A stretch of DNA of 62,519 bases from Phormidium tenue FACHB-886 (GTDB lineage Bacteria > Cyanobacteriota > Cyanobacteriia > Elainellales > Elainellaceae). The notes under the pieces are model-generated. The model was not told the origin of the DNA. It made no database searches and worked only from the letters and a program-made list of their open reading frames with translations. This document shows, in pieces, positions 1 through 62,519 of the stretch; the stretch's first letter is position 1; each line of letters opens with the position of its first letter. The stretch is from contig NZ_JACXWX010000029.1 in NCBI RefSeq assembly GCF_014764505.1, positions 1 to 62,519 on the forward strand. The letters are read 5' to 3'. Made by a program: the position numbers and the translations under genes.

Positions 1-1
1 G

Positions 2-82
2 ATGCTCGGCTAGATAAGTCAGCGTGTAATTGGTCTGGCTACTCAGCAGATATTGGCAATAGTTGAGCTTGGTGAACGTCAT
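2..82 (-). pseudogene. N-terminal fragment of an IS transposase, cut by the window edge
   Basis: Reading the minus strand from an ATG at 82 gives 27 open codons starting MTFTKLNYCQYLLSS and ending ..YLAEH at the window edge. I recognise this as the start of a transposase common in cyanobacterial genomes, IS701/IS4-like. Whether it continues intact beyond the window cannot be seen. The DNA on its 5' side holds no gene, so it marks the edge of a mobile-element-rich junction. Confidence 0.5.
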
Positions 83-793
83 CGGACTGGCGGTTTGATG
101 CACTCATACAGGAACTGTAGCGAGGATGGCTCGCTTGTGCAATCCCTACTCCTAGTGCCCCTGCGTAAGTCCTGATTAAGTTGGAGGAACGTCGCTTTTT
201 TTGTACTATTCATGCTCTAGCGCTGCTTGCGCCCTGATATGTTTCGTAGCTGGGCATCGACTGCAACATGTGTTTACCGAAGATATTGAGAAAGACCCTT
301 GTTCAGCTCGTCGTGCCTTCTGATGGAACCACATCCTTTGGAAGGTGCGGAACAAGATGAGGCTTATTGGCAAGAGCAAAGTGAAATACCCGAGTTACAG
401 TAAGCTGTAGAGGAGCGGACAGAGACTTCTGGCTTGCCCAAGCTAAAAACGCTTGCAGGTGGGATCGTCTGCGACGATCATGTCAATTCGCTGCTTCATC
501 AACTGCACAAGGGAATCTGCACTCCGCAGCATCGCAGAGGTTAACAAAAAACTTCTCGCCAGTGGGGTTCAGCGACATGGCTAACTAGGTATTCTAGCGA
601 GCGATTAAATACTTGTAGATTGTAATTCACTAATTTTGTCAGTCAAGCAGCTCCCACCTGCAGCTTAAGTTTGATCCATTACAGCGAAAAGCTGCGCGAT
701 ATTTTAAGACTATCAATACGAGTAGAGTCAAGGCATTGCAAATTATGGCTCATTAGTTTATCTCTCAATCTATACTTCAAGGTTCAGAACACA
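83..793. other. Intergenic stretch without a recognisable gene
   Basis: About 0.7 kb between the transposase start and the GH3-type gene. Open frames here are short and share no recognisable motif; the 82-codon plus-strand frame beginning at 671 runs antisense into the GH3 gene. Most likely this is decayed mobile-element DNA and the 3' flank of the operon. Confidence 0.5.
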
Positions 794-2458
794 TTACCTG
801 GGCTGAGGTTCAAATGTTTTGAGGATGGCCGCTCGATCGCCCAACAGCACTTCAGAAGAGAGTATCTTCCATTTATATTGCACATCTCGCTGTCCATTGG
901 CGATCGCCTGCCGTTGTAATGCTTCTGCCCAGCCCGAATGCATGAGGTGTAAACAGAGGGCATGTAGTCGCCCAGAGTTTCGCTTTTGAGCATATTCTAC
1001 ATTTACCTGAGCAAGTGAGCGCTCGATAGCAGGCATGAGCATGTGTTGTATCCAGCGATCGCTCCGTTCTTCCAGCAATTCAAGATATAGGTAATAGCGC
1101 ATCTGATCTAGGTTCGGCACCAAACAGTATTGTTTAACCGCTAGATCAAATTCCTGTTCCATGTGCTTCATTGCCATGATAATGTGGTTGACATGTAGCT
1201 TTTCTCCGGTCAGGTTGCTCATATCTTTTCCTTTGCGAACAAACGTTAGAATAGGAGCCTGGTAGTAAAATCCGGTGACTTTTACAATGTCATTGATATG
1301 GTAACGGTAGAGTCCGGCGGAAGTGGTTAGCAAAATGCTGTACTGTTTACCCAGCTCTAGTTCATGACTCAGATGAATTGGTGGATTGGGTTCATCGATC
1401 TTGTCTTCTGGAATGAATTCATAGTAGTTGAGTGTTAGGTCGAGAATGCCATTGGGGGTGTGGTCTTGATGCGGTAACGTGATCCGGGCTTCGCTTGCCA
1501 TATAACCCAGATCGCGAACTGGCACACTGCCGTATTCAGCTGCCAACCGTTCTGCTTGGATTCCTACACTGCCGCCCGTCCAGCAGCTCAATAGCTTTAA
1601 ATCAGTCCAACAGTCTTTGGGACGCAGGGCATCGGTGGTTTCGGCAATTTGTTCTAACTGCCGCGATCGCTGCGGCTGCGGCTTCAACCAGGCTTGTAGC
1701 CGCCGTTGTAGGGGTGGTTCTGCCGCAAATCCTAACGTGCCGTCGTGAATGGCGCGAATCAACCCTTCGCGATGAGTCGTCATCACCTGCGCCAATCGCA
1801 TCAGCGTGCTGGGATTGGGTGTTGTCAAGAAGGAAAGCTGCCGCGCCAGGGCAAAACGGGCGATCGCCAGATATCGAGTATCGTAATCCTTTAGTTCAAA
1901 TACGGGGTAGGGAATGGCATAGGAGCGTTGAACGATCCAGGGAATCTGTTGATAGATCCGTCCAGAGACGCTGCCGTAGGGAATTCCGCAGGCGGTGTAG
2001 CCTTCCACTGCGGCACTAACAATACCTGCGCTGGCACGATTGAGAAACTGAGGATGGTCGCTCAAGGCACGGTAGAGCCATTGCCGCATCAGGTTGGAGC
2101 CACCCTGCTCAGACGAAGGGGTAACGGGAATGTATTTGGGTTGCCCGGTTGTGCCGCTGGTGAGGGTGAATAGCTGCACGGGTTCATTCACCAACAGGTT
2201 TGGCTCTCCTCGCATCATGCGGTTAATGTAGGGACGAAATCCTTCATAGTCTTGTATGGGCACCGCATAGCGATAGTCCTCTGGTGTATGGATTTGAGCG
2301 AAATGATGTGCCTGCCCAAATACAGTGGTGTGATGACGAGTCAGCAATTGTTGAAGCAGCGATCGCTGAACCGCTTCTGGCGCCTGTGCCGCTGCATCAA
2401 ATCGTTGCGCCAGAAATTGACCGTTCCACTGAACGGCAGCCCTGAGTAGGATAGACAT
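794..2458 (-). CDS. GH3-family acyl-acid amido synthetase
   Basis: A 554-residue protein of the GH3 branch of the ANL adenylating enzymes. Plant members adenylate a carboxylic acid (jasmonate, indole acetate, benzoates) with ATP and pass it to an amino acid. All three family motifs are visible: the P-loop TSGTTGQPK at residues 100-108, the YMASE motif at 319-323, and YRYHIND at 384-390 with its ATP-contacting Asp. Length is normal for the family. Bacterial GH3 proteins are mostly uncharacterised, so acid and amine are unknown. It is the last gene of a minus-strand operon, 75 bp after the enolase-like gene, so its acid substrate may be made by the two upstream enzymes (inference). The ATG at 2458 has no clear Shine-Dalgarno. 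Confidence 0.85.
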   Translation of the reverse strand: MSILLRAAVQWNGQFLAQRFDAAAQAPEAVQRSLLQQLLTRHHTTVFGQAHHFAQIHTPEDYRYAVPIQDYEGFRPYINRMMRGEPNLLVNEPVQLFTLTSGTTGQPKYIPVTPSSEQGGSNLMRQWLYRALSDHPQFLNRASAGIVSAAVEGYTACGIPYGSVSGRIYQQIPWIVQRSYAIPYPVFELKDYDTRYLAIARFALARQLSFLTTPNPSTLMRLAQVMTTHREGLIRAIHDGTLGFAAEPPLQRRLQAWLKPQPQRSRQLEQIAETTDALRPKDCWTDLKLLSCWTGGSVGIQAERLAAEYGSVPVRDLGYMASEARITLPHQDHTPNGILDLTLNYYEFIPEDKIDEPNPPIHLSHELELGKQYSILLTTSAGLYRYHINDIVKVTGFYYQAPILTFVRKGKDMSNLTGEKLHVNHIIMAMKHMEQEFDLAVKQYCLVPNLDQMRYYLYLELLEERSDRWIQHMLMPAIERSLAQVNVEYAQKRNSGRLHALCLHLMHSGWAEALQRQAIANGQRDVQYKWKILSSEVLLGDRAAILKTFEPQPR

Positions 2459-2533
2459 GGGAATAAATGCTCTAAGGATTCGTAGGATGGATTAGCAGCA
2501 GCGCCACCGATGCAGGTGTTGTGTTTATCCCCA

Positions 2534-3715
2534 TCAGCCCAAGCCGGGCACCGATGCGGTGGCTAGATTGATCGTTTGGTGAGCATATTTTTCCAAAACG
2601 GCATCTTTAACATCAACTCCTAATCCTGGTCGAGTCAACACTTTTGCCTGTCCACGATGCCCAAAGTGAATGCTGGTGCGGCTGACATCTTCACTTAACA
2701 ACAACGTGCCATAGGAGCCTTCCGCAAACACCACCTCTGGTAGCCATGCCGCCAAGTGTCGTCCTGCCGCTGAAAGAATTGCCGTTTCACCCACCTGGCA
2801 GCCGACCTGAAGCTGAATTCCAGACGCTTGAGCCAGTTGAGCGATCGCAATGGTACGTGCCAATCCTCCACATTTTGAAATCCGTAGATTGAAGAACTGA
2901 CACGCTCTTGCTGCGATCAGTGCTTGAGCATCCTCCAGGGTAGTCAAAGATTCATCTGCCATTTGGGGAATGGGAGAGGCTGAGCGCACAGCTGCCAGAT
3001 CTGCCGGGTTGCCGCGCGATATCATTTGTTCGGTGCTGTCAATTTTGAATTCTGCCAACGTTTGACAGGCAGCAATGGCAGACTGAACTGAATAAACCCC
3101 ATTGCCATCAATTCGCAAAGATAGGTCATCTCCCACCGTCTCACGAATGGCAGCAATGCGATCGCGATCATTCTCTCCTGTGACTTTCACTTTGAGCTGC
3201 GAAATTCCCAGTTGCTTAAAGCGCCTGGCGTTCTTCACGGCTGACTCAACCGTGCTGGATGTGATCACACCACTGTAGGTGATAAAAGAACGCTGAGGAG
3301 GAAGCAATTCTCCTAACGAGCGTTGCTGAGACTTGAGCAAACAATCGACCAACGCCAGTTCAAATCCGGTACGGGCCGCATTCCAGGCAATAACAGTATC
3401 AGAAGTTTCAGCAGGGAGGGTGGCGGCGATCGCCTTCAACCAGCTTAATGGGGACTCCAGATCGAGAGGGGCAGTAGAGTAATCAGCCTGCCGCACGGCT
3501 GCCCATAGTGTATTTGTCATAAACTCAAGGCAAGACTCTACCGTTTCCCCAGTCACATAAGGACGAGCCACGGCTTCTCCATAGCCAACGGTGCCGTCTG
3601 ATGCCTTGAGGCGCACGACGATCGAATCGGAATAGGTGCGAGATTTGATGCTGTGGGCAAAGGCTTCTATAAACGGAATCCGTAGTGCAAACAGCGTTGC
3701 TTCAATGATTCTCAT
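2534..3715 (-). CDS. Enolase-superfamily enzyme, MLE subgroup (dipeptide epimerase / OSBS-like)
   Basis: A 393-residue enolase-superfamily enzyme of the muconate-lactonizing subgroup, which abstracts a proton alpha to a carboxylate using Lys acid/bases and Mg2+. Visible residues are the K-x-K pair K175/K177 on the second barrel strand, metal ligands D203, E229 and D254 (in MADES), and the opposing Lys K281 in RISKCGG. This set is shared by dipeptide epimerases, o-succinylbenzoate synthases and N-acylamino-acid racemases. I see no feature that settles the substrate. Its ATG overlaps the stop codon of the diiron gene by 4 bp (ATGA), so translation is probably coupled. A menaquinone role is unlikely, since no men genes are nearby and the partners are a diiron protein and a GH3 enzyme. 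Confidence 0.85.
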   Translation of the reverse strand: MRIIEATLFALRIPFIEAFAHSIKSRTYSDSIVVRLKASDGTVGYGEAVARPYVTGETVESCLEFMTNTLWAAVRQADYSTAPLDLESPLSWLKAIAATLPAETSDTVIAWNAARTGFELALVDCLLKSQQRSLGELLPPQRSFITYSGVITSSTVESAVKNARRFKQLGISQLKVKVTGENDRDRIAAIRETVGDDLSLRIDGNGVYSVQSAIAACQTLAEFKIDSTEQMISRGNPADLAAVRSASPIPQMADESLTTLEDAQALIAARACQFFNLRISKCGGLARTIAIAQLAQASGIQLQVGCQVGETAILSAAGRHLAAWLPEVVFAEGSYGTLLLSEDVSRTSIHFGHRGQAKVLTRPGLGVDVKDAVLEKYAHQTINLATASVPGLG

Positions 3716-4428
3716 GCCATTGGCTCCAGCATTTGAGTTTCGGTTGCCAGGGCGATCGCACCAAAATAGCGCTTGATGAAGATGTTTTCGCGGAAGGTAA
3801 TGTCGAGAATAGCCTCTAGTTCTGATGGGTCAATCTCGTAGTAGTCCACATAGTGCGCGACTGACACTAAGCCCTCTTCAGCATGGCGAATATCCACTTC
3901 AGAGTGGTGATAAAACCATTCCAGATGGTTTAGGGATAGCTGCCGATGGGTTTCTAACGCTTTACCGATGCGGCTTGAGAGCCGAGATAACATCCACTCA
4001 AAACAGGTTACTTCTAACAGGATGGATAACCCCAATTCCTTTATCGTGCCAAACATCAGGGGATCGGTACACATCACCCGGAGTTGTTCTTGGGCGGCAC
4101 GAGTTAGCTCAGTCTGCGCTGTTTCGTCAAACCCTGCTGCTGCTGCTAACTGGTACAGCAACCCTGGATGGGAAATTCCTGCTTCATCTAATCCCAGCTC
4201 TTCCAGCATGTTGTGCCTGATTTGCAGTGCCGCTTCCGGAGGGGAAACTGCATAGAGAAATGCCAAAATCTGCGGGCTCTTTAAGTGGGTTTGACACAAG
4301 TTAGCAATGAATTGGTCGTAGAACTCGACTAGAGCTTTGCCAGATTCTAACTGCTGAAAGCTAGATGAATGTTCAAAGAACTTAACCTGTGCTGCGTACT
4401 GAGATTCGATTAAGGAGTGAATATTCAT
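3712..4428 (-). CDS. Heme-oxygenase-like diiron oxidase/oxygenase (HDO; CADD/TenA-like fold)
   Basis: A 238-residue all-helical protein of the TenA/PqqC-like fold that carries the diiron pattern of the HDO superfamily (UndA, BesC, SznF, CADD). Counting from the ATG at 4428, there is an acidic cluster around E76/E77/E82, H87 (ISHPG), E139 (LLEVT), then H175, D179 and H182 in HHSEVDIRH. The last three lie almost exactly where I recall the CADD ligands. Family members use O2 to cleave or desaturate fatty acids or amino acids, or to N-hydroxylate. Some are self-sacrificing. An in-frame GTG at 4470 could extend the protein by 14 residues; neither start has a good ribosome site. It is the first gene of the operon and overlaps the enolase-like gene. 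Confidence 0.75.
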   Translation of the reverse strand: MNIHSLIESQYAAQVKFFEHSSSFQQLESGKALVEFYDQFIANLCQTHLKSPQILAFLYAVSPPEAALQIRHNMLEELGLDEAGISHPGLLYQLAAAAGFDETAQTELTRAAQEQLRVMCTDPLMFGTIKELGLSILLEVTCFEWMLSRLSSRIGKALETHRQLSLNHLEWFYHHSEVDIRHAEEGLVSVAHYVDYYEIDPSELEAILDITFRENIFIKRYFGAIALATETQMLEPMA

Positions 4429-4604
4429 AATGTTGAAGCGTAGTGTTTGAGAGTGCGCTAGTTGATGCACTTTCTGGTTGTATTGCGTCTTACATTATTG
4501 AAGGATTCAGCGTGGGCGATCGCAACCAGTGTTGAACTTTTCAAGTTGTCCCAAATTTTCGTTCTTCTTCTGGACGGATAAAAGTTACTGAAACTCCAGC
4601 TTAT

Positions 4605-4840
4605 ATCCATCGCTACAAGCTGAGCTTTCGCAACATTGCGGAGTTTTTTCTGCTGCGTGGGTTCGATTTTACTGATGAAATAGTGCGGGATTGGAAGGAA
4701 CGCTTTGCTGCAATTTTCGCCCAGCAGTTGAGAGCGAAACGCAAAGGCAAAGTCGGCAAGATCTGGTTTGTGGACGAAACTTATATCCGAGGCAGAGGCA
4801 GAGGATGCTATCTGTATCGTCTGCCAGAATTTGAGGGAGA
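4605..4840 (+). pseudogene. N-terminal half of an IS6-like DDE transposase
   Basis: The frame containing RYKLSFRNIAEFFLLRG, then RDWKERFAAIF and KIWFVDETYIRGRGR is the N-terminal part of an IS6-family transposase: the helix-turn-helix region and the first Asp of the DDE triad in WFVDETY. Similarity stops soon after CYLYR, where unrelated DNA (a CheB scrap) begins. No start codon is preserved. The missing C-terminal half of the same type of protein lies at 7945-8323 in the same orientation, 3.1 kb away. Confidence 0.7.
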
Positions 4841-4844
4841 AGGC

Positions 4845-4985
4845 TGGGCTTGTCGGCAGTCAGCGTCATTTGAGTGTTGGGCGGAATCACATAAACATGA
4901 TTCGGCTCCACCTTCATGCCGTTCTGCACTTCGCGCACGGGCAGCAATGTAGTTCTGGCAAGAATCTCAACGAGCAGCTGTAAGC
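4845..4985 (-). pseudogene. Fragment of a CheB-type methylesterase gene
   Basis: On the minus strand the codons below 4985 read EILARTTLLPVREVQNG, then VEPNHVYVIPPNTQM and a few more residues before entering antisense transposase sequence. This matches the CheB methylesterase core segment (GM.VEPNHVYVIPPN), as found in CheB or CheB/CheR fusion proteins. About 40 residues remain, with neither start nor end, so it is a relic. It abuts the transposase half at about 4845, which looks like an IS-mediated deletion joint. Confidence 0.6.
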
Positions 4986-5176
4986 TTCAACCTTGGCTTC
5001 ACAGTCATCTGACGTGGGGTAGGAGGCAATACAGTTCCTTTCTCTAAAAAAGTTTCAGTACAGGCAAATTTGGCAGTGTATTATTATCCGGTTCGACAAG
5101 CAAGATAGTTCGTGGGATGGGTTGATTCTGGCTTCTTTTCACTGACTTTGTTTGCTCGCTTGATTTGTGAAACTTG

Positions 5177-5887
5177 TTACAATGCGCCGTGTTTGACCCC
5201 CAGCAAGCGATCGTATTCCTCTTTGAGCATGTGGAAACATTCACAGGAGCAGCCTTCTAACCCAGTTCGGTCAAGAATGTGAATGTCTCCCCGATGGTAA
5301 CCAATCACACCCTTTTCCTGCAGCTTTTGCGCTGTTTGAGTGACCCCAGCACGACGGACTCCCAGCATATCCGCTATAAACTCCTGGGTCAGGGTTAATT
5401 CATCTCCTTCCACTCGGTCATGCACTTCCAGTAACCAGCGAGCCAATCGCTGATCGATTCGATGCAGGCTGTTACAGGCGGTGGTCTGTGAAATTTGAGC
5501 GATAAAGGCTTGAGTGTAGCGCAGCATGACATCGCGCAGATCTTGATTGCGATCGAACTCCTCTCGCAAGATTCGAGCATCGATCTGCAGGGCATTCCCT
5601 GCATGCTGCACAATATAGGTGGTTTGCGTTGTCTCTCTGCCTCCCATAAAAGCGTTGACTCCCAGCACTTCCCGGTTGCCAACCAGTCCAGTTTCAGCCG
5701 TGGTGCCATCGCTCATCGCAATCGTGATCGAAAGCACGCAATCAAGGGGGAAGTAAAGCTGGCGAATCTCTTCACCTGGCTCATGCAGGCGGTCGCCCAG
5801 TTGCAACGAGACGCTTTTCAAGGCAGGAGCAAGTTTTGCAGATAGGGCGTGAGGCATGGCATCAAACAGACGGTTTTTAGTCGCCAT
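5177..5887 (-). CDS. Crp/Fnr-family transcriptional regulator
   Basis: A 236-residue regulator with an N-terminal cyclic-nucleotide-binding-like beta barrel (residues about 15-130, including LYFPLDCVLS and NREVLGVNAFMGG) and a C-terminal winged helix (about 150-215, LTQEFIADMLGVRRAGVTQ). The canonical cAMP-contacting Arg/Ser pair of CRP is not evident, so the effector is unknown. The tail GCSCECFHMLKEEYDRLL, with three Cys, is typical of a widespread Crp-like subgroup. GAGG stands 5-6 nt before the ATG at 5887. The gene is isolated between mobile-element relics. The long minus-strand frame inside it (5395-5709) is a shadow. Confidence 0.85.
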   Translation of the reverse strand: MATKNRLFDAMPHALSAKLAPALKSVSLQLGDRLHEPGEEIRQLYFPLDCVLSITIAMSDGTTAETGLVGNREVLGVNAFMGGRETTQTTYIVQHAGNALQIDARILREEFDRNQDLRDVMLRYTQAFIAQISQTTACNSLHRIDQRLARWLLEVHDRVEGDELTLTQEFIADMLGVRRAGVTQTAQKLQEKGVIGYHRGDIHILDRTGLEGCSCECFHMLKEEYDRLLGVKHGAL

Positions 5888-6014
5888 AACGACCTCTAAA
5901 TCGAATAGCTAGTTTATTGTCTCATTCGGGGAGGGTCAAAACCCTCACCTTCAGGCGAAAGCTTCAGCAAGCACGCCTTGATGCGGTAAAGGGTGAGGAT
6001 GAAGAACGATCGGC

Positions 6015-6180
6015 ATGGGACGCACAGCGTCTATGAAATTCACCTGTATCTAGTTTGGGTCACGCAGTATCATCGTCCCGTCTCAGGAGGAAACGTGGGG
6101 TTACGCGTACGAGAGTTGATCTGACAAGTCTGTTTGGAACATGAAGTGTCAATGAAAATCGTGCTCAGCTCATTCACCAT
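6015..6180 (+). pseudogene. Degenerate IS200/IS605-type TnpA transposase
   Basis: The frame reads SVYEIHLYLVWVTQYHRPVSG, a few residues, RVRELI, an in-frame TGA, then QVCLEHEVSMKIVL. This matches the N-terminal region of IS200-family TnpA, the HUH single-strand transposase. The HUH motif and catalytic Tyr region are not recognisable. The copy is inactive because of the stop and the lost 3' part. Confidence 0.65.
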
Positions 6181-6305
6181 GCCTTTGAACCCACCCATCG
6201 TACTCCTTTGGAGGCAGAAGAAGCGTAAAGTATAATCACTTTAGAATGTCCTTCTACTAGAAATTAACAACTCAATAGACGTCCAAATACTCCGGCCACT
6301 ACTGA

Positions 6306-7043
6306 CTAGGTAACTAATCCTGCCCGCAAGCCACGCACCGCAGCTTGAGTTCGATCATCCGCACTCAGTTTGTTGAGGATGTTTCGGACGTGTGTCTTAA
6401 CCGTTCCCACGGTAATGTAGCAGCGACTGGCAATATCGGCGTTACTACAGCCTGCCACAATTAGTTCCAAGATTTCTAATTCTCGGACCGTCAAAGGAGT
6501 GACTGCCAGCATTTCTGTATAGTCATCATCAGCATTGATCTCAACGCTGAGAGGGCGAGAGGCATTATGGGGGGCTGCCATCGGCTGCAGCTTCTGATTG
6601 TGTTGCAGAACGATGCGAGCGATCGCCGGGTCAATCCAGTGGTTACCCTCATAGGTATTCTGGACTGCTCGCAGTAGGAGATTTTTATTCAAATCCTTCA
6701 TACAGTAAGAATCGGCCCCGGCTGAAAAAGCAGCGAGAACTGCTTGCTCATTGTCTTGCATCGTCAGAATTAGAATTTTGGTTGGAACGGCTTCAGCTTG
6801 CTCCAAATCTGCTTGCAATTGCTTGAATTGCTGGGTTAGCTCAATGCCGTCGAGCAGCGGTAGACCAATATCGATGATGGCAATGTCTGGCTGAGTAGTG
6901 GTCAGGAGTTCTAACCCATCTCTTCCATTTGTTGCTTCACCCACAACGGTAACGGTATTCTCATCCCACTGCTCTAACATAATTCGCAGTCCCATGCGCG
7001 TCAGGTCATGGTCTTCGATCAAGGCAACGCGAATATTATTCAT
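6306..7043 (-). CDS. NarL/FixJ-type response regulator with LuxR DNA-binding domain
   Basis: A 245-residue two-component response regulator. The receiver (residues 1-130) has the early acidic pair in ALIEDHD, the phosphoacceptor Asp in AIIDIGLP, and the conserved Lys in YCMKDL. A linker of about 40 residues leads to a LuxR helix-turn-helix with LTVRELEILELIVAG and GTVKTHVRNILNKL. No sensor kinase is adjacent. The same recognition helix sequence recurs almost exactly in the receiver-less regulator at 41960, so the two may bind similar sites (inference). The ATG at 7043 opens the receiver in the expected register. Confidence 0.9.
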   Translation of the reverse strand: MNNIRVALIEDHDLTRMGLRIMLEQWDENTVTVVGEATNGRDGLELLTTTQPDIAIIDIGLPLLDGIELTQQFKQLQADLEQAEAVPTKILILTMQDNEQAVLAAFSAGADSYCMKDLNKNLLLRAVQNTYEGNHWIDPAIARIVLQHNQKLQPMAAPHNASRPLSVEINADDDYTEMLAVTPLTVRELEILELIVAGCSNADIASRCYITVGTVKTHVRNILNKLSADDRTQAAVRGLRAGLVT

Positions 7044-7218
7044 ATAAGTTCTTTGTGCTGAAGCGCTTTGCGCTCAAAGGTTTACTGATCTGTTCTGAAA
7101 CTCTGAAACGTAAGTCTTTACGAAAGCTACCTTCACCTTATGGCAGATGAGGATCTCTAGAATGCTTTTCTTGAAAGACTTAATATCCAACTCTAGCGAT
7201 CCTATTTGAGTTGTGAAA

Positions 7219-7269
7219 TGGTTTGTGAGAGGTGGGGCGGGCGAAGCCCGCCCCACCTCTCACAAACCA
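7219..7269. repeat. Perfect 24-bp inverted repeat with a 3-nt loop
   Basis: Arms 7219-7242 and 7246-7269 are exact reverse complements around the loop GAA, and the arm core is very G+C-rich. It lies between two relic-rich stretches and is not directly behind a gene, so a terminator role is unlikely. It resembles the small hairpin elements (REP/MITE-like) scattered in cyanobacterial intergenic DNA. Confidence 0.85.
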
Positions 7270-7545
7270 CTTAGGATTGTTATCAACGGCTTTGAAAATT
7301 CAGGTGACACTCCAACTAGCCTGTGGACTGCCTTTAGCAGAAGCAGTAAGCACGCATAGGACAGTCGCACCCTGTGAAGGGCTAAGGCTCAATTGGGTTA
7401 AGCATTGCTGAATGTATTGAGTAATGATGACGATTCGCTCCATAGGCACAAATAGTTCCAAACGAATTGCATTTGGTACTGTCATTACCACTGTAGAACA
7501 TTGCATCTGGGCAATTGCCTAATTCACCCCTCAATTGCTGGGTGG

Positions 7546-7633
7546 GTGTTGCTGATTTCGAGGATGATTTTTGAGTGAAAGGGGCGTGGAGCGCCCCTTT
7601 CACTCAAAAATCATCCCCCTGTTAAGCAATCCT
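7546..7633. repeat. MITE-like hairpin element, copy 1
   Basis: A hairpin with exact 25-bp arms (7562-7586 and 7592-7616) and a 5-nt loop sits between the flanks GGTGTTGCTGATTTC on the left and CCCTGTTAAGCAAT on the right. The whole unit, flanks included, recurs in inverted orientation at 27838-27925 with only a few differences. Two matching copies with conserved ends indicate a small non-autonomous mobile element. The right half is not coding. Confidence 0.85.
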
Positions 7634-7647
7634 CTGCTGAGTGGAAT

Positions 7648-7880
7648 TACTGGTTCGGGAAGTACAGGGAGAGGGTTAGGGGTTGCTCTGAAAACAGTGG
7701 GTCAAAACGATAGTTGACCCAAGCGACTCGAAGATGAAGCAGCATATTGAACCCTGCTTCACTCCACCGCATCCCACTTCCCTTAAATCGCTGTGTAATG
7801 AGCTACTTACAAGCACTTTCAACCCTACCAGAACCAATCGGTAACCCCCGTACCTTTACTGAACGCACCAGCACACCTTT
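7648..7880 (-). pseudogene. C-terminal fragment of an ISKra4-type transposase
   Basis: The minus strand reads GLPIGSGRVESACK, an in-frame TAG, then LITQRFKGSGMRWSEAG and LHLRVAWVNYRF, ending at a TAA near 7648. PIGSG.VESA..., RFKGSGMRW and LRLAW are the C-terminal signature of ISKra4-type transposases. The N-terminal part is missing, and the MITE-like hairpin lies directly behind the 3' end. Confidence 0.65.
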
Positions 7881-7944
7881 CAACTTTGTCGAAGTGCCAA
7901 CCGATATCCTGTTCTAGGTGTTGCTGTGTCGGTTGCGCTACAAG

Positions 7945-8323
7945 CTCAGCTTTTGGGGCTAAAGCATTTTTTGCCCAAGTTCATGAGGTAGCCCAACAAC
8001 TGCCACAGCGCGTGGCAACGGCTGGACACACCTGCTATCTCGGAGCGATTAAGGAAGAGCTAGGAGAAGATGCCGAACATGAGGTCAGGGATTGCAGAAG
8101 GAATCCGATCGAGCAAAGTCATCGAGGGATCAAGCAACGCTACTATCCAACATTAGGGTTTGGAGCGTTCGAATCAGGGCAGCAATTTTGTCAAGCGTAT
8201 GATGAAGTGAGAAACTTTATAAGACCGCAGCGTTACATGACAGAAGTAGCGTCACTATCTGAAAGAAGAGAACGATTTATAGAACGAGTGAATATATTAC
8301 AAGCGATCTTCAAAGCTGTTTAG
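7945..8323 (+). pseudogene. C-terminal half of an IS6-like DDE transposase
   Basis: From about 7945 the plus-strand frame reads AKAFFAQVHEVAQQLPQRVAT, later NPIEQSHRGIKQRYYPTLGF, then the C-terminal stretch SLSERRERFIERVNILQAIF before a TAG. NPIEQSHRGIKQR carries the final Glu of the DDE triad of IS6-type transposases. The N-terminal third is replaced by unrelated sequence. The piece at 4605-4840 supplies just that missing third, so the two fragments may be the ends of one interrupted element. Behind the stop, AT-rich terminal DNA ends in TTGAATACTCAATTCTGGC, a motif seen at other relic ends in the window. Confidence 0.7.
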
Positions 8324-8406
8324 CAAAAAAAGGGAGAGGAAAAATATGTTGATGAAAAAGAGACGATATTTGAATACTCAATTCTGGCAATTCTTCTACT
8401 GCAGCA

Positions 8407-9150
8407 CTATCTTTTTGGGCGTAACTTGGGGTCGATCGCCTCGGCTCGAGTGAGGGCAACAATCACCACCGTCAACCAGAGAACGCCTATAATGACGCCG
8501 ACAATCACATCAGTGGGCCAGTGAGCACCTAGCACCAGGCGAGAACTGAGGATCAAGCTAATCCAGAGCAACGCTAGCAGGGTGAGCACTAGCTTTTCGA
8601 CCCAACTGCGAGAAGCTCGCCACCACAGAAAGACCAGCAGCCCATAGACCGTAATGACCACTACAGCATGCCCAGATGGGAAGGAGTGCAACCCCGACGT
8701 GGCTACTCCATTGGCAATTAGCGAAGGGCGATCGCGCTGCCAATAGCCCCAGCCAATCCACACCAAGGCAAACTGCAACCCGTAGGCGGCAGCCATGGTA
8801 GCGGCAAACAGGGGTTGCGATCGCGCCACCATAATCCCTATAAACACCGTTACTACAGGGATCATGCCCAGCAAATTACCGGGTGACTCCCAGGTGATGG
8901 CGCGAGAAAAACTAAGCGGCAAGTTTTTAGCCAGAATGGGCAGCATTTGCGCATCCCACGCCTGCAACCCCTGGTCGCTATGCCCTTTGACGTAGAGGGT
9001 CATGGCGAAGGTAAGTGCAGCGCAGATCCCTAAGCCAAGAGCCAGAGTGCCAGCCCAGCGCCGCCAAACTTGAGTGGGAAGTCTATGGCTATCCTGCCAG
9101 AAGCGATACCAACCAGTTTTGAAGAGTCGGAGTGAAACCCAACGCGCCAT
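8407..9150 (-). CDS. PAP2-family membrane phosphatase
   Basis: A roughly 247-residue integral membrane phosphatase of the PAP2/haloperoxidase superfamily, probably acting on lipid phosphates or undecaprenyl pyrophosphate at the outer face of the membrane. All three signature blocks are present: QRDRPSL, HSFPSGH and SRLVLGAHWPTD. They supply the phosphate-binding Lys/Arg residues and the two catalytic His. Five or six hydrophobic segments are apparent. I chose the ATG at 9150 because GGAG lies 6 nt before it; a TTG at 9171 would add seven residues without its own site. It is the last gene of a long co-oriented run, 164 bp after the glycosyltransferase, which may connect it to glycan export (inference). 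Confidence 0.85.
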   Translation of the reverse strand: MARWVSLRLFKTGWYRFWQDSHRLPTQVWRRWAGTLALGLGICAALTFAMTLYVKGHSDQGLQAWDAQMLPILAKNLPLSFSRAITWESPGNLLGMIPVVTVFIGIMVARSQPLFAATMAAAYGLQFALVWIGWGYWQRDRPSLIANGVATSGLHSFPSGHAVVVITVYGLLVFLWWRASRSWVEKLVLTLLALLWISLILSSRLVLGAHWPTDVIVGVIIGVLWLTVVIVALTRAEAIDPKLRPKR

Positions 9151-9314
9151 AATTTGCTCCAATTGTGGCAATATTGTGTCCCACTTTGTCTAGACGAACA
9201 CCTCTCTTTAGGTAGAGGAGACGTCGATTCAAGAGGCGACCGACCCCCACCAAGATAAGCCCTATGAAACCCCAACATGCTCGTCTTGAGAAGCTTGGTG
9301 CTTTTTAGAAACAA

Positions 9315-10439
9315 CTAAACCAGGGTTTGTACATTAGAGGAATAGACTGGAACATGGCTTTGCCGCTCAATTGCAACTTTCAATGCCGCTTCAAACAGCA
9401 TTACTGCATCTTCTAGGGTATAGTCTGTTGCTTTCTGATAGGCATGATCAGATAGGGCTTTCCACTGTTCCTCCGAAAACTGGCAGAGTTTGACGATCGC
9501 GCTTGCCATCGATTCTGGATCTTCTGGGTTTACTAGCAGTCCCGCACCCTCTGCCAGTAGCTCTGGTGCAGCTCCAGCAGGTGTGCCAATGATGGGAGTG
9601 CGACAAGCCATTGCCTCTAAAATCGGTAGTCCAAATCCTTCAATGCGGCTACCAAACAGCCATGCATCGCATCTAGCATAGATTTCCCTAAGTTCAGATT
9701 GCGGGGGCTGAAAGAAAAACTCTGTATTCGGAGGCAAAGGCAGGTCTGGCGTTGGTTGGCTACTGCCAAAAGCAATCAGCCGTAATCCTGGAACTTGCTG
9801 AGCTGCTAATGCAAAAGCTTTAAGGCTAATGTCACATCCTTTCCAAGGAATAGGAGCATAGGTTAGCCCAACCATAGGAACAGGTTGCTTGCCGCGAGGA
9901 GGCGCGTGAAACTGATCCGTGTCCACGCTATTGGGAACTAGAGAAACGCAGCCATCATCATATTGGGTTCGCATCAAATCCACGAGCCACTGCGCAATGG
10001 TAATTTTGTGCAACGGCAGCCGGTAGCTAGCTTCTACCTTTTCCTTCGGCAAATAATCAAAGACCTCGTGATGCTGAACAAAGTAAGCTTTTGCTCCTTT
10101 GCTAGGAGAGAGATTTGCCACCCACTCAGCGGTTTCCCACCAGGTTGCAACAACCACATCAGCGTCCGGCAAATCGGCATCCTTAACCGAACGAAAACTA
10201 TTAAGTAAGTAGTGGGGAACATCTAAAGTGTCAAAGTGGGAGGGAGCGGGTTTGTTGGAAAGCCATCCCTTTCCTTTCAGCAAGGCGCGCGCGCGATCGC
10301 GTAGCTGAATTGGCGCCTTAGGGCGAGATACCACAACTACTTCATGTCCCTGTTTGTGCAAACAGTCGGCATAAGTGGCAATGACACGATCGCCTCCAGA
10401 GAGGTTGAACCCACTTGCCATAACGAACGTTATCTTCAT
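9315..10439 (-). CDS. GT4-type glycosyltransferase
   Basis: A 374-residue GT-B fold retaining glycosyltransferase of family GT4. The acceptor-side glycine-rich loop is at residues 12-17 (NLSGGDRV). The C-terminal nucleotide-sugar domain carries the E-x7-E motif in EGFGLPILEAMA and the neighbouring GTPAGAAPELL loop. Donor and acceptor cannot be told. It follows the family GT2 gene in a minus-strand run led by NRPS-like and aromatic-modifying genes, so either it glycosylates that product or it belongs to an unrelated surface-glycan function. The 158-bp gap before it is the largest inside the run and may contain its own promoter. Confidence 0.9.
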   Translation of the reverse strand: MKITFVMASGFNLSGGDRVIATYADCLHKQGHEVVVVSRPKAPIQLRDRARALLKGKGWLSNKPAPSHFDTLDVPHYLLNSFRSVKDADLPDADVVVATWWETAEWVANLSPSKGAKAYFVQHHEVFDYLPKEKVEASYRLPLHKITIAQWLVDLMRTQYDDGCVSLVPNSVDTDQFHAPPRGKQPVPMVGLTYAPIPWKGCDISLKAFALAAQQVPGLRLIAFGSSQPTPDLPLPPNTEFFFQPPQSELREIYARCDAWLFGSRIEGFGLPILEAMACRTPIIGTPAGAAPELLAEGAGLLVNPEDPESMASAIVKLCQFSEEQWKALSDHAYQKATDYTLEDAVMLFEAALKVAIERQSHVPVYSSNVQTLV

Positions 10440-10597
10440 GTTCTAAGTAGCTGATGAATACTCTGTGCGTAAACTGAATATCTTGGTTGCAGCCAAAAAT
10501 CAACGGTTTGCCTAAACTCAAAGTGAATACGATAAAGCCTACCTATCTTGCCCTAAAGGTTTTAGGAAAGTGCAAGCTGGGAGATAGTTTGTATACT

Positions 10598-11581
10598 TCA
10601 TTTTCCAAATTTCAGAAGCACACTATTACGCAGAGAGTCGAACAGAAGATAGGGTGGATCTGTATCTGGTTTACGTTGAATGGCTCGCCGTAACCGCCAC
10701 AGGGCAAAACCCGTTGACCATGCCAGATCGACTAAAGCAGCGTACAGTAAACCATGATTTTTGACAAAATACCGCCGTCGAGAATCAAACAGATACTGAG
10801 GCAATCGTTTAGCAGGACCGTCTTTGGAGGTTACGCCTGTGCTTTGTCCAGCAAGGTGCATGACTCTGCTCTCAGGAACATACCAGCAAGACCAACCCGC
10901 CCGTTTAGCCTGCAGGCAAAAGTCTGTCTCTTCGTAATAGAGGAAATATTCCTCATCCATCAAACCCACAGACTCAAACACCTGCCGACGAACCATCAGG
11001 CTGGCTCCGGGTAGCCAATCTACCTGCTGCGGCTCATGAGTCATGGTTTGGGCAACCACCCATTTAGACAAGAGCTTTGACACAATCCCTAATCGCAAAC
11101 CGCTGTCCAACTCGCTCAGGACAGAGGGAAACCGGAAAGCAATAGGCCAAGGGGTTCCATCTCGCTCTTCAAAGCTACTCCCCACAATACCGACATCCGA
11201 ACGCAGCTCCATAAAATCTACCAGTGCCTTGAGCGCACCCGCACGTACCTGCGTGTCTGGGTTGAGCAATAGAAAATAGGTCGGTGGATTGGGCGTTTGG
11301 AGCGCTGGACGAATTGCCAGATTATTGCCATAGGCATAGCCGCCATTATGCTCTGAAGCTAAGACCGAAGCCCAACCCCAACCTGCGGCTGCAATTGCCG
11401 AGGAAATAATTTCAACGGAGCCATCGCCCGAAGCATTATCCACCACCACAACACGGGCACCTGGAAGCGATCGCACCTCACTGTCCAGAGAATGTAGACA
11501 GTCGATCGTTAAGCGAGGGGTACGGTAGTTAACGATTACAACAAGTAAAAAGTCATCAACGATGTTTTGGATAGTATCCAT
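10598..11581 (-). CDS. GT2-family glycosyltransferase (rhamnosyltransferase-like)
   Basis: A 327-residue inverting GT-A fold glycosyltransferase. The N-terminal VVIVNYRT strand and VVVDNASGDGS give the nucleotide site. LNPDTQV holds the metal-binding D-x-D equivalent, and YYEETDFCLQAKRAGW is the C-terminal ED-x-D acceptor-base motif of the rhamnosyltransferase-like subgroup. No transmembrane helix is evident. It lies 67 bp after the A-T-TE gene on the same strand, so cotranscription is likely. This makes a sugar-decorated product plausible, but family members also build O-antigens and exopolysaccharides. Confidence 0.88.
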   Translation of the reverse strand: MDTIQNIVDDFLLVVIVNYRTPRLTIDCLHSLDSEVRSLPGARVVVVDNASGDGSVEIISSAIAAAGWGWASVLASEHNGGYAYGNNLAIRPALQTPNPPTYFLLLNPDTQVRAGALKALVDFMELRSDVGIVGSSFEERDGTPWPIAFRFPSVLSELDSGLRLGIVSKLLSKWVVAQTMTHEPQQVDWLPGASLMVRRQVFESVGLMDEEYFLYYEETDFCLQAKRAGWSCWYVPESRVMHLAGQSTGVTSKDGPAKRLPQYLFDSRRRYFVKNHGLLYAALVDLAWSTGFALWRLRRAIQRKPDTDPPYLLFDSLRNSVLLKFGK

Positions 11582-11648
11582 ATAATTTTTAGAAAAATAC
11601 GCTCAGCAGTAGACTTTCCTGGTTGATATGCAAATCCTCGCCAACAGA

Positions 11649-14600
11649 CTAATCCGCGATCGCTGCATCAATATGAGCCTGAATTTCTTTAGCAATTACC
11701 TGGACATTGGGTTCTTGAAGCATACTGGAATGTCCGCCAGGGACATCATAGACCTGGACTGTTTCGGTGGTTCGTTTGCCCCAGCCTAACACTGGATCAC
11801 TATAAAGCTCAGCGTAAGGAGTGTCATCAATCAGCGTATTATCAAAAATGCTGCTTTTCTGAGTGGCTCGGAAGAGCAATAGTTCTCCTGCAAACCGCCC
11901 CTGCACCTCATAGTCGTGCTGTGCCCAAAGCAAAACCTTTCGGACTGGAATCCCCTGCAGCACTTTGGGTACAGGAAGATCTTTGTCCAGGAAGGTTCTC
12001 AATAGCCTTAGCTGCAAGCGATCGCAGAGGTCTTCAACTCGCTTCTGAGACTCATAAGCAATCAAGTTGGTTGCTTTTTTTCTGACCTGATTCAGGATGT
12101 AAAGCAACCGTTCGTGCGATTTAAGATGATGATTGCTACTCAATACTTTTGAAAAACTGTTTAAGCGTTGGTCGGCAACATATCCGGTTCGTTGAGCGGC
12201 TCCAAAATCAGCCGCATCAATAATCGCAACCATCCCGATCGGCTCTCCTTGTCGTTGAAGCTGCAGAGCCATCTCACAGGCCAACATGCCCCCGACACAC
12301 AAGCCTCCTAAAAAGTAGGGTCCTTGCGGTTGCACCTGGCGAATTTGCTCAATGTAGTAATCAACGATGCTTGAAATTCGGGTATGGAGGATCGGACAGT
12401 GATTGGAACTATAGGGCTGGATCCCGTAGACTGGCACTTCTGGGTCTAGCGCATAGGCTAACGAACGATAGAGCAGCGTTTCGCCATCCCCATCGTGGAT
12501 CAAGAAAACGGGTGGTTTTGCCTGTCCGGCTTTGAGCAACACCAGGGAATCCTGCAAGCGAGTCTGGTTGGGCTGCAAGATAGCTGTAAGCTGTTCAATG
12601 GTGGGGGCAGATAGCAGCGTGCTGAGCGGTAGCCGTTTACCCAATTTCTTCTCAATCTGAGCAAACATCTGCACTGCCAAGAGCGAATCGCCTCCCAGCT
12701 CAAAAAAATCATTCTGGATGCCAATCGGTTCAATTCCAAGAACGGCTTCCCAGATTTCGATGAGCTGCTGCTCCCATTCATTTTGAGGCGGGACGATTGT
12801 TTGCAGACCAACCAAGTTCTCAGCGGTGGGCAGCGGCAACGCTCGACGATCGACTTTTTGATTTGGGTTGAGGGGCATGGCCTCCAGCACCACAAACGCA
12901 GCAGGAACCATGTAGTCTGGTAATTTGGTTTGCAAAAAGCGATGGATCGCCTCGATCGAAGGATTCTGCGATAAATCCAACACTACGTAGGCGACTAATC
13001 TTGCTTCACTGCTTCCAAATTCACGAGCCATGACGACACCTTCCCGAACACCCGGTGCCTGTCGCAGGGCTGCCTCAATGTCGCCCAGCTCAATGCGAAT
13101 TCCCCGCAGCTTAATCTGAAAATCTGCACGTCCTAGAAATTCTAGATTGCCATCAGCTCCGAAGCGCCCCAAATCTCCAGTGCGGTAAAACCGTTGTCCG
13201 TCGATCGTAACAAATTTCTCTTGGGTTAGTTCTTCACGGTTAAGATAGCCTTTTGTCACGCCTGCGCCGCCGATATGAATCTCGCCAGGGATGCCGATCG
13301 GCAGCAGGTTTTGCTGCGAATCATAGAGACGAATAGAGACGTTATTGAAGGGTTTACCAATTCGACTTTTTGTCAGGACTTGATCTCGCGGAACAGGGTA
13401 GGTAGCACACAAAGAGCTAACTTCACTACAGCCATAAAGAACGGCAACATTCGCGTTCTGAAAAACACGCTTCATCTCTTCTAGTAGGTCAGGAGAGACT
13501 GTATCTCCTCCGGTAAATACGTGTTTAACACCTTGAAACTTTTGGATAGGTATTCCGTTATCCTTGATGTAGCCCAATAGCTTCTGCATTAAACTTGGAA
13601 CGGTATGAATCATGGTCAACTGTTCCAAGGTTTGAACCATTTGAGCGAAATCTAAAACATGTTCTCGCGCAAGAATGACGAGCTTTCCACCCGCAGCCAG
13701 CGGAGATAATAGCTCGAACATCGCAATGCTAAAGGTATAGCGAGCGATCGAAGGCATAACGTCATGATGGTCGAAGCCAAGCCGCTCTTGGGTGGCAAGA
13801 ATATAGTTCACCAAGTTTCTGTGGCTTGCCATCACTCCCTTTGGCTTTCCAGTTGTGCCGGAGGTGTAAATGATGTAGGCAGTTTGGTCAGGAGAAATCT
13901 CGTTTCCGGGATTGTGGCTGGAAAACGAATTAATTATTTCCCAATCCTGGTCAAGACAAATAGTGTGTTCTGCGATCGCAGGTAGTTTCGGTTGTAGCTG
14001 CGCTTGTGTCAGTAAAACTTTCGCCTGCGTATCTTCCAAAATTGCCGTCAGACGATCTTTAGGGTGGGTTGAGTCGAGGGGAACATAGACCCCGCCTGCC
14101 TTGAGGATAGCCAACAGACTAACAGCAATCTCTGCGGAGGGTTGGACACAAACCGCCACTCGAACTTCTGCCCCAACTCCAATATGAGTTAAATAATGAG
14201 CAAGCTGATTGGCACGCTGGTTTAACTCTGCATAAGTCAATTCTTGCCCGTTGCAGGTCAGCGCGATCTGGGCAGGATTTTGTGCGGCATGCGCTTCAAT
14301 ATGCTGATAAATAGGACACTGTGGATAGTTAACCGACGCACTATTCCACTCTATTAGCAGTTGATGTTGCTCTGCTTGCGTCAATAAAGGTAACTGCCCA
14401 ATAGAATGATCTAAATCTTGGCTAATTCCTAATAGTAAGACCTGAAAGTGATCCGATAAGCGTTGAACTGTCTCTGCTGTAAAAAGATTAGAATTGTATA
14501 TAAAAGTTCCAGAAATTTGTTGTTCTTGCTGAACAATGACAAGATTTAAGTCTAAATTGTTGATGCATCTGTGGTTTTGCTGCTGAACCTTTAAAATTCT

Positions 14601-15191
14601 TTGTTCCTCATCTTCAATGCTGGAGATACCCTCTATCAACGTTGCCATAACAGGCAGCTTTAGCTGTGGATTCTGCTGCACCTCCGGCTGATGTTGCAAA
14701 ACTTGCAGATTATCTAAAGCGATCGCCCCTAGCGCTTTAGAAAGATGGTGAGCTAAGTCCCGAATATTCAACTCATTTTGAATCTGGCTGCTAACTTCGG
14801 TTGCATAACCTTGAGCAAAATCATGAGACAGAATTAGCAATCCTAAATCGATCGTTTCTTGATGGGTGTAACGATATAGTAAAGCTTTAAACGCGATCAG
14901 CACTAGCGATCGAAGTTCAACGCCTTCTCGCTGAGCTTGTGTGATAAGAGATTCTACTAAATTGCTAGACAAAGAGAATTTATAATATCCTGGCTTGTAA
15001 CCTGTCGAAGGAATTTTAGAAAAATCATAGGGTAATTGCAGAAGGGCAGACGCTTGATCAGCGATTGGCTCCTGCTTTTTCTGAGCTAATATCTGAGTAG
15101 AACTTTGGACAGAATCAATTGTTTTGAATTGATTTGTTGATTCTGTAAGGGTTGATAGTGCCGCAGAATGAGTAGCTAAGTTTTTAACCAT
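11649..15191 (-). CDS. NRPS-like enzyme: half-C / adenylation / carrier / thioesterase (A-T-TE), keto- or aryl-acid type
   Basis: From the ATG at 15191 (AGGA 9 nt upstream; an ORF extension to 15278 lacks a site) the protein has 1180 residues. Residues about 60-285 are only the C-terminal lobe of a condensation domain, without HHxxxDG. Then come an A domain (about 290-790; A3 YTSGTTGKPKG at 442-452; catalytic Lys in NQKVDR), a carrier domain (phosphopantetheine Ser836 in GGDSL) and a thioesterase (about 890-1180). At the A4 position amino-acid-activating domains have F-D-x-S; here it is TFSIAMFE, with Ser488 in place of the Asp that binds the alpha-amino group. That is known for domains that load aryl or alpha-keto acids. 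The thioesterase has Cys965 in GLCVGG instead of Ser. The neighbours make or modify 4-hydroxyphenylpyruvate, so an aryl-pyruvate substrate is my inference. Confidence 0.88.
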   Translation of the reverse strand: MVKNLATHSAALSTLTESTNQFKTIDSVQSSTQILAQKKQEPIADQASALLQLPYDFSKIPSTGYKPGYYKFSLSSNLVESLITQAQREGVELRSLVLIAFKALLYRYTHQETIDLGLLILSHDFAQGYATEVSSQIQNELNIRDLAHHLSKALGAIALDNLQVLQHQPEVQQNPQLKLPVMATLIEGISSIEDEEQRILKVQQQNHRCINNLDLNLVIVQQEQQISGTFIYNSNLFTAETVQRLSDHFQVLLLGISQDLDHSIGQLPLLTQAEQHQLLIEWNSASVNYPQCPIYQHIEAHAAQNPAQIALTCNGQELTYAELNQRANQLAHYLTHIGVGAEVRVAVCVQPSAEIAVSLLAILKAGGVYVPLDSTHPKDRLTAILEDTQAKVLLTQAQLQPKLPAIAEHTICLDQDWEIINSFSSHNPGNEISPDQTAYIIYTSGTTGKPKGVMASHRNLVNYILATQERLGFDHHDVMPSIARYTFSIAMFELLSPLAAGGKLVILAREHVLDFAQMVQTLEQLTMIHTVPSLMQKLLGYIKDNGIPIQKFQGVKHVFTGGDTVSPDLLEEMKRVFQNANVAVLYGCSEVSSLCATYPVPRDQVLTKSRIGKPFNNVSIRLYDSQQNLLPIGIPGEIHIGGAGVTKGYLNREELTQEKFVTIDGQRFYRTGDLGRFGADGNLEFLGRADFQIKLRGIRIELGDIEAALRQAPGVREGVVMAREFGSSEARLVAYVVLDLSQNPSIEAIHRFLQTKLPDYMVPAAFVVLEAMPLNPNQKVDRRALPLPTAENLVGLQTIVPPQNEWEQQLIEIWEAVLGIEPIGIQNDFFELGGDSLLAVQMFAQIEKKLGKRLPLSTLLSAPTIEQLTAILQPNQTRLQDSLVLLKAGQAKPPVFLIHDGDGETLLYRSLAYALDPEVPVYGIQPYSSNHCPILHTRISSIVDYYIEQIRQVQPQGPYFLGGLCVGGMLACEMALQLQRQGEPIGMVAIIDAADFGAAQRTGYVADQRLNSFSKVLSSNHHLKSHERLLYILNQVRKKATNLIAYESQKRVEDLCDRLQLRLLRTFLDKDLPVPKVLQGIPVRKVLLWAQHDYEVQGRFAGELLLFRATQKSSIFDNTLIDDTPYAELYSDPVLGWGKRTTETVQVYDVPGGHSSMLQEPNVQVIAKEIQAHIDAAIAD

Positions 15192-15378
15192 CTTTTGAAT
15201 TCCTGAATGAGAATCAATAAATTTTCTGCGCGTAGCTGTTGTGCAGTGTGTAATAAAACGAGTTATAAATTGAATCAAACTCTAAAATAAGAAATGATCC
15301 ACAGTGATACCGTGACAGAATTAGACCCAAGACTTTTTAGTGATCTTTTCCCGCTATTTAACAAAACGTAGATTGGCT

Positions 15379-16488
15379 TTAGCTGAGCGTTAAAGCCGAT
15401 GGTAAATGCATTGCCTCAACTTCCTTCGCAGCTAGAAAACTGCTCAAGGCAGTAAGGATGTGATTGCTTTCCTGAAGCGCTCGGTTTGTGTCGTCTCGAA
15501 ATGCCTCACGAGCAGCTTCAAATTCAGCCAGCAGGGCAACCCGGTTGCCTTGAGCCAGAAGAGTTGCCAGACGTTCGCTTGTCTTTGTTAATCGCGCAAT
15601 CGCCTCAGAGCGCTCTGGCGATGCCAGCATAATATCAATGTATAAAGATGCATCTTGGGCAAACAGACGGCTAATCAAATTGATTTCTGTGCGATAGATA
15701 GGGCTGGCAAAATCGAGACTCTGATCCATAGAAATTCCCTCTTCTGCCAGGAAAACACCCAGGCTGAAAGTGGTAAAATGACGAATCGCCTGCACTGCGA
15801 TCATCATGCGATCGTGTTCTTCAGGAGCACAAGTAATCAGATGGCTGCCTTCAGCTTCCATCCAGTCTAAAAACCACTGAAAAGCGTCTGGGTCACGCCC
15901 TGGGCAGACTACTACTTTCTGGCTCAAGAAGGATGTGACCCCAGGACCAAACATGGGGTGAAGTCCTACAACAGGACCTGGATGGTTTTCGAGCATCGCC
16001 TGAACAGAGGCAGCCTTGGTACTCGCAATATCTGCCAAGACGGTAGTTGGAGAGAGATGTTGAGCAACTTTATGAATGACAGCCAGCGTACTTTTAAGTG
16101 GAACGCAAATTAGAACCAAATCGGCGTTTTTCAATAAAACATCTGCTTGATCCCAGCCATCATATTCCAGAATGCCAACGCGATGACCTGCTGCAATCAA
16201 ACGATCGGCAAAAAAGCGCCCCATTATCCCGCCACCCCCAACCAACGTGATCTGACGAGATTCGGCTTGCTGCAATACTGGCGGTGTCCCAGCTAGAGCA
16301 GCCATGGAGCTAGCAACAATGCTACTCCAGGCACATTCTGGGACACCTGCCTGCATCAGCAGAGCTTTGCAGTTCAATAGCTGTTCCCGCATTGAAGGAA
16401 CTCCTGATGCTGCCAAGAAGGCGATTCGTTCGCTCAATGATGTAATTAAACTTTGATCGATCTGTTGGAGCTTCTCAGGGATAGCCAT
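15379..16488 (-). CDS. tyrA: TyrA of the E. coli T-protein type: prephenate dehydrogenase with degenerate chorismate-mutase domain
   Basis: A 369-residue NAD-dependent dehydrogenase converting prephenate (or arogenate) to 4-hydroxyphenylpyruvate (or tyrosine). Residues 84-90 form the Rossmann loop GGGGIMG. LHPMFGP, HDRMMIAVQAIRHFTTF and SPIYRTE follow E. coli TyrA closely. The first 70 residues correspond to the AroQ chorismate-mutase domain but are short. One active-site Arg (in SERIAF) can be aligned, while the first Arg and the Lys are not evident, so mutase activity is doubtful. I chose ATG 16488 over a TTG two codons upstream. Housekeeping TyrA in cyanobacteria is normally a short arogenate dehydrogenase. 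A T-protein-type copy inside a biosynthetic run therefore suggests dedicated precursor supply. Confidence 0.88.
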   Translation of the reverse strand: MAIPEKLQQIDQSLITSLSERIAFLAASGVPSMREQLLNCKALLMQAGVPECAWSSIVASSMAALAGTPPVLQQAESRQITLVGGGGIMGRFFADRLIAAGHRVGILEYDGWDQADVLLKNADLVLICVPLKSTLAVIHKVAQHLSPTTVLADIASTKAASVQAMLENHPGPVVGLHPMFGPGVTSFLSQKVVVCPGRDPDAFQWFLDWMEAEGSHLITCAPEEHDRMMIAVQAIRHFTTFSLGVFLAEEGISMDQSLDFASPIYRTEINLISRLFAQDASLYIDIMLASPERSEAIARLTKTSERLATLLAQGNRVALLAEFEAAREAFRDDTNRALQESNHILTALSSFLAAKEVEAMHLPSALTLS

Positions 16489-16640
16489 GCTCAATACCGT
16501 TCCAATGAGGATAGCTCTACAGCTAGGGTTTCTTCGAGCACAGAGCGACCGAAGAAATAACCTCTAACCCAAACCCTAGCTATAGAGAGTCAATTAGTTT
16601 GACGCGATAAACGACCTTTAAGAAGTACAATTTATACTCC

Positions 16641-17435
16641 TCAAGCTTTCTTCATTGCAAGCGTGAGTCCGTCAGCAATTGGGAGCAAACTGATCACAAC
16701 GCGTGGGTCTTGGTGAATCTTCTGGTTCAAGGCGCGAATCGCAATTGTCTCTACTTCTTGGTTCTTCAGATCGGCAACACGCCCTGCCCAGAGGACGTTA
16801 TCGACTGCGATCAGCCCACCGGGACGCACCAGTTGAAGCAGTCGTTCGTAGTAACGATCGTAGTTCTGTTTGTCAGCATCAATGAAAGCGAAGTCAAAGG
16901 TATTCGCATTTCCTTCAGTCAGAAGGCGATCGAGTGTGTCAAGCGCGGGGGCAAGACGGAGGTCAATCTTGTGGTCAACGCCAGCCTTTTGCCAGTAGCG
17001 CTGCGCAATTGCGGTATCTTCTTCACTAATATCGCAAGCAATGATTTTGCCATCCGGAGGAAGAGCAAGCGCTGCTGCAAGTGTACTGTATCCTGTGAAT
17101 ACCCCTACTTCCAGTGTTTTCTTGGCTCCAATCAATTGGAGCAACAGCGCGATGAATTGACCTTCTTCTGGGGGAGTTTGCATGATACCCCAGGGATGGC
17201 GATCGGTTTCTTGCCGGAGTTGAGCTAAAATTTCAGGCTCTCGCAGTGAATTGGCGTGAAGGTAGGTGGAAAGTTGCTCGCTCAATCCGAGAGATTTACC
17301 TGAACCTTGTGTCTTTCCAAATAGAAATTCTCGGAGCTTACGGGCTAGTTGCTCAAGCCCAAGACTACGGAGAAGTTGTTTAGCAAGTTCGCGAGAACTG
17401 AATTGTTGACCAAGCTTGAGAGATTTGCTTTCCAT
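16641..17435 (-). CDS. Cation-dependent O-methyltransferase (CCoAOMT/COMT type)
   Basis: A 264-residue class I methyltransferase of the caffeoyl-CoA/catechol type, transferring methyl from SAM to one hydroxyl of a vicinal diphenol with a divalent metal. The SAM loop is EVGVFTGYS (109-117). The metal/catalytic residues are D186 (in FIDADKQNYDRYY), D212 and N213 (in VDNVLWAGRV), all intact. The N-terminal 50 residues are an extension with no clear homology. It sits 81 bp after the HPPD-like gene and 146 bp before tyrA on the same strand. The likely acceptor is an aromatic diol formed from the tyrosine branch (inference). Confidence 0.88.
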   Translation of the reverse strand: MESKSLKLGQQFSSRELAKQLLRSLGLEQLARKLREFLFGKTQGSGKSLGLSEQLSTYLHANSLREPEILAQLRQETDRHPWGIMQTPPEEGQFIALLLQLIGAKKTLEVGVFTGYSTLAAALALPPDGKIIACDISEEDTAIAQRYWQKAGVDHKIDLRLAPALDTLDRLLTEGNANTFDFAFIDADKQNYDRYYERLLQLVRPGGLIAVDNVLWAGRVADLKNQEVETIAIRALNQKIHQDPRVVISLLPIADGLTLAMKKA

Positions 17436-17516
17436 TGGGCTGTTTGAGTAGGTTTCGCTAAAGATATACCGCTATTCGTTGATGACGTTTTGTACTTGGT
17501 CTAAGGTAGCCGTAAT

Positions 17517-18218
17517 TTACTTTCCCTCGCCAAGCGGCGAAACTTCCACACGGTCGACCTCTTGCTGCTCATTTGCTTTGTCTTCCATCGCACGACTCGC
17601 CGAAAAGGGTGGTGCAACTTCGGGCGGCTGCCAGTCAAAAGGCATTGCAGAGAAGTTCGTAAATGTTGCCTTGCTTCCTTGAGCCGTCGCTTCTTCTATC
17701 TGTCGATAGAACCCCTTTCCGGCTTTTTGCGAGAAGGTAACCTCAAGCTCCTCTTTGATATTTCTGGGGCGCTGTACGTATTCCGCAAATTGTGTTTCTG
17801 AAGGGTTAAGTTCAGAATATCCTTTACAGAAGAGCTGCTTGAGAATACCGAAACCATCTTTCTTTGAGATCGGCTCTCCTAACACATCACAGCCATGCTG
17901 CTGGAGTCGTTCCATAAAGCTATCTAAGTTAGAGGTATCATAGGCAACGTGCTGAACGCTGTGGTCACCATGTCGCTCGACGAAAAGCGTTGCTTGAGAT
18001 TTGTCGCTGCGATCGATTCCCTCAATTAAGGCAATTCCAAATGCGCCGTAATCAATGCACCAAAGCTTCATGCTACTTTTTGGATTATCCGGATCAACGT
18101 CGTCAATTCGCGTCACCAGTCTTCCGCCTTCAACTTCAATATGAAACCATGCCCACTTTTCGATCGTTCCTTTGGCGCAGGCATAGGTAATGTGATCTAC
18201 TCTAACTAACCAACTCAT
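17517..18218 (-). CDS. Single-domain HPPD-like Fe(II) dioxygenase (VOC superfamily)
   Basis: A 233-residue vicinal-oxygen-chelate protein resembling the catalytic C-terminal domain of 4-hydroxyphenylpyruvate dioxygenase. The ferrous triad is visible: H9 (VDHITYA), H90 (DHSVQHVAYDT) and E146 (FAEYVQRP). A GKGFYRQIEEA stretch near residue 165 resembles the C-terminal helix that closes the HPPD active site. Normal HPPD or hydroxymandelate synthase has about 350 residues and two VOC domains; here the N-terminal domain is absent. ATG 18218 has GAGGG 8 nt upstream and is preferred over a start eight codons earlier. First gene of the minus-strand run. It may form homogentisate, a mandelate or another oxidised aryl compound. 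Confidence 0.78.
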   Translation of the reverse strand: MSWLVRVDHITYACAKGTIEKWAWFHIEVEGGRLVTRIDDVDPDNPKSSMKLWCIDYGAFGIALIEGIDRSDKSQATLFVERHGDHSVQHVAYDTSNLDSFMERLQQHGCDVLGEPISKKDGFGILKQLFCKGYSELNPSETQFAEYVQRPRNIKEELEVTFSQKAGKGFYRQIEEATAQGSKATFTNFSAMPFDWQPPEVAPPFSASRAMEDKANEQQEVDRVEVSPLGEGK

Positions 18219-19431
18219 GATGTTTCCCTCATTAAGTATCAAGTTCAGGATTTATGCAACAAATCGAAAGACTTTAAAGTTCCAAGAAATCATGTACTCC
18301 AGGCAGATTGATTACTTCGATCGTCTTTTCTTTAATCTCCTTAATCGTCACAGAACGCGGTCTTGTAGCTCTTTAACATCTGACGTACAAATTCTGGCTT
18401 AGATAATTGAACTCAAATTTCAGTTTGATGTGTGCGAACAGAAGCTATTTACTCTAATACAAGGCTTCCACAAAGAGTCAAAGTATCTCGATTGAGATGA
18501 TCGCACTTGAAACATTAGAGGAATGCTATTGATCACAGTAAAATTCTCAACTGTTCAATGAAAACTGCCACACTGAGTAGCTCAGTGCAGTTTATAATTT
18601 ATCTATTTGAAGATGAGACAATCTATTGTCTACTACAGTAGATGACACTGCAAAAGCAATTTGTGTAACACCCTCAAATTTTGTTATTTAATAACTGCTG
18701 GTAGGCTACTTAAGTATCTGACAGGCTTGAGATTTAGAAACCTGGCGATATTTCCGATGGTGATGTAACCCTAATATCTGTCAGTAAGATTGCTGCGAAG
18801 CTGACTCTATAGTATTCACCAACAAAAGTGCTGACCTTTGAAACTCATCCTACTTGGAGAATTCAGCATTACCCTATAGTTCCTACCAATCTTCATTGAA
18901 TTTGTGTGTTTATAAAGGAACTTTAAACCACTCTTAAATTAGGTAAGTTTCCTTCGCTGTCAGAAGAGTTAGAAATTATCAAACGCTGATGGATAGCAAA
19001 AGGGTTGAATAGCAACAGTTCAATAGCCTTTCGGGCATTGCTGTGTCAGGACCGATTGATAAAATGTATATTTAGAACATTTAGATCAAAGGTGAGTGAA
19101 AGTATCTGTATCGTGCTGTCAATCGGACTAGCAAAACTTTCTTACGGCACAAGCGTGAGGCAAGACAAGGGGCAGCAGCGAGCCTGTGTTGCAAATTGCC
19201 ACGGATCGTTGGTCATTAAAAAAATTGAACGTCTTTAATGTTACATTGCTAGTCTCTAACCGCGCTGTGTTGAAATACACTAAATAGAGGGGACCTCGAT
19301 TAATTAATTTTGGGGTGAAACTGGATCTCAGATGAGACAAAGAACTGCGGTACTGCATCTATTCAATCGAAACTCACAACTGTTGAGCTGACAGGGCAGT
19401 TCCAGATCACCTTCAGCTTCAGTTTTCTGCT
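18219..19431. other. A+T-rich intergenic region upstream of the biosynthetic run
   Basis: About 1.2 kb without a credible gene. All frames are short, and the plus- and minus-strand frames of 60-77 codons near 19005-19358 carry no motif. Base composition is clearly more A+T-rich than the flanking genes. The part next to 18218 should contain the promoter of the HPPD-like/OMT/tyrA/A-T-TE run, but I cannot assign -10/-35 elements with confidence. Confidence 0.5.
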
Positions 19432-19745
19432 CTAGCCAGCACTTTGAGTCTGTAGAAGGGTGTAACGCATGAAATTGTAGGTCAAATTTTTCAGTCCCAG
19501 AGATGCCTTTGCCCGCAGTAACCCAATCGACCGGATTAACTTACCCCCCATCTGCATCGTCCAGTGACCCAACACATGCTCCACTCCGGCACGAGTGTTG
19601 GATTTGTCTCGATTCGACTGTTTCTGTTCCTCAGTGAGCGGATGATTGCGATAGCCAGGCTCATGAATGTGACTGTCAAACCCCATTAACTCCAAAACCT
19701 CCTCAATCGCTGTACTGCGATAAGCGCTACTACTCCGAGCGGCAA
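19432..19745 (-). pseudogene. C-terminal remnant of an IS5-family transposase
   Basis: The minus strand reads AYRSTAIEEVLELMGFDSH, HEPGYRNHPLT, RAGVEHVLGHWTMQMGGKLIR, then AKASLGLKNLTYNFMRY before a stop at 19432. The R-x-x-VEH-x-x-G segment with the final Glu of the DDE triad and the NL-YN-x-R ending are typical of IS5/IS1031 transposases. The N-terminal two thirds are missing and the frame joins an AraC fragment at about 19745. Confidence 0.75.
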
Positions 19746-19954
19746 ATAGTTAACATAGGGGAGTAGCCAATCCAGCTGGAAACCATGAAAGTGAAAGATG
19801 CTCGCCACCTCCCTACAGTTGCGGCAATTTCTTCTAGCGACAAATCTTGGGTCAAGTGAGCGTGAATATATTCAATTGCTCGGTGGATATTAATCTGAGG
19901 TGTATCGTTGATGATTTGCAGCAATTGTTTTCTCGTCGCGTAATTTGAGTTGGC
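19746..19954 (-). pseudogene. Internal fragment of an AraC-family regulator
   Basis: Directly after the SDR stop codon, and in the same frame, the minus strand reads NYATRKQLLQIINDTP, then IHRAIEYIHAHLTQDLSL and EEIAATVG. This is the end of the effector domain and the first helix-turn-helix of an AraC regulator. A frameshift near 19810 moves the continuation (SIFHFHGFQ.. LPYVNYLPL) to another frame, and the IS5 remnant cuts off the rest. No start codon is left, so the gene lost both ends. It may once have governed the adjacent SDR. Confidence 0.6.
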
Positions 19955-20671
19955 TTAAACAAGGGCATCACCACCGTCGAGCAACAGAGTAGTTCCTGTG
20001 ATAAAGCCATTGCCCATGAGAAACAGAACTGCGTCGGCAATTTCTTCAGGCGTACCAATCCGCTGCACGGGTAACTTCTGCGCGATCGTTTCTACTATCT
20101 GCGATCGTTGATCGCCAAACACACGATCGAGCATTGGCGTATCAATGACCCCTGCACACAGCGTATTGACGCGAATTGGGGCAAGTTCAACCGCAAGATT
20201 GCGAGCGACCGCTTCAATTCCAGCATTAGCAGCACCCGCAACCGCGAATCCTACATAGCCGCGACGACCCGCAAGCCCAGAAATAAAGGTGATAGAACCC
20301 GATTTCGATAGTTGAGAAGCCGCGTGTTTCGCAACGTGAAGCGCGCCCCAAATTTTGCTGTCTAAGGTTGGGCGAAGCTGCTCTTTCGTCGTTTTGGCAA
20401 GCGGCGCAGTTGTGGCATCTTGAGCAGAAATAAACAGATGATCGAGCACTCCAATTTCTGCAAAAGCGGCTGCTACTGAAGATTCATCTTCGACATCGGC
20501 TTGCACGACGCGCAGGTGCGATCCAATTTTGGCACTGGCTTGATGCAATCGATCGAGCGATCGACCCACCAAAATAACCGTTGCACCTTGAGCATGGGCA
20601 GCGTTTGCCGTTGCAAATCCGATTCCCGAACTGCCACCAACAATGGCGATCGTTTGATTGTCAAATTTCAT
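19955..20671 (-). CDS. SDR-family protein lacking the catalytic YxxxK pair
   Basis: A 238-residue short-chain dehydrogenase/reductase. The cofactor loop GGSSGIGFA (residues 13-21) and ILVGRS, with an Arg suited to NADP(H), are normal. So are the LDHLFISA strand, the catalytic-type Ser in FISGLAG and the late LDGG motif. Aligned with the usual Y-S-A-S-K segment, the residues are A-G-A-A-N, so both catalytic Tyr and Lys are replaced. This is seen in a divergent SDR subgroup whose function is little known. The start is ATG 20671 with GAGGAG 8 nt upstream; an adjacent GTG at 20674 is possible. It overlaps the stop of a truncated upstream reading frame, so it was probably the second gene of an operon. 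Confidence 0.85.
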   Translation of the reverse strand: MKFDNQTIAIVGGSSGIGFATANAAHAQGATVILVGRSLDRLHQASAKIGSHLRVVQADVEDESSVAAAFAEIGVLDHLFISAQDATTAPLAKTTKEQLRPTLDSKIWGALHVAKHAASQLSKSGSITFISGLAGRRGYVGFAVAGAANAGIEAVARNLAVELAPIRVNTLCAGVIDTPMLDRVFGDQRSQIVETIAQKLPVQRIGTPEEIADAVLFLMGNGFITGTTLLLDGGDALV

Positions 20672-20862
20672 CACGATATCTCCTCTAAACTCAATCTCGC
20701 TTTGTTGCTGGTTGCCAAGGCTTTTCCTCCACTTTTTGCCGAACCGATGTCGTATAAATAAGCCTCTGCAAAACCTCCATCGCTGCGATCGCCAATCATC
20801 CAGAGTTGCTCTGAGCCCGAATTCTGCTGACGCGCAAGCTGCAATTCTTCTTCAGGGGGTAA
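20671..20862 (-). pseudogene. C-terminal relic of an unidentified gene upstream of the SDR
   Basis: The minus strand is open for about 63 codons (PEEELQLARQQ.., LWMIGDRSDGGFAEAYLYDIG, .., LATSNKARLSLEE) and ends with a TGA overlapping the SDR start. The coding-like composition and stop/start overlap argue for a genuine gene end that was translationally coupled to the SDR. Above about 20862 the frame breaks into unrelated DNA. I do not recognise the protein. Confidence 0.4.
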
Positions 20863-21141
20863 CTACAGAAAGAATAGATATAGGAGGGAGAGAGGGCAAG
20901 TATAGGCTCTCCCACCTTACCATCAACCTGTTTTTGCGACACAACCCTCGCCATCACAGTCTTTTAAGCAATACCAAATTAAACGTTCATTTTAGCGGCG
21001 CTTGTCCTGGATCAGGCGATAATAGATACATTTCACTTTCGATCGGGCTACAGTGCAATGCGCCAATTAGGTTTCGTGCAGATTACCTGTTAGTGATGGC
21101 TTTGCCAGGAGTTGAATGAAACGTTTAAGGGGATTTTTACA

Positions 21142-23190
21142 ATGAAAACGACATTACTCAGTATTCAAAAGTTTATTTCTGCTGAGAAACTTACGCTCTC
21201 AGAGGAGGAACGCAAAACGCTGGTCGCCCGCATCGACAATGAGGTAACTGCTGTTGATATCGATCAGGTTACAACCTTTGTAGATTTTCTAGACAACAAT
21301 CGGGCGAATTATCACTCGCCATCAGCCAATACACCTGGCTATTTTGTCTTCAGTACCGCTCCTTTCAACACTGAAGATGGAGAAGCGGATGTAGTTGTCG
21401 ATCGAACACCTGCTCTAAAAGATTCAGTACTCGACCAATTTACGACCTTTGACAATCCGCTGAAGCTTCCGATTCGCGAACAAACGATTGAAGAACGAAA
21501 TGCAAATCTAAATCTAGCTATTCAACAGATCGCAGACGATTTACATGAGCGACGAAAGAATCCGGATATATCCCCAGAGCTGGTGATTGCCATTCATGGC
21601 TATAGTACCGAACAGACAAATGTACGTCGGTGGTACAAGCGGATTTACAAATATGTTAATCAAAAAGCACTTCTCAACGATATAGAAAATTCCGTTTTTG
21701 TTGGCTATCGCTGGTCATCCGAAAGCGTTGAATTCGGTTTGCGGCAGCTGAGGATGGCGATCAAAGCATTGCCCATTCTGCCGAAAATTTTAGCTGGTGT
21801 CGGCATTGGGCTTACCATTCTATGGATTGTGTTGATCGTTAGAACTTTAAGCCAAACGATCGATCTTTTGCTTGCTATTGCACTGTCATTATCTGTATTT
21901 GCAGCAGCGATCGTTCTCTGTCTTGTGATCTTACGCGTCATTGTTTATTTCCGAGATGCATTTCGAGCCAGTAATTTTGGTGTTCCTGATCTGGTTGAAT
22001 TTGTGCGTTTACTGGATTTAGAATTGCAAACGCGAGCAGAAAAAGAATATCCCGATGAAACCATCCGAAAAGATCGCCTGAAGCGAATTAACCTCAACTT
22101 CATTGCCCATAGCATGGGAGCATTTGTGGTGACGAATGTGATTCGCATTCTTTCGGACGTGTTCGATCCCGCTGCGGTCAACAAAGAGCCATCCTCCAGG
22201 ATTGGAAAAGTTTTTTGTTTGAATCGGTTGGTGCTCGTCTCGCCAGATATTCCCGTGTTGGCAATCGCTGCCAGTCGGGCTAATTATTTGGCGTCGTCGT
22301 TACGACGCTTCGATGAAGCCTATTTGTTTAGCAACGAGGGAGACTTAGCCCTGCGATTGGCTTCAACTACAGCAAACTATTTCTCCTATCCATCAAACTC
22401 GCGCGAGAGCGGTTATCGCCTGGGAAATGCCAGTATTACCCCTGGGAGATTTGGTATTATCAACCTGCAAAATCTGCAACGGTACTGCTACGCCAACAGC
22501 AGCTTGTTTGGTGCCGTCAACTCTCCAGGTCCGGCAGGCAATTTCCAAAAGGATACAGCGCTGCATTTTCTCTTCACCACCAATTTAGATGGAGGGACCC
22601 CCGGTTCGTTAGCCGATGTCGCTAAACGGAGGGGGCTGAATGCCGATGTGAATGATTTTACGATCGCTGACCTATTCACTTATTTTGATTGCACTGATTA
22701 CGTTGAGACGAGTAACGACCCTGCCTTTGACATATTTATTGCGGAACGCAAATCGGAAAACAAAAAGTACGCCAAATTTGTGAAACGGCTCGAAAAGTCC
22801 AATCTCAAGATCGTCGGTGTTCTAAGTCGGGCGATCTGCATGATTGGCACAAGACCCAAGCAACGATCGCTAAATTTCTTTGATTATGCTGGGCTACTAT
22901 TTGATTTTCTCAACGGTAGAGATGTTCACGGCGGCTATTTTGATGCTCCATTCAGCAAAGATCTGATCTATCAGCTTGCTTTTATTGGCTTTAAGTCAAC
23001 GCTGGAACGGTGTGCTTTTAGGTCTTCCCCAATAACGAATCCTCAGATAGCACTCGATGCCTTCGATCGAAAATGTCAGGAGTATGGAATTCAGGTCATC
23101 CTTTCGCCTCTGCGCTACAGCGTCGATATTCAAGGGAACGATCCACAAGCAGCAAAAAAGGAATTAATCCATCGCATCGAAGGAACCTGA
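21142..23190 (+). CDS. Membrane-anchored alpha/beta-hydrolase-like protein (DUF900-like)
   Basis: A 682-residue protein in which an alpha/beta-hydrolase fold is split by membrane segments. VIAIHGYS at residues 148-155 is the oxyanion-hole strand. Two long hydrophobic helices lie at about 213-235 and 240-268. NFIAHSMGAFV around Ser324 is the nucleophile elbow (G/A-x-S-x-G). The C-terminal half (330-682) has no domain I recognise. The family includes poorly characterised esterase/lipase-like proteins. I prefer ATG 21142, with AAGGGG 9 nt upstream, over the in-frame ATG ten codons earlier. It is monocistronic, with relic DNA in front and 350 bp of apparently empty DNA behind. Confidence 0.75.
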   Translation: MKTTLLSIQKFISAEKLTLSEEERKTLVARIDNEVTAVDIDQVTTFVDFLDNNRANYHSPSANTPGYFVFSTAPFNTEDGEADVVVDRTPALKDSVLDQFTTFDNPLKLPIREQTIEERNANLNLAIQQIADDLHERRKNPDISPELVIAIHGYSTEQTNVRRWYKRIYKYVNQKALLNDIENSVFVGYRWSSESVEFGLRQLRMAIKALPILPKILAGVGIGLTILWIVLIVRTLSQTIDLLLAIALSLSVFAAAIVLCLVILRVIVYFRDAFRASNFGVPDLVEFVRLLDLELQTRAEKEYPDETIRKDRLKRINLNFIAHSMGAFVVTNVIRILSDVFDPAAVNKEPSSRIGKVFCLNRLVLVSPDIPVLAIAASRANYLASSLRRFDEAYLFSNEGDLALRLASTTANYFSYPSNSRESGYRLGNASITPGRFGIINLQNLQRYCYANSSLFGAVNSPGPAGNFQKDTALHFLFTTNLDGGTPGSLADVAKRRGLNADVNDFTIADLFTYFDCTDYVETSNDPAFDIFIAERKSENKKYAKFVKRLEKSNLKIVGVLSRAICMIGTRPKQRSLNFFDYAGLLFDFLNGRDVHGGYFDAPFSKDLIYQLAFIGFKSTLERCAFRSSPITNPQIALDAFDRKCQEYGIQVILSPLRYSVDIQGNDPQAAKKELIHRIEGT

Positions 23191-23541
23191 TGCCTTATTC
23201 AAGGTACTTGAAAGGTTGCTGTAACGAGAGACAGTTAGGACCAATCTGAAGCCTAAAACAACGTAAATCCGTTGAGTAGTGGAGGCAGATTTTAGATATT
23301 TCGGGCAACCGGAACGTTGAAAGGCGATAAGACGATCCCGAAATCAGCAACACCGCCAAGAGTATTGCCATTCGGGCTAGGTTCGCAGTAAAGGCGATCG
23401 CCCTTGAGAATTATGAGTGGTTCACAAAGAGCATCTGTAGATGAAATGCTTATGAAAACCTGCAATCAAGCTGTGATTTTACCTAAGTTTCCGTCATTCT
23501 TAACCTAAAGCTCTGTGTAACTACTCAGCAGTGAATGAAAA
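23191..23541. other. Intergenic region before the F-A-T-TE gene
   Basis: About 350 bp without a gene. Near 23335-23356 it contains ATCCCGAAATCAGCAACACC, which matches the outer flank of the MITE-like element found at 7546 and 27838, but without the hairpin. A promoter for the F-A-T-TE gene should lie here; no convincing consensus is seen. Confidence 0.5.
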
Positions 23542-26500
23542 ATGCCTCGGTGTTCTTGTTTTGTTATCGGTGAAGGCGCGATCGCGCTTGAGTGTCTTAA
23601 GATTTTAGCCAAAACGCAAGAGATCCTCGGTGTCTACTCACCGGATCGCTCGCTTCTAGCTTGGTGTAAGGCAGAAGGTGTCGTGCATTCCTCTACTCGA
23701 TCGCAGTTTGAAGCGTTGCTGCTGCTTAGTGAGTTTGATGACCTGTTTAGCATCAACAACGGCTGGATTGTTCCCCAATCAGTGCTGAAGCAAGCAAGGC
23801 GCGGAACCATTAACTATCACAACTCACCGCTGCCCAAGTACGCAGGTGTGCATGCGACGACCTGGGCAATAATTCACGGCGAAACGGAACATGCAATTAC
23901 CTGGCATGAAGTTGTTGAGGCGATCGATGCAGGTCGCATCCTTAAACAGGTCAGATTTCCGATTTTGCCAGACGACACCGCTTTAAGGGTGAATACGCGC
24001 TGCGCGGAAGCCGCAATTGCTGCCTTTGCCGAACTAGCACACGAACTAGCACAGGATCGCACCACCCCCATTGAGCAAGACTTGAGGCAGCGCAGCTATT
24101 TCGGTCTGAACGATCGTCCTGCTGCTGCCGCTGTGCTGGACTGGCGGCAGCCCACAGAGACTTTGCGCAACTTAATTCGCGCTCTAGACTTTGCGCCAAT
24201 GGTCAATCCGATCGCACTACCGAAACTGTGGCTTCCGGGTGGCGTGGTTGCCGTGACGCAAGCGCGATCGATTCCCGTGATCAATCCGCAGCTCGGACAA
24301 GTGCTTGCTCTGGATGCCACAGGTTTGCAAGTCGCAACAGCCGATGGCAGTTTGTGGCTGGGCGGCAGCACGACCTTGGACGGAGTACCCCTGAGTGCAG
24401 CAGATCTGATCGATCGCTTTGGTGTGCGGATCGGAGCAGTTTTGCCGCTGCTAACGGAGGCTGAACGCAAGGCAATTGAGCGCCAAAATGCTGCATGCCG
24501 GCATGAACGCGCTTGGGTCAAGCATCTTGCAGAGCTTGCTCCGTTTGTGCATCCGCTGCAGGCAGCAGGCAACGCTGGACAGGCGGGTCGCGTTTCGGTC
24601 GTGCTGCCCTCTGGCAAATCGATCGAATCGGTGCTGGCGGGATTCGCCGCCTACTGCGGACGGCTGACAAACGCCCCAGAATTTGATCTAGCTTGGCAGC
24701 CACAGCAGCGCTTTGATGCAAATCTGTTTGCTCAATTGGTTCCCGTCCGAATTGCAAGGCGCGACGAAACTTTTGCACAGTTCTGCGACCGTTTCACGGA
24801 AACCATCGCCCGCACCGAGCACCTAGGCAGCTACACTCTTGATATCACTGTCCGCTATCCTCACCTACAGAATCGATCGCGTACGCTGCCCGTGGCGCTC
24901 CTGCTAGCCAACTCGCCAGACGCACTGCAACCACCAGAGGCAGCATTGGCTTTCGTAGCCTATCGAGATGGCAGCCAGCCGGAGCTAATTCACAGTGGCG
25001 CGATCGATACGGCTGATGCTGAAGCAATTGCAGGGCAACTGCAAGTTTTCATCACGGCTTGCTGGGAGCAATTGCAACAGCCGATGCAAACGTTGCCGCT
25101 ACTGTCGAGCGCCCAAATGCAGCAGATGCTCGTCAAGTGGAACAATACAGCCGCAGCATATCCATCTCGGTGCATCCACGAGCTGATTGCCGACCAAGCT
25201 ACCCGCACACCAGACGCGATTGCTGTTCGGGCAGAAACGCAGCTAAGCTACCGCGAACTCGATCGCCGCAGCAATCAACTTGCCCGCTGGCTGGTCAAAC
25301 TAGGTGTGGCATCTGATACGCTTGTGGCTGTTTGTTTGCCTCGCAGCGTCGAACTGCTAATCGGACTGTTGGGCATCCTTAAAGCGGGTGGCGCATATGT
25401 GCCGATCGACCCCACCTATCCGCTTGACCGCATTGAATATCTGCTTGCTGACAGCCGTCCACAGACGATCGTGACAACGGCAGCCCTACGCGATCGGTTA
25501 TTTTCAACAGCAGAATCAATAATTTGTCTGGATGAGCAGGCAGCAATCCTTGCCTTGTTTGGAGATGAGCCGCTGCAAACTGCAGTCGCGCCTACAGATT
25601 TAGCCTACGTCATCTACACCTCCGGCTCGACAGGCAAGCCAAAAGGCGTCGAGATTGAGCATCGAGCGCTAGTCAATCATAGTTGGGCAATCGCTGACAT
25701 TTACGATTTGACTTCAAGCGACCGCATGTTGCAATCCGCCTCGATCAGCTTCGATATTGCAGGCGAACAGATTTATCCCACACTGCTGCAGGGTGGAACC
25801 GTGATCATGCGTCCGGATGATTTGCTAGAGTCGTTTGATCGCTTCACTCGATTTATCAAGGTGCAGCAAATTACGGCAATGGTGCTGCCAACCGCCTTTT
25901 GGCATGAGTGGGTTGCAGAACTCGTTACTACTGGGCGATCGGTTCCCGCGAATCTGCGGCTGCTAGCCGTGGGAACCGAAAAGGTACTCGCCCATCGGCT
26001 CGATCAGTGGCAGCAATTGACCGCAGGACGGATTGTATTTTTGCAGGGCTATGGACCAACCGAAGCAACGATTACCTGCACAGTCTATCGCCACGACGAT
26101 TGCCCCCGCACCACGATCCCAATTGGTCAGCCGCTGCCAAATACCGAAGCTTATATTCTCGATCCGCAGCTTCAGCCTGTGCCGATCGGCGTGGTAGGTG
26201 AGCTGTATATTGGCGGGTTGGGGCTGGCACGAGGCTATCATCGCCAGCGCGAGCTTAGCGATCGGCAGTTCGTTGCACATCCGTTTCGCCCTAACGCCCG
26301 ACTCTACAAAACCGGAGACTTTGCCCGCTTTGAGCGAAACGGTGACATTGTGTTTTGCGAGCGCCAGGATCATCAAATCAAGCTCAACGGCTTCCGCATT
26401 GAATTGGGTGAAATAGAAGCGGTTCTCAACGCCGAGCCAAGGGTAAAACAGGCGATCGTCCATCCTCATCGGGTCAAGGGTAAGCAAATTTTGGTAGCAT

Positions 26501-27756
26501 ATGTCGTCGCATGTGAGGACTGCGTCACGCAGCTGCAACACCAGCTTGCGCAAAAATTGCCGTACTACATGCTTCCCACGGCGATCGTGCCCCTAGACAA
26601 GCTGCCCAAGCTGCCCAATGGTAAAGTTAATCGTGCAGCACTGCCATTCCCAGCCCAACAGGCAGCAAACTGCCGAGCCGCTGCTGCACCGCTTAACCAG
26701 ATTGAGCACCAGCTTGTGCAAATTTGGCAGGAAATTCTAGAACTGGAAGCGATCGACATTCACGACGATTTTTTTGCACTCGGCGGCAATTCGCTCGCAG
26801 CCGTGCGGCTAACCGATCGCATTCAAACTGTGTTTCGCCGTGATGTGCCGCTCGCCACGGTGTTTCAGTTTCCTTCGATCGCCCAGCTAACTGAAGTTTT
26901 GCGTCAGGCTGATGAAACAATCACTGCTTCGTCGATCGTGGCGCTGAAATCAGGCAGCAAGCGACAATCGCTATTTCTATTGCAGGGAATTGAGCTATAT
27001 CGCTCGCTCGCCATGCAGCTTGACCGAGAGCAGCCTGTATACGGCTTAGCGCATGAGATGAGTCAGCAAACTTTTGACTCGGTGGCAGCACTGGCGGCTC
27101 ACTACATTGAAGAAATTCGTACTGTTCAGCCGCGAGGACCGTATTTACTCGGCGGTGTATCATTCGGCGGCATGATTGCGCTTGAAGTCGCGCAGCAGCT
27201 TCAGGCAGCAGGGGAAACCGTTGCACTGCTTGCCTTATTTGACACACCAGCCCCCGGTGCATTCAAGCGTAGAACTCGGCAACAGCAACTTTGGGGACAT
27301 TTACACAACCTGTCCCACTTCGGCTGGCGCTATGCTCACAAAAAGATGAGTGAGAAGTTTGATCGAGCCGCCTGTTGGCTTGCTCAGAGAAGCAAACAGC
27401 GTGACCGTGCGAACACATATCGGTTTGTGCGCGCAACCTATGCGAAAATCAGGGCAAGCTATCAGCCAAAAGCCTATCGAGGTCGTGTTGCGCTGTTTCT
27501 AGCTACCGATCGTTGCGCGATTAAAGATACCGTTTGTGACCCTGCCTTGGTTGAAATTGATCCGCTGTTTGGCTGGGGAAAGCTGGCAGTCGAAGGCGTT
27601 GAGGTTTACGAAATTACAGGCGACCATTTAGGCATTCTCAAAGCGCCGCAGGTAGAACGGCTTGCCTGGCAGCTTCAGCGCTGTATTGATCAAGCAACGA
27701 TGGAAACGCAACAGCAGATTCTGATCACCAGCCAGAACAAGACCTCGCCAAGTTGA
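23542..27756 (+). CDS. Stand-alone NRPS-like enzyme: formyltransferase / half-C / adenylation / carrier / thioesterase
   Basis: A 1404-residue enzyme. Residues 1-320 are a formyltransferase domain of the Met-tRNA formyltransferase type, with catalytic N91 and H93 (INYHNSPLPKYAG) and D129 (IDAGRIL). It would formylate a tethered amino group from formyl-tetrahydrofolate. Residues about 330-530 resemble only the C-terminal lobe of a condensation domain. An A domain follows (about 540-1035; A3 YTSGSTGKPKG; A4 FDIAGEQIY retains the amino-binding Asp738), then a carrier domain (Ser1084 in GGNSL) and a thioesterase (Ser1207 in GGVSFGG). F-A didomains start linear gramicidin and some cyanobacterial peptides. 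Here the module ends after one residue, so the expected product is a released N-formyl amino acid or its ester/dimer. Convergent with the RidA/oxidase pair. Confidence 0.9.
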   Translation: MPRCSCFVIGEGAIALECLKILAKTQEILGVYSPDRSLLAWCKAEGVVHSSTRSQFEALLLLSEFDDLFSINNGWIVPQSVLKQARRGTINYHNSPLPKYAGVHATTWAIIHGETEHAITWHEVVEAIDAGRILKQVRFPILPDDTALRVNTRCAEAAIAAFAELAHELAQDRTTPIEQDLRQRSYFGLNDRPAAAAVLDWRQPTETLRNLIRALDFAPMVNPIALPKLWLPGGVVAVTQARSIPVINPQLGQVLALDATGLQVATADGSLWLGGSTTLDGVPLSAADLIDRFGVRIGAVLPLLTEAERKAIERQNAACRHERAWVKHLAELAPFVHPLQAAGNAGQAGRVSVVLPSGKSIESVLAGFAAYCGRLTNAPEFDLAWQPQQRFDANLFAQLVPVRIARRDETFAQFCDRFTETIARTEHLGSYTLDITVRYPHLQNRSRTLPVALLLANSPDALQPPEAALAFVAYRDGSQPELIHSGAIDTADAEAIAGQLQVFITACWEQLQQPMQTLPLLSSAQMQQMLVKWNNTAAAYPSRCIHELIADQATRTPDAIAVRAETQLSYRELDRRSNQLARWLVKLGVASDTLVAVCLPRSVELLIGLLGILKAGGAYVPIDPTYPLDRIEYLLADSRPQTIVTTAALRDRLFSTAESIICLDEQAAILALFGDEPLQTAVAPTDLAYVIYTSGSTGKPKGVEIEHRALVNHSWAIADIYDLTSSDRMLQSASISFDIAGEQIYPTLLQGGTVIMRPDDLLESFDRFTRFIKVQQITAMVLPTAFWHEWVAELVTTGRSVPANLRLLAVGTEKVLAHRLDQWQQLTAGRIVFLQGYGPTEATITCTVYRHDDCPRTTIPIGQPLPNTEAYILDPQLQPVPIGVVGELYIGGLGLARGYHRQRELSDRQFVAHPFRPNARLYKTGDFARFERNGDIVFCERQDHQIKLNGFRIELGEIEAVLNAEPRVKQAIVHPHRVKGKQILVAYVVACEDCVTQLQHQLAQKLPYYMLPTAIVPLDKLPKLPNGKVNRAALPFPAQQAANCRAAAAPLNQIEHQLVQIWQEILELEAIDIHDDFFALGGNSLAAVRLTDRIQTVFRRDVPLATVFQFPSIAQLTEVLRQADETITASSIVALKSGSKRQSLFLLQGIELYRSLAMQLDREQPVYGLAHEMSQQTFDSVAALAAHYIEEIRTVQPRGPYLLGGVSFGGMIALEVAQQLQAAGETVALLALFDTPAPGAFKRRTRQQQLWGHLHNLSHFGWRYAHKKMSEKFDRAACWLAQRSKQRDRANTYRFVRATYAKIRASYQPKAYRGRVALFLATDRCAIKDTVCDPALVEIDPLFGWGKLAVEGVEVYEITGDHLGILKAPQVERLAWQLQRCIDQATMETQQQILITSQNKTSPS

Positions 27757-27837
27757 CCAGCCGTCTGGCAAGCAAGTGCGACAAAACTACCTAGCACAAC
27801 ACGACATTGCCGTAGCCTACCTAGATCGATTGGCATT

Positions 27838-27925
27838 GCTTAACAGGGGGATGATTTTAAGTGAGAGGGGCGCTCCGCGCCCCTCTCACTTAAAAATCAT
27901 CCCAGAAATCAGCAACACCGATCGA
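27838..27925. repeat. MITE-like hairpin element, copy 2 (inverted relative to copy 1)
   Basis: The segment reads ATTGCTTAACAGGGGGATGA, a hairpin centred near 27876 with long GC-cored arms, then ATCCCAGAAATCAGCAACACC. Reverse-complemented it matches 7546-7633 along the full length, flanks included, with a few substitutions. It occupies the short space between the convergent F-A-T-TE and RidA genes, where its stem could also act as a bidirectional terminator. Confidence 0.85.
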
Positions 27926-27951
27926 TTGTGTCCCTGCCAAAACCGCAACGC

Positions 27952-28479
27952 TTAAGACCGCACTGCTGCAACTTCAATTTCAACTAGCCAGCCGGGACTG
28001 ACCAAGCCAGAGATTTGCATAGCCGATCGAGCCGGAAGATTAGGCTGTGCTTCTGTGCCGAAAAACTGCGTGTAGCCCTCCATAAAGCCCGCAAAATCCA
28101 TTTTGCCGTCTTTGCTCGGATCGCCTACCAAGAAGACCTGCATTTTCACTACATCGCTCATGCTCAGATCAAGACCTTGCAAAATCTCGTCAATTTTGGT
28201 GAGAACGTTGATCGTTTGCGTTTTAGTGTCGCCATACGCCTCGATCGAGTCTTCTGGGGCATTGGGATTCACTACAGAAGGTACTTGTCCGCTCAGATAG
28301 ATCACCGTTTGATCAGCAGGAACTTCGACTGCAAGCGCGATCGGAAAGGTGGAGTTAGGAATTGCATGGCGAACAACGGTTTGCGCCTGTGAAGCGGTAG
28401 CCGTCGCTAAAATCAGTGCGACCATTAGCCCGACTGCAACGAGCGGCAGCAACAAAATTCTGCGAAATAGTGATGACAT
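27952..28479 (-). CDS. Exported RidA/YjgF-family imine deaminase
   Basis: A 175-residue RidA-family protein. Classic RidA hydrolyses reactive 2-imino acids to 2-keto acids and ammonia. The substrate-carboxylate Arg is R151 (in LPARSAM), and the active-site Glu is E167 in the VEIEVAAV ending, so activity is plausible. Unlike cytosolic RidA (about 128 residues), it begins with a Sec-type signal: two Arg, a long hydrophobic stretch at residues 9-25 and a likely cleavage after SQA (residues 30-32). An AGGA site precedes ATG 28479. It follows the amine-oxidase gene by 64 bp on the same strand. The oxidase produces imines, so the two form a logical exported pair. Confidence 0.85.
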   Translation of the reverse strand: MSSLFRRILLLPLVAVGLMVALILATATASQAQTVVRHAIPNSTFPIALAVEVPADQTVIYLSGQVPSVVNPNAPEDSIEAYGDTKTQTINVLTKIDEILQGLDLSMSDVVKMQVFLVGDPSKDGKMDFAGFMEGYTQFFGTEAQPNLPARSAMQISGLVSPGWLVEIEVAAVRS

Positions 28480-28543
28480 ACTTCAATCCTGTTGAACAAT
28501 GAATAGAACAAATTAGGCTGGAGTGAGGGCAATCGCAGGCAGT

Positions 28544-30118
28544 CTAAGCACTCATTGCCTGCTGCTTTGCAGCAATGCCTTCGATCGCCTGATAAGCTGA
28601 CAAAATCGCGCCTTCCTGCCAACCAGTCAGGTAGCTCAGGTGTTCTCCAGCGAGGAAGATCGTGTCGTCGGGCTGATTAAGGAGGCGATAGGCGGCAGAA
28701 TTTTCCTGGTCTTCCCAGTCAATCCAAGCCCCCTGACTGTGAGGAATTTTGCCCCAGGCTATGCTGAGCGCCTTAGCAGGCGAAACTTCTTGCCCGAAGT
28801 TGGGATGAACTGCAGACACTTCCGCGATCGCCTTCTGCAGGCGATCACCCGGAGACAAAGCAGCAAAGCGATCGCTGACTTCGTTATCCCAAGTGTAAGC
28901 GGCGAGAAGGATGCCTTTATTCTGATGGAAGCCTGCTGTCGGATACCAAACCTGCGTAATATCTTTCTCCGTCCAGGAGATGCCGCCGTAAATGTGCAGA
29001 TCATCTTCCCAAAAGCGGCGACTCTCAAAGGCAATTTTGACGGCATTATTGTAGGACTGAGCGCCTGTTGCGATCGCCGCTTTAACCGGTGGAGAAAAAT
29101 CTGCCTCAATGCCGGCCAGAACCGAAAGCGGAATTGTGCAGATCGCGTAGTCAGCCTCCAGGGATTTTTCTGCTCCAGTCGAATCGGTATAGCGAATTTG
29201 CACGCCGCTGCCAGTTTTGCCAATTCTCGTTACCACCGCACGGTACTCAATTAAACTGCCCACGCGCTGCTCAAACGCCTTGGCAATTTGATCCATGCCG
29301 CCGATTGGTTCTAGCATCGTGGCAGCTTGGTTGTAGCCTTCGCCAAAGTGCTGCTTGTATTCCCAAAACGATGAGTTCAATAGTTCAGTGAGCGGTAACG
29401 GCTCTTTCAATTCGCCTGCTGTCAACCCGGCTGCGGGTGACGTGCTGAATCCGGCGCGATCGCAGCCTGCATAGCGATAATCGTCTCCCAGCTTGCCGAA
29501 GCTTTTTACCATCTCGAGGAGACGATCGCGATCGTCTGCCGAGACTTCTTGATCCAGGGATTGCTGGCTGATTGCTTTGGCAAGTAGTTCGGCAATATAG
29601 CCGCGACTGTCGTTCACCACCTGCCGATTCAAGATAGGCTGACCTGCAAACGCATTGTCATCCTGAAAATAAGCGCCTCGATTTTCATTGACGATCACTT
29701 CTAGCGGTACGGCAAACTCTTTGCAGTAGCTGAGCAAGTGCGTGTGATGATACGGAATTCGGGCAGGACCAGCATTCACATATAGCGAATCGGCTACTTC
29801 AAACGCACAGGACTGCTGGCTGTCCATTTCTTTGATTAAATCACCCCCGCGCACCGTCCAATTTCGCCCACCAGCACGATCGCGAGCTTCCAAAATCGTA
29901 CAGTCATAGCCTGCCTTCGTCAGTTCATAGGCCGCTGTCATGCCTGCAATTCCTGCACCCAGAATGGCGATCTTTGCACCGCTACTCGATTGGGCGACCA
30001 CAGGGCGTGAACTGGCTCTGGCGGGTGAGCGAACCAGTCCTAAGCTCTGCATTGTCGTCAGCACCGCCGCTGTGCCGCCCGCTCGTCCAATAAACCTCAA
30101 CAGTGTCCGTCGATCCAT
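28544..30118 (-). CDS. Exported flavin amine / L-amino-acid oxidase
   Basis: A 524-residue FAD-dependent amine oxidase. The dinucleotide loop GAGIAG is at 54-59, followed by an acidic strand end in ILEARDRAGGR. The C-terminal block FLAGEHLSYLTGWQEGAILSA is the family's second FAD motif. Such enzymes oxidise an amine or L-amino acid to the imine, reducing O2 to H2O2. The N-terminus MDRRTLLRFIGRAGG, with a twin Arg and a weakly hydrophobic stretch up to about residue 42, looks like a Tat signal, fitting a folded flavoprotein exported with cofactor. With the exported RidA-type gene 64 bp downstream it would release keto acid, ammonia and H2O2 outside the cytoplasm. The amino acid used is unknown. 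Confidence 0.87.
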   Translation of the reverse strand: MDRRTLLRFIGRAGGTAAVLTTMQSLGLVRSPARASSRPVVAQSSSGAKIAILGAGIAGMTAAYELTKAGYDCTILEARDRAGGRNWTVRGGDLIKEMDSQQSCAFEVADSLYVNAGPARIPYHHTHLLSYCKEFAVPLEVIVNENRGAYFQDDNAFAGQPILNRQVVNDSRGYIAELLAKAISQQSLDQEVSADDRDRLLEMVKSFGKLGDDYRYAGCDRAGFSTSPAAGLTAGELKEPLPLTELLNSSFWEYKQHFGEGYNQAATMLEPIGGMDQIAKAFEQRVGSLIEYRAVVTRIGKTGSGVQIRYTDSTGAEKSLEADYAICTIPLSVLAGIEADFSPPVKAAIATGAQSYNNAVKIAFESRRFWEDDLHIYGGISWTEKDITQVWYPTAGFHQNKGILLAAYTWDNEVSDRFAALSPGDRLQKAIAEVSAVHPNFGQEVSPAKALSIAWGKIPHSQGAWIDWEDQENSAAYRLLNQPDDTIFLAGEHLSYLTGWQEGAILSAYQAIEGIAAKQQAMSA

Positions 30119-31034
30119 TCAGATGCTCCACATAAAATGAATCCTGATCCTTTGGCGATCGCAGTGCTGCAATCGGTTCGCTGAATCTAGCTGTTTGTGC
30201 GATCGCTGAATGTATAAGCAGAAACGCTTATGACGAAATATCAGGATATGCTGACATAGCTGGCTCCCATAGATTAAAGAGCAAAAGCTAGTGAGTCCGC
30301 CATTTCTACTTGTTTTTTATCAACTTAAGAATTTTGAGGGACATCAGTCCACTACACAGTTCTTAATATTTATTTGGATTCTCATCTAATTTCTATATTG
30401 ATTCACGCTTAGTTTCGCCTCTTTATCTTCTATCTTTACATCGCTGTGACTGAGAGCGAACCAATTAGCTCAACCGCTCGTTTTTGCTCCCACACAAAAG
30501 CCGACACTTGACAGCAACTATGCAATTTCCAAGCTTAAATTATGAGCCAAAGCATTGCTGAAACTGGTTAAATATCCAAAATCATATTGGCATTATCTTT
30601 TGGCGCCATAAGATAGAGGTATATAGCGCCAAAAAGCGACGCCATGCTAAATGATTAGAGGCTTATGTAGTTTTATTAGCAGCATTTTATTAGCAGCAGA
30701 AGCATGACAGCATAACTAAAGGCGATCCTGACCCGGGATAAGAATCTCCCTATTGCGAATAGTTCATGCTGTCGCTTCCGGTGCTGAAGTGTCGTTGCAT
30801 ACACTCGAAGCAGCTTTGAAGCAGCTTTAATGACTTTGTGACGCAAGCGAAGTTTATTGAAGCGATCTTTGATATTATCATTTAGAGTAATGTGATTGAT
30901 GCAGTCCATTCATCAATAAACGGTTTCTGCAGTACAACTTGTCTTTTGCAACACAATTTAGCGCAGCTGCCGCTGTAATTCTGTGGAGATGAAAAAGTTT
31001 CATCTTTAGGTACAGTCTAGGAATCTGGAGAATT
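30119..31034. other. Intergenic region with a spaced inverted repeat
   Basis: About 0.9 kb. A 9-bp inverted repeat, TTTTGGCGC at 30598-30606 and GCGCCAAAA at 30626-30634, is separated by 19 bp and could be an operator or a degenerate hairpin. A minus-strand frame of 77 codons at 30676-30909 has a basic, transposase-like composition but no motif I can name. Promoters for the oxidase (minus) and the DUF3455 gene (plus) must lie here. Confidence 0.5.
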
Positions 31035-31565
31035 ATGCAAACTAAAACTGTATTGGGAATCGTGCTGTCATTACTAGCGGCAGGAAGTATTTCTGTGAAG
31101 CCACTCCAAGCTCAAACCACCGCATCTATTCCTGTAATTTCGGAAGAGCTACAACCACCTGACAGCCAGTTGCTTTCGGTTGTAAATGCTAGGGGAGAAC
31201 AAATCTATCAATGCCAAAGCTCATCCTGGGTTCTACTAAGACCAGAGGCAACGTTATTTGATGCTCGAAATCAAGAGATTGGACAGCATGGCGAAGGACC
31301 ATCCTGGAGCTTTGGAGCTGATGAAATTCGGGGAACAAGAGTGGCTCTGCAGCCTGCCGTTAATTCAGAGGACATCCCATGGCTAATTCTTAAAGCCAGT
31401 TCTGATAGTAGGTATGGCGGTTTTGCGGTGAATTACATCCAGCGATTTAATACAGTTGGAGGACAACCGCCGTCTGATGGAAAATGTGACCAGGAAGGAC
31501 GAGAGATCAGAGTAAATTACTCAGCTAGTTACGCCTTCTGGACACCCCTGCAGAATGCCAGATAA
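31035..31565 (+). CDS. Exported DUF3455 protein
   Basis: A 176-residue protein with a clear Sec signal peptide (hydrophobic residues 8-20, cleavage probably after LQA near 26). The mature part matches the DUF3455 family: GEQIYQCQ, LLRPEATLFDARNQEIGQHGEGPSW, IPWLILKA and the GKC...YSASYAFW ending, with two Cys that could form a disulfide. Function is unknown. Members occur as small secreted or periplasmic proteins in fungi and bacteria. GGAG precedes the ATG by about 4 nt. Monocistronic, followed by nested inverted repeats. Confidence 0.82.
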   Translation: MQTKTVLGIVLSLLAAGSISVKPLQAQTTASIPVISEELQPPDSQLLSVVNARGEQIYQCQSSSWVLLRPEATLFDARNQEIGQHGEGPSWSFGADEIRGTRVALQPAVNSEDIPWLILKASSDSRYGGFAVNYIQRFNTVGGQPPSDGKCDQEGREIRVNYSASYAFWTPLQNAR

Positions 31566-31585
31566 ATATGCAAAAAGAGAAGGGG

Positions 31586-31666
31586 ATAGGGTTTCATCAA
31601 AATAGCTTGTAGCTGTAGGAAACCCTATGCATCATTTTCTACTGCTTTGCGCAGTAGAAAATGATG
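31586..31666. repeat. Two adjacent inverted repeats (10 bp and 16 bp)
   Basis: ATAGGGTTTC (31586-31595) pairs with GAAACCCTAT (31619-31628). Immediately after it, arms 31630-31645 and 31651-31666 form a perfect 16-bp stem with a 5-nt loop. The first stem lies 20 bp after the DUF3455 stop and could terminate its transcript. The second has no U-tract and abuts a truncated Lrp-type gene, so it may be the end of a small mobile hairpin element. Confidence 0.75.
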
Positions 31667-31879
31667 GTAAAACACCTACGATCGCAAAAAGCCAAATTGG
31701 ACGATGTAGATGTGCAGCTTCTTCGCGCTTTGAAAACCGATGCCAAGATTTCAATTGCAGACTTAGCGAGAGCCATCAATATGTCTGGGTTACTGGTGAG
31801 GTATCGCCCTGAATTTACTTATAGGTTGAGCCGCGCCGATAGAGTAACAAAACAAAGATACGCATTGATTAAACCTTAA
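31661..31879 (+). pseudogene. Truncated Lrp/AsnC-family regulator
   Basis: From about 31690 the frame reads KLDDVDVQLLRALKTDAKIS then IADLARAINMSG, the N-terminal helix-turn-helix of Lrp/AsnC regulators. After that the frame continues with unrelated residues to a TAA at 31879, and the ligand-binding (RAM) domain is gone. The 5' end is fused to the hairpin repeat that supplies the apparent start. A remaining 72-residue product would lack most of the family's 150 residues. Confidence 0.65.
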
Positions 31880-33452
31880 GCCGTACCGTTTCTAAATCAA
31901 GCTCATGTTCTAGTCGATGCAGCACTTCGTCATTGATCACTCCCTGATTTCGCAGCTTGATAACGACTTTGCGTTCAGCAACGACGGCTTCTCGTTGCAG
32001 GCTCTTGAGTGCTGCCAATTGCTCATCGTTGCCGGTATCCATCGCAATGCAAACATCACAATACTGCCGAACCCGCTCCTCATACTCCGTTCGCAACCAT
32101 TGCACCATTGTTGATTGTTGAAGCGCACTATTTTCGGCAATCAGTTCCTCTAACCGCGCCAAGGCTGCTTCGGCGGCTCTAAGGCGAGCTTCCATCTCTT
32201 CTCGCTCGGCGCTGTCATCATCCATCACCTTGAGCTGACGAATAAGCAACGGTAAGGTCAATCCTTGTAGCACCAACGTCACCAAAATTACACAGAAGGT
32301 CAGGAAGAGAATTAAGTCACGCTCAGGGAAGGGCGTTCCCGTGCTTGTCACCAAAGGCAACGCCAGGGCAGCTGCTAGGGAAACGACGCCGCGCATACCG
32401 GTCCAGGCAATAATCATTGCCCATTGCCACGGCGGCGAGGGGTCTCGCTGCCTCAGATGTCGGTTTAGCCAACGAGGTAGGTAGGTCGCGGGAAATACCC
32501 AGAGAATTCGGATGCCAATGACAACGGCGCTGATCAAGATGCCAGACCAAACCAGCGTTGGGACAGATCGCTCTGCGATCGCCTCCAAGATGCGAGGCAG
32601 CTGCAGCCCGATCAGGATGAAGACCAGACCGTTGAGCAGAAAGACGAATAGTTCCCAAACGGCGATCGCCTGCAGTCGAGTGCGAGGAGCAAAGGCTTCA
32701 GAACTGTGCCAGCGGTGGTAAAACCCAACGGCAACTGCAGCTAATACGCCAGATACATGCAAATGCTCAGCCACCAGGTAGGATGCATAGCTCATTAACA
32801 GCGTACCTGTAACTTCCACTAAAGAATCATCAATTTGTCGATGCACCCAAATCGTTAGCCAGCCTGCCGCTAAGCCCACTAAGATGCCACCTGCTGCCAT
32901 CAGCACAAATCCCAGACCTGCTTGCCCCAGGGAGAAGGTGCCTGTCACCACTGCTGCCACAGCAAACTGATAGGCGACTAGTCCCGTGGCATCATTCACC
33001 AAGCTTTCCCCTTCCAATACCGTCACAATTCGCTTAGGCACATTGAGCCGTTCGGTAATAGCAGCCGCAGCTACTGCATCCGGCGGCGATACGATCGCAC
33101 CTAGCACGAAAGCGACGGGCCAGGTCACCCCAACAATGGCAGTATGAGCTACCACTGCAACGGCACCCGTTGTCACTAGCACTAAACCGATCGCCAGCAA
33201 CAGAATCGGTCTCAAGTTGGCACGAAAGTCTCGCCAAGAGGAGTACCATGCGGCTGAGGTCAGTAGCGGCGGTAAGAAAATCAGAAATACAACTTCAGGA
33301 TGTAATTCAATCGGAGGTAGACCGGGAACGAAACCAAGTGCCAACCCGCCTATCACTAATAAAATGGGGTAGGCAACTTTGATCTTTTCGGCAATTACTG
33401 CTAGGGCAGCAACGGCAAACAGCAGCCCAAAGACAAGTTCAATTTCATGCAT
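31869..33452 (-). CDS. CPA1-type Na+/H+ antiporter
   Basis: A 527-residue membrane protein of the monovalent cation:proton antiporter-1 family (NhaP/NHE type). About twelve hydrophobic segments span residues 1-400, with family motifs FLPPLLTSAAWYSSW, GAIVSPPDAVAAAAI and GESLVNDATGLVAY, the last with the paired Asn-Asp of the ion site. A charged, coiled-coil-prone cytoplasmic tail follows (about 415-527). The tail is a usual site of regulation in these transporters. Role: sodium and pH homeostasis. It is monocistronic, and its 3' end overlaps the relic Lrp frame by 11 bp. Confidence 0.92.
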   Translation of the reverse strand: MHEIELVFGLLFAVAALAVIAEKIKVAYPILLVIGGLALGFVPGLPPIELHPEVVFLIFLPPLLTSAAWYSSWRDFRANLRPILLLAIGLVLVTTGAVAVVAHTAIVGVTWPVAFVLGAIVSPPDAVAAAAITERLNVPKRIVTVLEGESLVNDATGLVAYQFAVAAVVTGTFSLGQAGLGFVLMAAGGILVGLAAGWLTIWVHRQIDDSLVEVTGTLLMSYASYLVAEHLHVSGVLAAVAVGFYHRWHSSEAFAPRTRLQAIAVWELFVFLLNGLVFILIGLQLPRILEAIAERSVPTLVWSGILISAVVIGIRILWVFPATYLPRWLNRHLRQRDPSPPWQWAMIIAWTGMRGVVSLAAALALPLVTSTGTPFPERDLILFLTFCVILVTLVLQGLTLPLLIRQLKVMDDDSAEREEMEARLRAAEAALARLEELIAENSALQQSTMVQWLRTEYEERVRQYCDVCIAMDTGNDEQLAALKSLQREAVVAERKVVIKLRNQGVINDEVLHRLEHELDLETVRLKV

Positions 33453-33959
33453 AGGAGAACACTGTGGTTTTGAGGATTCCAGTGGATGATACGAGGATCA
33501 TGATGCGCTTGTATCACGAGTCATATGTGCAGTGCTAGAGGTATTGTCAACTTAACTTGAAGTAGGGGATAGAATACACGGCACCCCTTGCCTGTTTGCT
33601 TCTATCTGCTTCTGCCTGTGTATTCTCGTCAACGCTTCCCTGCCGAGCTTCCCTGCCGAAATCATCAGCTACTACCTTTAGCTCTACCAGGACTGACTGC
33701 TCGATTTAGTTGCTTATTTAGTTGTGTGAAGAGGATGGGGTAGTTGGAAGATGATGGCATGTCATGGTTCTCGTCATACACAACGAGACGAAGTTAGGCG
33801 AATTCAGCAGCAGTATAGCCAAGGCATTGTCGACATACGCACCAAAAAATCTACGTAATTTTGGGCTTAAGCTGATGAATCAAAAACTTTAAGCTGATGC
33901 GAGGGTACTTCTAACAATTAGGCAGTGACACAAATCAAATACTTCTAGGAGGATCTGCT
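33453..33959. other. Intergenic stretch upstream of the antiporter and a short plus-strand ORF
   Basis: About 0.5 kb without a recognisable gene; reading frames are short. It holds the antiporter promoter (minus) and, at 33947-33952, a perfect AGGAGG for the short plus-strand frame that follows. Confidence 0.45.
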
Positions 33960-34019
33960 ATGGCAATTCCTAATCACACGAGGAAGGTTTTTTGTGAGAT
34001 ACCGCGCGGTATCCCATAA
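33960..34019 (+). other. Short ORF with a perfect Shine-Dalgarno, interrupted by a palindrome
   Basis: AGGAGG at 33947-33952 lies 7 nt before an ATG that opens a 19-codon frame (MAIPNHTRKVFCEIPRGIP). From codon 7 on, the codons are made by the long palindrome at 33980-34031. The most economical reading is that a gene with a good start was cut off by insertion of the hairpin element, leaving only its first six codons. A genuine small peptide cannot be excluded. Confidence 0.4.
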
Positions 34020-34031
34020 AAAACCTTCCTC
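33980..34031. repeat. 26-bp-arm palindrome without loop
   Basis: Left arm 33980-34005 and right arm 34006-34031 are reverse complements with two mismatches, centred on ACCGCGCGGT. It sits downstream of the pentapeptide gene stop (34060, minus strand) and could terminate that transcript. However, it is longer than typical terminators and interrupts a frame with a perfect ribosome site, which suggests a mobile hairpin element. Confidence 0.8.
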
Positions 34032-34059
34032 CATTTGAACGCGAAGCGCTATATCTGAA

Positions 34060-34476
34060 TTAAACGATCGCCGGATTGTACTGTGAGCCATCTGGCATCA
34101 CTGCGCCAACGAGCGTCGCATCGGTCATATTTACCCCTTCTAAATTGGCTTCAAACAGAAAGGCATGACTCAAATTGGCTTCTAGCAAAATGGTTCCCGT
34201 CAAGGTGGCAAAGCTAAATTGCCCCTCTGTGATATTCGCTTTCAGCAGAATTGCGCGCTCCAGATTTGCTTCGGTAAAGTTTACCCGTGCTAAATTTGAC
34301 TCTCGCAAGTTGGCTTGACTCAAATTGGTACGACTCAGGTTCGCCTCAACTAAGTTGGCACGGCTCAGATTGATTCCAGACAAATCCGCGCCAGACAAAT
34401 CTGCTCTGACCAGATTGACACCTTCAAAATTTCGCTCTCCAGCAGCATAGCGCTGCAACAACTCCTCGGCGTCCAT
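34060..34476 (-). CDS. Pentapeptide-repeat protein
   Basis: A 138-residue protein made almost wholly of A(D/N)LXX pentapeptides from residue 20 to 130: NLVRADLSGADLSGINL, ANLVEANLSRTNL, and so on. These fold into a right-handed quadrilateral beta helix. There is no signal peptide or added domain. Short cytoplasmic members are abundant in cyanobacteria and mostly without known function; some mimic DNA and protect gyrase. It is followed by the long palindrome and lies 128 bp after the hybrid kinase gene, so it may be cotranscribed with it. Confidence 0.9.
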   Translation of the reverse strand: MDAEELLQRYAAGERNFEGVNLVRADLSGADLSGINLSRANLVEANLSRTNLSQANLRESNLARVNFTEANLERAILLKANITEGQFSFATLTGTILLEANLSHAFLFEANLEGVNMTDATLVGAVMPDGSQYNPAIV

Positions 34477-34604
34477 TCTCCAACCTCAAATTTCTACGCC
34501 AAAACGGGGCACGTAGTTAAGTACCCAATGAATCGTCCTGCTTAAGAACTCAGGCATGCCGTGAGTAAAAAGCAAGATTTTTCTATCAGAACAAATATCC
34601 TAGA

Positions 34605-37136
34605 CTAGCGATTTTGTCCAGTGATCGCGGCAATAACGGTGGAAATTTCGTCAGGATATGTTTGCTGGGAGAGGTAGATCTGGAATCCCATTGCCAGCGC
34701 CTGCATCCGCTCCTGCTCGCTGCGGTGTTGGGTAAGGGCGATCGCAGATAAGCTTTTGCCTTGAACAGCGGTATACGCTTTTGCCTTGGCTAGCAGCTTT
34801 GCTTCTGCAGTGCCCAACCCGCTAAGAATTACCACAAGCAGGTTAGGGGTGAAAGAATCTAGAATTTCGAGCGCGTCTGCGGTAGAAGCAACGGCTAGCA
34901 CGTCTGCTCCGTCACGCTCAAGCTGGGTAAGCAATGGATCACGAGAGTGTGACTCAGGATTAACCATCAAGACACGCACCTCTTGCAGCAACAGCATTTG
35001 GGATTCCAGGGTGGGCTGCCCGCTCGATGATTCAATCTCTGGAGGCTGAGCTACAACTGCTGTATCTAAGCATAGAGGCAACTCTACAACAACGGTTGTC
35101 CCCTCCCCCCGTCCTTCACTAAACACTTGCACCGTCCCACCATGCAGCTCAATTAGATTGCGCACTAGCGATAAGCCCATCCCTAGCCCTTCATGAAGGC
35201 GAGTAGCGGAGCTATCAGCTTGGCGAAAGTGGTCAAAGATGTAAGGCAGAACAGACGCATCCACCCCTTCTCCGGTGTCACCCACCAGCAATTGCACTGC
35301 CTGCTCAAGGCGCAATAGTTGCACATTGATACAGCCCTTTCTAGGCGTAAACTTGATGGCGTTTGACAACAAATTCCAGACGATCTGCCGTAGATAACGA
35401 GCATCGGCTTGAACTGGCTCGATCGACGCATCCAGACTTATCACTAAACGAATCTCTTTGGCAGTCGCAGCCAGTTGTAATGACTCAATGACCTCTTGAA
35501 TCAGCGTATCTAGCTTGACCCGGCTGGGGCGCAACCGTAGCTGCCCAGTGACAATCTGGGAGAGGGTCAATAGATCGTAGACAATCTGGGTTAACGCCTT
35601 TGCCTTCTGCTCGATTACCTCCAGCGCCTGCTCGCTGGTGCGATGGGTTAGTTGGCGGTGTCGCAGCATCTGTGACCACCCCACGATGGTGTTAAGCGGC
35701 GATCGCAGTTCGTGGGAAAGGGTCATCAGAAACTCATCTTTGAGCCGACTGGCTTCCTGCGCCTTCTCATGCAGAAAAGCATTATCAATGGCGATCGCTG
35801 CTCGGCGCCCCAAATCCGCTGCTACCGCAAGGTCAAGCGCATCATACTCTCGGTTTGAGCCATCCATCGCCAGCAGCAGCGTGCCAAACTTCTGTTCACG
35901 TGCCGTCAAGGGCACCACAATGAGAGACTGAGGGGCTAGCTGCTGATTAATCTCTAGAATGCGGGCATCTTGCGTCAATGGCTTGACTGCTGAGGCATCA
36001 GTCACCATCACTGGCTCCCCGGTCTGTAAGACTTGAGCGATCAAACTGTTGGAATGTGAAGAGATCGAGTACAGGCTGCCAAGTTCGTTGACCAGGGATT
36101 GCTTACTTTCATTGCCATGCCAGGCGGTAATTTGTTGAAGGGTGCCATCGGCTTCCAGTTTGTGGACTAGACAAAAGTCTGCCAGCAGCGGAACGGCTAG
36201 CTGTACCACATTGGAGAGCGTGGTTTCATAGTTGAGTGAGCTTGCCAGAAGCAGGCTGGCATGAGACAAAAATGTGCAGCGATCGTGCGCTAATTCTGCT
36301 TGAGTTCGGGATTTTCGCTCCTGCTGGAGTAACTGATCCCGCTCTTGTTCAATCTGTTTGCGAGCGGTAATGTCTTGAAAGAAGAATGAAATGCCCTCGC
36401 CAGACGGGTAAAGAGCGACCTGGAACCAGCGATTTAAGCTGGAGCAGAGGGTTTCAAGCTGGGTCGATCCTGTTCTTGCGGTTTCATAACAGCGGCGGTA
36501 GAAGCTTGAACCCACAAGCTGCGGATAGACTTCCCACAGATTCCGACCGCGTAGTTCGCTGCCATGTTTCTGCAGCAGTTGCTCAGCACGACGGTTGATG
36601 TAGGTGAACCGCCACTCTGTATCAACGGCACAAAAGGCATCGGTAATGCTTTCAAGCAAACGCGCATAGGCTTCATTGGTAGTTTGGAGGGCTGCTTCTG
36701 CCTGCTGCCGCTGCTGGGTTTGTTGTTCCAGCTCGGTTTGAATTTGCTGAAGCCGAGCCGTCTGGTCTTCGAGCTGATTTGAGAAGGATTGGCAGGTTTG
36801 CTGCAGCTCAAGCTCGGTTTGTTTCCATGCGGTAATATCCTGGTGCAGAAGCAAAATACCGGATGCCAGAGGATAGGCGCGTATCTCTAACCAGCAGCTG
36901 AGCGACGGATGAAAAGCTTGAAAATAAAGAGGGATTCTTTCCGTTAAAACCTTCTGGAACTCCTGCCGAATTGTCGATCGTAAGGTTGATGGATAAACCT
37001 CCCACACAGTCTGCCCCAGCAGCTCCTCTGGCGATCGCGCAGTAATATCAGCCATTCGAGTGTTCGCAAATGTAAAGCGTCCTTCCGAATCGCAGATCGC
37101 TGCCCCATCAGCAATGCCTTCAAAAATGCGAGTCAT
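34605..37136 (-). CDS. PAS-PAS-GAF hybrid histidine kinase with a degenerate receiver
   Basis: An 843-residue soluble sensor kinase: PAS (about 1-110), coiled coil (110-150), second PAS (about 150-270), GAF (about 290-450), HisKA with the phospho-His in MTLSHELRSPLN, and HATPase with N box WNLLSNAIKF, G1 VGDTGEGVD and G2 GLGMGLSLVRN. The last 125 residues have a receiver-like order, but the acidic pair is replaced (LMVNPES) and the phosphoacceptor position reads LLVVILSG, with no Asp. The receiver should not accept phosphate and may be regulatory. No transmembrane segment, so an internal signal is likely. No response regulator is adjacent. Confidence 0.9.
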   Translation of the reverse strand: MTRIFEGIADGAAICDSEGRFTFANTRMADITARSPEELLGQTVWEVYPSTLRSTIRQEFQKVLTERIPLYFQAFHPSLSCWLEIRAYPLASGILLLHQDITAWKQTELELQQTCQSFSNQLEDQTARLQQIQTELEQQTQQRQQAEAALQTTNEAYARLLESITDAFCAVDTEWRFTYINRRAEQLLQKHGSELRGRNLWEVYPQLVGSSFYRRCYETARTGSTQLETLCSSLNRWFQVALYPSGEGISFFFQDITARKQIEQERDQLLQQERKSRTQAELAHDRCTFLSHASLLLASSLNYETTLSNVVQLAVPLLADFCLVHKLEADGTLQQITAWHGNESKQSLVNELGSLYSISSHSNSLIAQVLQTGEPVMVTDASAVKPLTQDARILEINQQLAPQSLIVVPLTAREQKFGTLLLAMDGSNREYDALDLAVAADLGRRAAIAIDNAFLHEKAQEASRLKDEFLMTLSHELRSPLNTIVGWSQMLRHRQLTHRTSEQALEVIEQKAKALTQIVYDLLTLSQIVTGQLRLRPSRVKLDTLIQEVIESLQLAATAKEIRLVISLDASIEPVQADARYLRQIVWNLLSNAIKFTPRKGCINVQLLRLEQAVQLLVGDTGEGVDASVLPYIFDHFRQADSSATRLHEGLGMGLSLVRNLIELHGGTVQVFSEGRGEGTTVVVELPLCLDTAVVAQPPEIESSSGQPTLESQMLLLQEVRVLMVNPESHSRDPLLTQLERDGADVLAVASTADALEILDSFTPNLLVVILSGLGTAEAKLLAKAKAYTAVQGKSLSAIALTQHRSEQERMQALAMGFQIYLSQQTYPDEISTVIAAITGQNR

Positions 37137-37419
37137 GTATGTTCAGAGACTTTTAAATGTGATTTATGATACAAAAGGAAAATTGCACTAGGGTAAGGAC
37201 AACTGCATTCCCCTAATGGAATTAGCCCAAAAGCTGCTCTAGAAAACAGCTTCCGCCTTCCGTATTCTTTAACATTAAAAATGCTCTGACTTCTCTGTCC
37301 CTGGGTTGAACCTGTGCGATAAAAAGAATAAAGAGTAAAGATTTAGTGGGCGATCTTGGCTTAGTGCCCTGTTTTTGGTGCCTGTTCTGAGTACTCCGTT
37401 CCTGGTCGAAAAGTCTTCT

Positions 37420-38103
37420 ATGTCCCACAATCCACTCAGCGACAATCAGATCATCACCTCCTGGCACCAAAATGCCCGTCCTTGGACGATCGCCGTTCGC
37501 GAGGGGCAGATTGAGAGCCGCAAGCTGGTCACAAATGGAGCGATCGTTGAGGCTGTGCTTGAGCAGCATCCCAAAAACGTTCTGGATCTTGGATGCGGGG
37601 AGGGGTGGCTAGCACGAACATTAGCTGCAGCGGGCATTGAGGTTTTTGGCGTGGATGTGGTGCCAGAGTTAATTAAACAGGCACAAGCGGCTGGAGGGGG
37701 GCGATTTGAAGTACTATCGTATGAAGCAATTGCCGCTGGAAAGCTCAACCAAGCCTTTGATATAGCCGTCTCTAATTTCGCTTTATTAGGTCAAGCATCC
37801 GTTGTGGGCTTGTTCAAAGTAATACCCTCTTTGCTCACCGCTCAGGGTTGCTTCATCGTTCAAACAATTCATCCGCTCGTAGGCTGTGGGGAGTACCCCT
37901 ACGAGGATGGCTGGCGTGAAGGATCATGGGCAGGGTTCAGCAATGACTTCTCAGACCCAGCTCCCTGGTATTTTCGCACGCTAGAGTCTTGGATGCGGTT
38001 GTACTCAGACTACGGCTTCAAGCTGCAGGAGATCCGAGAACCACTACACCCACAAACGGGGGAACCTGCATCGGTGATACTAATTGGATCTTTAGCGAAC
38101 TAA
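37420..38103 (+). CDS. Class I SAM-dependent methyltransferase
   Basis: A 227-residue methyltransferase of the UbiE/COQ5-like class (Methyltransf_11/25 type). SAM motif I is VLDLGCGEGWLA, and motif II acidic residue follows in VFGVDVVPE. I took ATG 37420 (MSHNPLSDNQ) because homology-like sequence begins there; an in-frame start 15 codons upstream has no better site. The substrate is not predictable. It faces the hybrid kinase gene divergently and is followed by a decayed transposase, so it is probably transcribed alone. Confidence 0.82.
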   Translation: MSHNPLSDNQIITSWHQNARPWTIAVREGQIESRKLVTNGAIVEAVLEQHPKNVLDLGCGEGWLARTLAAAGIEVFGVDVVPELIKQAQAAGGGRFEVLSYEAIAAGKLNQAFDIAVSNFALLGQASVVGLFKVIPSLLTAQGCFIVQTIHPLVGCGEYPYEDGWREGSWAGFSNDFSDPAPWYFRTLESWMRLYSDYGFKLQEIREPLHPQTGEPASVILIGSLAN

Positions 38104-38219
38104 GCCAATTTATTCCTAGGGCAGCAAAGATAGCTGGAGAAGAATTAGAACATTAGATAGGCTAGAACCAGAGCATGAGTGTAGGGCTCAGCTAAAGATG
38201 GTCAGACGAACACCCTAAC

Positions 38220-39345
38220 CGGAAGCAACACGAGAGGAAGTACTAGCGTGCGTTCAGCAAACCTGTCCCAGTTGTGGGGAATGGATGTGGAACAAATATG
38301 ACAACTTGCGACGGGTGCGAACGCTTGCGGGAGTGGTGTAATTACGACTCAAGGTCAGACGTTGTGCAACACCTGAGTGCAAACGGTTTTGCCAGCCCTA
38401 TCGACCGGAGGCGGAAGGGAAATGGGCATTGCCCGAGCAGGAGTTTGGGTTGGATGTGATTGCCTTGGTGGGGAGCTTGCGCTATCAAGAGCACCGAAGT
38501 GTGCCCCAAATTATCAGGCTATACAGAGCAAAGGCTTAAGCGTGAGTGAACGCACGGTGAGTAATCTGTTGAACCGCTACGATGAATTGGTATTTCTTCA
38601 AGTGAGTGATGCCGAGCGGATTGAGAAAATCGTTGCTCAACAATCTCAAGTCATTTTAGCAATTGATGGGATGCAACCGAATGTGGGGCATGAAGTGTTA
38701 TGGGTGATTCGAGAAGTCCTCAGTGGTGAGATTTTGTTGGCAAAGACGTTGTTATCCTCTACCAGTGAAGACCTCGCCCCCCTGCTGATGCAGGTGAAAC
38801 AAGCGTTGAACCTGCCGATTATTGCTGTGGTAAGTGATGGGCAGTCCTCCATCCGCAACGCAATTGCTAAGGCTCTGTCAGAAGCAGCACATGGATTGTG
38901 TCATTTCCACTACCTCCGTCAAGCAGCTAGACCAATTGATGAAGCTGACCGGCATGCCAAGAAGGAACTCAAAAAGCGGGTACGTGGCGTGCGGAAGATT
39001 GAACGAACTCTCAGCCAGGAGTCTAACGCTATCAACGAGGTAGTGGAAGGGTATTGTCAAGCGGTGCGTGCAGCACTTACCGACGATGGTCAACCGCCCC
39101 TCGATGCTTCTGGGTTGACCTTACGGCAACGCCTGAGTGCTATTGATGCGAGTTTAGAGCGCATAGATCAAAAGGGGAACTTCCAAAGCCACTGACTCAG
39201 CTCAAACGGATTGTTTCTACCGCACTTGTGCAAACCGCGCAGTTGTGGGAACCGATTGCTATTGCCTTTGATTGGGTGCACCAGGTTGCCACCTTGCTCG
39301 ACAATGATACCCAACTCGATGGGCAAAGCGTCTGTTCCACACTTG
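38220..39345 (+). pseudogene. Frameshifted DDE-type transposase with N-terminal zinc finger
   Basis: The N-terminal frame gives CVQQTCPSCGEWMWNKYDN, an in-frame TAA near 38338, then RRCATPECKRFCQPYRPE and LVGSLRYQEHRSVPQI, a Cys4 finger of an IS transposase. A frameshift near 38510 moves to the frame SERTVSNLLNRYDELV, AIDGMQPNVGHEVLW, VSDGQSSIRNAIAK, CHFHYLRQAARPI (DDE core). A second frameshift near 39185 leads to PLTQLKRIVSTALVQTAQL. The copy is clearly dead. I cannot name the IS family with certainty. Confidence 0.75.
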
Positions 39346-39475
39346 AAAAGAACAATTTTTAGAACGAGTCAGTGAACTACAATTGATCTTCTAAGCTCCT
39401 TGGTAAAGAGAAGTAGAGAAAAGATATATTATGAGAAAGAAACAAGATTGAATACTCAGTTCTAACAATTTCCTT
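39346..39475 (+). mobile_element. Right-end remnant of an IS6-like element
   Basis: GAACAATTTTTAGAACGAGT, followed by TACAATTGATCTTCTAAGC and an AG-rich stretch, then ATTGAATACTCAGTTCTAAC, follows the same course as the end of the IS6-like relic at 8270-8395 (ERFIERV codons, stop, terminal DNA). Only the last codons and the terminus remain, joined to the transposase pseudogene on the left. Confidence 0.55.
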
Positions 39476-39686
39476 GAACAAGCTGAATATGTACGCCTGG
39501 TTTAGGCGGCAATTGCCGCATTTTGGCAAGACATTATTAACTGTAGCGCCTGTCCACCTGTCAAAATTATCAGCTGCAGGTTAGTTAATTTGGTAGTTTA
39601 TCTTCTGAGATTCTTCCCAGTGACAAAACTCGTTTAGTTCTCTAAATTGAGGGTATACAAACGACAGGTGCCAAGAGAGGTGCCCA

Positions 39687-40241
39687 ATGAACCAAACAGA
39701 TGATAATAGGCTGCTCATTCCCATCGCAGAGCGCGATCATATTCAGGGATTAATTAATGCTCCAGTGACACTGGTTGAATATGGTGATTACCAATGTTTT
39801 CAGTGTAGTAAATTTCACCAAGCTATTGAAGCAATTCAACAGTTCAACAGTTCTCTTTGTTTTGTATTTCGTCATTTTCCACAGGTGCAAATTCATCCTC
39901 AATCTCAAAGAGCCGCAGAGGCAGCAGAAGCAGCTTCTAGCCAGGGTCATTTTTGGCAAATGCACGATGTTCTGCTTAAGCATCAATATGCTTTAGACGA
40001 TAGCTATTTAGTAGAGTATGCCAATGAGCTGGGTCTAAACATTCCTCAGTTTCTCACAGAGATATCAGGACAGGTTCATGCAGATCGAGTTTTTTTAGAT
40101 TTGAAAAACGGTCGAAAAAACGGTATCACTAGGACACCAACTTTATTCATTAATGGCTTCCGTTATCAAGGTGCTTGGGATTCTGAAAGCTTCTATGCTG
40201 CAATCTCGCAGGCGAAAAACAATAGTCACGAATTTAACTAA
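39687..40241 (+). CDS. DsbA-like thioredoxin-fold protein (CFQC)
   Basis: A 184-residue protein of the DsbA/DSBA-like thioredoxin superfamily. The redox motif C37-F-Q-C40 follows LVEYGDYQ, as in NhaA-associated/DsbA-type proteins. The helical insertion (FRHFPQVQIHPQSQRAAEAAEAA) and the cis-Pro loop (RTPTLFING) are in place. No signal peptide, so it is cytoplasmic, which is unlike classic DsbA. GAGAGGTG precedes the ATG. A paralogue at 50662-51219 keeps the fold but has CFRS. It lies 26 bp before an HTH-domain gene and is likely in an operon with it. Confidence 0.85.
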   Translation: MNQTDDNRLLIPIAERDHIQGLINAPVTLVEYGDYQCFQCSKFHQAIEAIQQFNSSLCFVFRHFPQVQIHPQSQRAAEAAEAASSQGHFWQMHDVLLKHQYALDDSYLVEYANELGLNIPQFLTEISGQVHADRVFLDLKNGRKNGITRTPTLFINGFRYQGAWDSESFYAAISQAKNNSHEFN

Positions 40242-40267
40242 AAACAACTACTGCAAGGAAAACAGAA

Positions 40268-40837
40268 ATGTCTAACTTTGCTACAGTCAAAAGCCCTTAC
40301 AATTTACCCAATGAAGTTCGCTTGCTCGATCGCCTTGACGCAAAATCACCACCTCAGGTAATTTCTGGCGCATTTTCTAATTCTGGTAAACCCTCAAGCC
40401 GCAGACGAGGCGTTGTTTTAACCCAACGGGGATGGCAAAAATTGATGCAAGCTGAAGTACTGTATGACGACTTTGGTAAACGTTATACGCATGAGGAGCT
40501 AAGCGAGAAATCGCTGTTGGACGTTCGCACAATCAGCCGTATCCTCAGTTGCGAAGTCCGCGTGGATAAGCGCACGTTAAAAACCTTCTTCTACGCCTTT
40601 AACCTGCGTCTGGACCTAGACGATTATACTATCCCACAGCATGGTGTAGTAGGCGCAAGATTGGGTACGTTGCATTACAGCTCCCTTGAGCAGACCCAAA
40701 CGAATTCATCTACTGAGGAAATCATGCAATTAAAACAGCAAATTATGCAGAGCTACAGCCGTCTACTGGATTTGCTGGGTCTGGATCAGGGAAGTGATAA
40801 CTTTAGAGAACTGTCAAAGCTGATCCCTCAAGAATGA
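40268..40837 (+). CDS. Small protein with a cyanobacterial HTH-like domain (paralogue of 43844-44380)
   Basis: A 189-residue protein. Residues about 45-120 (RRGVVLTQRGWQKLMQ .. EELSEKSLLDVRTISRILS .. DKRTLKTFFYAFNL .. DDY) match a helix-turn-helix-like module usually found at the N-terminus of large cyanobacterial NB-ARC/WD-repeat proteins. Here it stands alone, followed by a linker and a short coiled-coil-prone tail (about 150-175). Function unknown; DNA binding or protein recruitment is plausible. AAGGAAAA precedes the ATG, 26 bp after the DsbA-like gene. A second copy is at 43844-44380 on the other strand. Confidence 0.75.
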   Translation: MSNFATVKSPYNLPNEVRLLDRLDAKSPPQVISGAFSNSGKPSSRRRGVVLTQRGWQKLMQAEVLYDDFGKRYTHEELSEKSLLDVRTISRILSCEVRVDKRTLKTFFYAFNLRLDLDDYTIPQHGVVGARLGTLHYSSLEQTQTNSSTEEIMQLKQQIMQSYSRLLDLLGLDQGSDNFRELSKLIPQE

Positions 40838-41289
40838 AGATTAGCAGATTTCATCGCTGTACAGGCTGACAATGTTCTGTTTTTATCCCCACTGTAACTA
40901 TTGTCTTTCAAGGTCAATAACCGCCACAATATGGAGTCACCGCTGTCACAATTCCTTCAAAATTCAATTTTACATTGTAGCGTTTTTAGGGATAGGTTTT
41001 CTGGGTGATCTCTGCACAGGTATGCTAATCACCTATAGGCGCTTCAGCAGAGGTTGCCTTCAGCGGCAGTGTTTGTATCTTGGGAGGTATTCTATTTGCT
41101 TGCCAGCTTCCTAAACTATGGCAACTCGTTTGGGCAAGCTATTCAAAGCAAGTTGACGTCACTTCAAAAAGATAAGCAAATTGAGTAAATCTCGCACTAA
41201 CTTGTCAATCTATTCAATCCTCCCTGGTCAAATACTCAGTTGTTCCTGAAACTAGGGATAACGTTTATATAGCAAATGGTCAGGTAAAT
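40838..41289. other. Intergenic region, possibly with a decayed small membrane-protein gene
   Basis: About 450 bp. Around 40970-41160 two frames read hydrophobic stretches in succession (FLGIGFLGDLCTGMLITY, then SVCILGGILFACQLPKLW), as if one small membrane protein had suffered a frameshift; no start or family is recognisable. The last 75 bp (41215-41289) are conserved upstream of the paralogous gene at 59302-59625 and probably hold the promoter of the next gene. Confidence 0.4.
41215..41289 (+). promoter_or_regulatory. Conserved upstream region of the small exported protein gene, copy 1
   Basis: CCCTGGTCAAATACTCAGTT, then CCTGAAACTAGGGATAACGT and TTATATAGCAA precede the ATG at 41290. The reverse complement of 59626-59705 reads nearly the same, in the same order and distance from its ATG. 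Conservation of non-coding DNA beside two paralogues suggests a shared promoter/operator, or a recent duplication including the promoter. Confidence 0.55.
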
Positions 41290-41613
41290 ATGAAACATAA
41301 GATTATCAGTGTTTTCTCATTCATTCTATTATCAACTGTCTTTGTACCAATGGCTAAAGCCGAAACTGTAGAAGTAACACCATTCCAACTAATTTCCCTG
41401 GCTCAAGACGGTTATCTTGAAGACCAAGGTATTCCTAAGGGAAACCTGCTTGTCGACGAGTATCAATCGGGTAGAATTACTGCTGAAGAGATTGTCCAAG
41501 CAGCTATCAAAGATAACCGATTGACGGAAGATACACTTAGTAATCAGGAATATCTGAGAGCAGTTAGAGAACAAATTCAAGAGCAATTTGATAACGATTC
41601 AGACAATCACTAA
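41290..41613 (+). CDS. Small exported protein (paralogue of 59302-59625)
   Basis: A 107-residue protein with a Sec signal peptide (hydrophobic residues 7-20, cleavage after AKA near 24). The mature 83 residues start AETVEVTPFQLISLAQDGYL and are acidic and helical, with no Cys. The copy at 59302 is nearly identical over residues 25-75 and diverges in the tail. I do not recognise a family. The strong conservation of the mature N-terminal half suggests it is the functional part. Probably periplasmic or secreted. Confidence 0.75.
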   Translation: MKHKIISVFSFILLSTVFVPMAKAETVEVTPFQLISLAQDGYLEDQGIPKGNLLVDEYQSGRITAEEIVQAAIKDNRLTEDTLSNQEYLRAVREQIQEQFDNDSDNH

Positions 41614-41959
41614 TATCATTCTTGTAGTCATCAGGCAGTTCCTTGCTATTGCTTTATTTAAGCTAATAGTGAGGGACTTTTAGCATGGAACTGCAGCTTT
41701 ATGTTAGAACAAAGTTTTTAGAAAGTTGCATACGGCAAATCTACTCACAAAATAATTCTTCATTAGTAAGAAAAACTTTGCGCTACTCTTTTTATATTCA
41801 CAGACAAGTTATTGCAAATCTAAATTGCTCCCTAAGTTAGCAATTCTCCCTGGCAAATAACTGAACTGAACGAGCATTATTAAAGATATCAAAGCAGAAG
41901 TAATCCACAATCAGCAACTAGAACTAGACGCTATTCAACCCTTAACTTCGGAGATCGAC
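41614..41959. other. Intergenic region before the HTH-only regulator
   Basis: About 345 bp, A+T-rich, no gene seen. CTCCCTGGCAAATAACTGAA near 41847 loosely resembles the CCTGG-x-CAAATACTCAG element upstream of the small exported protein genes, so the three promoters may share a regulator; this is only a visual match. Confidence 0.4.
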
Positions 41960-42208
41960 ATGATTGAAACCCTAGCTGTGTCTAATTACTTTGATTGTTC
42001 ACCTACCGCGCTCTCGCCTCGTGAACTCGAAGTTCTTCAATTAGTTGTTGAAGGTGATAGCAATGCAGAGATTGCAAAGAAGCTCTACATTAGCCTTGGA
42101 ACCGTAAAAACCCACATCCGTAATATTCTGAACAAACTTAACGTTAATCATCGCACTCAAGCAGCCGTTTTTGCCTTGCGTCTTGGGCTGGTCAGGTTCT
42201 CCGCCTAA
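41960..42208 (+). CDS. Receiver-less LuxR-type HTH protein
   Basis: An 82-residue protein consisting only of a NarL/LuxR-type DNA-binding domain: SPRELEVLQLVVEG, then AEIAKKLYISLGTVKTHI and RNILNKLNVNHRTQ. It lacks a receiver or any sensor domain. GGAG lies 6 nt before the ATG, so it is not simply the 3' end of a truncated gene. GerE-like stand-alone regulators of this size exist. Its recognition helix is almost the same as that of the full response regulator at 6306-7043, suggesting overlapping targets or competition. Confidence 0.8.
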   Translation: MIETLAVSNYFDCSPTALSPRELEVLQLVVEGDSNAEIAKKLYISLGTVKTHIRNILNKLNVNHRTQAAVFALRLGLVRFSA

Positions 42209-42382
42209 TGCCATACATCTAGGTGTCACTTGCAGAAAACTAACACCGTTACCTCTGGGTAGGGAAACATTACTCGCCTATTTTCAAGCGTGGTGTTGAA
42301 TGCCTGCTTGACATAGTTTCAAACAGTAATATTAACTAATGAAACTCAACCATTCAAAGATCGTAAACAAGGAGAAAAAATC

Positions 42383-42922
42383 ATGTCAGATAAGCATGAA
42401 GTTGTAGATATGTTCCCCTCGCACGTCGAGGCAGAAGCAGCCGTGTTGAAACTGCAAAAAGCAGGCTTCGACATGCAGAAAATTTCGATTATTGGTCAAG
42501 ATTATCAGACTACTGAACATGTGCGCGGATTTTTGACTTGGAAGGATACTGCTAAAGCCGGGGCAGGAGAAGCAAGCTATTGGGGTAGTTTCTTTGGTGG
42601 GCTATTTGGTATTCTTACTGGCGTTGGCTTACTCTTTGTTCCCGGCGTCGGTCCTGTGATCGTTGCTGGACATGTTGTTGGAGTTTTAGCAGGTTGGTTT
42701 GAAGGCATGATCGTTGGTGGACTCGGTGCTGCTGTTGCCGGTGGGCTAGTCGGTGCTTTGGTAGGACTGGGAGTACCAAAAAATGAAGCGCTAAAGTATG
42801 AAACGGAAATAAAAGCAGGTAAGTTTGCTGTAATCATTTCTGGTACAGATGAAGAAATTAGCCAGGCGCAAAGAATTCTGCAGGATGTGAATCACGAAAT
42901 TGCTGCAACAGCCATCGCTTAG
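42383..42922 (+). CDS. General-stress-type glycine-zipper membrane protein (DUF1269/17M-like)
   Basis: A 179-residue protein. Residues 1-60 resemble the N-terminal domain of general stress protein 17M (HEVVDMFPSHVEAEAAVLKL, then GFDMQKISIIGQDY). Residues about 70-135 are two glycine-rich hydrophobic helices (FFGGLFGILTGVGLLFVPG; GGLGAAVAGGLVGALVGLG) typical of DUF1269-like inner-membrane proteins. The C-terminal 40 residues form another small alpha/beta element. Function is unknown; relatives respond to stress. AAGGAG precedes the ATG by 9 nt and a strong terminator follows. Confidence 0.8.
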   Translation: MSDKHEVVDMFPSHVEAEAAVLKLQKAGFDMQKISIIGQDYQTTEHVRGFLTWKDTAKAGAGEASYWGSFFGGLFGILTGVGLLFVPGVGPVIVAGHVVGVLAGWFEGMIVGGLGAAVAGGLVGALVGLGVPKNEALKYETEIKAGKFAVIISGTDEEISQAQRILQDVNHEIAATAIA

Positions 42923-42936
42923 GGAATCAGCGATTA

Positions 42937-42976
42937 TTCAACTTCTAAAAACATAAATCCGTTTTTAGAAGTTGAA
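42937..42976 (+). terminator. Rho-independent terminator after the stress-type gene
   Basis: Perfect 16-bp inverted repeat, arms 42937-42952 and 42961-42976 with an 8-nt loop, followed by TGATTTTCTTT. It begins 15 bp after the stop codon at 42922. Confidence 0.85.
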
Positions 42977-43045
42977 TGATTTTCTTTATAGCATTCTAAT
43001 GCATGACACTACCTGGAGTTAGATATTTTTGAAAGGAAGATAGAA

Positions 43046-43480
43046 ATGAAGTTTACAGAAATTTTGGCTAGAATAACTCTGCTCAGTATAATTTCGCTCG
43101 GTTCGATCGCCATTATTGCTAACCCTAGTGTAGGGCAACAGATTAAGCAGAATACCACACAAGGTGTTACTGGAGAAGTTAATCCAGCGCTTCCGGTTCA
43201 GATCAAAGTCTTGAACGAAACGTCGGTTGAACTATCGCTTGGGTCACCAGGAAATACGACCCACACAATTGATCCCAATTCCAGTTTCTCAACCAAAATC
43301 TCCAAGCTACCTATTAATTTGTTTGTTTATATTCAAACAGCACAGCCAGATTTAGGTTTAAATTACGATATTTCTGTAGATGGCAATCAGGTTACTGTTC
43401 AAGTTCAACAAGTTAATGATGATACGCCAGGGGACGGTGCCATTACTATTCGTCAAGATGGTACTGTTTATGTTTACTAA
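43046..43480 (+). CDS. Exported protein of unknown function
   Basis: A 144-residue protein with a Sec signal peptide (hydrophobic residues 9-25; cleavage near VGQ-Q at about 31). The mature part is rich in beta-type residues (LPVQIKVLNETSVELSLG, INLFVYIQTA, QVTVQVQQVN), with no Cys and a short VYVY ending, so a small beta-sandwich is likely. No family recognised. AAGGAAG precedes the ATG. It stands behind its neighbour's terminator and so has its own promoter. Confidence 0.7.
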   Translation: MKFTEILARITLLSIISLGSIAIIANPSVGQQIKQNTTQGVTGEVNPALPVQIKVLNETSVELSLGSPGNTTHTIDPNSSFSTKISKLPINLFVYIQTAQPDLGLNYDISVDGNQVTVQVQQVNDDTPGDGAITIRQDGTVYVY

Positions 43481-43767
43481 TTAATCTTAGAGGAAGAATT
43501 AAAGAAATACCTAACTAGCCTTTCGCTCATTGAAGCAACGTAAAAAATCTACTCGTATTCTCAAAGAGCTAGTTACCGATCGCTAATTCTTTGTCTTTCA
43601 ATTTCTACAGCCGATTGTAGCTAGCGAGTAATTCTGTTTTGGTGCTTGCTGCCAAGTTTAACCGGAGGTGTTCGCTTAAATATTTTATTGAGCATCTTTC
43701 ACATCTCACTACTTCTGTTTGGCGAAGAACAGATGATGAATAAGATTCAGAATAGTTCGTTGGACAG

Positions 43768-43841
43768 AGATTGAAGACAGTAGCCCGTCTATCAAGTAGG
43801 AGCTGCTGCCTTCAAGTTGAATACTCAGTTCTGACAGTTTC
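43768..43841. repeat. Dispersed 70-bp repeat, copy 1
   Basis: GAGATTGAAGACAGTAGCCC, then TCTATCAAGTAGGAGCTGC and GTTGAATACTCAGTTCTGAC. The reverse complement of 59894-59960 matches in the same order with scattered substitutions. The right part also matches IS-relic ends at 8371 and 39449. It ends three bases before the stop of the minus-strand HTH gene. Either an IS terminus or a duplicated control region. Confidence 0.6.
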
Positions 43842-43843
43842 GT

Positions 43844-44380
43844 TTATGATCCTAAATGCGAGTTGACACAGTTTTCGCTGAAACCCAGCCGATGCAGCAG
43901 TCGATCGTAATCTCTGATGCACTGCTTTAATTGGCGTAGCTCCTCAACAAGTTGCTCAAACTCAACTCTGTGTATGGTCAGAGTGGTTTGGGCCGATGCA
44001 TCAAGCTTCACACCGTTTACTCCATCGCCCTGAGACGAGGTATAGTCGCCTGCTTCTAGCGGCAGATTAAAAGCACGGAAAAACGTTTTTAGCGTCCTCT
44101 TGTCAACTTTTACCTCGCAGCTTAACAATCGACTGATAGTCCGCATATCCAGCAGTGATTGCTCACTCAGCTGCTCATAGGTATAGCGCTCCCCACATTC
44201 ATTGTACAACACTCCAGCCTGAATCAACTTCTGCCATCCCTGCTGGGACAGAAGTACGCCTCTGTTGCGGCTACGTTTTGCCGAGTCGAGATTAGAGTGG
44301 GTTTGATCAAGCCTTTGCTGCCAACGATATACATCCATTGCAGCAATAGAAGAAAATTGGGCGCGTAGCGTTTGGGACAT
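43844..44380 (-). CDS. Small protein with a cyanobacterial HTH-like domain (paralogue of 40268-40837)
   Basis: A 178-residue protein. The central module (RNRGVLLSQQGWQKLIQAG, EQLSEQSLLDMRTISRLLS, DKRTLKTFFRAFNL, AGDY) is nearly the same as in the gene at 40268. N- and C-terminal thirds differ, apart from a coiled-coil-prone stretch ending LLHRLG. GAGG lies 8 nt before ATG 44380. The two copies are on opposite strands, flanking four small genes. Function unknown; see the first copy for the domain assignment. Confidence 0.75.
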   Translation of the reverse strand: MSQTLRAQFSSIAAMDVYRWQQRLDQTHSNLDSAKRSRNRGVLLSQQGWQKLIQAGVLYNECGERYTYEQLSEQSLLDMRTISRLLSCEVKVDKRTLKTFFRAFNLPLEAGDYTSSQGDGVNGVKLDASAQTTLTIHRVEFEQLVEELRQLKQCIRDYDRLLHRLGFSENCVNSHLGS

Positions 44381-44519
44381 TGGTTTTACCTCATTTTCTA
44401 ATTGTTTTTTGACTCAATCCTGTTGTTAAAAAGGATGGAAGCGGTGAGAGATATAAATTGTTGTAATTCAATCACACATTGTCAGCAGTCGGAGCAGAGT
44501 TTGAGGGTCTACACTGACC

Positions 44520-45905
44520 TTACAACTTTGAGAACAGCAGATTTAAACCTTCGGTCATAGTAGGATGTGTCAACACACCATCGCGCAAAACAGTGTAGGG
44601 CATCCGAGTTTGCATTACCATTTGCACCGTCGAAATCATTTCACCTGCTGCATGACACAAAAGTGAACAACCGAGAATATGACCCGTCTCAGGATTTACG
44701 ATCGCCTTCAACAGTCCATCAGTTTGACCCAGGGTTCTCGCTCTGGGAATCACTGAGGCATCCAGTTTTGCTACCCGAATGGCATATCCTTGCTGTTGCG
44801 CCTCGGTTTCGGTCAGACCGACATGCGCCAGCTCCGGATCAGTGAAGAGACAGGAAGGAACTAAGCGATCGCCCCTGCTACGGTTACTTCCATCAATCAA
44901 ATTCGCTTTAACAATGCGATAATCATCGAGCGACACATGAGTATACTGGGGTCCGCCATTGATATCGCCTAACGCCCAAATTCCTGGTACATTCGTCTCT
45001 AAGCGATCGTTAACTGGAATAAATCCGTGTGCATCCACTGCCACACCTGCAGCGGATAGATTCAAGAGATCGGTGGTGGGCGCACGACCCGCAGCGATTA
45101 GCAGATGCGACCCTTGCAGTTCTATGGCTCGATCGGCAACTTGAAGCTGTAGGGCAGTATTATTGCCAGCACGTTTCACTTCGCTCACCTTCGCCTTTAG
45201 CAAAAATTCAATGCCGTCTCGTTCTAATAACGTTTGAACGGTACTGGCAATATCCGGATCTTGCCGCGACAGAATTTGCTCGCTGTGTCCAAGTACAGTG
45301 ACGCGAGAACCAAAGCGCCGGAACATTTGGGCAAACTCTAGCCCAATGTAGCCACTGCCAAGTACGATCAGGTGTTCAGGTAGCTGTTCTAGCTCCAGGA
45401 TCGACTCGCTCGTCAAGAAGCTAGATTCTTTGAGTCCAGGTATGAATGGAATGAGCGGGCGTGTGCCTGTGTTGATGAAGAACCGCTCGGCAGTGAGTAA
45501 CCGAGTAGCCCCTTCGATTGACACTTCGATTGTTTTGGGTGCAACAAATCGTCCCGTGCCAATGATCAATGCGTGACCTAGAGCTGTTTCCAGATTGTGC
45601 AAATTCATGGCTCGCATCGTTTGCACAACCGATCGTTTGCGCTGAACCACGGTTGCCAGCTCAAGGGTTGGTGCATTGGCTTTAACGCCGTAAGCAGCGC
45701 TGTGGCGCACCGTGTTGGCTATCGCTGCACTGGCAATCATCGTTTTAGTAGGAATGCAGGCAACATTGATGCAGGTGCCGCCAATCATAGTTAAGCTGCG
45801 TTCGACTAACGCGGTTTTGCGTCCATCAGCCACTAACGCGGGCGCCAGCGTTTTGCCTGCCTTACCACCGCCGATAATGATGTCGTCGTAGTATTCAGTG
45901 TCCAT
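44520..45905 (-). CDS. rclA: RclA-like pyridine nucleotide-disulfide oxidoreductase
   Basis: A 461-residue class I flavoprotein disulfide reductase: FAD loop IIIGGGKAGKTLAP (9-22), redox disulfide C45/C50 in GGTCINVACIPTK, NAD(P)H loop GSGYIGLEFA, and dimer-interface HPTMTEGL near the C-terminus. GGGKAGKTLA, YTHVSLDDYRIVKA and the ISTVQMVMQTRMPYTVLRD ending follow E. coli RclA more closely than mercuric reductase or dihydrolipoamide dehydrogenase. RclA protects against hypochlorous acid and reduces Cu(II). No mercury-binding Cys pair is present at the C-terminus. I prefer ATG 45905, with GGAG 6 nt upstream, over the ATG four codons earlier. Confidence 0.82.
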   Translation of the reverse strand: MDTEYYDDIIIGGGKAGKTLAPALVADGRKTALVERSLTMIGGTCINVACIPTKTMIASAAIANTVRHSAAYGVKANAPTLELATVVQRKRSVVQTMRAMNLHNLETALGHALIIGTGRFVAPKTIEVSIEGATRLLTAERFFINTGTRPLIPFIPGLKESSFLTSESILELEQLPEHLIVLGSGYIGLEFAQMFRRFGSRVTVLGHSEQILSRQDPDIASTVQTLLERDGIEFLLKAKVSEVKRAGNNTALQLQVADRAIELQGSHLLIAAGRAPTTDLLNLSAAGVAVDAHGFIPVNDRLETNVPGIWALGDINGGPQYTHVSLDDYRIVKANLIDGSNRSRGDRLVPSCLFTDPELAHVGLTETEAQQQGYAIRVAKLDASVIPRARTLGQTDGLLKAIVNPETGHILGCSLLCHAAGEMISTVQMVMQTRMPYTVLRDGVLTHPTMTEGLNLLFSKL

Positions 45906-45940
45906 TCGCGTCTCCATTGCCTTGACCTTAATATAGGCAA

Positions 45941-46075
45941 TTGGCTCTTATTTGTCGTCAACTTGGAGTTGTCATTTTGTGTGATCGCCTGATAGGTAAA
46001 TCGATCCATCTAGAATAGAAGTTTGACTCAAACTAAAGTCGGCATTGGGATTCCAACTAAAGTACAACTCGCAAT
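45941..46075. promoter_or_regulatory. Duplicated upstream region, copy 1 (between rclA-like and TPS genes)
   Basis: TTGTCGTCAACTTGGAGTTG, ATTTT, later a GGTAAAT segment and GGATTCCAACTAAAGTA recur as similar blocks at 51296-51427 with matching spacing. This copy lies between the divergent rclA-like and TPS exoprotein genes and should contain one or both promoters. Confidence 0.55.
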
Positions 46076-46203
46076 CTGACGAAGCAAAACTAATTTACCT
46101 ATCTTGCCTAGTCTGCTGCAGTCAATTCCTATATTCTAATTTGAGCAATCGCATTCAGAGTTGCCCCCTCCCATCGATCGCAACTTCAGAACAAGGTAGC
46201 AGA

Positions 46204-49200
46204 ATGAACCGATTACATCTTTCAGTCAGGATTTTGACGAGCAGTATCGTGGGTGCATTGCTTTGTGTTCAACCGATCGCTGCTCAAGTCGTACCTGACA
46301 ACGCGCTGCCTGCCGGAGAGCGATCGCAGGTAAGTGGTGATGTCGATGCTCAGATCGATGGGGGAGCCAGACGAGGGGGCAACCTGTTCCACAGCTTTCG
46401 CGGCTTCTCCGTGCCGACGGGTGGTTCTGCATACTTCAACAATGCTGCCGATGTGCAGAACATCTTCAGTCGCGTTACAGGTGGGTCGATCTCGAATATT
46501 GATGGCTTGATTCGGGCAAATGGAACTGCCAATTTGTTTTTGCTCAACCCCAATGGTATTTTGTTTGGTCCGAATGCATCACTTAATATTGGTGGTTCTT
46601 TTCTAGCGACGACTGCGGATGCGATCGGTTTTCCCACGGGTGAAGTGTTCAGTAGTGATGCAACGCAACCGTTACCCAGCCAGTTGCTCACCGTTAATCC
46701 AAATGCCCTCTTCTTTAACCAGCTAACGCCACAGCCGATCGTCAATCAAGCGCGATTTGATGAGAGGGTTTTCAGTCGATCTAGTGTTAGTAGCACGGGT
46801 TTGCACGTTCCCCCTGGACAAAATCTCTTACTTGTTGGCGGAGCAGTTCAATTCGATAGCGGAGAACCATTTAGTTTCGCAAGCTCCCCTAGACAACCCC
46901 TATTGGTTTTTTTCTTATACCCTGGCAGACAAGAAGTTCAACCCAGTGGTGGGTGGTTAGCTAGTCCGAGCAGCTATGTTGAGTTAGGGGCTGTGGGTGG
47001 AGTAGGAACTGTTGAATTATCGACGGCAACCAGCGATTGGCAGTTGGCGATACCCAATGGAGTGCCAAGAGCAGATATTTCCTTCAGCAATGGTAGTGGT
47101 ATTGCCGTTAGAGGAGCGAGTGGCAGTATTCGAGTACTTGCTCAAAACATCGATCTTTCCAGGAGTTTGCTATGGATTGGGGTTCCTAGCAGTTCAACGC
47201 TATCTAATATTCAGACTGGAGATCTGGATCTGAATGCAATAGACTCCATCACAATGAACCTAAGCGTCTTGAACAACTTGCTATATGGACAGGGAACTAC
47301 TGGTAGCATCAATCTAACAGCAAGCGATCGCATCTCTTTCGATACCGCTAGTATACTCAATATTATCGAACCAACTGGTGTCGGTAACGCTGGTAATATC
47401 AACATCAACACGGGGTCATTTTCTCTCACCAATCGTTCTTTCGTGCAATCCTACATAGATGGACAGGGCAACATTGGCAATGTGAATATCAATGCCCGCG
47501 ATCGCGTTTCGTTGCGTGACAGCAGTGAGGTAAGCAACAGAGTAAACTCAACTGGCATTGGTAACGCTGGTAATATCAACATCACCACAGGATCACTCTT
47601 TCTCACGGATGCTAGGCTAAGTTCTTACATAGCTGGACAGGGCAACGCAGGCAGCGTCAACATTAATGCCCGCGATACTGTTTCTCTCATAGATGCTGGG
47701 CTGAATTCTTACACAAGTGGGCAAGGAAATGCAGGCAGTGTGAATATCAATGCCCGCGATCGCGTTTCGTTGCATGACAGTTTAGTATTCAATATTGTAT
47801 TTCCAGGCAGCATCGGGAACAGTGGCGGTATCAACATCACGACGAGGTCGCTTTCCCTCACAGCTGGCTCTAGCTTGTATTCCGATACGGCTGGACAGGG
47901 AGATGCAGGCAATGTGACGATTAATGCTCGCGATCGCGCTTCCCTAGACGGTATATCTTCCACCCTTAGCAGCTATAACCCCAGCAGTATCTTTACACGG
48001 GTGGCCCCAGGCGCTGTCGGGCAAGGCGGAAATGTAATAATTACCACGGGCGTGCTGTCTCTGACCAATGGAGGTGCTGTGAATACCACCACGCAGGCGC
48101 GAGGAAACGCTGGTCGCGTCACCATTCAAGCTGATGATGTCCAAGTTAGTGGAGCAGCTCCTAGTTATACCAATGGCTCTGGTGAAGTGTTTGACTTCCC
48201 TAGCGGAGTGACGACTTCAGCAAGATCGGGATCGGTAGGAAACGGAGGAGACGTAACCATTACCACCGGATCACTCTCGGTTTCCGATCAAGGGAGAATC
48301 AACACGACGGCTCAAGGACAAGGCAACGCTGGCGATGTTCAGATTCAGGCAAGCGATACTGTCTTGTTTGATGGCGGCGATGTTACCAGCACACTGGATG
48401 CCAGCGGCAGGGGTAGAGGCGGCAATATTGAGATCACCGGGCGATCGCTCTCAGTTCTCAATAACGCTCAACTCTCAGCGTCTACCGCTGGTAATGGAAA
48501 CGCAGGCAACCTCACTATCCGTGCTGACACGGTGAGGTTGAGCAGTGGCGGACGATTGCTTGCGACAACGTCTAGTCGCGGTCGGGCTGGCAACATCACT
48601 GTGAGAACTCCAGACTTGCAGTTATCTGGGTCAACGAGTGGTTTATTCGCTGGAACGAGCAGTGCCGGAGATGCGGGCAATTTGAGCATTCAACCACACG
48701 GGAACGGGCAACGGGTGCGGGTAAACCTTCAGGATAATGCCCAAATCTCTGCCTCCACTACCAGCAGCGGTCGGGGAGGACAGCTAACGATCGCTGCTCC
48801 AGAATCTATTATTCTTAGCGGCAATGGATCGGTGATTGCGGCAGGAACAGGGGGCAGCGGCAATGGTGGAAATTTATCTCTTCAAACCGGAACCTTAAAC
48901 ATTCAAAACCAGGCAGAAGTAACGGTCAGTAGTTCGGGAACTGGGCAGGCAGGTTCTCTGTTTGTGGATGCGAATCGTATCTTGCTCAACAATGGGGGCA
49001 GCATTCGAGCCGATACCTCTGGGGGTGGCGGGAATATCAATTTACGATCGCCCTTCATCCTCCTGCGTAATGGCAGCAACATCACGACCAATGCCATAGG
49101 CAGCAATATTCCGGGCGGCAACATCACCATTGATACTCAGTTTCTAGTGGCAGTTCCCAACGAAAACAGCAACATCAGCGCTAACTCTGAAGACTTTAGA

Positions 49201-49740
49201 GGTGGCAATATCACCATCAATGCTGTGTCTCTCTTTGGCATTCAGTCCAGTCTGACCTCCAGCCGCTTGAGCGACATTACTGCCACCGGAGCGACTGCTG
49301 CTTTGCGTGGGGCGATCGATGTCACCACCGCAGGCATTGACCCAACATCAGGATTAGTAGCACTACCCACTGGCTTAGTGAACGCATCCCAATTGATTGC
49401 TCAAGGCTGTCCTGCTAACGAGAACAATTCGTTTGTCATCACGGGTCGCGGTGGCTTGCCGCCCACGCCTGAACAGCAACTCGATGATGCCAGATGGGGA
49501 GATCGACGCAGGCTAACTGTGCCTCAACAGATAAACGCTGAGGGGGATGACAGTAATCAGCACTCAGATGGCAGCAGCCAGACCTTAAGCGAAGAAACGC
49601 GTAGTTCCAATCCTCCAATTGTTGAGGCAACCTCATGGCAAACCACTGACCATGGAGAAATCCTGCTGGTTGCTAGCACGCTCAATCCAACAATGCAGAG
49701 TCCATTCAATCTGTCACTTGCATGCAATGGAGGACAGTAA
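46204..49740 (+). CDS. Two-partner-secretion exoprotein (filamentous haemagglutinin type)
   Basis: A 1178-residue secreted protein. A signal peptide (hydrophobic residues 8-24, ending IAA) is followed by a TPS/haemagglutination-activity domain (about 25-190) with LFHSFRGFSVPTGGSAYF, NPNGILFGPNA and SLNIGGSFLA. Then come many imperfect beta-helix repeats of about 20-25 residues (GNAGNINITTGS.. ; GNAGSVNINARD..), and a C-terminal stretch with two Cys and an S-layer-free tail. Such proteins need a TpsB-type outer membrane partner; none is in this window. I chose ATG 46204, which opens the signal peptide, over an upstream in-frame extension to 46045. Role may be adhesion or contact-dependent interactions. 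Confidence 0.88.
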   Translation: MNRLHLSVRILTSSIVGALLCVQPIAAQVVPDNALPAGERSQVSGDVDAQIDGGARRGGNLFHSFRGFSVPTGGSAYFNNAADVQNIFSRVTGGSISNIDGLIRANGTANLFLLNPNGILFGPNASLNIGGSFLATTADAIGFPTGEVFSSDATQPLPSQLLTVNPNALFFNQLTPQPIVNQARFDERVFSRSSVSSTGLHVPPGQNLLLVGGAVQFDSGEPFSFASSPRQPLLVFFLYPGRQEVQPSGGWLASPSSYVELGAVGGVGTVELSTATSDWQLAIPNGVPRADISFSNGSGIAVRGASGSIRVLAQNIDLSRSLLWIGVPSSSTLSNIQTGDLDLNAIDSITMNLSVLNNLLYGQGTTGSINLTASDRISFDTASILNIIEPTGVGNAGNININTGSFSLTNRSFVQSYIDGQGNIGNVNINARDRVSLRDSSEVSNRVNSTGIGNAGNINITTGSLFLTDARLSSYIAGQGNAGSVNINARDTVSLIDAGLNSYTSGQGNAGSVNINARDRVSLHDSLVFNIVFPGSIGNSGGINITTRSLSLTAGSSLYSDTAGQGDAGNVTINARDRASLDGISSTLSSYNPSSIFTRVAPGAVGQGGNVIITTGVLSLTNGGAVNTTTQARGNAGRVTIQADDVQVSGAAPSYTNGSGEVFDFPSGVTTSARSGSVGNGGDVTITTGSLSVSDQGRINTTAQGQGNAGDVQIQASDTVLFDGGDVTSTLDASGRGRGGNIEITGRSLSVLNNAQLSASTAGNGNAGNLTIRADTVRLSSGGRLLATTSSRGRAGNITVRTPDLQLSGSTSGLFAGTSSAGDAGNLSIQPHGNGQRVRVNLQDNAQISASTTSSGRGGQLTIAAPESIILSGNGSVIAAGTGGSGNGGNLSLQTGTLNIQNQAEVTVSSSGTGQAGSLFVDANRILLNNGGSIRADTSGGGGNINLRSPFILLRNGSNITTNAIGSNIPGGNITIDTQFLVAVPNENSNISANSEDFRGGNITINAVSLFGIQSSLTSSRLSDITATGATAALRGAIDVTTAGIDPTSGLVALPTGLVNASQLIAQGCPANENNSFVITGRGGLPPTPEQQLDDARWGDRRRLTVPQQINAEGDDSNQHSDGSSQTLSEETRSSNPPIVEATSWQTTDHGEILLVASTLNPTMQSPFNLSLACNGGQ

Positions 49741-49744
49741 ACCG

Positions 49745-49909
49745 CTTCAAGTTGACTTACCTGTCTTTGCTGGTCTTATGCAGTTAATTCTTTTATCTTG
49801 ACCTTAAGCGATCGCGCCAAGAATAAACCTTTCCTGTCGCTCGCAACGCTAGAAGAAGAATAGCAAAATGAGCCGATCGCACTTCAAATGGAGTGTAATG
49901 GTTCCATAG
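49745..49909 (+). pseudogene. Duplicated leader and first codons of a second TPS gene, truncated
   Basis: Downstream of the TPS stop, the order of blocks (TTGACTTACCTGTCTTTGCT, GCAGTTAATTCTT, CGCTCGCAACGCTAGAAGAA, ATAGCAAAATGAGCCGAT) mirrors the 120 bp preceding the TPS start at 46204. The ATG at 49868 opens 13 codons (MSRSHFKWSVMVP) resembling MNRLHLSVRILTS and then stops. This is the start of a second, deleted TPS gene, cut where the cupin gene's 3' end begins. Confidence 0.6.
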
Positions 49910-50348
49910 CAGAGGCGGTTGGTAACTCTCCGGGCGCACCTAGAATTTCGTCACCGATTTCAGCAGAAATGCGATCGGCTAGCTCCATGTCAGGTGGTTC
50001 TGTCTCATCCACTGTCCCTACTGCTGCAATCAGCCGAGCAAAAGCGCTGGGCGCAGCAACAATCAAGCCGCGAGCTGGATGATCACTGAGCGCGGCGATT
50101 ACGTGGGGGGTATAGGGGGGAATCAAGAAAGTTTCACCCACTCTTAATACCATCTTGTTCTCACCTGCCTAAACCGTGAACTCTCCTTCCAGCACATAGA
50201 GTTGTTCGGAATAGCGCGTGTGGCGATGGGAAGGAGTTTGGGAGCCAGGTGGGAAGTAGCCTTCGATCAGATCGTATTTACCTTCGGTTGTGGTGTGATC
50301 AGCAACGATGGTGAGGCGAGCCCCAAAAAACCAGAGAGATTGTGTCAT
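49884..50348 (-). pseudogene. Cupin-domain protein gene interrupted by one in-frame TAG
   Basis: From ATG 50348 the minus strand reads MTQSLWFFGARLTIVADHTT, FPPGSQTPSHRHTRYSEQLY, VLEGEFTV, then TAG at 50169-50171 (codon 60), then AGENKMVLRVGETFLIPPYT and a further 75 codons in the same frame. The metal-binding cupin motif 1 (PSHRHTRYSEQLYVLEGEF) and motif 2 (GETFLIPPYTPH) stand on either side of the stop. The gene is otherwise complete at 154 codons. It may be a recent pseudogene or a sequence error, or the TAG may be read through. The downstream part has its own possible ATG at 50153 but would lack motif 1. Confidence 0.75.
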
Positions 50349-50385
50349 AAGATTGCTCCTGTTACTAAATGCGCTGTGAAGAAAA

Positions 50386-50461
50386 TGGTCGCTAAGAACA
50401 TTTGAATCAACACGGGGTTTCCTTATGTAGATTCAGGTGCCATTGTTCTCCTTAGCGACCA
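50386..50461. repeat. Imperfect inverted repeat upstream of the cupin gene
   Basis: TGGTCGCTAAGAACA (50386-50400) and TGTTCTCCTTAGCGACCA (50444-50461) are reverse complements except for a 3-nt insertion, separated by about 43 bp. It lies 38 bp upstream of the cupin start and could be a small mobile element or a regulatory structure. Confidence 0.6.
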
Positions 50462-50661
50462 AAACTTCTCCTGTCTTGAGAAATCTAGCAGTACCAGGCT
50501 GACCTGATTCGCACAAGCTCAAGTGATCGCATGTGAACCTTCAGGGACCGCCATCAATCGGTTGCTTTTAATCCGCTTCGACAATCTGTTAGCGGTAGCA
50601 TCAAAACGATCGAAGTTGGCACGTTGATATGCGGCAGATCATCCCGGCAATCTGTCAGTCA

Positions 50662-51219
50662 TTAAGGACTTGCAGCAGCAATGGCTGCTACCAATTGCTC
50701 AATGTTCCAGAGATCGGTATAGCGAATTTCATTAACAAACAACGCTGGAGCAGCTGTTACACCACTCTGCATTCCGCTTGCAATGTCTTGATTAATGCGA
50801 TCGATATGTACTCGCTTGGCTAAATTTTGAAGGAATTGACGAATATCGAGTCCTAGATTATCGGCATACTCCACTAGGTAACCGTTTCCTAACTCCTGTT
50901 GATGGAGGAACAACATGTCATGCATCTGCCAAAACTGACCCTGTACAGCTGCTGCTTCCGCTGCTTCCGCTGCGCGTTGAGCATGAGGATGAATCTGTAC
51001 TTGGGGAAAATGACGAAAGATAAAACAGATATTGTTCTTCCCTGAAGAAGTACTCAATTGTTGCTGAGCGGCTTTAATCAACCGATATATGTTTGCACTT
51101 CGAAAACACTCATAGTCTCCATACATGACGAGTACTACAGCAGCATTCAGTACACCTTGAGTGTGATCCTGAGCTGAAGGTGGAAATAATAAAAAGTTAT
51201 CATCACGGTCGTAAGTCAT
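50662..51219 (-). CDS. DsbA-like thioredoxin-fold protein with CFRS in place of CxxC
   Basis: A 185-residue paralogue of the DsbA-like gene at 39687. The fold landmarks are all kept: YGDYECF strand, FRHFPQVQIHPHAQRAAEAA helix, FWQMHDMLF, and the cis-Pro loop AAPALFVNE. The active-site motif is C38-F-R-S41, so the resolving Cys is lost. A CxxS protein can form mixed disulfides but cannot act as a normal dithiol oxidase. I chose ATG 51219, which aligns with the start of the paralogue; a TTG seven codons upstream is an alternative. No signal peptide. Preceded by a duplicated upstream region. Confidence 0.82.
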   Translation of the reverse strand: MTYDRDDNFLLFPPSAQDHTQGVLNAAVVLVMYGDYECFRSANIYRLIKAAQQQLSTSSGKNNICFIFRHFPQVQIHPHAQRAAEAAEAAAVQGQFWQMHDMLFLHQQELGNGYLVEYADNLGLDIRQFLQNLAKRVHIDRINQDIASGMQSGVTAAPALFVNEIRYTDLWNIEQLVAAIAAASP

Positions 51220-51295
51220 CTTCTGGCTCGTATAAAGCAACCTTAAGCCTTACAACCCAACTGCGCCAGCTCTATAGGATTCAATGTATTGTAAT

Positions 51296-51427
51296 CAACT
51301 CTTGCTTGTCGTCCACTTGGAGTTGACATTTTCATACAATCAAGGGATGGGTAAACTAGTCCAACCACAGTATATAGCTAGCTTCCACTGAAAGTTGGAA
51401 TTTGAGTCCCAACTTTAGTATAGAGAA
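51296..51427. promoter_or_regulatory. Duplicated upstream region, copy 2 (upstream of the CFRS protein gene)
   Basis: TTGTCGTCCACTTGGAGTTG, ATTTT, a GGTAAAC segment and GAGTCCCAACTTTAGTATAG match 45941-46075 in order and orientation. Here it lies 80-200 bp upstream of the minus-strand DsbA-like gene. Conserved non-coding DNA next to different genes suggests a common control element or the scar of a duplication. Confidence 0.5.
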
Positions 51428-51477
51428 TATGTGCATAGACAGGATTTTTTTGTAATATAAGCATGTATCGCTACAGC

Positions 51478-52110
51478 CTATAAACCGATGAGCCCACGTT
51501 TGACGGCAACAATCACCGCTTGAGTACGATCGCTCACGCCCAGTTTACTCAAAATTCGATTGATATGAGACTTGACGGTGCTTTCTCCAATACTCAGAGC
51601 AGTCGCAATATCTAAGTTGCTCATTCCTTTTCCCATTAAACGAAGTACTTCTAGCTCTCGTTCACTCAGTTCTGGATTGCTCATCCGCTGCACCAGTTTT
51701 GCTCCCACTTCTGGCGAAAGATATTGCCGACCGCTATGGACAATGCGAATTGCATTCAAAAGCTCGTCGGGTTTAGCATCCTTGAGCAGATAGCCTTGAG
51801 CACCTGCCCGCAAGCCCCGATATATATCTTCATCCCCATTGTAAGTAGTCAGTATGATAATTCGAGCAGACTTAAATTCCGCACAAATCGCAGTAATGGC
51901 TTCTACCCCTCCAACCTGTGGCATTCGCAGATCCATCAGTGTGACATCAGGTTGGCATTCCCGAAATACTTCGATCGCCTGCTGTCCATCTTCAGCTTGA
52001 GCAATCACTGTCATTTCTAAATCATGGTTAATGATGGTTGCCAAACCCCGTCTAATAATGGAATGATCATCGACGATCAGAACACGAATTGTAGTGGATT
52101 GACTCATCAT
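51478..52110 (-). CDS. NarL/FixJ-type response regulator
   Basis: A 210-residue two-component response regulator: receiver (residues 5-125) with the acidic pair in LIVDDHS, phosphoacceptor Asp in VTLMDLRMP and conserved Lys in YLLKDAK, then a LuxR helix-turn-helix (LSERELEVLRLMGKG, GESTVKSHINRILSKL). Its ATG overlaps the stop of the giant kinase gene (ATGA arrangement), so the two are translationally coupled, and the kinase's C-terminal HisKA_3-type module is the expected phosphodonor. Targets are unknown. Confidence 0.93.
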   Translation of the reverse strand: MMSQSTTIRVLIVDDHSIIRRGLATIINHDLEMTVIAQAEDGQQAIEVFRECQPDVTLMDLRMPQVGGVEAITAICAEFKSARIIILTTYNGDEDIYRGLRAGAQGYLLKDAKPDELLNAIRIVHSGRQYLSPEVGAKLVQRMSNPELSERELEVLRLMGKGMSNLDIATALSIGESTVKSHINRILSKLGVSDRTQAVIVAVKRGLIGL

Positions 52111-55100
52111 AATTCTCGCTTTCGATCAACAATGACGACAATTTCTGTTCCCTGCCCAGGTTGACTCTGAATTGTCAATTGTACACCTATACGCTCTGCC
52201 CGCTCACTCATTCCTAGCAAACCGAAACCGCCAACCGATGGAACGGTGCCAACTCCAAACCCCTGTCCATCATCTTTAACGCGCAAAAGACATTGAGCAT
52301 CTTCATACACTAACTCAACCAGAATTTCGCTAGCATTAGCGTATTTAATGGCGTTCGTTAATGCTTCCTGTCCAATCCGTAGTAGGTGATCTTCCACCTC
52401 GGTTGACAAGGCATAGGCTGCACCTTTGCTTTCATATAGCACATTGACATTAGTAGCCGCTCTCATTTGAATCACGAGGCGATGCAAGGCACTCTGCAAA
52501 CTGCCATCTTGCAACAGGTGAGGACGAAGTGCTGCCACTGAACGACGCGCCTCAGCCAGCCCAGTTCGTGCGAGTTCATCAATCATTTCCAGCATTTCCA
52601 GATGTACTTGGTTCGCTTCCCGATCTTCTACCAGCACTTGTGTCGCGGCTCCCACTTGTAGCAGAATGCCTGTAAGGACTTGCGCTAAAGTGTCGTGAAT
52701 TTCTCGCGCCATGCGGTTACGTTCTTCTAGAATGGAGGCTTCTTCAGCACGTTTGCGATCGCTAATATCGAGAATCACACCCAACATCTGCACAGGCTGC
52801 CCAGCTTCGTTATAAATGCCTCGGCCTCTACCAACCAACCAGTGAATGCTACCATCTGGATAGATCACTCGATATTCGGCTTCAAAATCGGTATGAGTTA
52901 CCAAAGCGGTTGTAACAGCTTGTTCAATTCGCTCAATATCTTCTGAATGAACGCGATCGCGCCATGCCTGATAGCTGCTTCTCCCTTCAGCGGGAACTAA
53001 GCCTAGTAAGCGGGCATGATTGTCGTTCCAGTCTGTTGTATTCTCCACGATATCCCAGTTCCAACTGCCGATATGGGTGAAATCCATTGTCAGCCTGCGT
53101 TGCTCTTCACTCTGTCGTAGAGCATTCTCAACTCGTTGGCGCTCTTCAATCTCCTGAGAAAGCAGTAACGTTCGCTCAGTGACTTGTTGTTCCAGCACTC
53201 GGTTGTAATTAGCTAAAAGGTGCGCTGCCTGTCTGCGCTCGGTGATGTCTTGAAAAGCCGCGATTGCATAAGCCACATCGCCCTGTTCGTCAAAGACAGG
53301 AGTGCCCCACACCTCCACTGGAATAATTACATTGTTTTGGTGAATATCTATATCGTCGACAGTGGTACGTTCGCCGCTCAACGCGCGGATGGAGGGCAGC
53401 CTCTCAATGGGATATTGTTGCTTTGTCCCTGACAAATAGACTTGATAAGCCTCCGCAAGCTGATCTGAGGGCACAGACGGATCGATCTCTTTGCCTAGTA
53501 GCTGAGTTGCTCGTTGATTGAAGTAGTAAGGACGACCTGCAGCATCAAATACAGCAATTCCGACGGGAACTGCTTCTAGGAATTGAGCCATCTGGCTTTT
53601 ACTGGCTCGTAGCTCTGAGTAAAGCTTGGCATTTTCGATAGCAATCGCCGCTTGAGTGGATAGTAGATTCAGAACCTGCGATCGCTCCGGTGTAAATGCT
53701 CCAGTTGCTAGTTGATTCTCCAGATACAGCACACCAACCAGCTTAGTTTGATTCAGCAGTGGCAAACAGAGCAGGGAGTGTGGCTGATTGTGCTGAATGT
53801 ATGGCTCATTGATAAAATCACCTTCACGAGTTGCATCGTTGAGGATAACAGATTCATGAGTCCGAATCACGTACTGAATGATGGAGTCGGGTAGTTGATT
53901 TGTGATTGGAATCGACTGTAGCACCCGCGTCGCACAAGCAGCCGCACCACCGTCGAGTTCACAACTAGCCTCAATCATCCATTCGCCTGAATCTTCCAAA
54001 AGCAAGTATCCAGTTTGTGCCCCAGCATTCTCGATTAAGATCTGCATCAAGGAACGAAGCAACTGCTCCAGTTCAATTTCACTCGAAATCGCTTGAGATG
54101 CTTTCATCACTGCCGCCAAGTCAAAAGCGATGTAGGAGGTATTAGAAGTTGTTCCAGAAATCGTGTGGATGGATGGATGTGCTACAGCCGATGTCTGAGG
54201 AAATAGCTGCGGGTAGCGAGTTTCTAAGTCTTTGACTTTTGCCGTTGCTCCCCATCGTTTATAGCAGTAGTGAGCCTCCTTCATGTAGGTTTGGGCAATT
54301 TTCGTCCTACCTCGCGCCAGATAATGTTTAGCGGCTAATTCATAAGCTAATGCTTCTTCTTGCAGATATTCATTGTCTCTAGCACTTTGCATCGCTTGTT
54401 CATATAATTCCTCTGCTTCAAAAAACTGATCTAAGACCCGCGCTTTCTCAGCTTCGACCAAATCATACTTGTGTTGAAAATTAGCTGGAGCAGAATGCGC
54501 CCATCTCTGCATCTTTTCCTGATTATTATTTATTTTGAGCAGCAGATGCTCTTGTTCTGAGGAAGGAACAGATTGGTATAATTGTATCTGTGTTAAAGAG
54601 TCATAGAAATAAAATACAGATACTAAAAAAGTTCCTGCCACTCCATCTAGATAAAGTTCAGCTTGAGAAGCACACTCCACTGCTTGGAGAGCATCCTCAA
54701 ATAAATAATTTAGAATAAGCTTGAGTAGATATAGATTACAGAGTTGAGTTCTATCGTTTGCTTCAAGGTGAGTTGACAAAAACTGATCTTCACTATAGTG
54801 ATCACCAAGTAATCGACCTGGCTTTTCAACTTGTTCTAGTAAGTTGAAAATGACTTGCTGCAATCTGCGAAAGTAAATTAAAATGTTTTCATGTTTGGAC
54901 TGAGCTAAAGCATTACTATAAATTCTGATCGCTGATGTGATTTTTGTTAATTCTAAACCAGCAAAATATGCGTACATACATTTAAAAGCAGCAGCATACA
55001 TACTAAATTCTAAATCTCCAGTTTCCAGTCCAGTCTCATATGTCTCTTGAAGTAAGGGAAAAGTTTGTCTAATATGGGCTTTACAGTGCATAAGATGCGC

Positions 55101-58100
55101 TGCAACCATCTCTGTGACCCTAGGTTTAAGTTTTTTACTGTCTAATCGCTCGGTCAAGCTAAGTGCCAATTCACCGAATTGGTAAGCTCCTTCAAAATTT
55201 CCTATCATTCCATTAAGAATTACCGCACCGTAAGTAGCATAGGCAAAAGTTGAAGAAGAAGTATTTCCATACTGAACAGATAAATTTATTTGTTCTAATA
55301 CAATCAGTGACAATAATGGAGGAGCGGCTTGAAAGGCAGCTCCAACAAGGCTAGATAAGATTTGCATCGCAGCCAGATAAACTGGCTCTTTCATTAAAGG
55401 TAGGTTTAGCAAATCTTCTATATCTATGGTGTTAAAATAATCTGCTGTCTCTTTTAACTGCCTTTGAACATCAGCTTCTACTGGTGTTCCTGGTAGAACG
55501 ATACCCAGCAGATCTAAAACCTCCAAACCAATCTTAATTGCCTCAGTTGGTCTACTTTGCACCATACAATTTTGAATTTTAGTCTCATAGACTTTTATTT
55601 TATCCAGAACAGTATTTGCACGCTCTAGAACCACGATCGCCCATTGTTCCATTTGTCGAACGTCGCCACATAGGTATGCGACTTCTGTCGCTTCTTCGTG
55701 CAGTGTTAAGGACAAACTATACTGAAACTGCCAGCTATCGGCAGCTAGCAATTCTATTCCTGTCGTTAAATACTGTAGTGCTGCACCATGAGCTAATGCT
55801 TTTTTAGCTTTCTGTCCTGAAACTAGATTCAGCTTGGCTATTTTGTCACGCTCTTGTTGATTCGTGACTAAATCACGACCGAAATTAAGGTGATCGACCA
55901 CCTTAAATAACTTGCTTGAGTTGGTTTCAGGCTCATTACTTTTCAACAAGAGATAACCAATTTGCAAGTGAACAGATTGTAGTTGTTCTTTACTGATTAA
56001 GGCATAGGCAGCTTGCTGCACCCGATCGTGCAAAAACTTATAGTCTTGAACTAACAAGTCTTTGTCTAGTTCAGACATCGGTTGGACCAGTCCATCTTGT
56101 ATTGCTGCTAACAAATTCTGAAAAACTGTTTTAGGCGATTGCTCACACACGATCGCCAACGTTTCCAAATCAAATTCAGCTCCAATACAAGCAGCTAATT
56201 GAAGCAACTCCCGTGAAACTTTTGGTAGCTTCTTCAACTTGTTCAGCAGCAACTCCACCACATTATCGGTAATATTCTGAGCCCGAATCTGATCAAGATT
56301 CCACCGCCAGCTTAAGCGATCGGCATCAAAGCGCAACAGATTTTCGTTGCACAGCAATCGCAAAAATTCACCCACAAAGAAGGGATTGCCCCCAGTTTTA
56401 CGCAGCACAAATTCAGCTAAGGGAAAAACAGTATGAGTGTCTCGATGTAGTGCCTCAGCAAGTAACTTGCTCAACGGCTCCAGGGTGAGAGGAGACAGAA
56501 CAATCTTATGCAGCACTGCCCCTTGCTTTCGCAACCCTTCCAGCGTGAGTACCAGTGGATGGGTTAGACTCACTTCATTATCTCGGTAAGCTCCAATCAA
56601 AAACAGAAATTGAGTATGCTCATCCAGCAGCAGCAGTTCAATTAATTTCAGTGTGGCGGAGTCAATCCACTGCAAATCATCCAAGAAGACGACAAGGGGA
56701 TGTTCCTTTGAACAAAACACTCGAATGAACTGCTGAAAGACAAGGTTAAATCGATTTTGTGCCTCAGTCGATCCAACCTCTGGCACGGGTTGCTGCTTGC
56801 CCACAATCAATTCAACTTCCGGAATTACATCAATGATCAGTTGCCCGTTGCTTCCCAAGGCGTTTAGAAGTTTCGATCGCCATTTCTGTACTTGTTCATC
56901 TGGTTCGCTCAACAGGTGCTGCACCAATTTTCGTAGTGCAACAACAATGCCGCTATAGGGAATGTTGCGCTGCAATTGGTCAAACTTACCAGAAATGAAG
57001 AATCCGCGCTTTGCTGTGATCGGCTTGTAGAGTTCCTGTACTAATGCCGATTTGCCAATCCCAGCATAACCAGAGATCAACATCATCTCAACGCTGAATT
57101 GAGAATTTTCTATACCTTCCTCTAATCGGCTAGCTTCGCCAACATCCCCTCTTCCGGCAACTCTCTCAAACGCTGCCAATAATGTCACAATCTCTGCTTC
57201 GCGCCCATACAGCTTCTGGGGAATTTGAAGCTGGTCAGAAACATCTTGCAGTCCTAGTTGAATACCATCAATGTGGCCGCTTGCTGCTAATTGCTCTGCA
57301 CAACGCTCCAAATCTGCTTTGATGCCCCAAGCGCTCTGATAGCGCTCCTCAGCATTCTTCGCCATTAATTTGAGAATGATATCCGAGACGGCTTTGGGGA
57401 TTGTAGTATTTAGTTCGTAAGGCGGAACAGGGTGTTTAGCAATATGACAATGGACGAGTTCGAGGATGTCGGTTGTGTCAAACGGTAGCTGTCCAGTCAG
57501 CAGTTGATAAAACGTCACACCAAGCGAGTAGAAATCACTACGGTAATCGAGCAATCGGTTCATCCGCCCAGTTTGCTCTGGAGAGAGGTAGGCGAGGGTG
57601 CCTTCTAACCCGTAGAGATTCTTTAAGGTAGGGTTAGTGCGATTGAACCGGGTCGCAATCCCAAAATCGATGATTTTGACAGCCCCAGTATCTAGGTTGA
57701 GGACAATGTTTCCAGGGTTGATATCCTTATGGATAACTCCAGAAGCATGAATTCTGCCTAAAATCTCAGTAATGTCGATCGCAAGATGCAGAAAGGTAGA
57801 TAAGGGCATCGGGCAGAAATTGAGTTGCTGCCGCATCCATTGTTGCAAAGACTCTCCACCAAAGTCTTCTAGAAGAATAACAAGCGTGCGCTGGTACTCC
57901 TGCTGTCCGTAAGCTTTGATCACTCCTTCCAGATTAAGGGAGCGAGTAATTTCATATTCCTGTCTATAGCGAATTAATTCTTGAGAGGAAGGATAATCTT
58001 GCTTCAGCAGTTTGACGACGATCGCTCGTTCATCTTCCTCTCTGACGCCTCTATATACTAGAGACGCCGAGCTCTCATAGATTTTACTTCGGATGGCAAT

Positions 58101-58118
58101 CCCGGTTAGAGCAATCAT
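52107..58118 (-). CDS. Giant Ser/Thr kinase - AAA ATPase - GAF - PAS - histidine kinase hybrid
   Basis: A 2003-residue signalling protein. The N-terminal eukaryotic-type kinase (about 1-275) has Lys36, HKDINPGN with catalytic Asp132, and DFG at 151-153. A STAND-like AAA ATPase follows with Walker A SGYAGIGKSALV near 355 and Walker B VVFLDDLQW, then a long TPR-like helical region, GAF (about 1360-1520), two PAS domains, and a NarL-type kinase module (HisKA_3: MAREIHDTLAQVL; C-terminal HATPase: GFGLLGMSERAE). This is the HstK-type order known from Anabaena and other cyanobacteria. ATG 58118 has GGGAGAG in front and is preferred over the ORF start ten codons upstream. Coupled to the response regulator that follows. 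Confidence 0.93.
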   Translation of the reverse strand: MIALTGIAIRSKIYESSASLVYRGVREEDERAIVVKLLKQDYPSSQELIRYRQEYEITRSLNLEGVIKAYGQQEYQRTLVILLEDFGGESLQQWMRQQLNFCPMPLSTFLHLAIDITEILGRIHASGVIHKDINPGNIVLNLDTGAVKIIDFGIATRFNRTNPTLKNLYGLEGTLAYLSPEQTGRMNRLLDYRSDFYSLGVTFYQLLTGQLPFDTTDILELVHCHIAKHPVPPYELNTTIPKAVSDIILKLMAKNAEERYQSAWGIKADLERCAEQLAASGHIDGIQLGLQDVSDQLQIPQKLYGREAEIVTLLAAFERVAGRGDVGEASRLEEGIENSQFSVEMMLISGYAGIGKSALVQELYKPITAKRGFFISGKFDQLQRNIPYSGIVVALRKLVQHLLSEPDEQVQKWRSKLLNALGSNGQLIIDVIPEVELIVGKQQPVPEVGSTEAQNRFNLVFQQFIRVFCSKEHPLVVFLDDLQWIDSATLKLIELLLLDEHTQFLFLIGAYRDNEVSLTHPLVLTLEGLRKQGAVLHKIVLSPLTLEPLSKLLAEALHRDTHTVFPLAEFVLRKTGGNPFFVGEFLRLLCNENLLRFDADRLSWRWNLDQIRAQNITDNVVELLLNKLKKLPKVSRELLQLAACIGAEFDLETLAIVCEQSPKTVFQNLLAAIQDGLVQPMSELDKDLLVQDYKFLHDRVQQAAYALISKEQLQSVHLQIGYLLLKSNEPETNSSKLFKVVDHLNFGRDLVTNQQERDKIAKLNLVSGQKAKKALAHGAALQYLTTGIELLAADSWQFQYSLSLTLHEEATEVAYLCGDVRQMEQWAIVVLERANTVLDKIKVYETKIQNCMVQSRPTEAIKIGLEVLDLLGIVLPGTPVEADVQRQLKETADYFNTIDIEDLLNLPLMKEPVYLAAMQILSSLVGAAFQAAPPLLSLIVLEQINLSVQYGNTSSSTFAYATYGAVILNGMIGNFEGAYQFGELALSLTERLDSKKLKPRVTEMVAAHLMHCKAHIRQTFPLLQETYETGLETGDLEFSMYAAAFKCMYAYFAGLELTKITSAIRIYSNALAQSKHENILIYFRRLQQVIFNLLEQVEKPGRLLGDHYSEDQFLSTHLEANDRTQLCNLYLLKLILNYLFEDALQAVECASQAELYLDGVAGTFLVSVFYFYDSLTQIQLYQSVPSSEQEHLLLKINNNQEKMQRWAHSAPANFQHKYDLVEAEKARVLDQFFEAEELYEQAMQSARDNEYLQEEALAYELAAKHYLARGRTKIAQTYMKEAHYCYKRWGATAKVKDLETRYPQLFPQTSAVAHPSIHTISGTTSNTSYIAFDLAAVMKASQAISSEIELEQLLRSLMQILIENAGAQTGYLLLEDSGEWMIEASCELDGGAAACATRVLQSIPITNQLPDSIIQYVIRTHESVILNDATREGDFINEPYIQHNQPHSLLCLPLLNQTKLVGVLYLENQLATGAFTPERSQVLNLLSTQAAIAIENAKLYSELRASKSQMAQFLEAVPVGIAVFDAAGRPYYFNQRATQLLGKEIDPSVPSDQLAEAYQVYLSGTKQQYPIERLPSIRALSGERTTVDDIDIHQNNVIIPVEVWGTPVFDEQGDVAYAIAAFQDITERRQAAHLLANYNRVLEQQVTERTLLLSQEIEERQRVENALRQSEEQRRLTMDFTHIGSWNWDIVENTTDWNDNHARLLGLVPAEGRSSYQAWRDRVHSEDIERIEQAVTTALVTHTDFEAEYRVIYPDGSIHWLVGRGRGIYNEAGQPVQMLGVILDISDRKRAEEASILEERNRMAREIHDTLAQVLTGILLQVGAATQVLVEDREANQVHLEMLEMIDELARTGLAEARRSVAALRPHLLQDGSLQSALHRLVIQMRAATNVNVLYESKGAAYALSTEVEDHLLRIGQEALTNAIKYANASEILVELVYEDAQCLLRVKDDGQGFGVGTVPSVGGFGLLGMSERAERIGVQLTIQSQPGQGTEIVVIVDRKREL

Positions 58119-58551
58119 TAAACTCTCCCGATGAGCATCATGAGCCACACCGAAAATTATATCGCTCTACTTTAATATGAAACTGCTAGAACTGGATACC
58201 TGCATTGAGTACTGTCGCTCTAATCACACAGCTTACCACCAACGCACTACTGATTTAGGTTACGCTGTGTTTCAACACAAGGAGTGCCATTGTACTATAA
58301 TAAACCCTGAATTTCGGACGTGGTTAGGCGTAATGGTGAAAGTATCAACTTGCTGTGCCGAAGTAACCCTAACGTTCCTAGTACCACCCTGGCAATCATC
58401 GCACTCGCAGCAATGAATAACACAGCTAACCGTTTAACCGCATAATTAGGCAAAGCCACTTTAACTCATTTAAGCTGTAAACACATTTATTTCTTCATAT
58501 GTAAGGTTCACAGGATGGGAACTTTCTCACTGTTAATGACAAGTATCTGGT
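58119..58551. other. Intergenic region upstream of the giant kinase gene
   Basis: About 430 bp. A plus-strand frame of 79 codons at 58177 has no motif, no ribosome site and unusual His/Cys content, so I do not call it. The kinase promoter should lie next to 58118. Confidence 0.45.
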
Positions 58552-58977
58552 TTAGACGAAGAAAGCATTCATGCCATCAACGCTAGACAAAAACGTTTCG
58601 ATCGCGGCAATCTTGCCATCCTTCAGCCGACAAACTGTAGCCAAGTACTCATCGAGTACACGATCGTCTTGCTGCGCTGTATTGTGCAAAGACAGCGCTA
58701 CATTATCTCGACTGACAAGAATATGCAGTAGCTCAAAATTCACCCCATAGCTTGCAATTTTTTGACCGCGATCAACCACTGCATCAGCTCCATTGGCAGT
58801 GCCTGAAATTGTGTTATTGCCCGGTAGTGTCCACTGTGCGTCGTCTGTGAGCAGGGCACGAGTTGCAGCCCGGTCTCTTGCAGTCAGTGCTGCATGAAAA
58901 CGGCGGGCAATGTCATATTGAACGCTATAATCATCCATTTGAGAACTGTTTTCTTGAGAATTTACAGTTGTTTTCAT
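58552..58977 (-). CDS. SnoaL/NTF2-like protein
   Basis: A 141-residue protein of the nuclear-transport-factor-2 superfamily, SnoaL/ketosteroid-isomerase-like type: an N-terminal helix (YDIARRFHAALTARDRAATR), LLTDDAQWTLPG, and the C-terminal sheet (VCRLKDGKIAAIETFLS). The fold is a cone-shaped pocket used by isomerases, cyclases and many proteins of unknown role. The substrate cannot be told. AGGA lies 8 nt before ATG 58977. No transport signal. Monocistronic. Confidence 0.82.
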   Translation of the reverse strand: MKTTVNSQENSSQMDDYSVQYDIARRFHAALTARDRAATRALLTDDAQWTLPGNNTISGTANGADAVVDRGQKIASYGVNFELLHILVSRDNVALSLHNTAQQDDRVLDEYLATVCRLKDGKIAAIETFLSSVDGMNAFFV

Positions 58978-59260
58978 AATCGTTATCCTATTTAAAGTAT
59001 TTAGAACTGAATGTCTATGGATTTCTTGTGTCCTGTTGTGTTGTCCCGTCGTGAAAGCTTAAAACAGCTAGTCAGGTTGGCTCTTGTCTCAATTGAATCT
59101 GTACAGTCCATTCACTTATTCTTTACGAATCACATTCACCGCTTCAATTTCACTCAAAGCTCATCTCGCCGTATCGAATGACTAGAAGACCCATCATAGG
59201 TCTCGCGATACGCTTAATGTTTCTGTGATCTTAATAAACTACGGTCCAGGAATCAGAGAC

Positions 59261-59287
59261 AAGTGGAAGGAGAGACTCCTTCCACTT
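59261..59287 (-). terminator. Hairpin behind the small exported protein gene
   Basis: Perfect 12-bp arms 59261-59272 and 59276-59287 with a 3-nt loop start 15 bp after the stop codon of the minus-strand gene at 59302. There is no U-tract, so it is a terminator-like or 3'-end-protecting hairpin. Confidence 0.6.
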
Positions 59288-59301
59288 TAGTAGAAGCAAT
59301 G

Positions 59302-59625
59302 CTAATGACCACTCGAATCGCTATTAATTATTTCTTGAATCTCCTGCGTGACTGCGTTTAGATAGCCTTGATCGTTGAGAGTATCTTCCATAAGCCGCTT
59401 ATCCTTCACCGCAGCCTGAATTAGTTCTTCAGCAGTGACTCGCCCCGACTGATATTCCTCAAAAAGTAAGCTTCCCTTGGGAATTCCTTGATCTTCAAGA
59501 TACCCATCTTGTGCTAGAGAAATAAGTTGAAAGGGTGTCACTTCCATCGTTTCCGCTTGGGCGATCGGCACGATGGTGGTTAGCAACAGAAGAAATGATA
59601 AAACCCCAGTGATTTGGTATCTCAT
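59302..59625 (-). CDS. Small exported protein (paralogue of 41290-41613)
   Basis: A 107-residue protein with a Sec signal peptide (hydrophobic residues 7-20, cleavage after AQA near 24). The mature protein begins AETMEVTPFQLISLAQDGYL and is nearly identical to the copy at 41290 over the next 50 residues, with a divergent tail. GAGG precedes the ATG. The upstream 75 bp are conserved with the other copy as well. No known family. Two copies with shared promoter DNA 18 kb apart on opposite strands indicate duplication with retained regulation. Confidence 0.75.
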   Translation of the reverse strand: MRYQITGVLSFLLLLTTIVPIAQAETMEVTPFQLISLAQDGYLEDQGIPKGSLLFEEYQSGRVTAEELIQAAVKDKRLMEDTLNDQGYLNAVTQEIQEIINSDSSGH

Positions 59626-59705
59626 AATTACCTCGTGGCTTGCTATGTAAACATTACCCTCAGTTTCGAGAATACTTGAGAATATGACCAGGATTGTTTA
59701 GCCAG
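59626..59705 (-). promoter_or_regulatory. Conserved upstream region of the small exported protein gene, copy 2
   Basis: Read on the minus strand: ATCCTGGTCATATTCTCAAG, CTCGAAACTGAGGGTAATGT, TTACATAGCAA, then the ATG. It follows 41215-41289 block by block. A transcription start and -10 element probably lie within the TAATGTTTACAT part, by inference. Confidence 0.55.
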
Positions 59706-59893
59706 ATTAGCAAGTTAATCTAAAAATATTTGTTGTCTCTTGTGTTCACCCTACTTCCTGTTTGATAAGTTGACTATTTTAGATCTATTAAGAAACGAAG
59801 GAATAGTAAATTAAAGCTTTCGTCAAAGCCGGATTTGGCGCAGATTAGTAGTTCAACTTAACTAAACAAGAAAGGCTCTATTGAAAACCGTTA

Positions 59894-60165
59894 AAACTGG
59901 GTACTCAACTTAGGACAGAAGCCTATACTTGATAGATTGGCTACTGTTTTCAATCTCCGGTTATATCTCAAATACCTTTGGCTGCCAAACGATCGCCTCC
60001 GTTCCCGTTGACTTAAGCGTTCAATTTAAAGAACACTCTAATGAATTTTGCTTGAGATACACTACTTCCTGAATTGATTCAAAATCAGTAAAATTAAGTA
60101 TTCAAATTCCATTTTTTTAAATAAATCTTTTCTCTTTTTTCTTTGTTAAGCTGCTTAAAATATTA
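59894..60165 (-). mobile_element. Dispersed repeat copy 2 and IS-end remnant
   Basis: 59894-59960 on the minus strand reads ATTGAAAACAGTAGCC, TCTATCAAGTATAGG, TTGAGTACCCAGTTTTAACG, matching the repeat at 43768-43841. 60080-60165 on the minus strand reads AAGCAGCTTAACAAAG, an A/G-rich stretch and TTTGAATACTTAATTTTAC, following the terminal DNA of the IS6-like relic at 8310-8395. No transposase codons remain. The region 59706-60245 otherwise holds no gene and is A+T-rich. Confidence 0.5.
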
Positions 60166-60245
60166 CTTTTATTTATCAAGTTTTTTATAATTTTATTTTT
60201 CTCTGCTCCTTCATCTCCTTGCAAAAAAAATCTCCTGAACGTGCA

Positions 60246-60695
60246 CTAGGCATATTTTAACCAAGGTGAATTTTCGTCTAGCTTTAGTTCCGAGCCGTGG
60301 GTGCTGAGTGTGTAGAGCCGCAGTCGTCGCCCGTCTGGATCGTTAAAAACAATCAGCCATGCCTGAATTGCAGTAATTATAGGCGAGTGCTCAATCTGAA
60401 GTTCATCTAGATGCTTGCCCCAAGCTTCAAGCACCGTGCGATCGTCCACTGCAATCGTCAAGGGATCGAAGCCCTTTTGCTTCTCAGCTTCTTCAGGACT
60501 GAGGCGTAGTTCAAGCCGCGTACCAAGATTGGGGACCTCAAGAATGTAGGCATAAATGGATCCGTCTTCATGCTTATGGTCCCATGCTGCAATCCGTTCA
60601 GCGCCAAAAACCTGCTCATAAAAGTGCAGGCTGCGATCGAGGTTGCTAACCGCAAACTTAACGTGATGAATACCTCTCAGAACCGGACAATTCAT
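60246..60695 (-). CDS. VOC-family (glyoxalase/bleomycin-resistance type) protein
   Basis: A 149-residue protein with two beta-alpha-beta-beta-beta units of the vicinal oxygen chelate fold: IHHVKFAVSNLDRSLHFYEQ at the start and VFNDPDGRRLRLYTLS near the end. H9 or H10 and the late ligand position suggest a metal site, but the exact set is unclear. Function could be an isomerase, dioxygenase or resistance protein. I chose ATG 60695 with GAGGAG 6 nt upstream; the frame extends to 60728. It lies 76 bp after the efflux pump gene on the same strand, so the pair may act in resistance to a small molecule. Confidence 0.82.
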   Translation of the reverse strand: MNCPVLRGIHHVKFAVSNLDRSLHFYEQVFGAERIAAWDHKHEDGSIYAYILEVPNLGTRLELRLSPEEAEKQKGFDPLTIAVDDRTVLEAWGKHLDELQIEHSPIITAIQAWLIVFNDPDGRRLRLYTLSTHGSELKLDENSPWLKYA

Positions 60696-60771
60696 CGGCT
60701 TCTCCTCCCACTGCCTTAAAATTCTCAATCAGTGCTGTTGTCCTTTCCCTTTATGGCAAAGGTATTAGTTT

Positions 60772-62355
60772 CTAACCGACAATATTCCCGGTCGCTTTGG
60801 ATTTTTTCATCAGCAGCAGGGCAGTACCGCTGATCAGAACTAACAGCCCTAACAAGTGATAACAATCATCGATTGCCATCACGGTTGCCTGTTGCTGTAC
60901 AGCTTGGGCGATCGCTACAGTAGCTTGTTGAGTTGCAGTTGTGGCATCAGCTCCTTTACTAACGAAGTACTGGGTCATTTCCTGGAGCCGCTGCTGAGTT
61001 GTTTCATTGTAGAGGCTGACGTCGCCCCGCAGGCGATCATAATGGAATTCAGTACGATGTTGGATCAACGTTGCAAAGATTGCATCTGCAAAGGAACCCC
61101 CTAGGTAACGTACTTGGTTAAACAGCGCACTGGCATCATCTAATTGCTCTCCTTGAATTCCAGCCGTTGCTAGAGCAGATAGGGGAATCGTAATTAAACT
61201 TTGTCCGATGCCTTGAATAAATTCTGGCAGCATTAACTGAGGTGTACCCGTCTGAGTACTCAGATGGGAATTCATGAAATTACTGACTGCATAGATCGCA
61301 CATCCTACAGCAACGACCACCCGTGAATCAACTTTTGCTTGAATGATAGGCAGAAACGGCATCACCACCACTGCACCAAATCCAACCCACATGAGAGTCA
61401 GCCCAACTTGATAGGGAGTGTAGTGTTGTACGGAGTCTAGGTAAATCGGCATCACATATAAAGCGCCAAAGATACCGCATCCGGCAACAAAACTAATGAG
61501 ACTGGAAAGTGCCAAATTTCGGCGCTGCATCAAGCGTAGATTAATGAAGGGATGCCTTCGGGTCAATTCGATTGCCAAAAATAGAGACAGAGAAATAATT
61601 GCGATTCCTGTCGTTCGCACAATGAATGGTGAACTAAACCAGAGATTGCGGTTTCCTTCTTCCAACACTGTTTGTAAACAGGCTAATCCAACTGCCATCG
61701 CTAGTATGCCTGCCCAATCTCCCTGCTTCAGTCCGTTTAACTGCATCGGTTCATGTTCAATTAGAAAAAGACAGGTCGCCAGCATTAAAACACCGGGAAT
61801 CAGATTGATGTAAAAAATATATTGCCAGCTATAGTTGTAGGTTAACCAACCGCCCAATACTGGTCCCACTGCAGGTCCAGCGGTGACCGTTAACCCAAAG
61901 ATTGCCAGTCCGATCGTGTGTTTTGAAGGGGGCAGGTGATGTAGGACATATGCCATTGCAACAGGGACAAATGCCCCTGCAAAGAATCCCTGAAAAGCAC
62001 GAAAAGCGATCATCTCAACTAGCGTTGTGGCATTGGCACAGGCGACAGAAAAAATCAGAAATAGGACTGTACTAGCCGTCATGTACCAGCGCGTGGAGAA
62101 GATTCTGCCCAACCAGCCCGTTAACGGAATGACAACAATTTCACCAATTAGGTAAGCCGTAGCAATCCAGGAGCCTTGATCGAGAGTGGCAGATAATGCA
62201 CCCGTCATATCTTGTAGTGATGCATTCGTAGCAGTCACATCTAAGGCTGACATCAATGCGCCCAGATTCATTCCCAATACTGCCACCCAGGTTGATGCGG
62301 GAATCGTATCACTGGATTGTTTTACCTGTGGTTTGAGTGGTTTAGATCGTGCCAT
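60772..62355 (-). CDS. DHA2-type MFS efflux transporter (EmrB/QacA family)
   Basis: A 527-residue drug:H+ antiporter of the 14-helix class. Features are ALDVTATNASLQDM in helix 1 (family motif D1), QGSWIATAYLIGEIVVIPL, motif A GWLGRIFSTRW in loop 2-3, and motif C GPAVGPVLGGWLTY in helix 5. Fourteen hydrophobic segments can be counted. These pumps export drugs, dyes or the cell's own metabolites, often with an EmrA-type periplasmic adaptor, which may lie beyond the window edge. AAAGG precedes the ATG. The VOC gene follows. Confidence 0.9.
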   Translation of the reverse strand: MARSKPLKPQVKQSSDTIPASTWVAVLGMNLGALMSALDVTATNASLQDMTGALSATLDQGSWIATAYLIGEIVVIPLTGWLGRIFSTRWYMTASTVLFLIFSVACANATTLVEMIAFRAFQGFFAGAFVPVAMAYVLHHLPPSKHTIGLAIFGLTVTAGPAVGPVLGGWLTYNYSWQYIFYINLIPGVLMLATCLFLIEHEPMQLNGLKQGDWAGILAMAVGLACLQTVLEEGNRNLWFSSPFIVRTTGIAIISLSLFLAIELTRRHPFINLRLMQRRNLALSSLISFVAGCGIFGALYVMPIYLDSVQHYTPYQVGLTLMWVGFGAVVVMPFLPIIQAKVDSRVVVAVGCAIYAVSNFMNSHLSTQTGTPQLMLPEFIQGIGQSLITIPLSALATAGIQGEQLDDASALFNQVRYLGGSFADAIFATLIQHRTEFHYDRLRGDVSLYNETTQQRLQEMTQYFVSKGADATTATQQATVAIAQAVQQQATVMAIDDCYHLLGLLVLISGTALLLMKKSKATGNIVG

Positions 62356-62519
62356 GATGATGCCTTTTGTAGAGACTTAACTAGCCATTGCCGATGAGAA
62401 CACCGGAATGCGCTGCTTGACTGACAAAAGTATTGGAGCTTGAGACGAAAGCTAGGAGGGAAGCAGGGCTTGGTTTAAGCTGAAACGTTACCACACAAAT
62501 CGGCAAAACCAATGACACC

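Follow-up and report, generated by a model that had tools for sequence, protein, structure and literature searches.

GH3 proteins are well known from plant hormones, and few of them have been assigned a function in bacteria. According to the part of the paper available to us, the GH3 protein OlsH of the planctomycete ornithine-lipid pathway (OlsH/OlsI) uses ATP to link a fatty acid with an amino acid, yielding N-acyl-ornithine, and works with an alpha/beta-hydrolase-superfamily partner from the same operon; neither an HDO nor an enolase is mentioned in that part (PMC12493201). Heme-oxygenase-like dimetal oxidases (HDOs) such as CADD, HrmI, UndA, FlcD and SznF form another point of reference. 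Substrates of the characterised HDOs are predominantly fatty or amino acids, and GH3 occurs nowhere in the full text of the corresponding review (PMC13108848). In gene clusters of the mangotoxin type, an HDO is paired with an amide-forming ligase of the ATP-grasp family, and the text of that paper, which covers at least 19,778 putative HDOs, contains neither GH3 nor enolase (PMC13185094).

The locus analyzed here lies in a window of 62,519 nucleotides (the whole stretch of DNA under study) and combines an HDO, an enolase-superfamily protein of the MLE type (ENO) and a GH3 protein (Table 1). It resembles the OlsH/OlsI system in its bacterial GH3, which would likewise join an acid to an amino acid, and, in most related loci, in an alpha/beta-hydrolase gene (C3), but it differs in having the HDO and ENO and in that C3 is of the CocE/S15 type. 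With the mangotoxin-type clusters it shares the pairing of an HDO with a putative amide-forming ligase, which is however a GH3 instead of an ATP-grasp enzyme; ENO and the accessory genes C4 and C3 are additional here. As claimed by an earlier reading made from the sequence alone (the sequence-only reading), the three genes are tightly spaced, HDO and ENO overlapping by 4 bp and ENO and GH3 being separated by 75 bp.

Table 1. The HDO-ENO-GH3 operon and adjoining genes in the window
Feature	Position	Strand	Length	Details
GH3	794..2458	minus	554 aa	Pfam GH3 4.9e-66, GH3_M 1.2e-22, GH3_C 1.1e-13
ENO, enolase-superfamily (MLE-type)	2534..3715	minus	393 aa	Pfam MR_MLE_C 3.7e-46, MR_MLE_N 1.1e-4
HDO, heme-oxygenase-like dimetal oxidase	3712..4428	minus	238 aa	From ATG at 4428; alternative start GTG at 4470 gives 252 aa; Pfam Haem_oxygenas_2 5.7e-15
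Whole trio	794..4428	minus		Three complete ORFs
Crp-type gene	5177..5887			Adjoins the operon
Response regulator gene	6306..7043			Adjoins the operon

Public genome contigs were scanned for the HDO with single-sequence peptides as seeds, which finds close relatives only. All 16 other loci obtained carry HDO, ENO and GH3 in the same order and on the same strand, with catalytic residues intact. The motif residues named in the sequence-only reading are present, and none of them varies among the 17 closest copies (the window plus 16 loci); they include H175/D179/H182 with E76, E77, H87, E139 and E144 of the HDO and SGTTG, Y319-x-A-S-E and YRYxIxD of GH3; K175/K177, D203, E229, D254 and K281 of ENO are unchanged in all 18 operon copies, L026 among them. 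Over 18 copies, HDO and ENO are spaced by -14 to 76 bp and ENO and GH3 by -32 to 324 bp, the distance matrices of the three proteins match with correlations of 0.975-0.983, and the dN/dS of the trio genes is 0.112-0.150 (reference L007). A divergent trio (41/46/43% identity) occurs in genome G060, which belongs to another class of the phylum. Because of the invariable co-occurrence, the matching distances and this distant copy, the trio is supported as one conserved, co-inherited unit.

The operon is nevertheless not just the trio, as the sequence-only reading had it, since in most loci two further genes follow: C4, a small membrane protein (12 of 16 loci), and C3, a CocE-type alpha/beta-hydrolase (11 of 16). 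The commoner form of the operon thus usually has five genes, with C4 and C3 after the trio. Neither gene was found for the window copy by tblastn of the window or by searches of its own genome, and both are also missing from three other loci, so they are not essential. C3 is an S15/CocE hydrolase closest to cocaine esterase and has one N-terminal hydrophobic stretch. C4 matches no family in Pfam or NCBIfam and nothing in plasmids, and its structure model (pLDDT 56.4) was too poor for a structure search.

Genome-wide searches covered Cyanobacteriota (386 phylum genomes for HDO and C4, 339 for ENO) and revealed a rare gene set. The HDO was found in four of 386 genomes, and C4 in one, G060, where a C4-C3 pair lies ~22 kb from the divergent trio on the same contig. 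Genes of the ENO clade occur in four of 339 genomes, set apart by a drop in score from 416 to 145 bits, and every one of them adjoins an oxygenase gene: an HDO in the window genome, G060 and G073, and an FA_hydroxylase in G083. The set is broken up in two genomes. G073 has an HDO-ENO pair with no GH3 alongside, and ligands and one catalytic Lys are lost; G107 has an HDO with no ENO alongside. The GH3s present in these two genomes fall outside the trio GH3 clade. As a guess, the class of G060, G073, G083 and G107 could be Sericytochromatia, a non-photosynthetic sister class. HDO searches yielded no match in plasmids and 20 pattern matches in viral contigs, none confirmed.

The AF2 model of the HDO (pLDDT 92.5, pTM 0.89) has the seven-helix heme-oxygenase-like fold, with CtCADD chains as its best structural match (Foldseek 3.7e-6, VIA Z 19.2), ahead of HrmI (17.3), FlcD (15.5), UndA (15.4) and SznF (14.3). 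TenA structures, to which the fold is common, score below CADD at Z of about 13-15.5. Identity to the five HDO enzymes is 9-18%, and the 3H/3C ligand pattern is shared with them. Read from the sequence, the candidate ligands are E77 (or E76), H87, E144, H175, D179 and H182, and the pattern is kept in 19 of 20 copies, the exception being L027. A profile alignment, although weak (18 bits, E 0.011), places H87, E144, H175, D179 and H182 opposite the CADD ligand positions 88, 142, 174, 178 and 181. Fold and ligand pattern together support membership in the HDO superfamily and predict a dimetal enzyme. Neither of the outcomes that the sequence-only reading had named as refuting its proposal was seen: the three genes do co-occur elsewhere, and the best structural match of the HDO is CADD, above TenA. 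A TenA thiaminase was rejected because Haem_oxygenas_2 is the sole Pfam match and the dimetal ligand pattern is present.

A self-sacrificing pABA synthase of the CADD type was also rejected. That enzyme uses a sacrificial Lys152, according to the accessible part of the source (PMC11965152), whereas at the equivalent HDO residue 154, placed by a weak alignment, all 20 copies have I, M or L. Even if the alignment has slipped, none of the columns from 149 to 156 is Lys throughout, and at column 156 half of the 20 copies have Lys; the profile alignment leaves the HDO N-terminus, and with it the equivalent of CADD Tyr27, uncovered. A phmmer search of the HDO against PDB gave weak TAL-effector matches only (22 sequences, E >= 0.00066), taken as chance resemblance between helices.

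ENO shows the hallmarks of the MLE subgroup, which includes dipeptide epimerases, N-succinylamino acid racemases and muconate cycloisomerases: the fold family, the KxK motif, the D/E/D metal ligands and the second-side Lys. It differs from them by forming a separate clade (support 100/99) in a tree with eight of 18 plasmid hits and one own-genome paralogue as outgroups. The D-x-D motif that dipeptide epimerases carry towards the barrel end is replaced in ENO by E-G-(S/A)-x, with E-G-S-(Y/F) in the operon copies; E332-G333-S334 is aligned with D-F-D of 3q45 and D-L-D of H1. A dipeptide epimerase was rejected for the missing signature and the separate clade. D-x-D is likewise missing from H3 and H6 despite their annotation as dipeptide epimerases, so the motif does not cover all proteins with that label. 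The best PDB relative is 2p88, which we take to be of the N-succinylamino-acid-racemase type; ENO shares its Glu, not D-x-D. Scores fall below the curated NCBIfam cut-offs for TIGR02534 (134 of 335 bits), TIGR01928 (91 of 201 bits) and the other listed models, and assignments as muconate cycloisomerase or o-succinylbenzoate synthase were therefore rejected. Judged by these motifs and clades, ENO does not correspond to any known kind of plain epimerase. In place of the oxidation, epimerisation and conjugation envisaged in the sequence-only reading, oxidation, alpha-carbon chemistry and amidation stand as the best reading.

The GH3 motif that had been called a P-loop is, by family knowledge, the SGTTGxPK adenylation loop and not a Walker P-loop. 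The best solved relatives are JAR1 and other plant (auxin) GH3s. A function as OlsH lyso-ornithine lipid synthetase was rejected, the window GH3 scoring 85.6 bits against the OlsH equivalog model of NCBIfam with its cut-off of 620. In a tree that included 14 other cyanobacterial GH3s and two plasmid GH3s, picked from those found, it belongs to a clade with the other trio GH3s and an FA_hydroxylase-GH3 fusion. A GH3 protein also sits inside a natural-product cluster at L061, which looks like that of borrelidin; we take its GH3 to be BorL of borrelidin biosynthesis, which differs from the trio GH3s in its polyketide setting and branches far from their clade on a long branch.

The fusion occurs in G083, where it replaces the HDO and overlaps an ENO of the operon clade. 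Joining this ENO to dipeptide epimerases or MLEs is disfavoured (AU p about 0.001, in a tree that left out 11 of 29 ENO rows, namely three long rows and eight near-duplicates), the GH3 part of the fusion branches as the sister of the trio GH3s (99/96), and the ENO and GH3 trees are parallel. Since the overlapping partner of this ENO is such a sister, ENO and GH3 look like the core of the system, with the oxygenase exchangeable; the HDO, present in 16 of 16 loci, is part of the trio as first described but not a fixed one. Of 34 other cyanobacterial GH3 loci, 13 also have an FA_hydroxylase gene nearby, against no hit in 394 kb of further loci, partly overlapping, that served as an unmatched control. 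The 13 loci belong to related genera and include L105, a weak two-piece match (5.8e-5); the oxygenase swap is seen in one draft genome, with long branches in both trees. An FA_hydroxylase in place of the HDO suggests that the acid is lipophilic and not a free amino acid, a specific hint beyond what the trio alone offers.

We tentatively read the operon as a short pathway in which a carboxylic acid would be oxidised and then turned into an amide, with an amino-lipid-like product. The HDO, as a non-heme dimetal enzyme, may carry out an O2-dependent oxidation (hydroxylation, desaturation or C-C cleavage) of a probably lipophilic carboxylic acid. The Lys/Lys pair and divalent metal of ENO would then take the proton alpha to the carboxylate, so that the oxidised acid is epimerised or dehydrated. 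GH3 would adenylate the acid with ATP and attach an amine, for which an amino acid is the most likely candidate; a product of the N-acyl-amino-acid type is proposed because of the family membership and the example of OlsH. In most loci, C4 and the probably signal-anchored C3 may go on to hydrolyse the product or transfer an acyl group, either at the membrane or beyond it, and the window operon would either work without them or have lost both. A narrower version, in which a soluble HDO or a membrane FA_hydroxylase, as an exchangeable module, puts oxygen on the carbon adjoining the carboxylate of a fatty-type acid, ENO racemises or dehydrates the resulting 2-hydroxy acid and GH3 amidates it, we regard as rather unlikely. 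The similarity of C3 to cocaine esterase, its OlsI-like acyltransferase role being putative, speaks against the lipid-amide reading, as do the broken sets of G073 and G107 and the rarity of the set in the phylum.

The same genes might instead make a peptide-like secreted small molecule, an alternative with perhaps one chance in a few, and not a lipid. The HDO would then act on an amino acid, ENO would be a racemase of N-acyl amino acids comparable to the N-succinylamino acid racemases, GH3 would link the building blocks, and C3 would remove a cap extracellularly in the manner of prodrug activation. The amino acid substrates of characterised HDOs, the Glu shared with the presumed racemase 2p88, the hydrophobic N-terminus of the S15/CocE hydrolase and a patchy distribution fitting specialised metabolism all agree with it. 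It is opposed by the exchange of HDO for a GH3-fused FA_hydroxylase in G083, by the frequent FA_hydroxylases near other cyanobacterial GH3s, and by the neighbourhoods, where besides HDO, ENO, GH3, C3 and C4 no family recurs in more than four of 17 clustered loci, most rarer neighbours being unannotated. This last count also bears on a catabolic cluster, with ENO as cycloisomerase of an aromatic route, HDO as ring or side-chain oxygenase and GH3 as activating ligase; ENO matches the muconate cycloisomerase model (5.3e-39), yet it remains far below the cut-off and outside the MLE clade, which makes this reading very improbable.

Plant GH3s conjugate auxin and jasmonate, and a role in inactivating or storing an acid that is toxic or serves as a signal, with HDO and ENO modifying it, GH3 conjugating it and C3 releasing it again, would account for JAR1 and auxin GH3s as best solved relatives. 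This likeness is at the family level only, the constant partners are HDO and ENO rather than C3, and we know of no acid signal of this kind in these bacteria; we consider the idea improbable, although a conjugating enzyme with a hydrolase resembles the plant GH3-ILR1 logic, as outlined in the available part of the source (PMC8608799). Mere chance neighbourhood of genes with unrelated jobs is hardly credible: each family is widespread and the set is broken up in G073 and G107, but the 16 ordered loci, overlapping genes, divergent trio in another class and parallel ENO and GH3 trees contradict it.

If the amide pathway is correct, acyl amides would gain a further biosynthetic route, and HDOs and enolases a new reaction setting; the narrower version would place an enolase-superfamily enzyme in acyl-amide lipid biosynthesis. 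The literature searched contained no description of such an enzyme role or of an HDO-ENO-GH3 pathway, in line with the sequence-only reading, which knew of no described pathway with this trio. Through the trio, a bacterial GH3 clade is connected with a defined oxygenase and with an enolase clade of its own, in named strains of cyanobacteria such as Leptolyngbya sp. PCC 6406 and Calothrix sp. PCC 7716, and this tie makes the substrate question directly testable.

The Crp-type and response regulator genes (Table 1) gave no tblastn match in L005-L020 and were not counted as operon parts for this reason. A Pho-box-like octamer matched upstream of the HDO in one of 17 loci (L011), which lends no support to phosphate control. 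Anti-phage defence models gave two matches with E of about 0.005, which were disregarded. A gene read from its sequence as flippase-like lies upstream of the HDO in four of 17 loci; these belong to one kindred, and the arrangement was taken as shared synteny.

We found the HDO, ENO and GH3 genes, which encode a heme-oxygenase-like dimetal oxidase, an MLE-type enolase-superfamily enzyme and an amide synthetase, respectively, to form a real and conserved operon. The sequence-only reading had described three tightly spaced minus-strand genes with a 4-bp overlap (HDO/ENO) followed by a 75-bp spacing (ENO to GH3), and both the open reading frames and the Pfam matches bore this out; the catalytic motif numbering that it gave for the three proteins was also correct. 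An alternative GTG start of the HDO lies at window position 4470. An HDO scan covering one genome per species yielded 16 loci, all cyanobacterial, and each of them holds the three genes co-directionally and in identical order (tblastn), so the trio does co-occur elsewhere. The locus of Cyanobacteria bacterium FACHB-471 (L007) is a close relative of the window, with proteins 94-97% identical, and the remaining 15 loci show 53-70% identity. Across 18 copies (the window, the 16 loci and one extra operon copy, L026), the intergenic distances range from -14 to 76 bp for HDO-ENO and from -32 to 324 bp for ENO-GH3, with starts picked by homology. Protein-distance correlations among the three genes equal 0.977-0.981 when L026 is excluded (for no pair did any of 2000 permutations reach the observed value). 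The dN/dS values against L007 are 0.112, 0.120 and 0.150. The matching distances indicate a shared history, by vertical descent or joint transfer, and are by themselves no proof of common function.

The operon is usually longer than the trio. Clustering of the genes around the operon in 17 loci (the window and the 16 others) revealed two more recurrent genes 3' of GH3, designated C4 and C3, and no further gene family in more than four of these 17 loci. C4 (12 of the 16 loci by tblastn) encodes a hydrophobic protein of ~150 aa that matched nothing in Pfam and NCBIfam. C3 (11 of 16, including an L012 copy in two pieces) encodes a CocE-type alpha/beta-hydrolase of ~600 aa with Peptidase_S15 and PepX_C domains (CocE_NonD, 412.6 bits), whose best solved relative is cocaine esterase (1.6e-106); one strongly hydrophobic stretch at its start (residues 15-46 in L006) is read as a putative signal or anchor. 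Locus L009 stops within C4, and C3 is found at the end of another contig of the same genome. C4 and C3 are missing from L007, L016, L017 and L020; the respective genomes contain no C3 orthologue elsewhere, three giving no match at E <= 1e-60 and that of L007 a 35% paralogue. In the source genome of the window, the C3 search gave only a 32% paralogue and the C4 search nothing. IS240-type transposase remnants flank the operon, upstream of HDO in the window and just past GH3 in L007, and such mobile elements may thus have caused the loss of C4 and C3 in the window lineage. A flippase-like gene, MurJ-like by eye, was noted upstream of HDO in 4 of the 17 loci.

The set is rare and patchy, as few genomes hold HDO, ENO, C4 or a trio-type GH3. 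HDO occurred in 2 of 60 relatives searched (the source genome and G017), in 4 of 386 genomes of the phylum at E <= 1e-20 (the source genome, G060, G073 and G107) and in 3 of 18 genomes of the class of G060; ENO was found in three of the 386 at E <= 1e-70 (source genome, G060 and G073), and C4 in G060 alone at E <= 1e-5. The GH3 family is common (31/386 genomes at E <= 1e-60), trio-type members scoring 1005 and 524 bits and all others 365 or lower. G060, from another class, has HDO, ENO and GH3 at 41, 46 and 43% identity and a C4-C3 pair (56 and 49%) on the same contig ~22 kb off; a co-directional Cys/Met metabolism PLP enzyme gene lies ~0.8 kb past this C3. The HDO of G107, on a 5.4-kb contig, is directly preceded by a C3 fragment and has no ENO next to it. 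G073 contains an HDO-ENO pair without an adjoining GH3, with key residues replaced in HDO (metal ligands H87 to E, H175 to R, H182 to Q) and in ENO (catalytic K177 to E, N205 to R), and we read it as a probably decayed or repurposed pair. The GH3s of G073 and G107 lie on other contigs and fall outside the trio GH3 clade. These findings are evidence against a strictly obligatory trio.

Coordinates of the operon genes and of related features
Feature	Location	Strand	Description
HDO	window 3712-4428	minus	complete gene; Pfam Haem_oxygenas_2
ENO	window 2534-3715	minus	complete gene; Pfam mandelate racemase / muconate lactonizing enolases
GH3	window 794-2458	minus	complete gene; Pfam GH3
IS240-type transposase remnant	window 4683-4865		23.2 bits, under the cut-off of 27
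IS240-type transposase remnant	L007 10085-10399		6e-27
Flippase-like gene	L008 1491-3098; L009 4615-6270; L015 6108-7769; L018 6102-7769	same as HDO	by eye
C3 of Calothrix sp. PCC 7716	L012 11957-13286		two overlapping reading frames, apparent frameshift
HDO-ENO pair	L027 7110-8976 (G073)		
Cys/Met metabolism PLP enzyme gene	L062 4421-5452 (G060)		
FA_hydroxylase-GH3 fusion with overlapping operon-clade ENO	L093 1848-5647 (G083)		domain matches and trees
ENO-type gene	L093 4463-5647 (G083)	minus	overlaps the FA_hydroxylase-GH3 frame
GH3-containing run	L060 7884-17110		Citrobacter portucalensis plasmid

The oxygenase appears to be exchangeable. In G083, a genome of the same class as G060, a fusion frame of 879 aa (start uncertain) combines FA_hydroxylase (9.5e-29) and GH3 (1.7e-54) domains; its GH3 part and the overlapping ENO are 36% and 32% identical to the window proteins. 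In a tree with eight plasmid enzymes (annotated as dipeptide epimerases, muconate cycloisomerases, one enolase-like protein and one MenC) and one source-genome paralogue as outgroups, the G083 ENO groups with the operon ENOs (100/99), on a long branch; AU tests on a reduced tree rejected its placement with dipeptide epimerases (p 0.00097) and with MLEs (p 0.00096). In the GH3 tree, the sister group of the fusion is formed by the trio GH3s (99/96), L026 branching next within (98/93), and the comparison set of 14 other cyanobacterial and two plasmid GH3s stands apart. Among 339 genomes, four matched an ENO-clade profile with 416-665 bits, scores that are high by construction because all four were in the profile, and the others gave nothing above 145 bits. 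All four ENO-clade genes adjoin an oxygenase gene: HDO in the source genome, G060 and G073 (ligands lost), and FA_hydroxylase in G083. ENO and GH3 therefore look like the core, with HDO and FA_hydroxylase as alternative oxygenases. Members of the FA_hydroxylase family are membrane enzymes with lipid-like substrates. The G083 fusion overlapped by an operon-clade ENO merits separate study.

Hydroxylase genes also lie near many other GH3 genes. We searched the flanks of 34 non-trio GH3 loci (L065, L066 and L093-L124, some cut by contig ends), 33 of which cover all 35 non-trio matches among 37 GH3 matches, the other being the source-genome C179 locus, using a small set of query proteins and a cut-off of E <= 1e-4. 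Genes of the FA_hydroxylase type occurred in 13 loci (L105 being a weak match in two pieces), and Asp/Arg beta-hydroxylase-type and cupin_8 genes in five each; at least one of the three was present in 17, counts that are not independent since related genera recur. The same queries gave no match in 394 kb from 36 loci (the window, the 16 trio loci and C3 loci), which partly overlap each other and are not matched to the GH3 loci. The lack of such a hydroxylase near the trio fits HDO filling that role, and there is perhaps a general GH3-hydroxylase partnership in cyanobacteria. The ornithine-lipid hydroxylases OlsE and OlsC are members of the FA_hydroxylase and Asp/Arg beta-hydroxylase families. 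Hydroxylation of the ornithine moiety is ascribed to OlsE and that of the fatty acids to OlsD or OlsC (accessible text of PMC3972451).

All ENO catalytic positions are kept in each of the 18 operon copies. The D-x-D motif is the signature of dipeptide epimerases; the position reads D-F-D in 3q45, D-L-D in the plasmid protein H1 and E-G-S-(Y/F) in the operon ENO. Since H3 and H6, plasmid proteins annotated as dipeptide epimerases, also lack D-x-D, the motif alone does not decide against a dipeptide epimerase; its replacement, the placement in a clade apart and the scores below the NCBIfam cut-offs together argue against one. The Glu of E-G-S-(Y/F) is common to ENO and 2p88, which we take to be of the N-succinylamino acid racemase type, and on this residue the ENO substrate probably has no free alpha-ammonium group. 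The HDO structure predicted from 20 aligned sequences (mean pLDDT 92.5) best matches CtCADD (Foldseek 3.7e-6; VIA Z 19.2, rmsd 2.9, 205 residues, 14% identity), followed by HrmI (Z 17.3), PqqC (16.2), FlcD (15.5), UndA (15.4) and SznF (14.3). By sequence there is no close solved HDO, the best match of the HDO profile being CADD at E 0.011. Of 20 copies, 19 show the 3H/3C ligand pattern described for HDOs (accessible text of PMC13108848). The sacrificial Lys152 of CADD (accessible text of PMC11965152) is not kept: by a weak profile alignment it corresponds to residue 154, which is Lys in none of the 20 copies, and none of the columns 149-156 holds Lys in every copy. The protein is therefore unlikely to be a CADD-like pABA synthase. 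For GH3, the planctomycete OlsH joins fatty acids and ornithine into N-acyl-ornithine, and OlsI, of the alpha/beta-hydrolase superfamily, carries out O-acyl transfer (PMC12493201); the tree of that paper contains two GH3 sequences from cyanobacteria, to which its accessible text assigns no function. The window GH3 belongs to the same family as OlsH but falls below the curated OlsH cut-off (85.6 of 620 bits).

In the proposed pathway, the oxygenase would oxidise a carboxylic acid, ENO would act at the alpha-carbon of the oxidised acid and GH3 would amidate the acid, with C3 and C4 handling the product at the membrane. This order of oxidation, alpha-carbon chemistry and amidation, with a putative substrate and product, is partly supported: from the sequence-only proposal of a three-enzyme pathway the conserved operon stood, and the trio as its full and fixed content did not, as the operon is usually longer and its oxygenase exchangeable. 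The FA_hydroxylase exchange, like the neighbourhoods of the GH3 genes, speaks moderately for a lipid as the acid, and a peptide-like product is a serious rival. The operon is apparently undescribed; no description of HDO, enolase and GH3 together was found among the papers listed from a largely open-access literature. A mangotoxin study surveyed HDOs beside ATP-grasp ligases, and its accessible text lacks GH3, enolase, racemase and cyanobacteri- (PMC13185094). We regard the operon as a variant of two types of system described before, namely clusters of an HDO with a ligase and amide synthesis by GH3 enzymes.

Several other GH3 regions were noted. A second one in the source genome (L065, contig C13) includes two GH3 genes, a Rieske oxygenase, a class I/II aminotransferase-family enzyme, two MFS-like genes (by eye), a cupin_8-like gene and an Asp/Arg beta-hydroxylase. 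On the Citrobacter portucalensis plasmid, genes for several radical SAM proteins, an N-acetyltransferase and a PAP2 phosphatase accompany GH3 in one run. On a plasmid of Streptomyces sp. SGAir0924 (L061), it occurs amid a type I PKS, a P450, an aminotransferase, an F420 oxidoreductase and a threonyl-tRNA ligase, a gene set resembling a borrelidin cluster.
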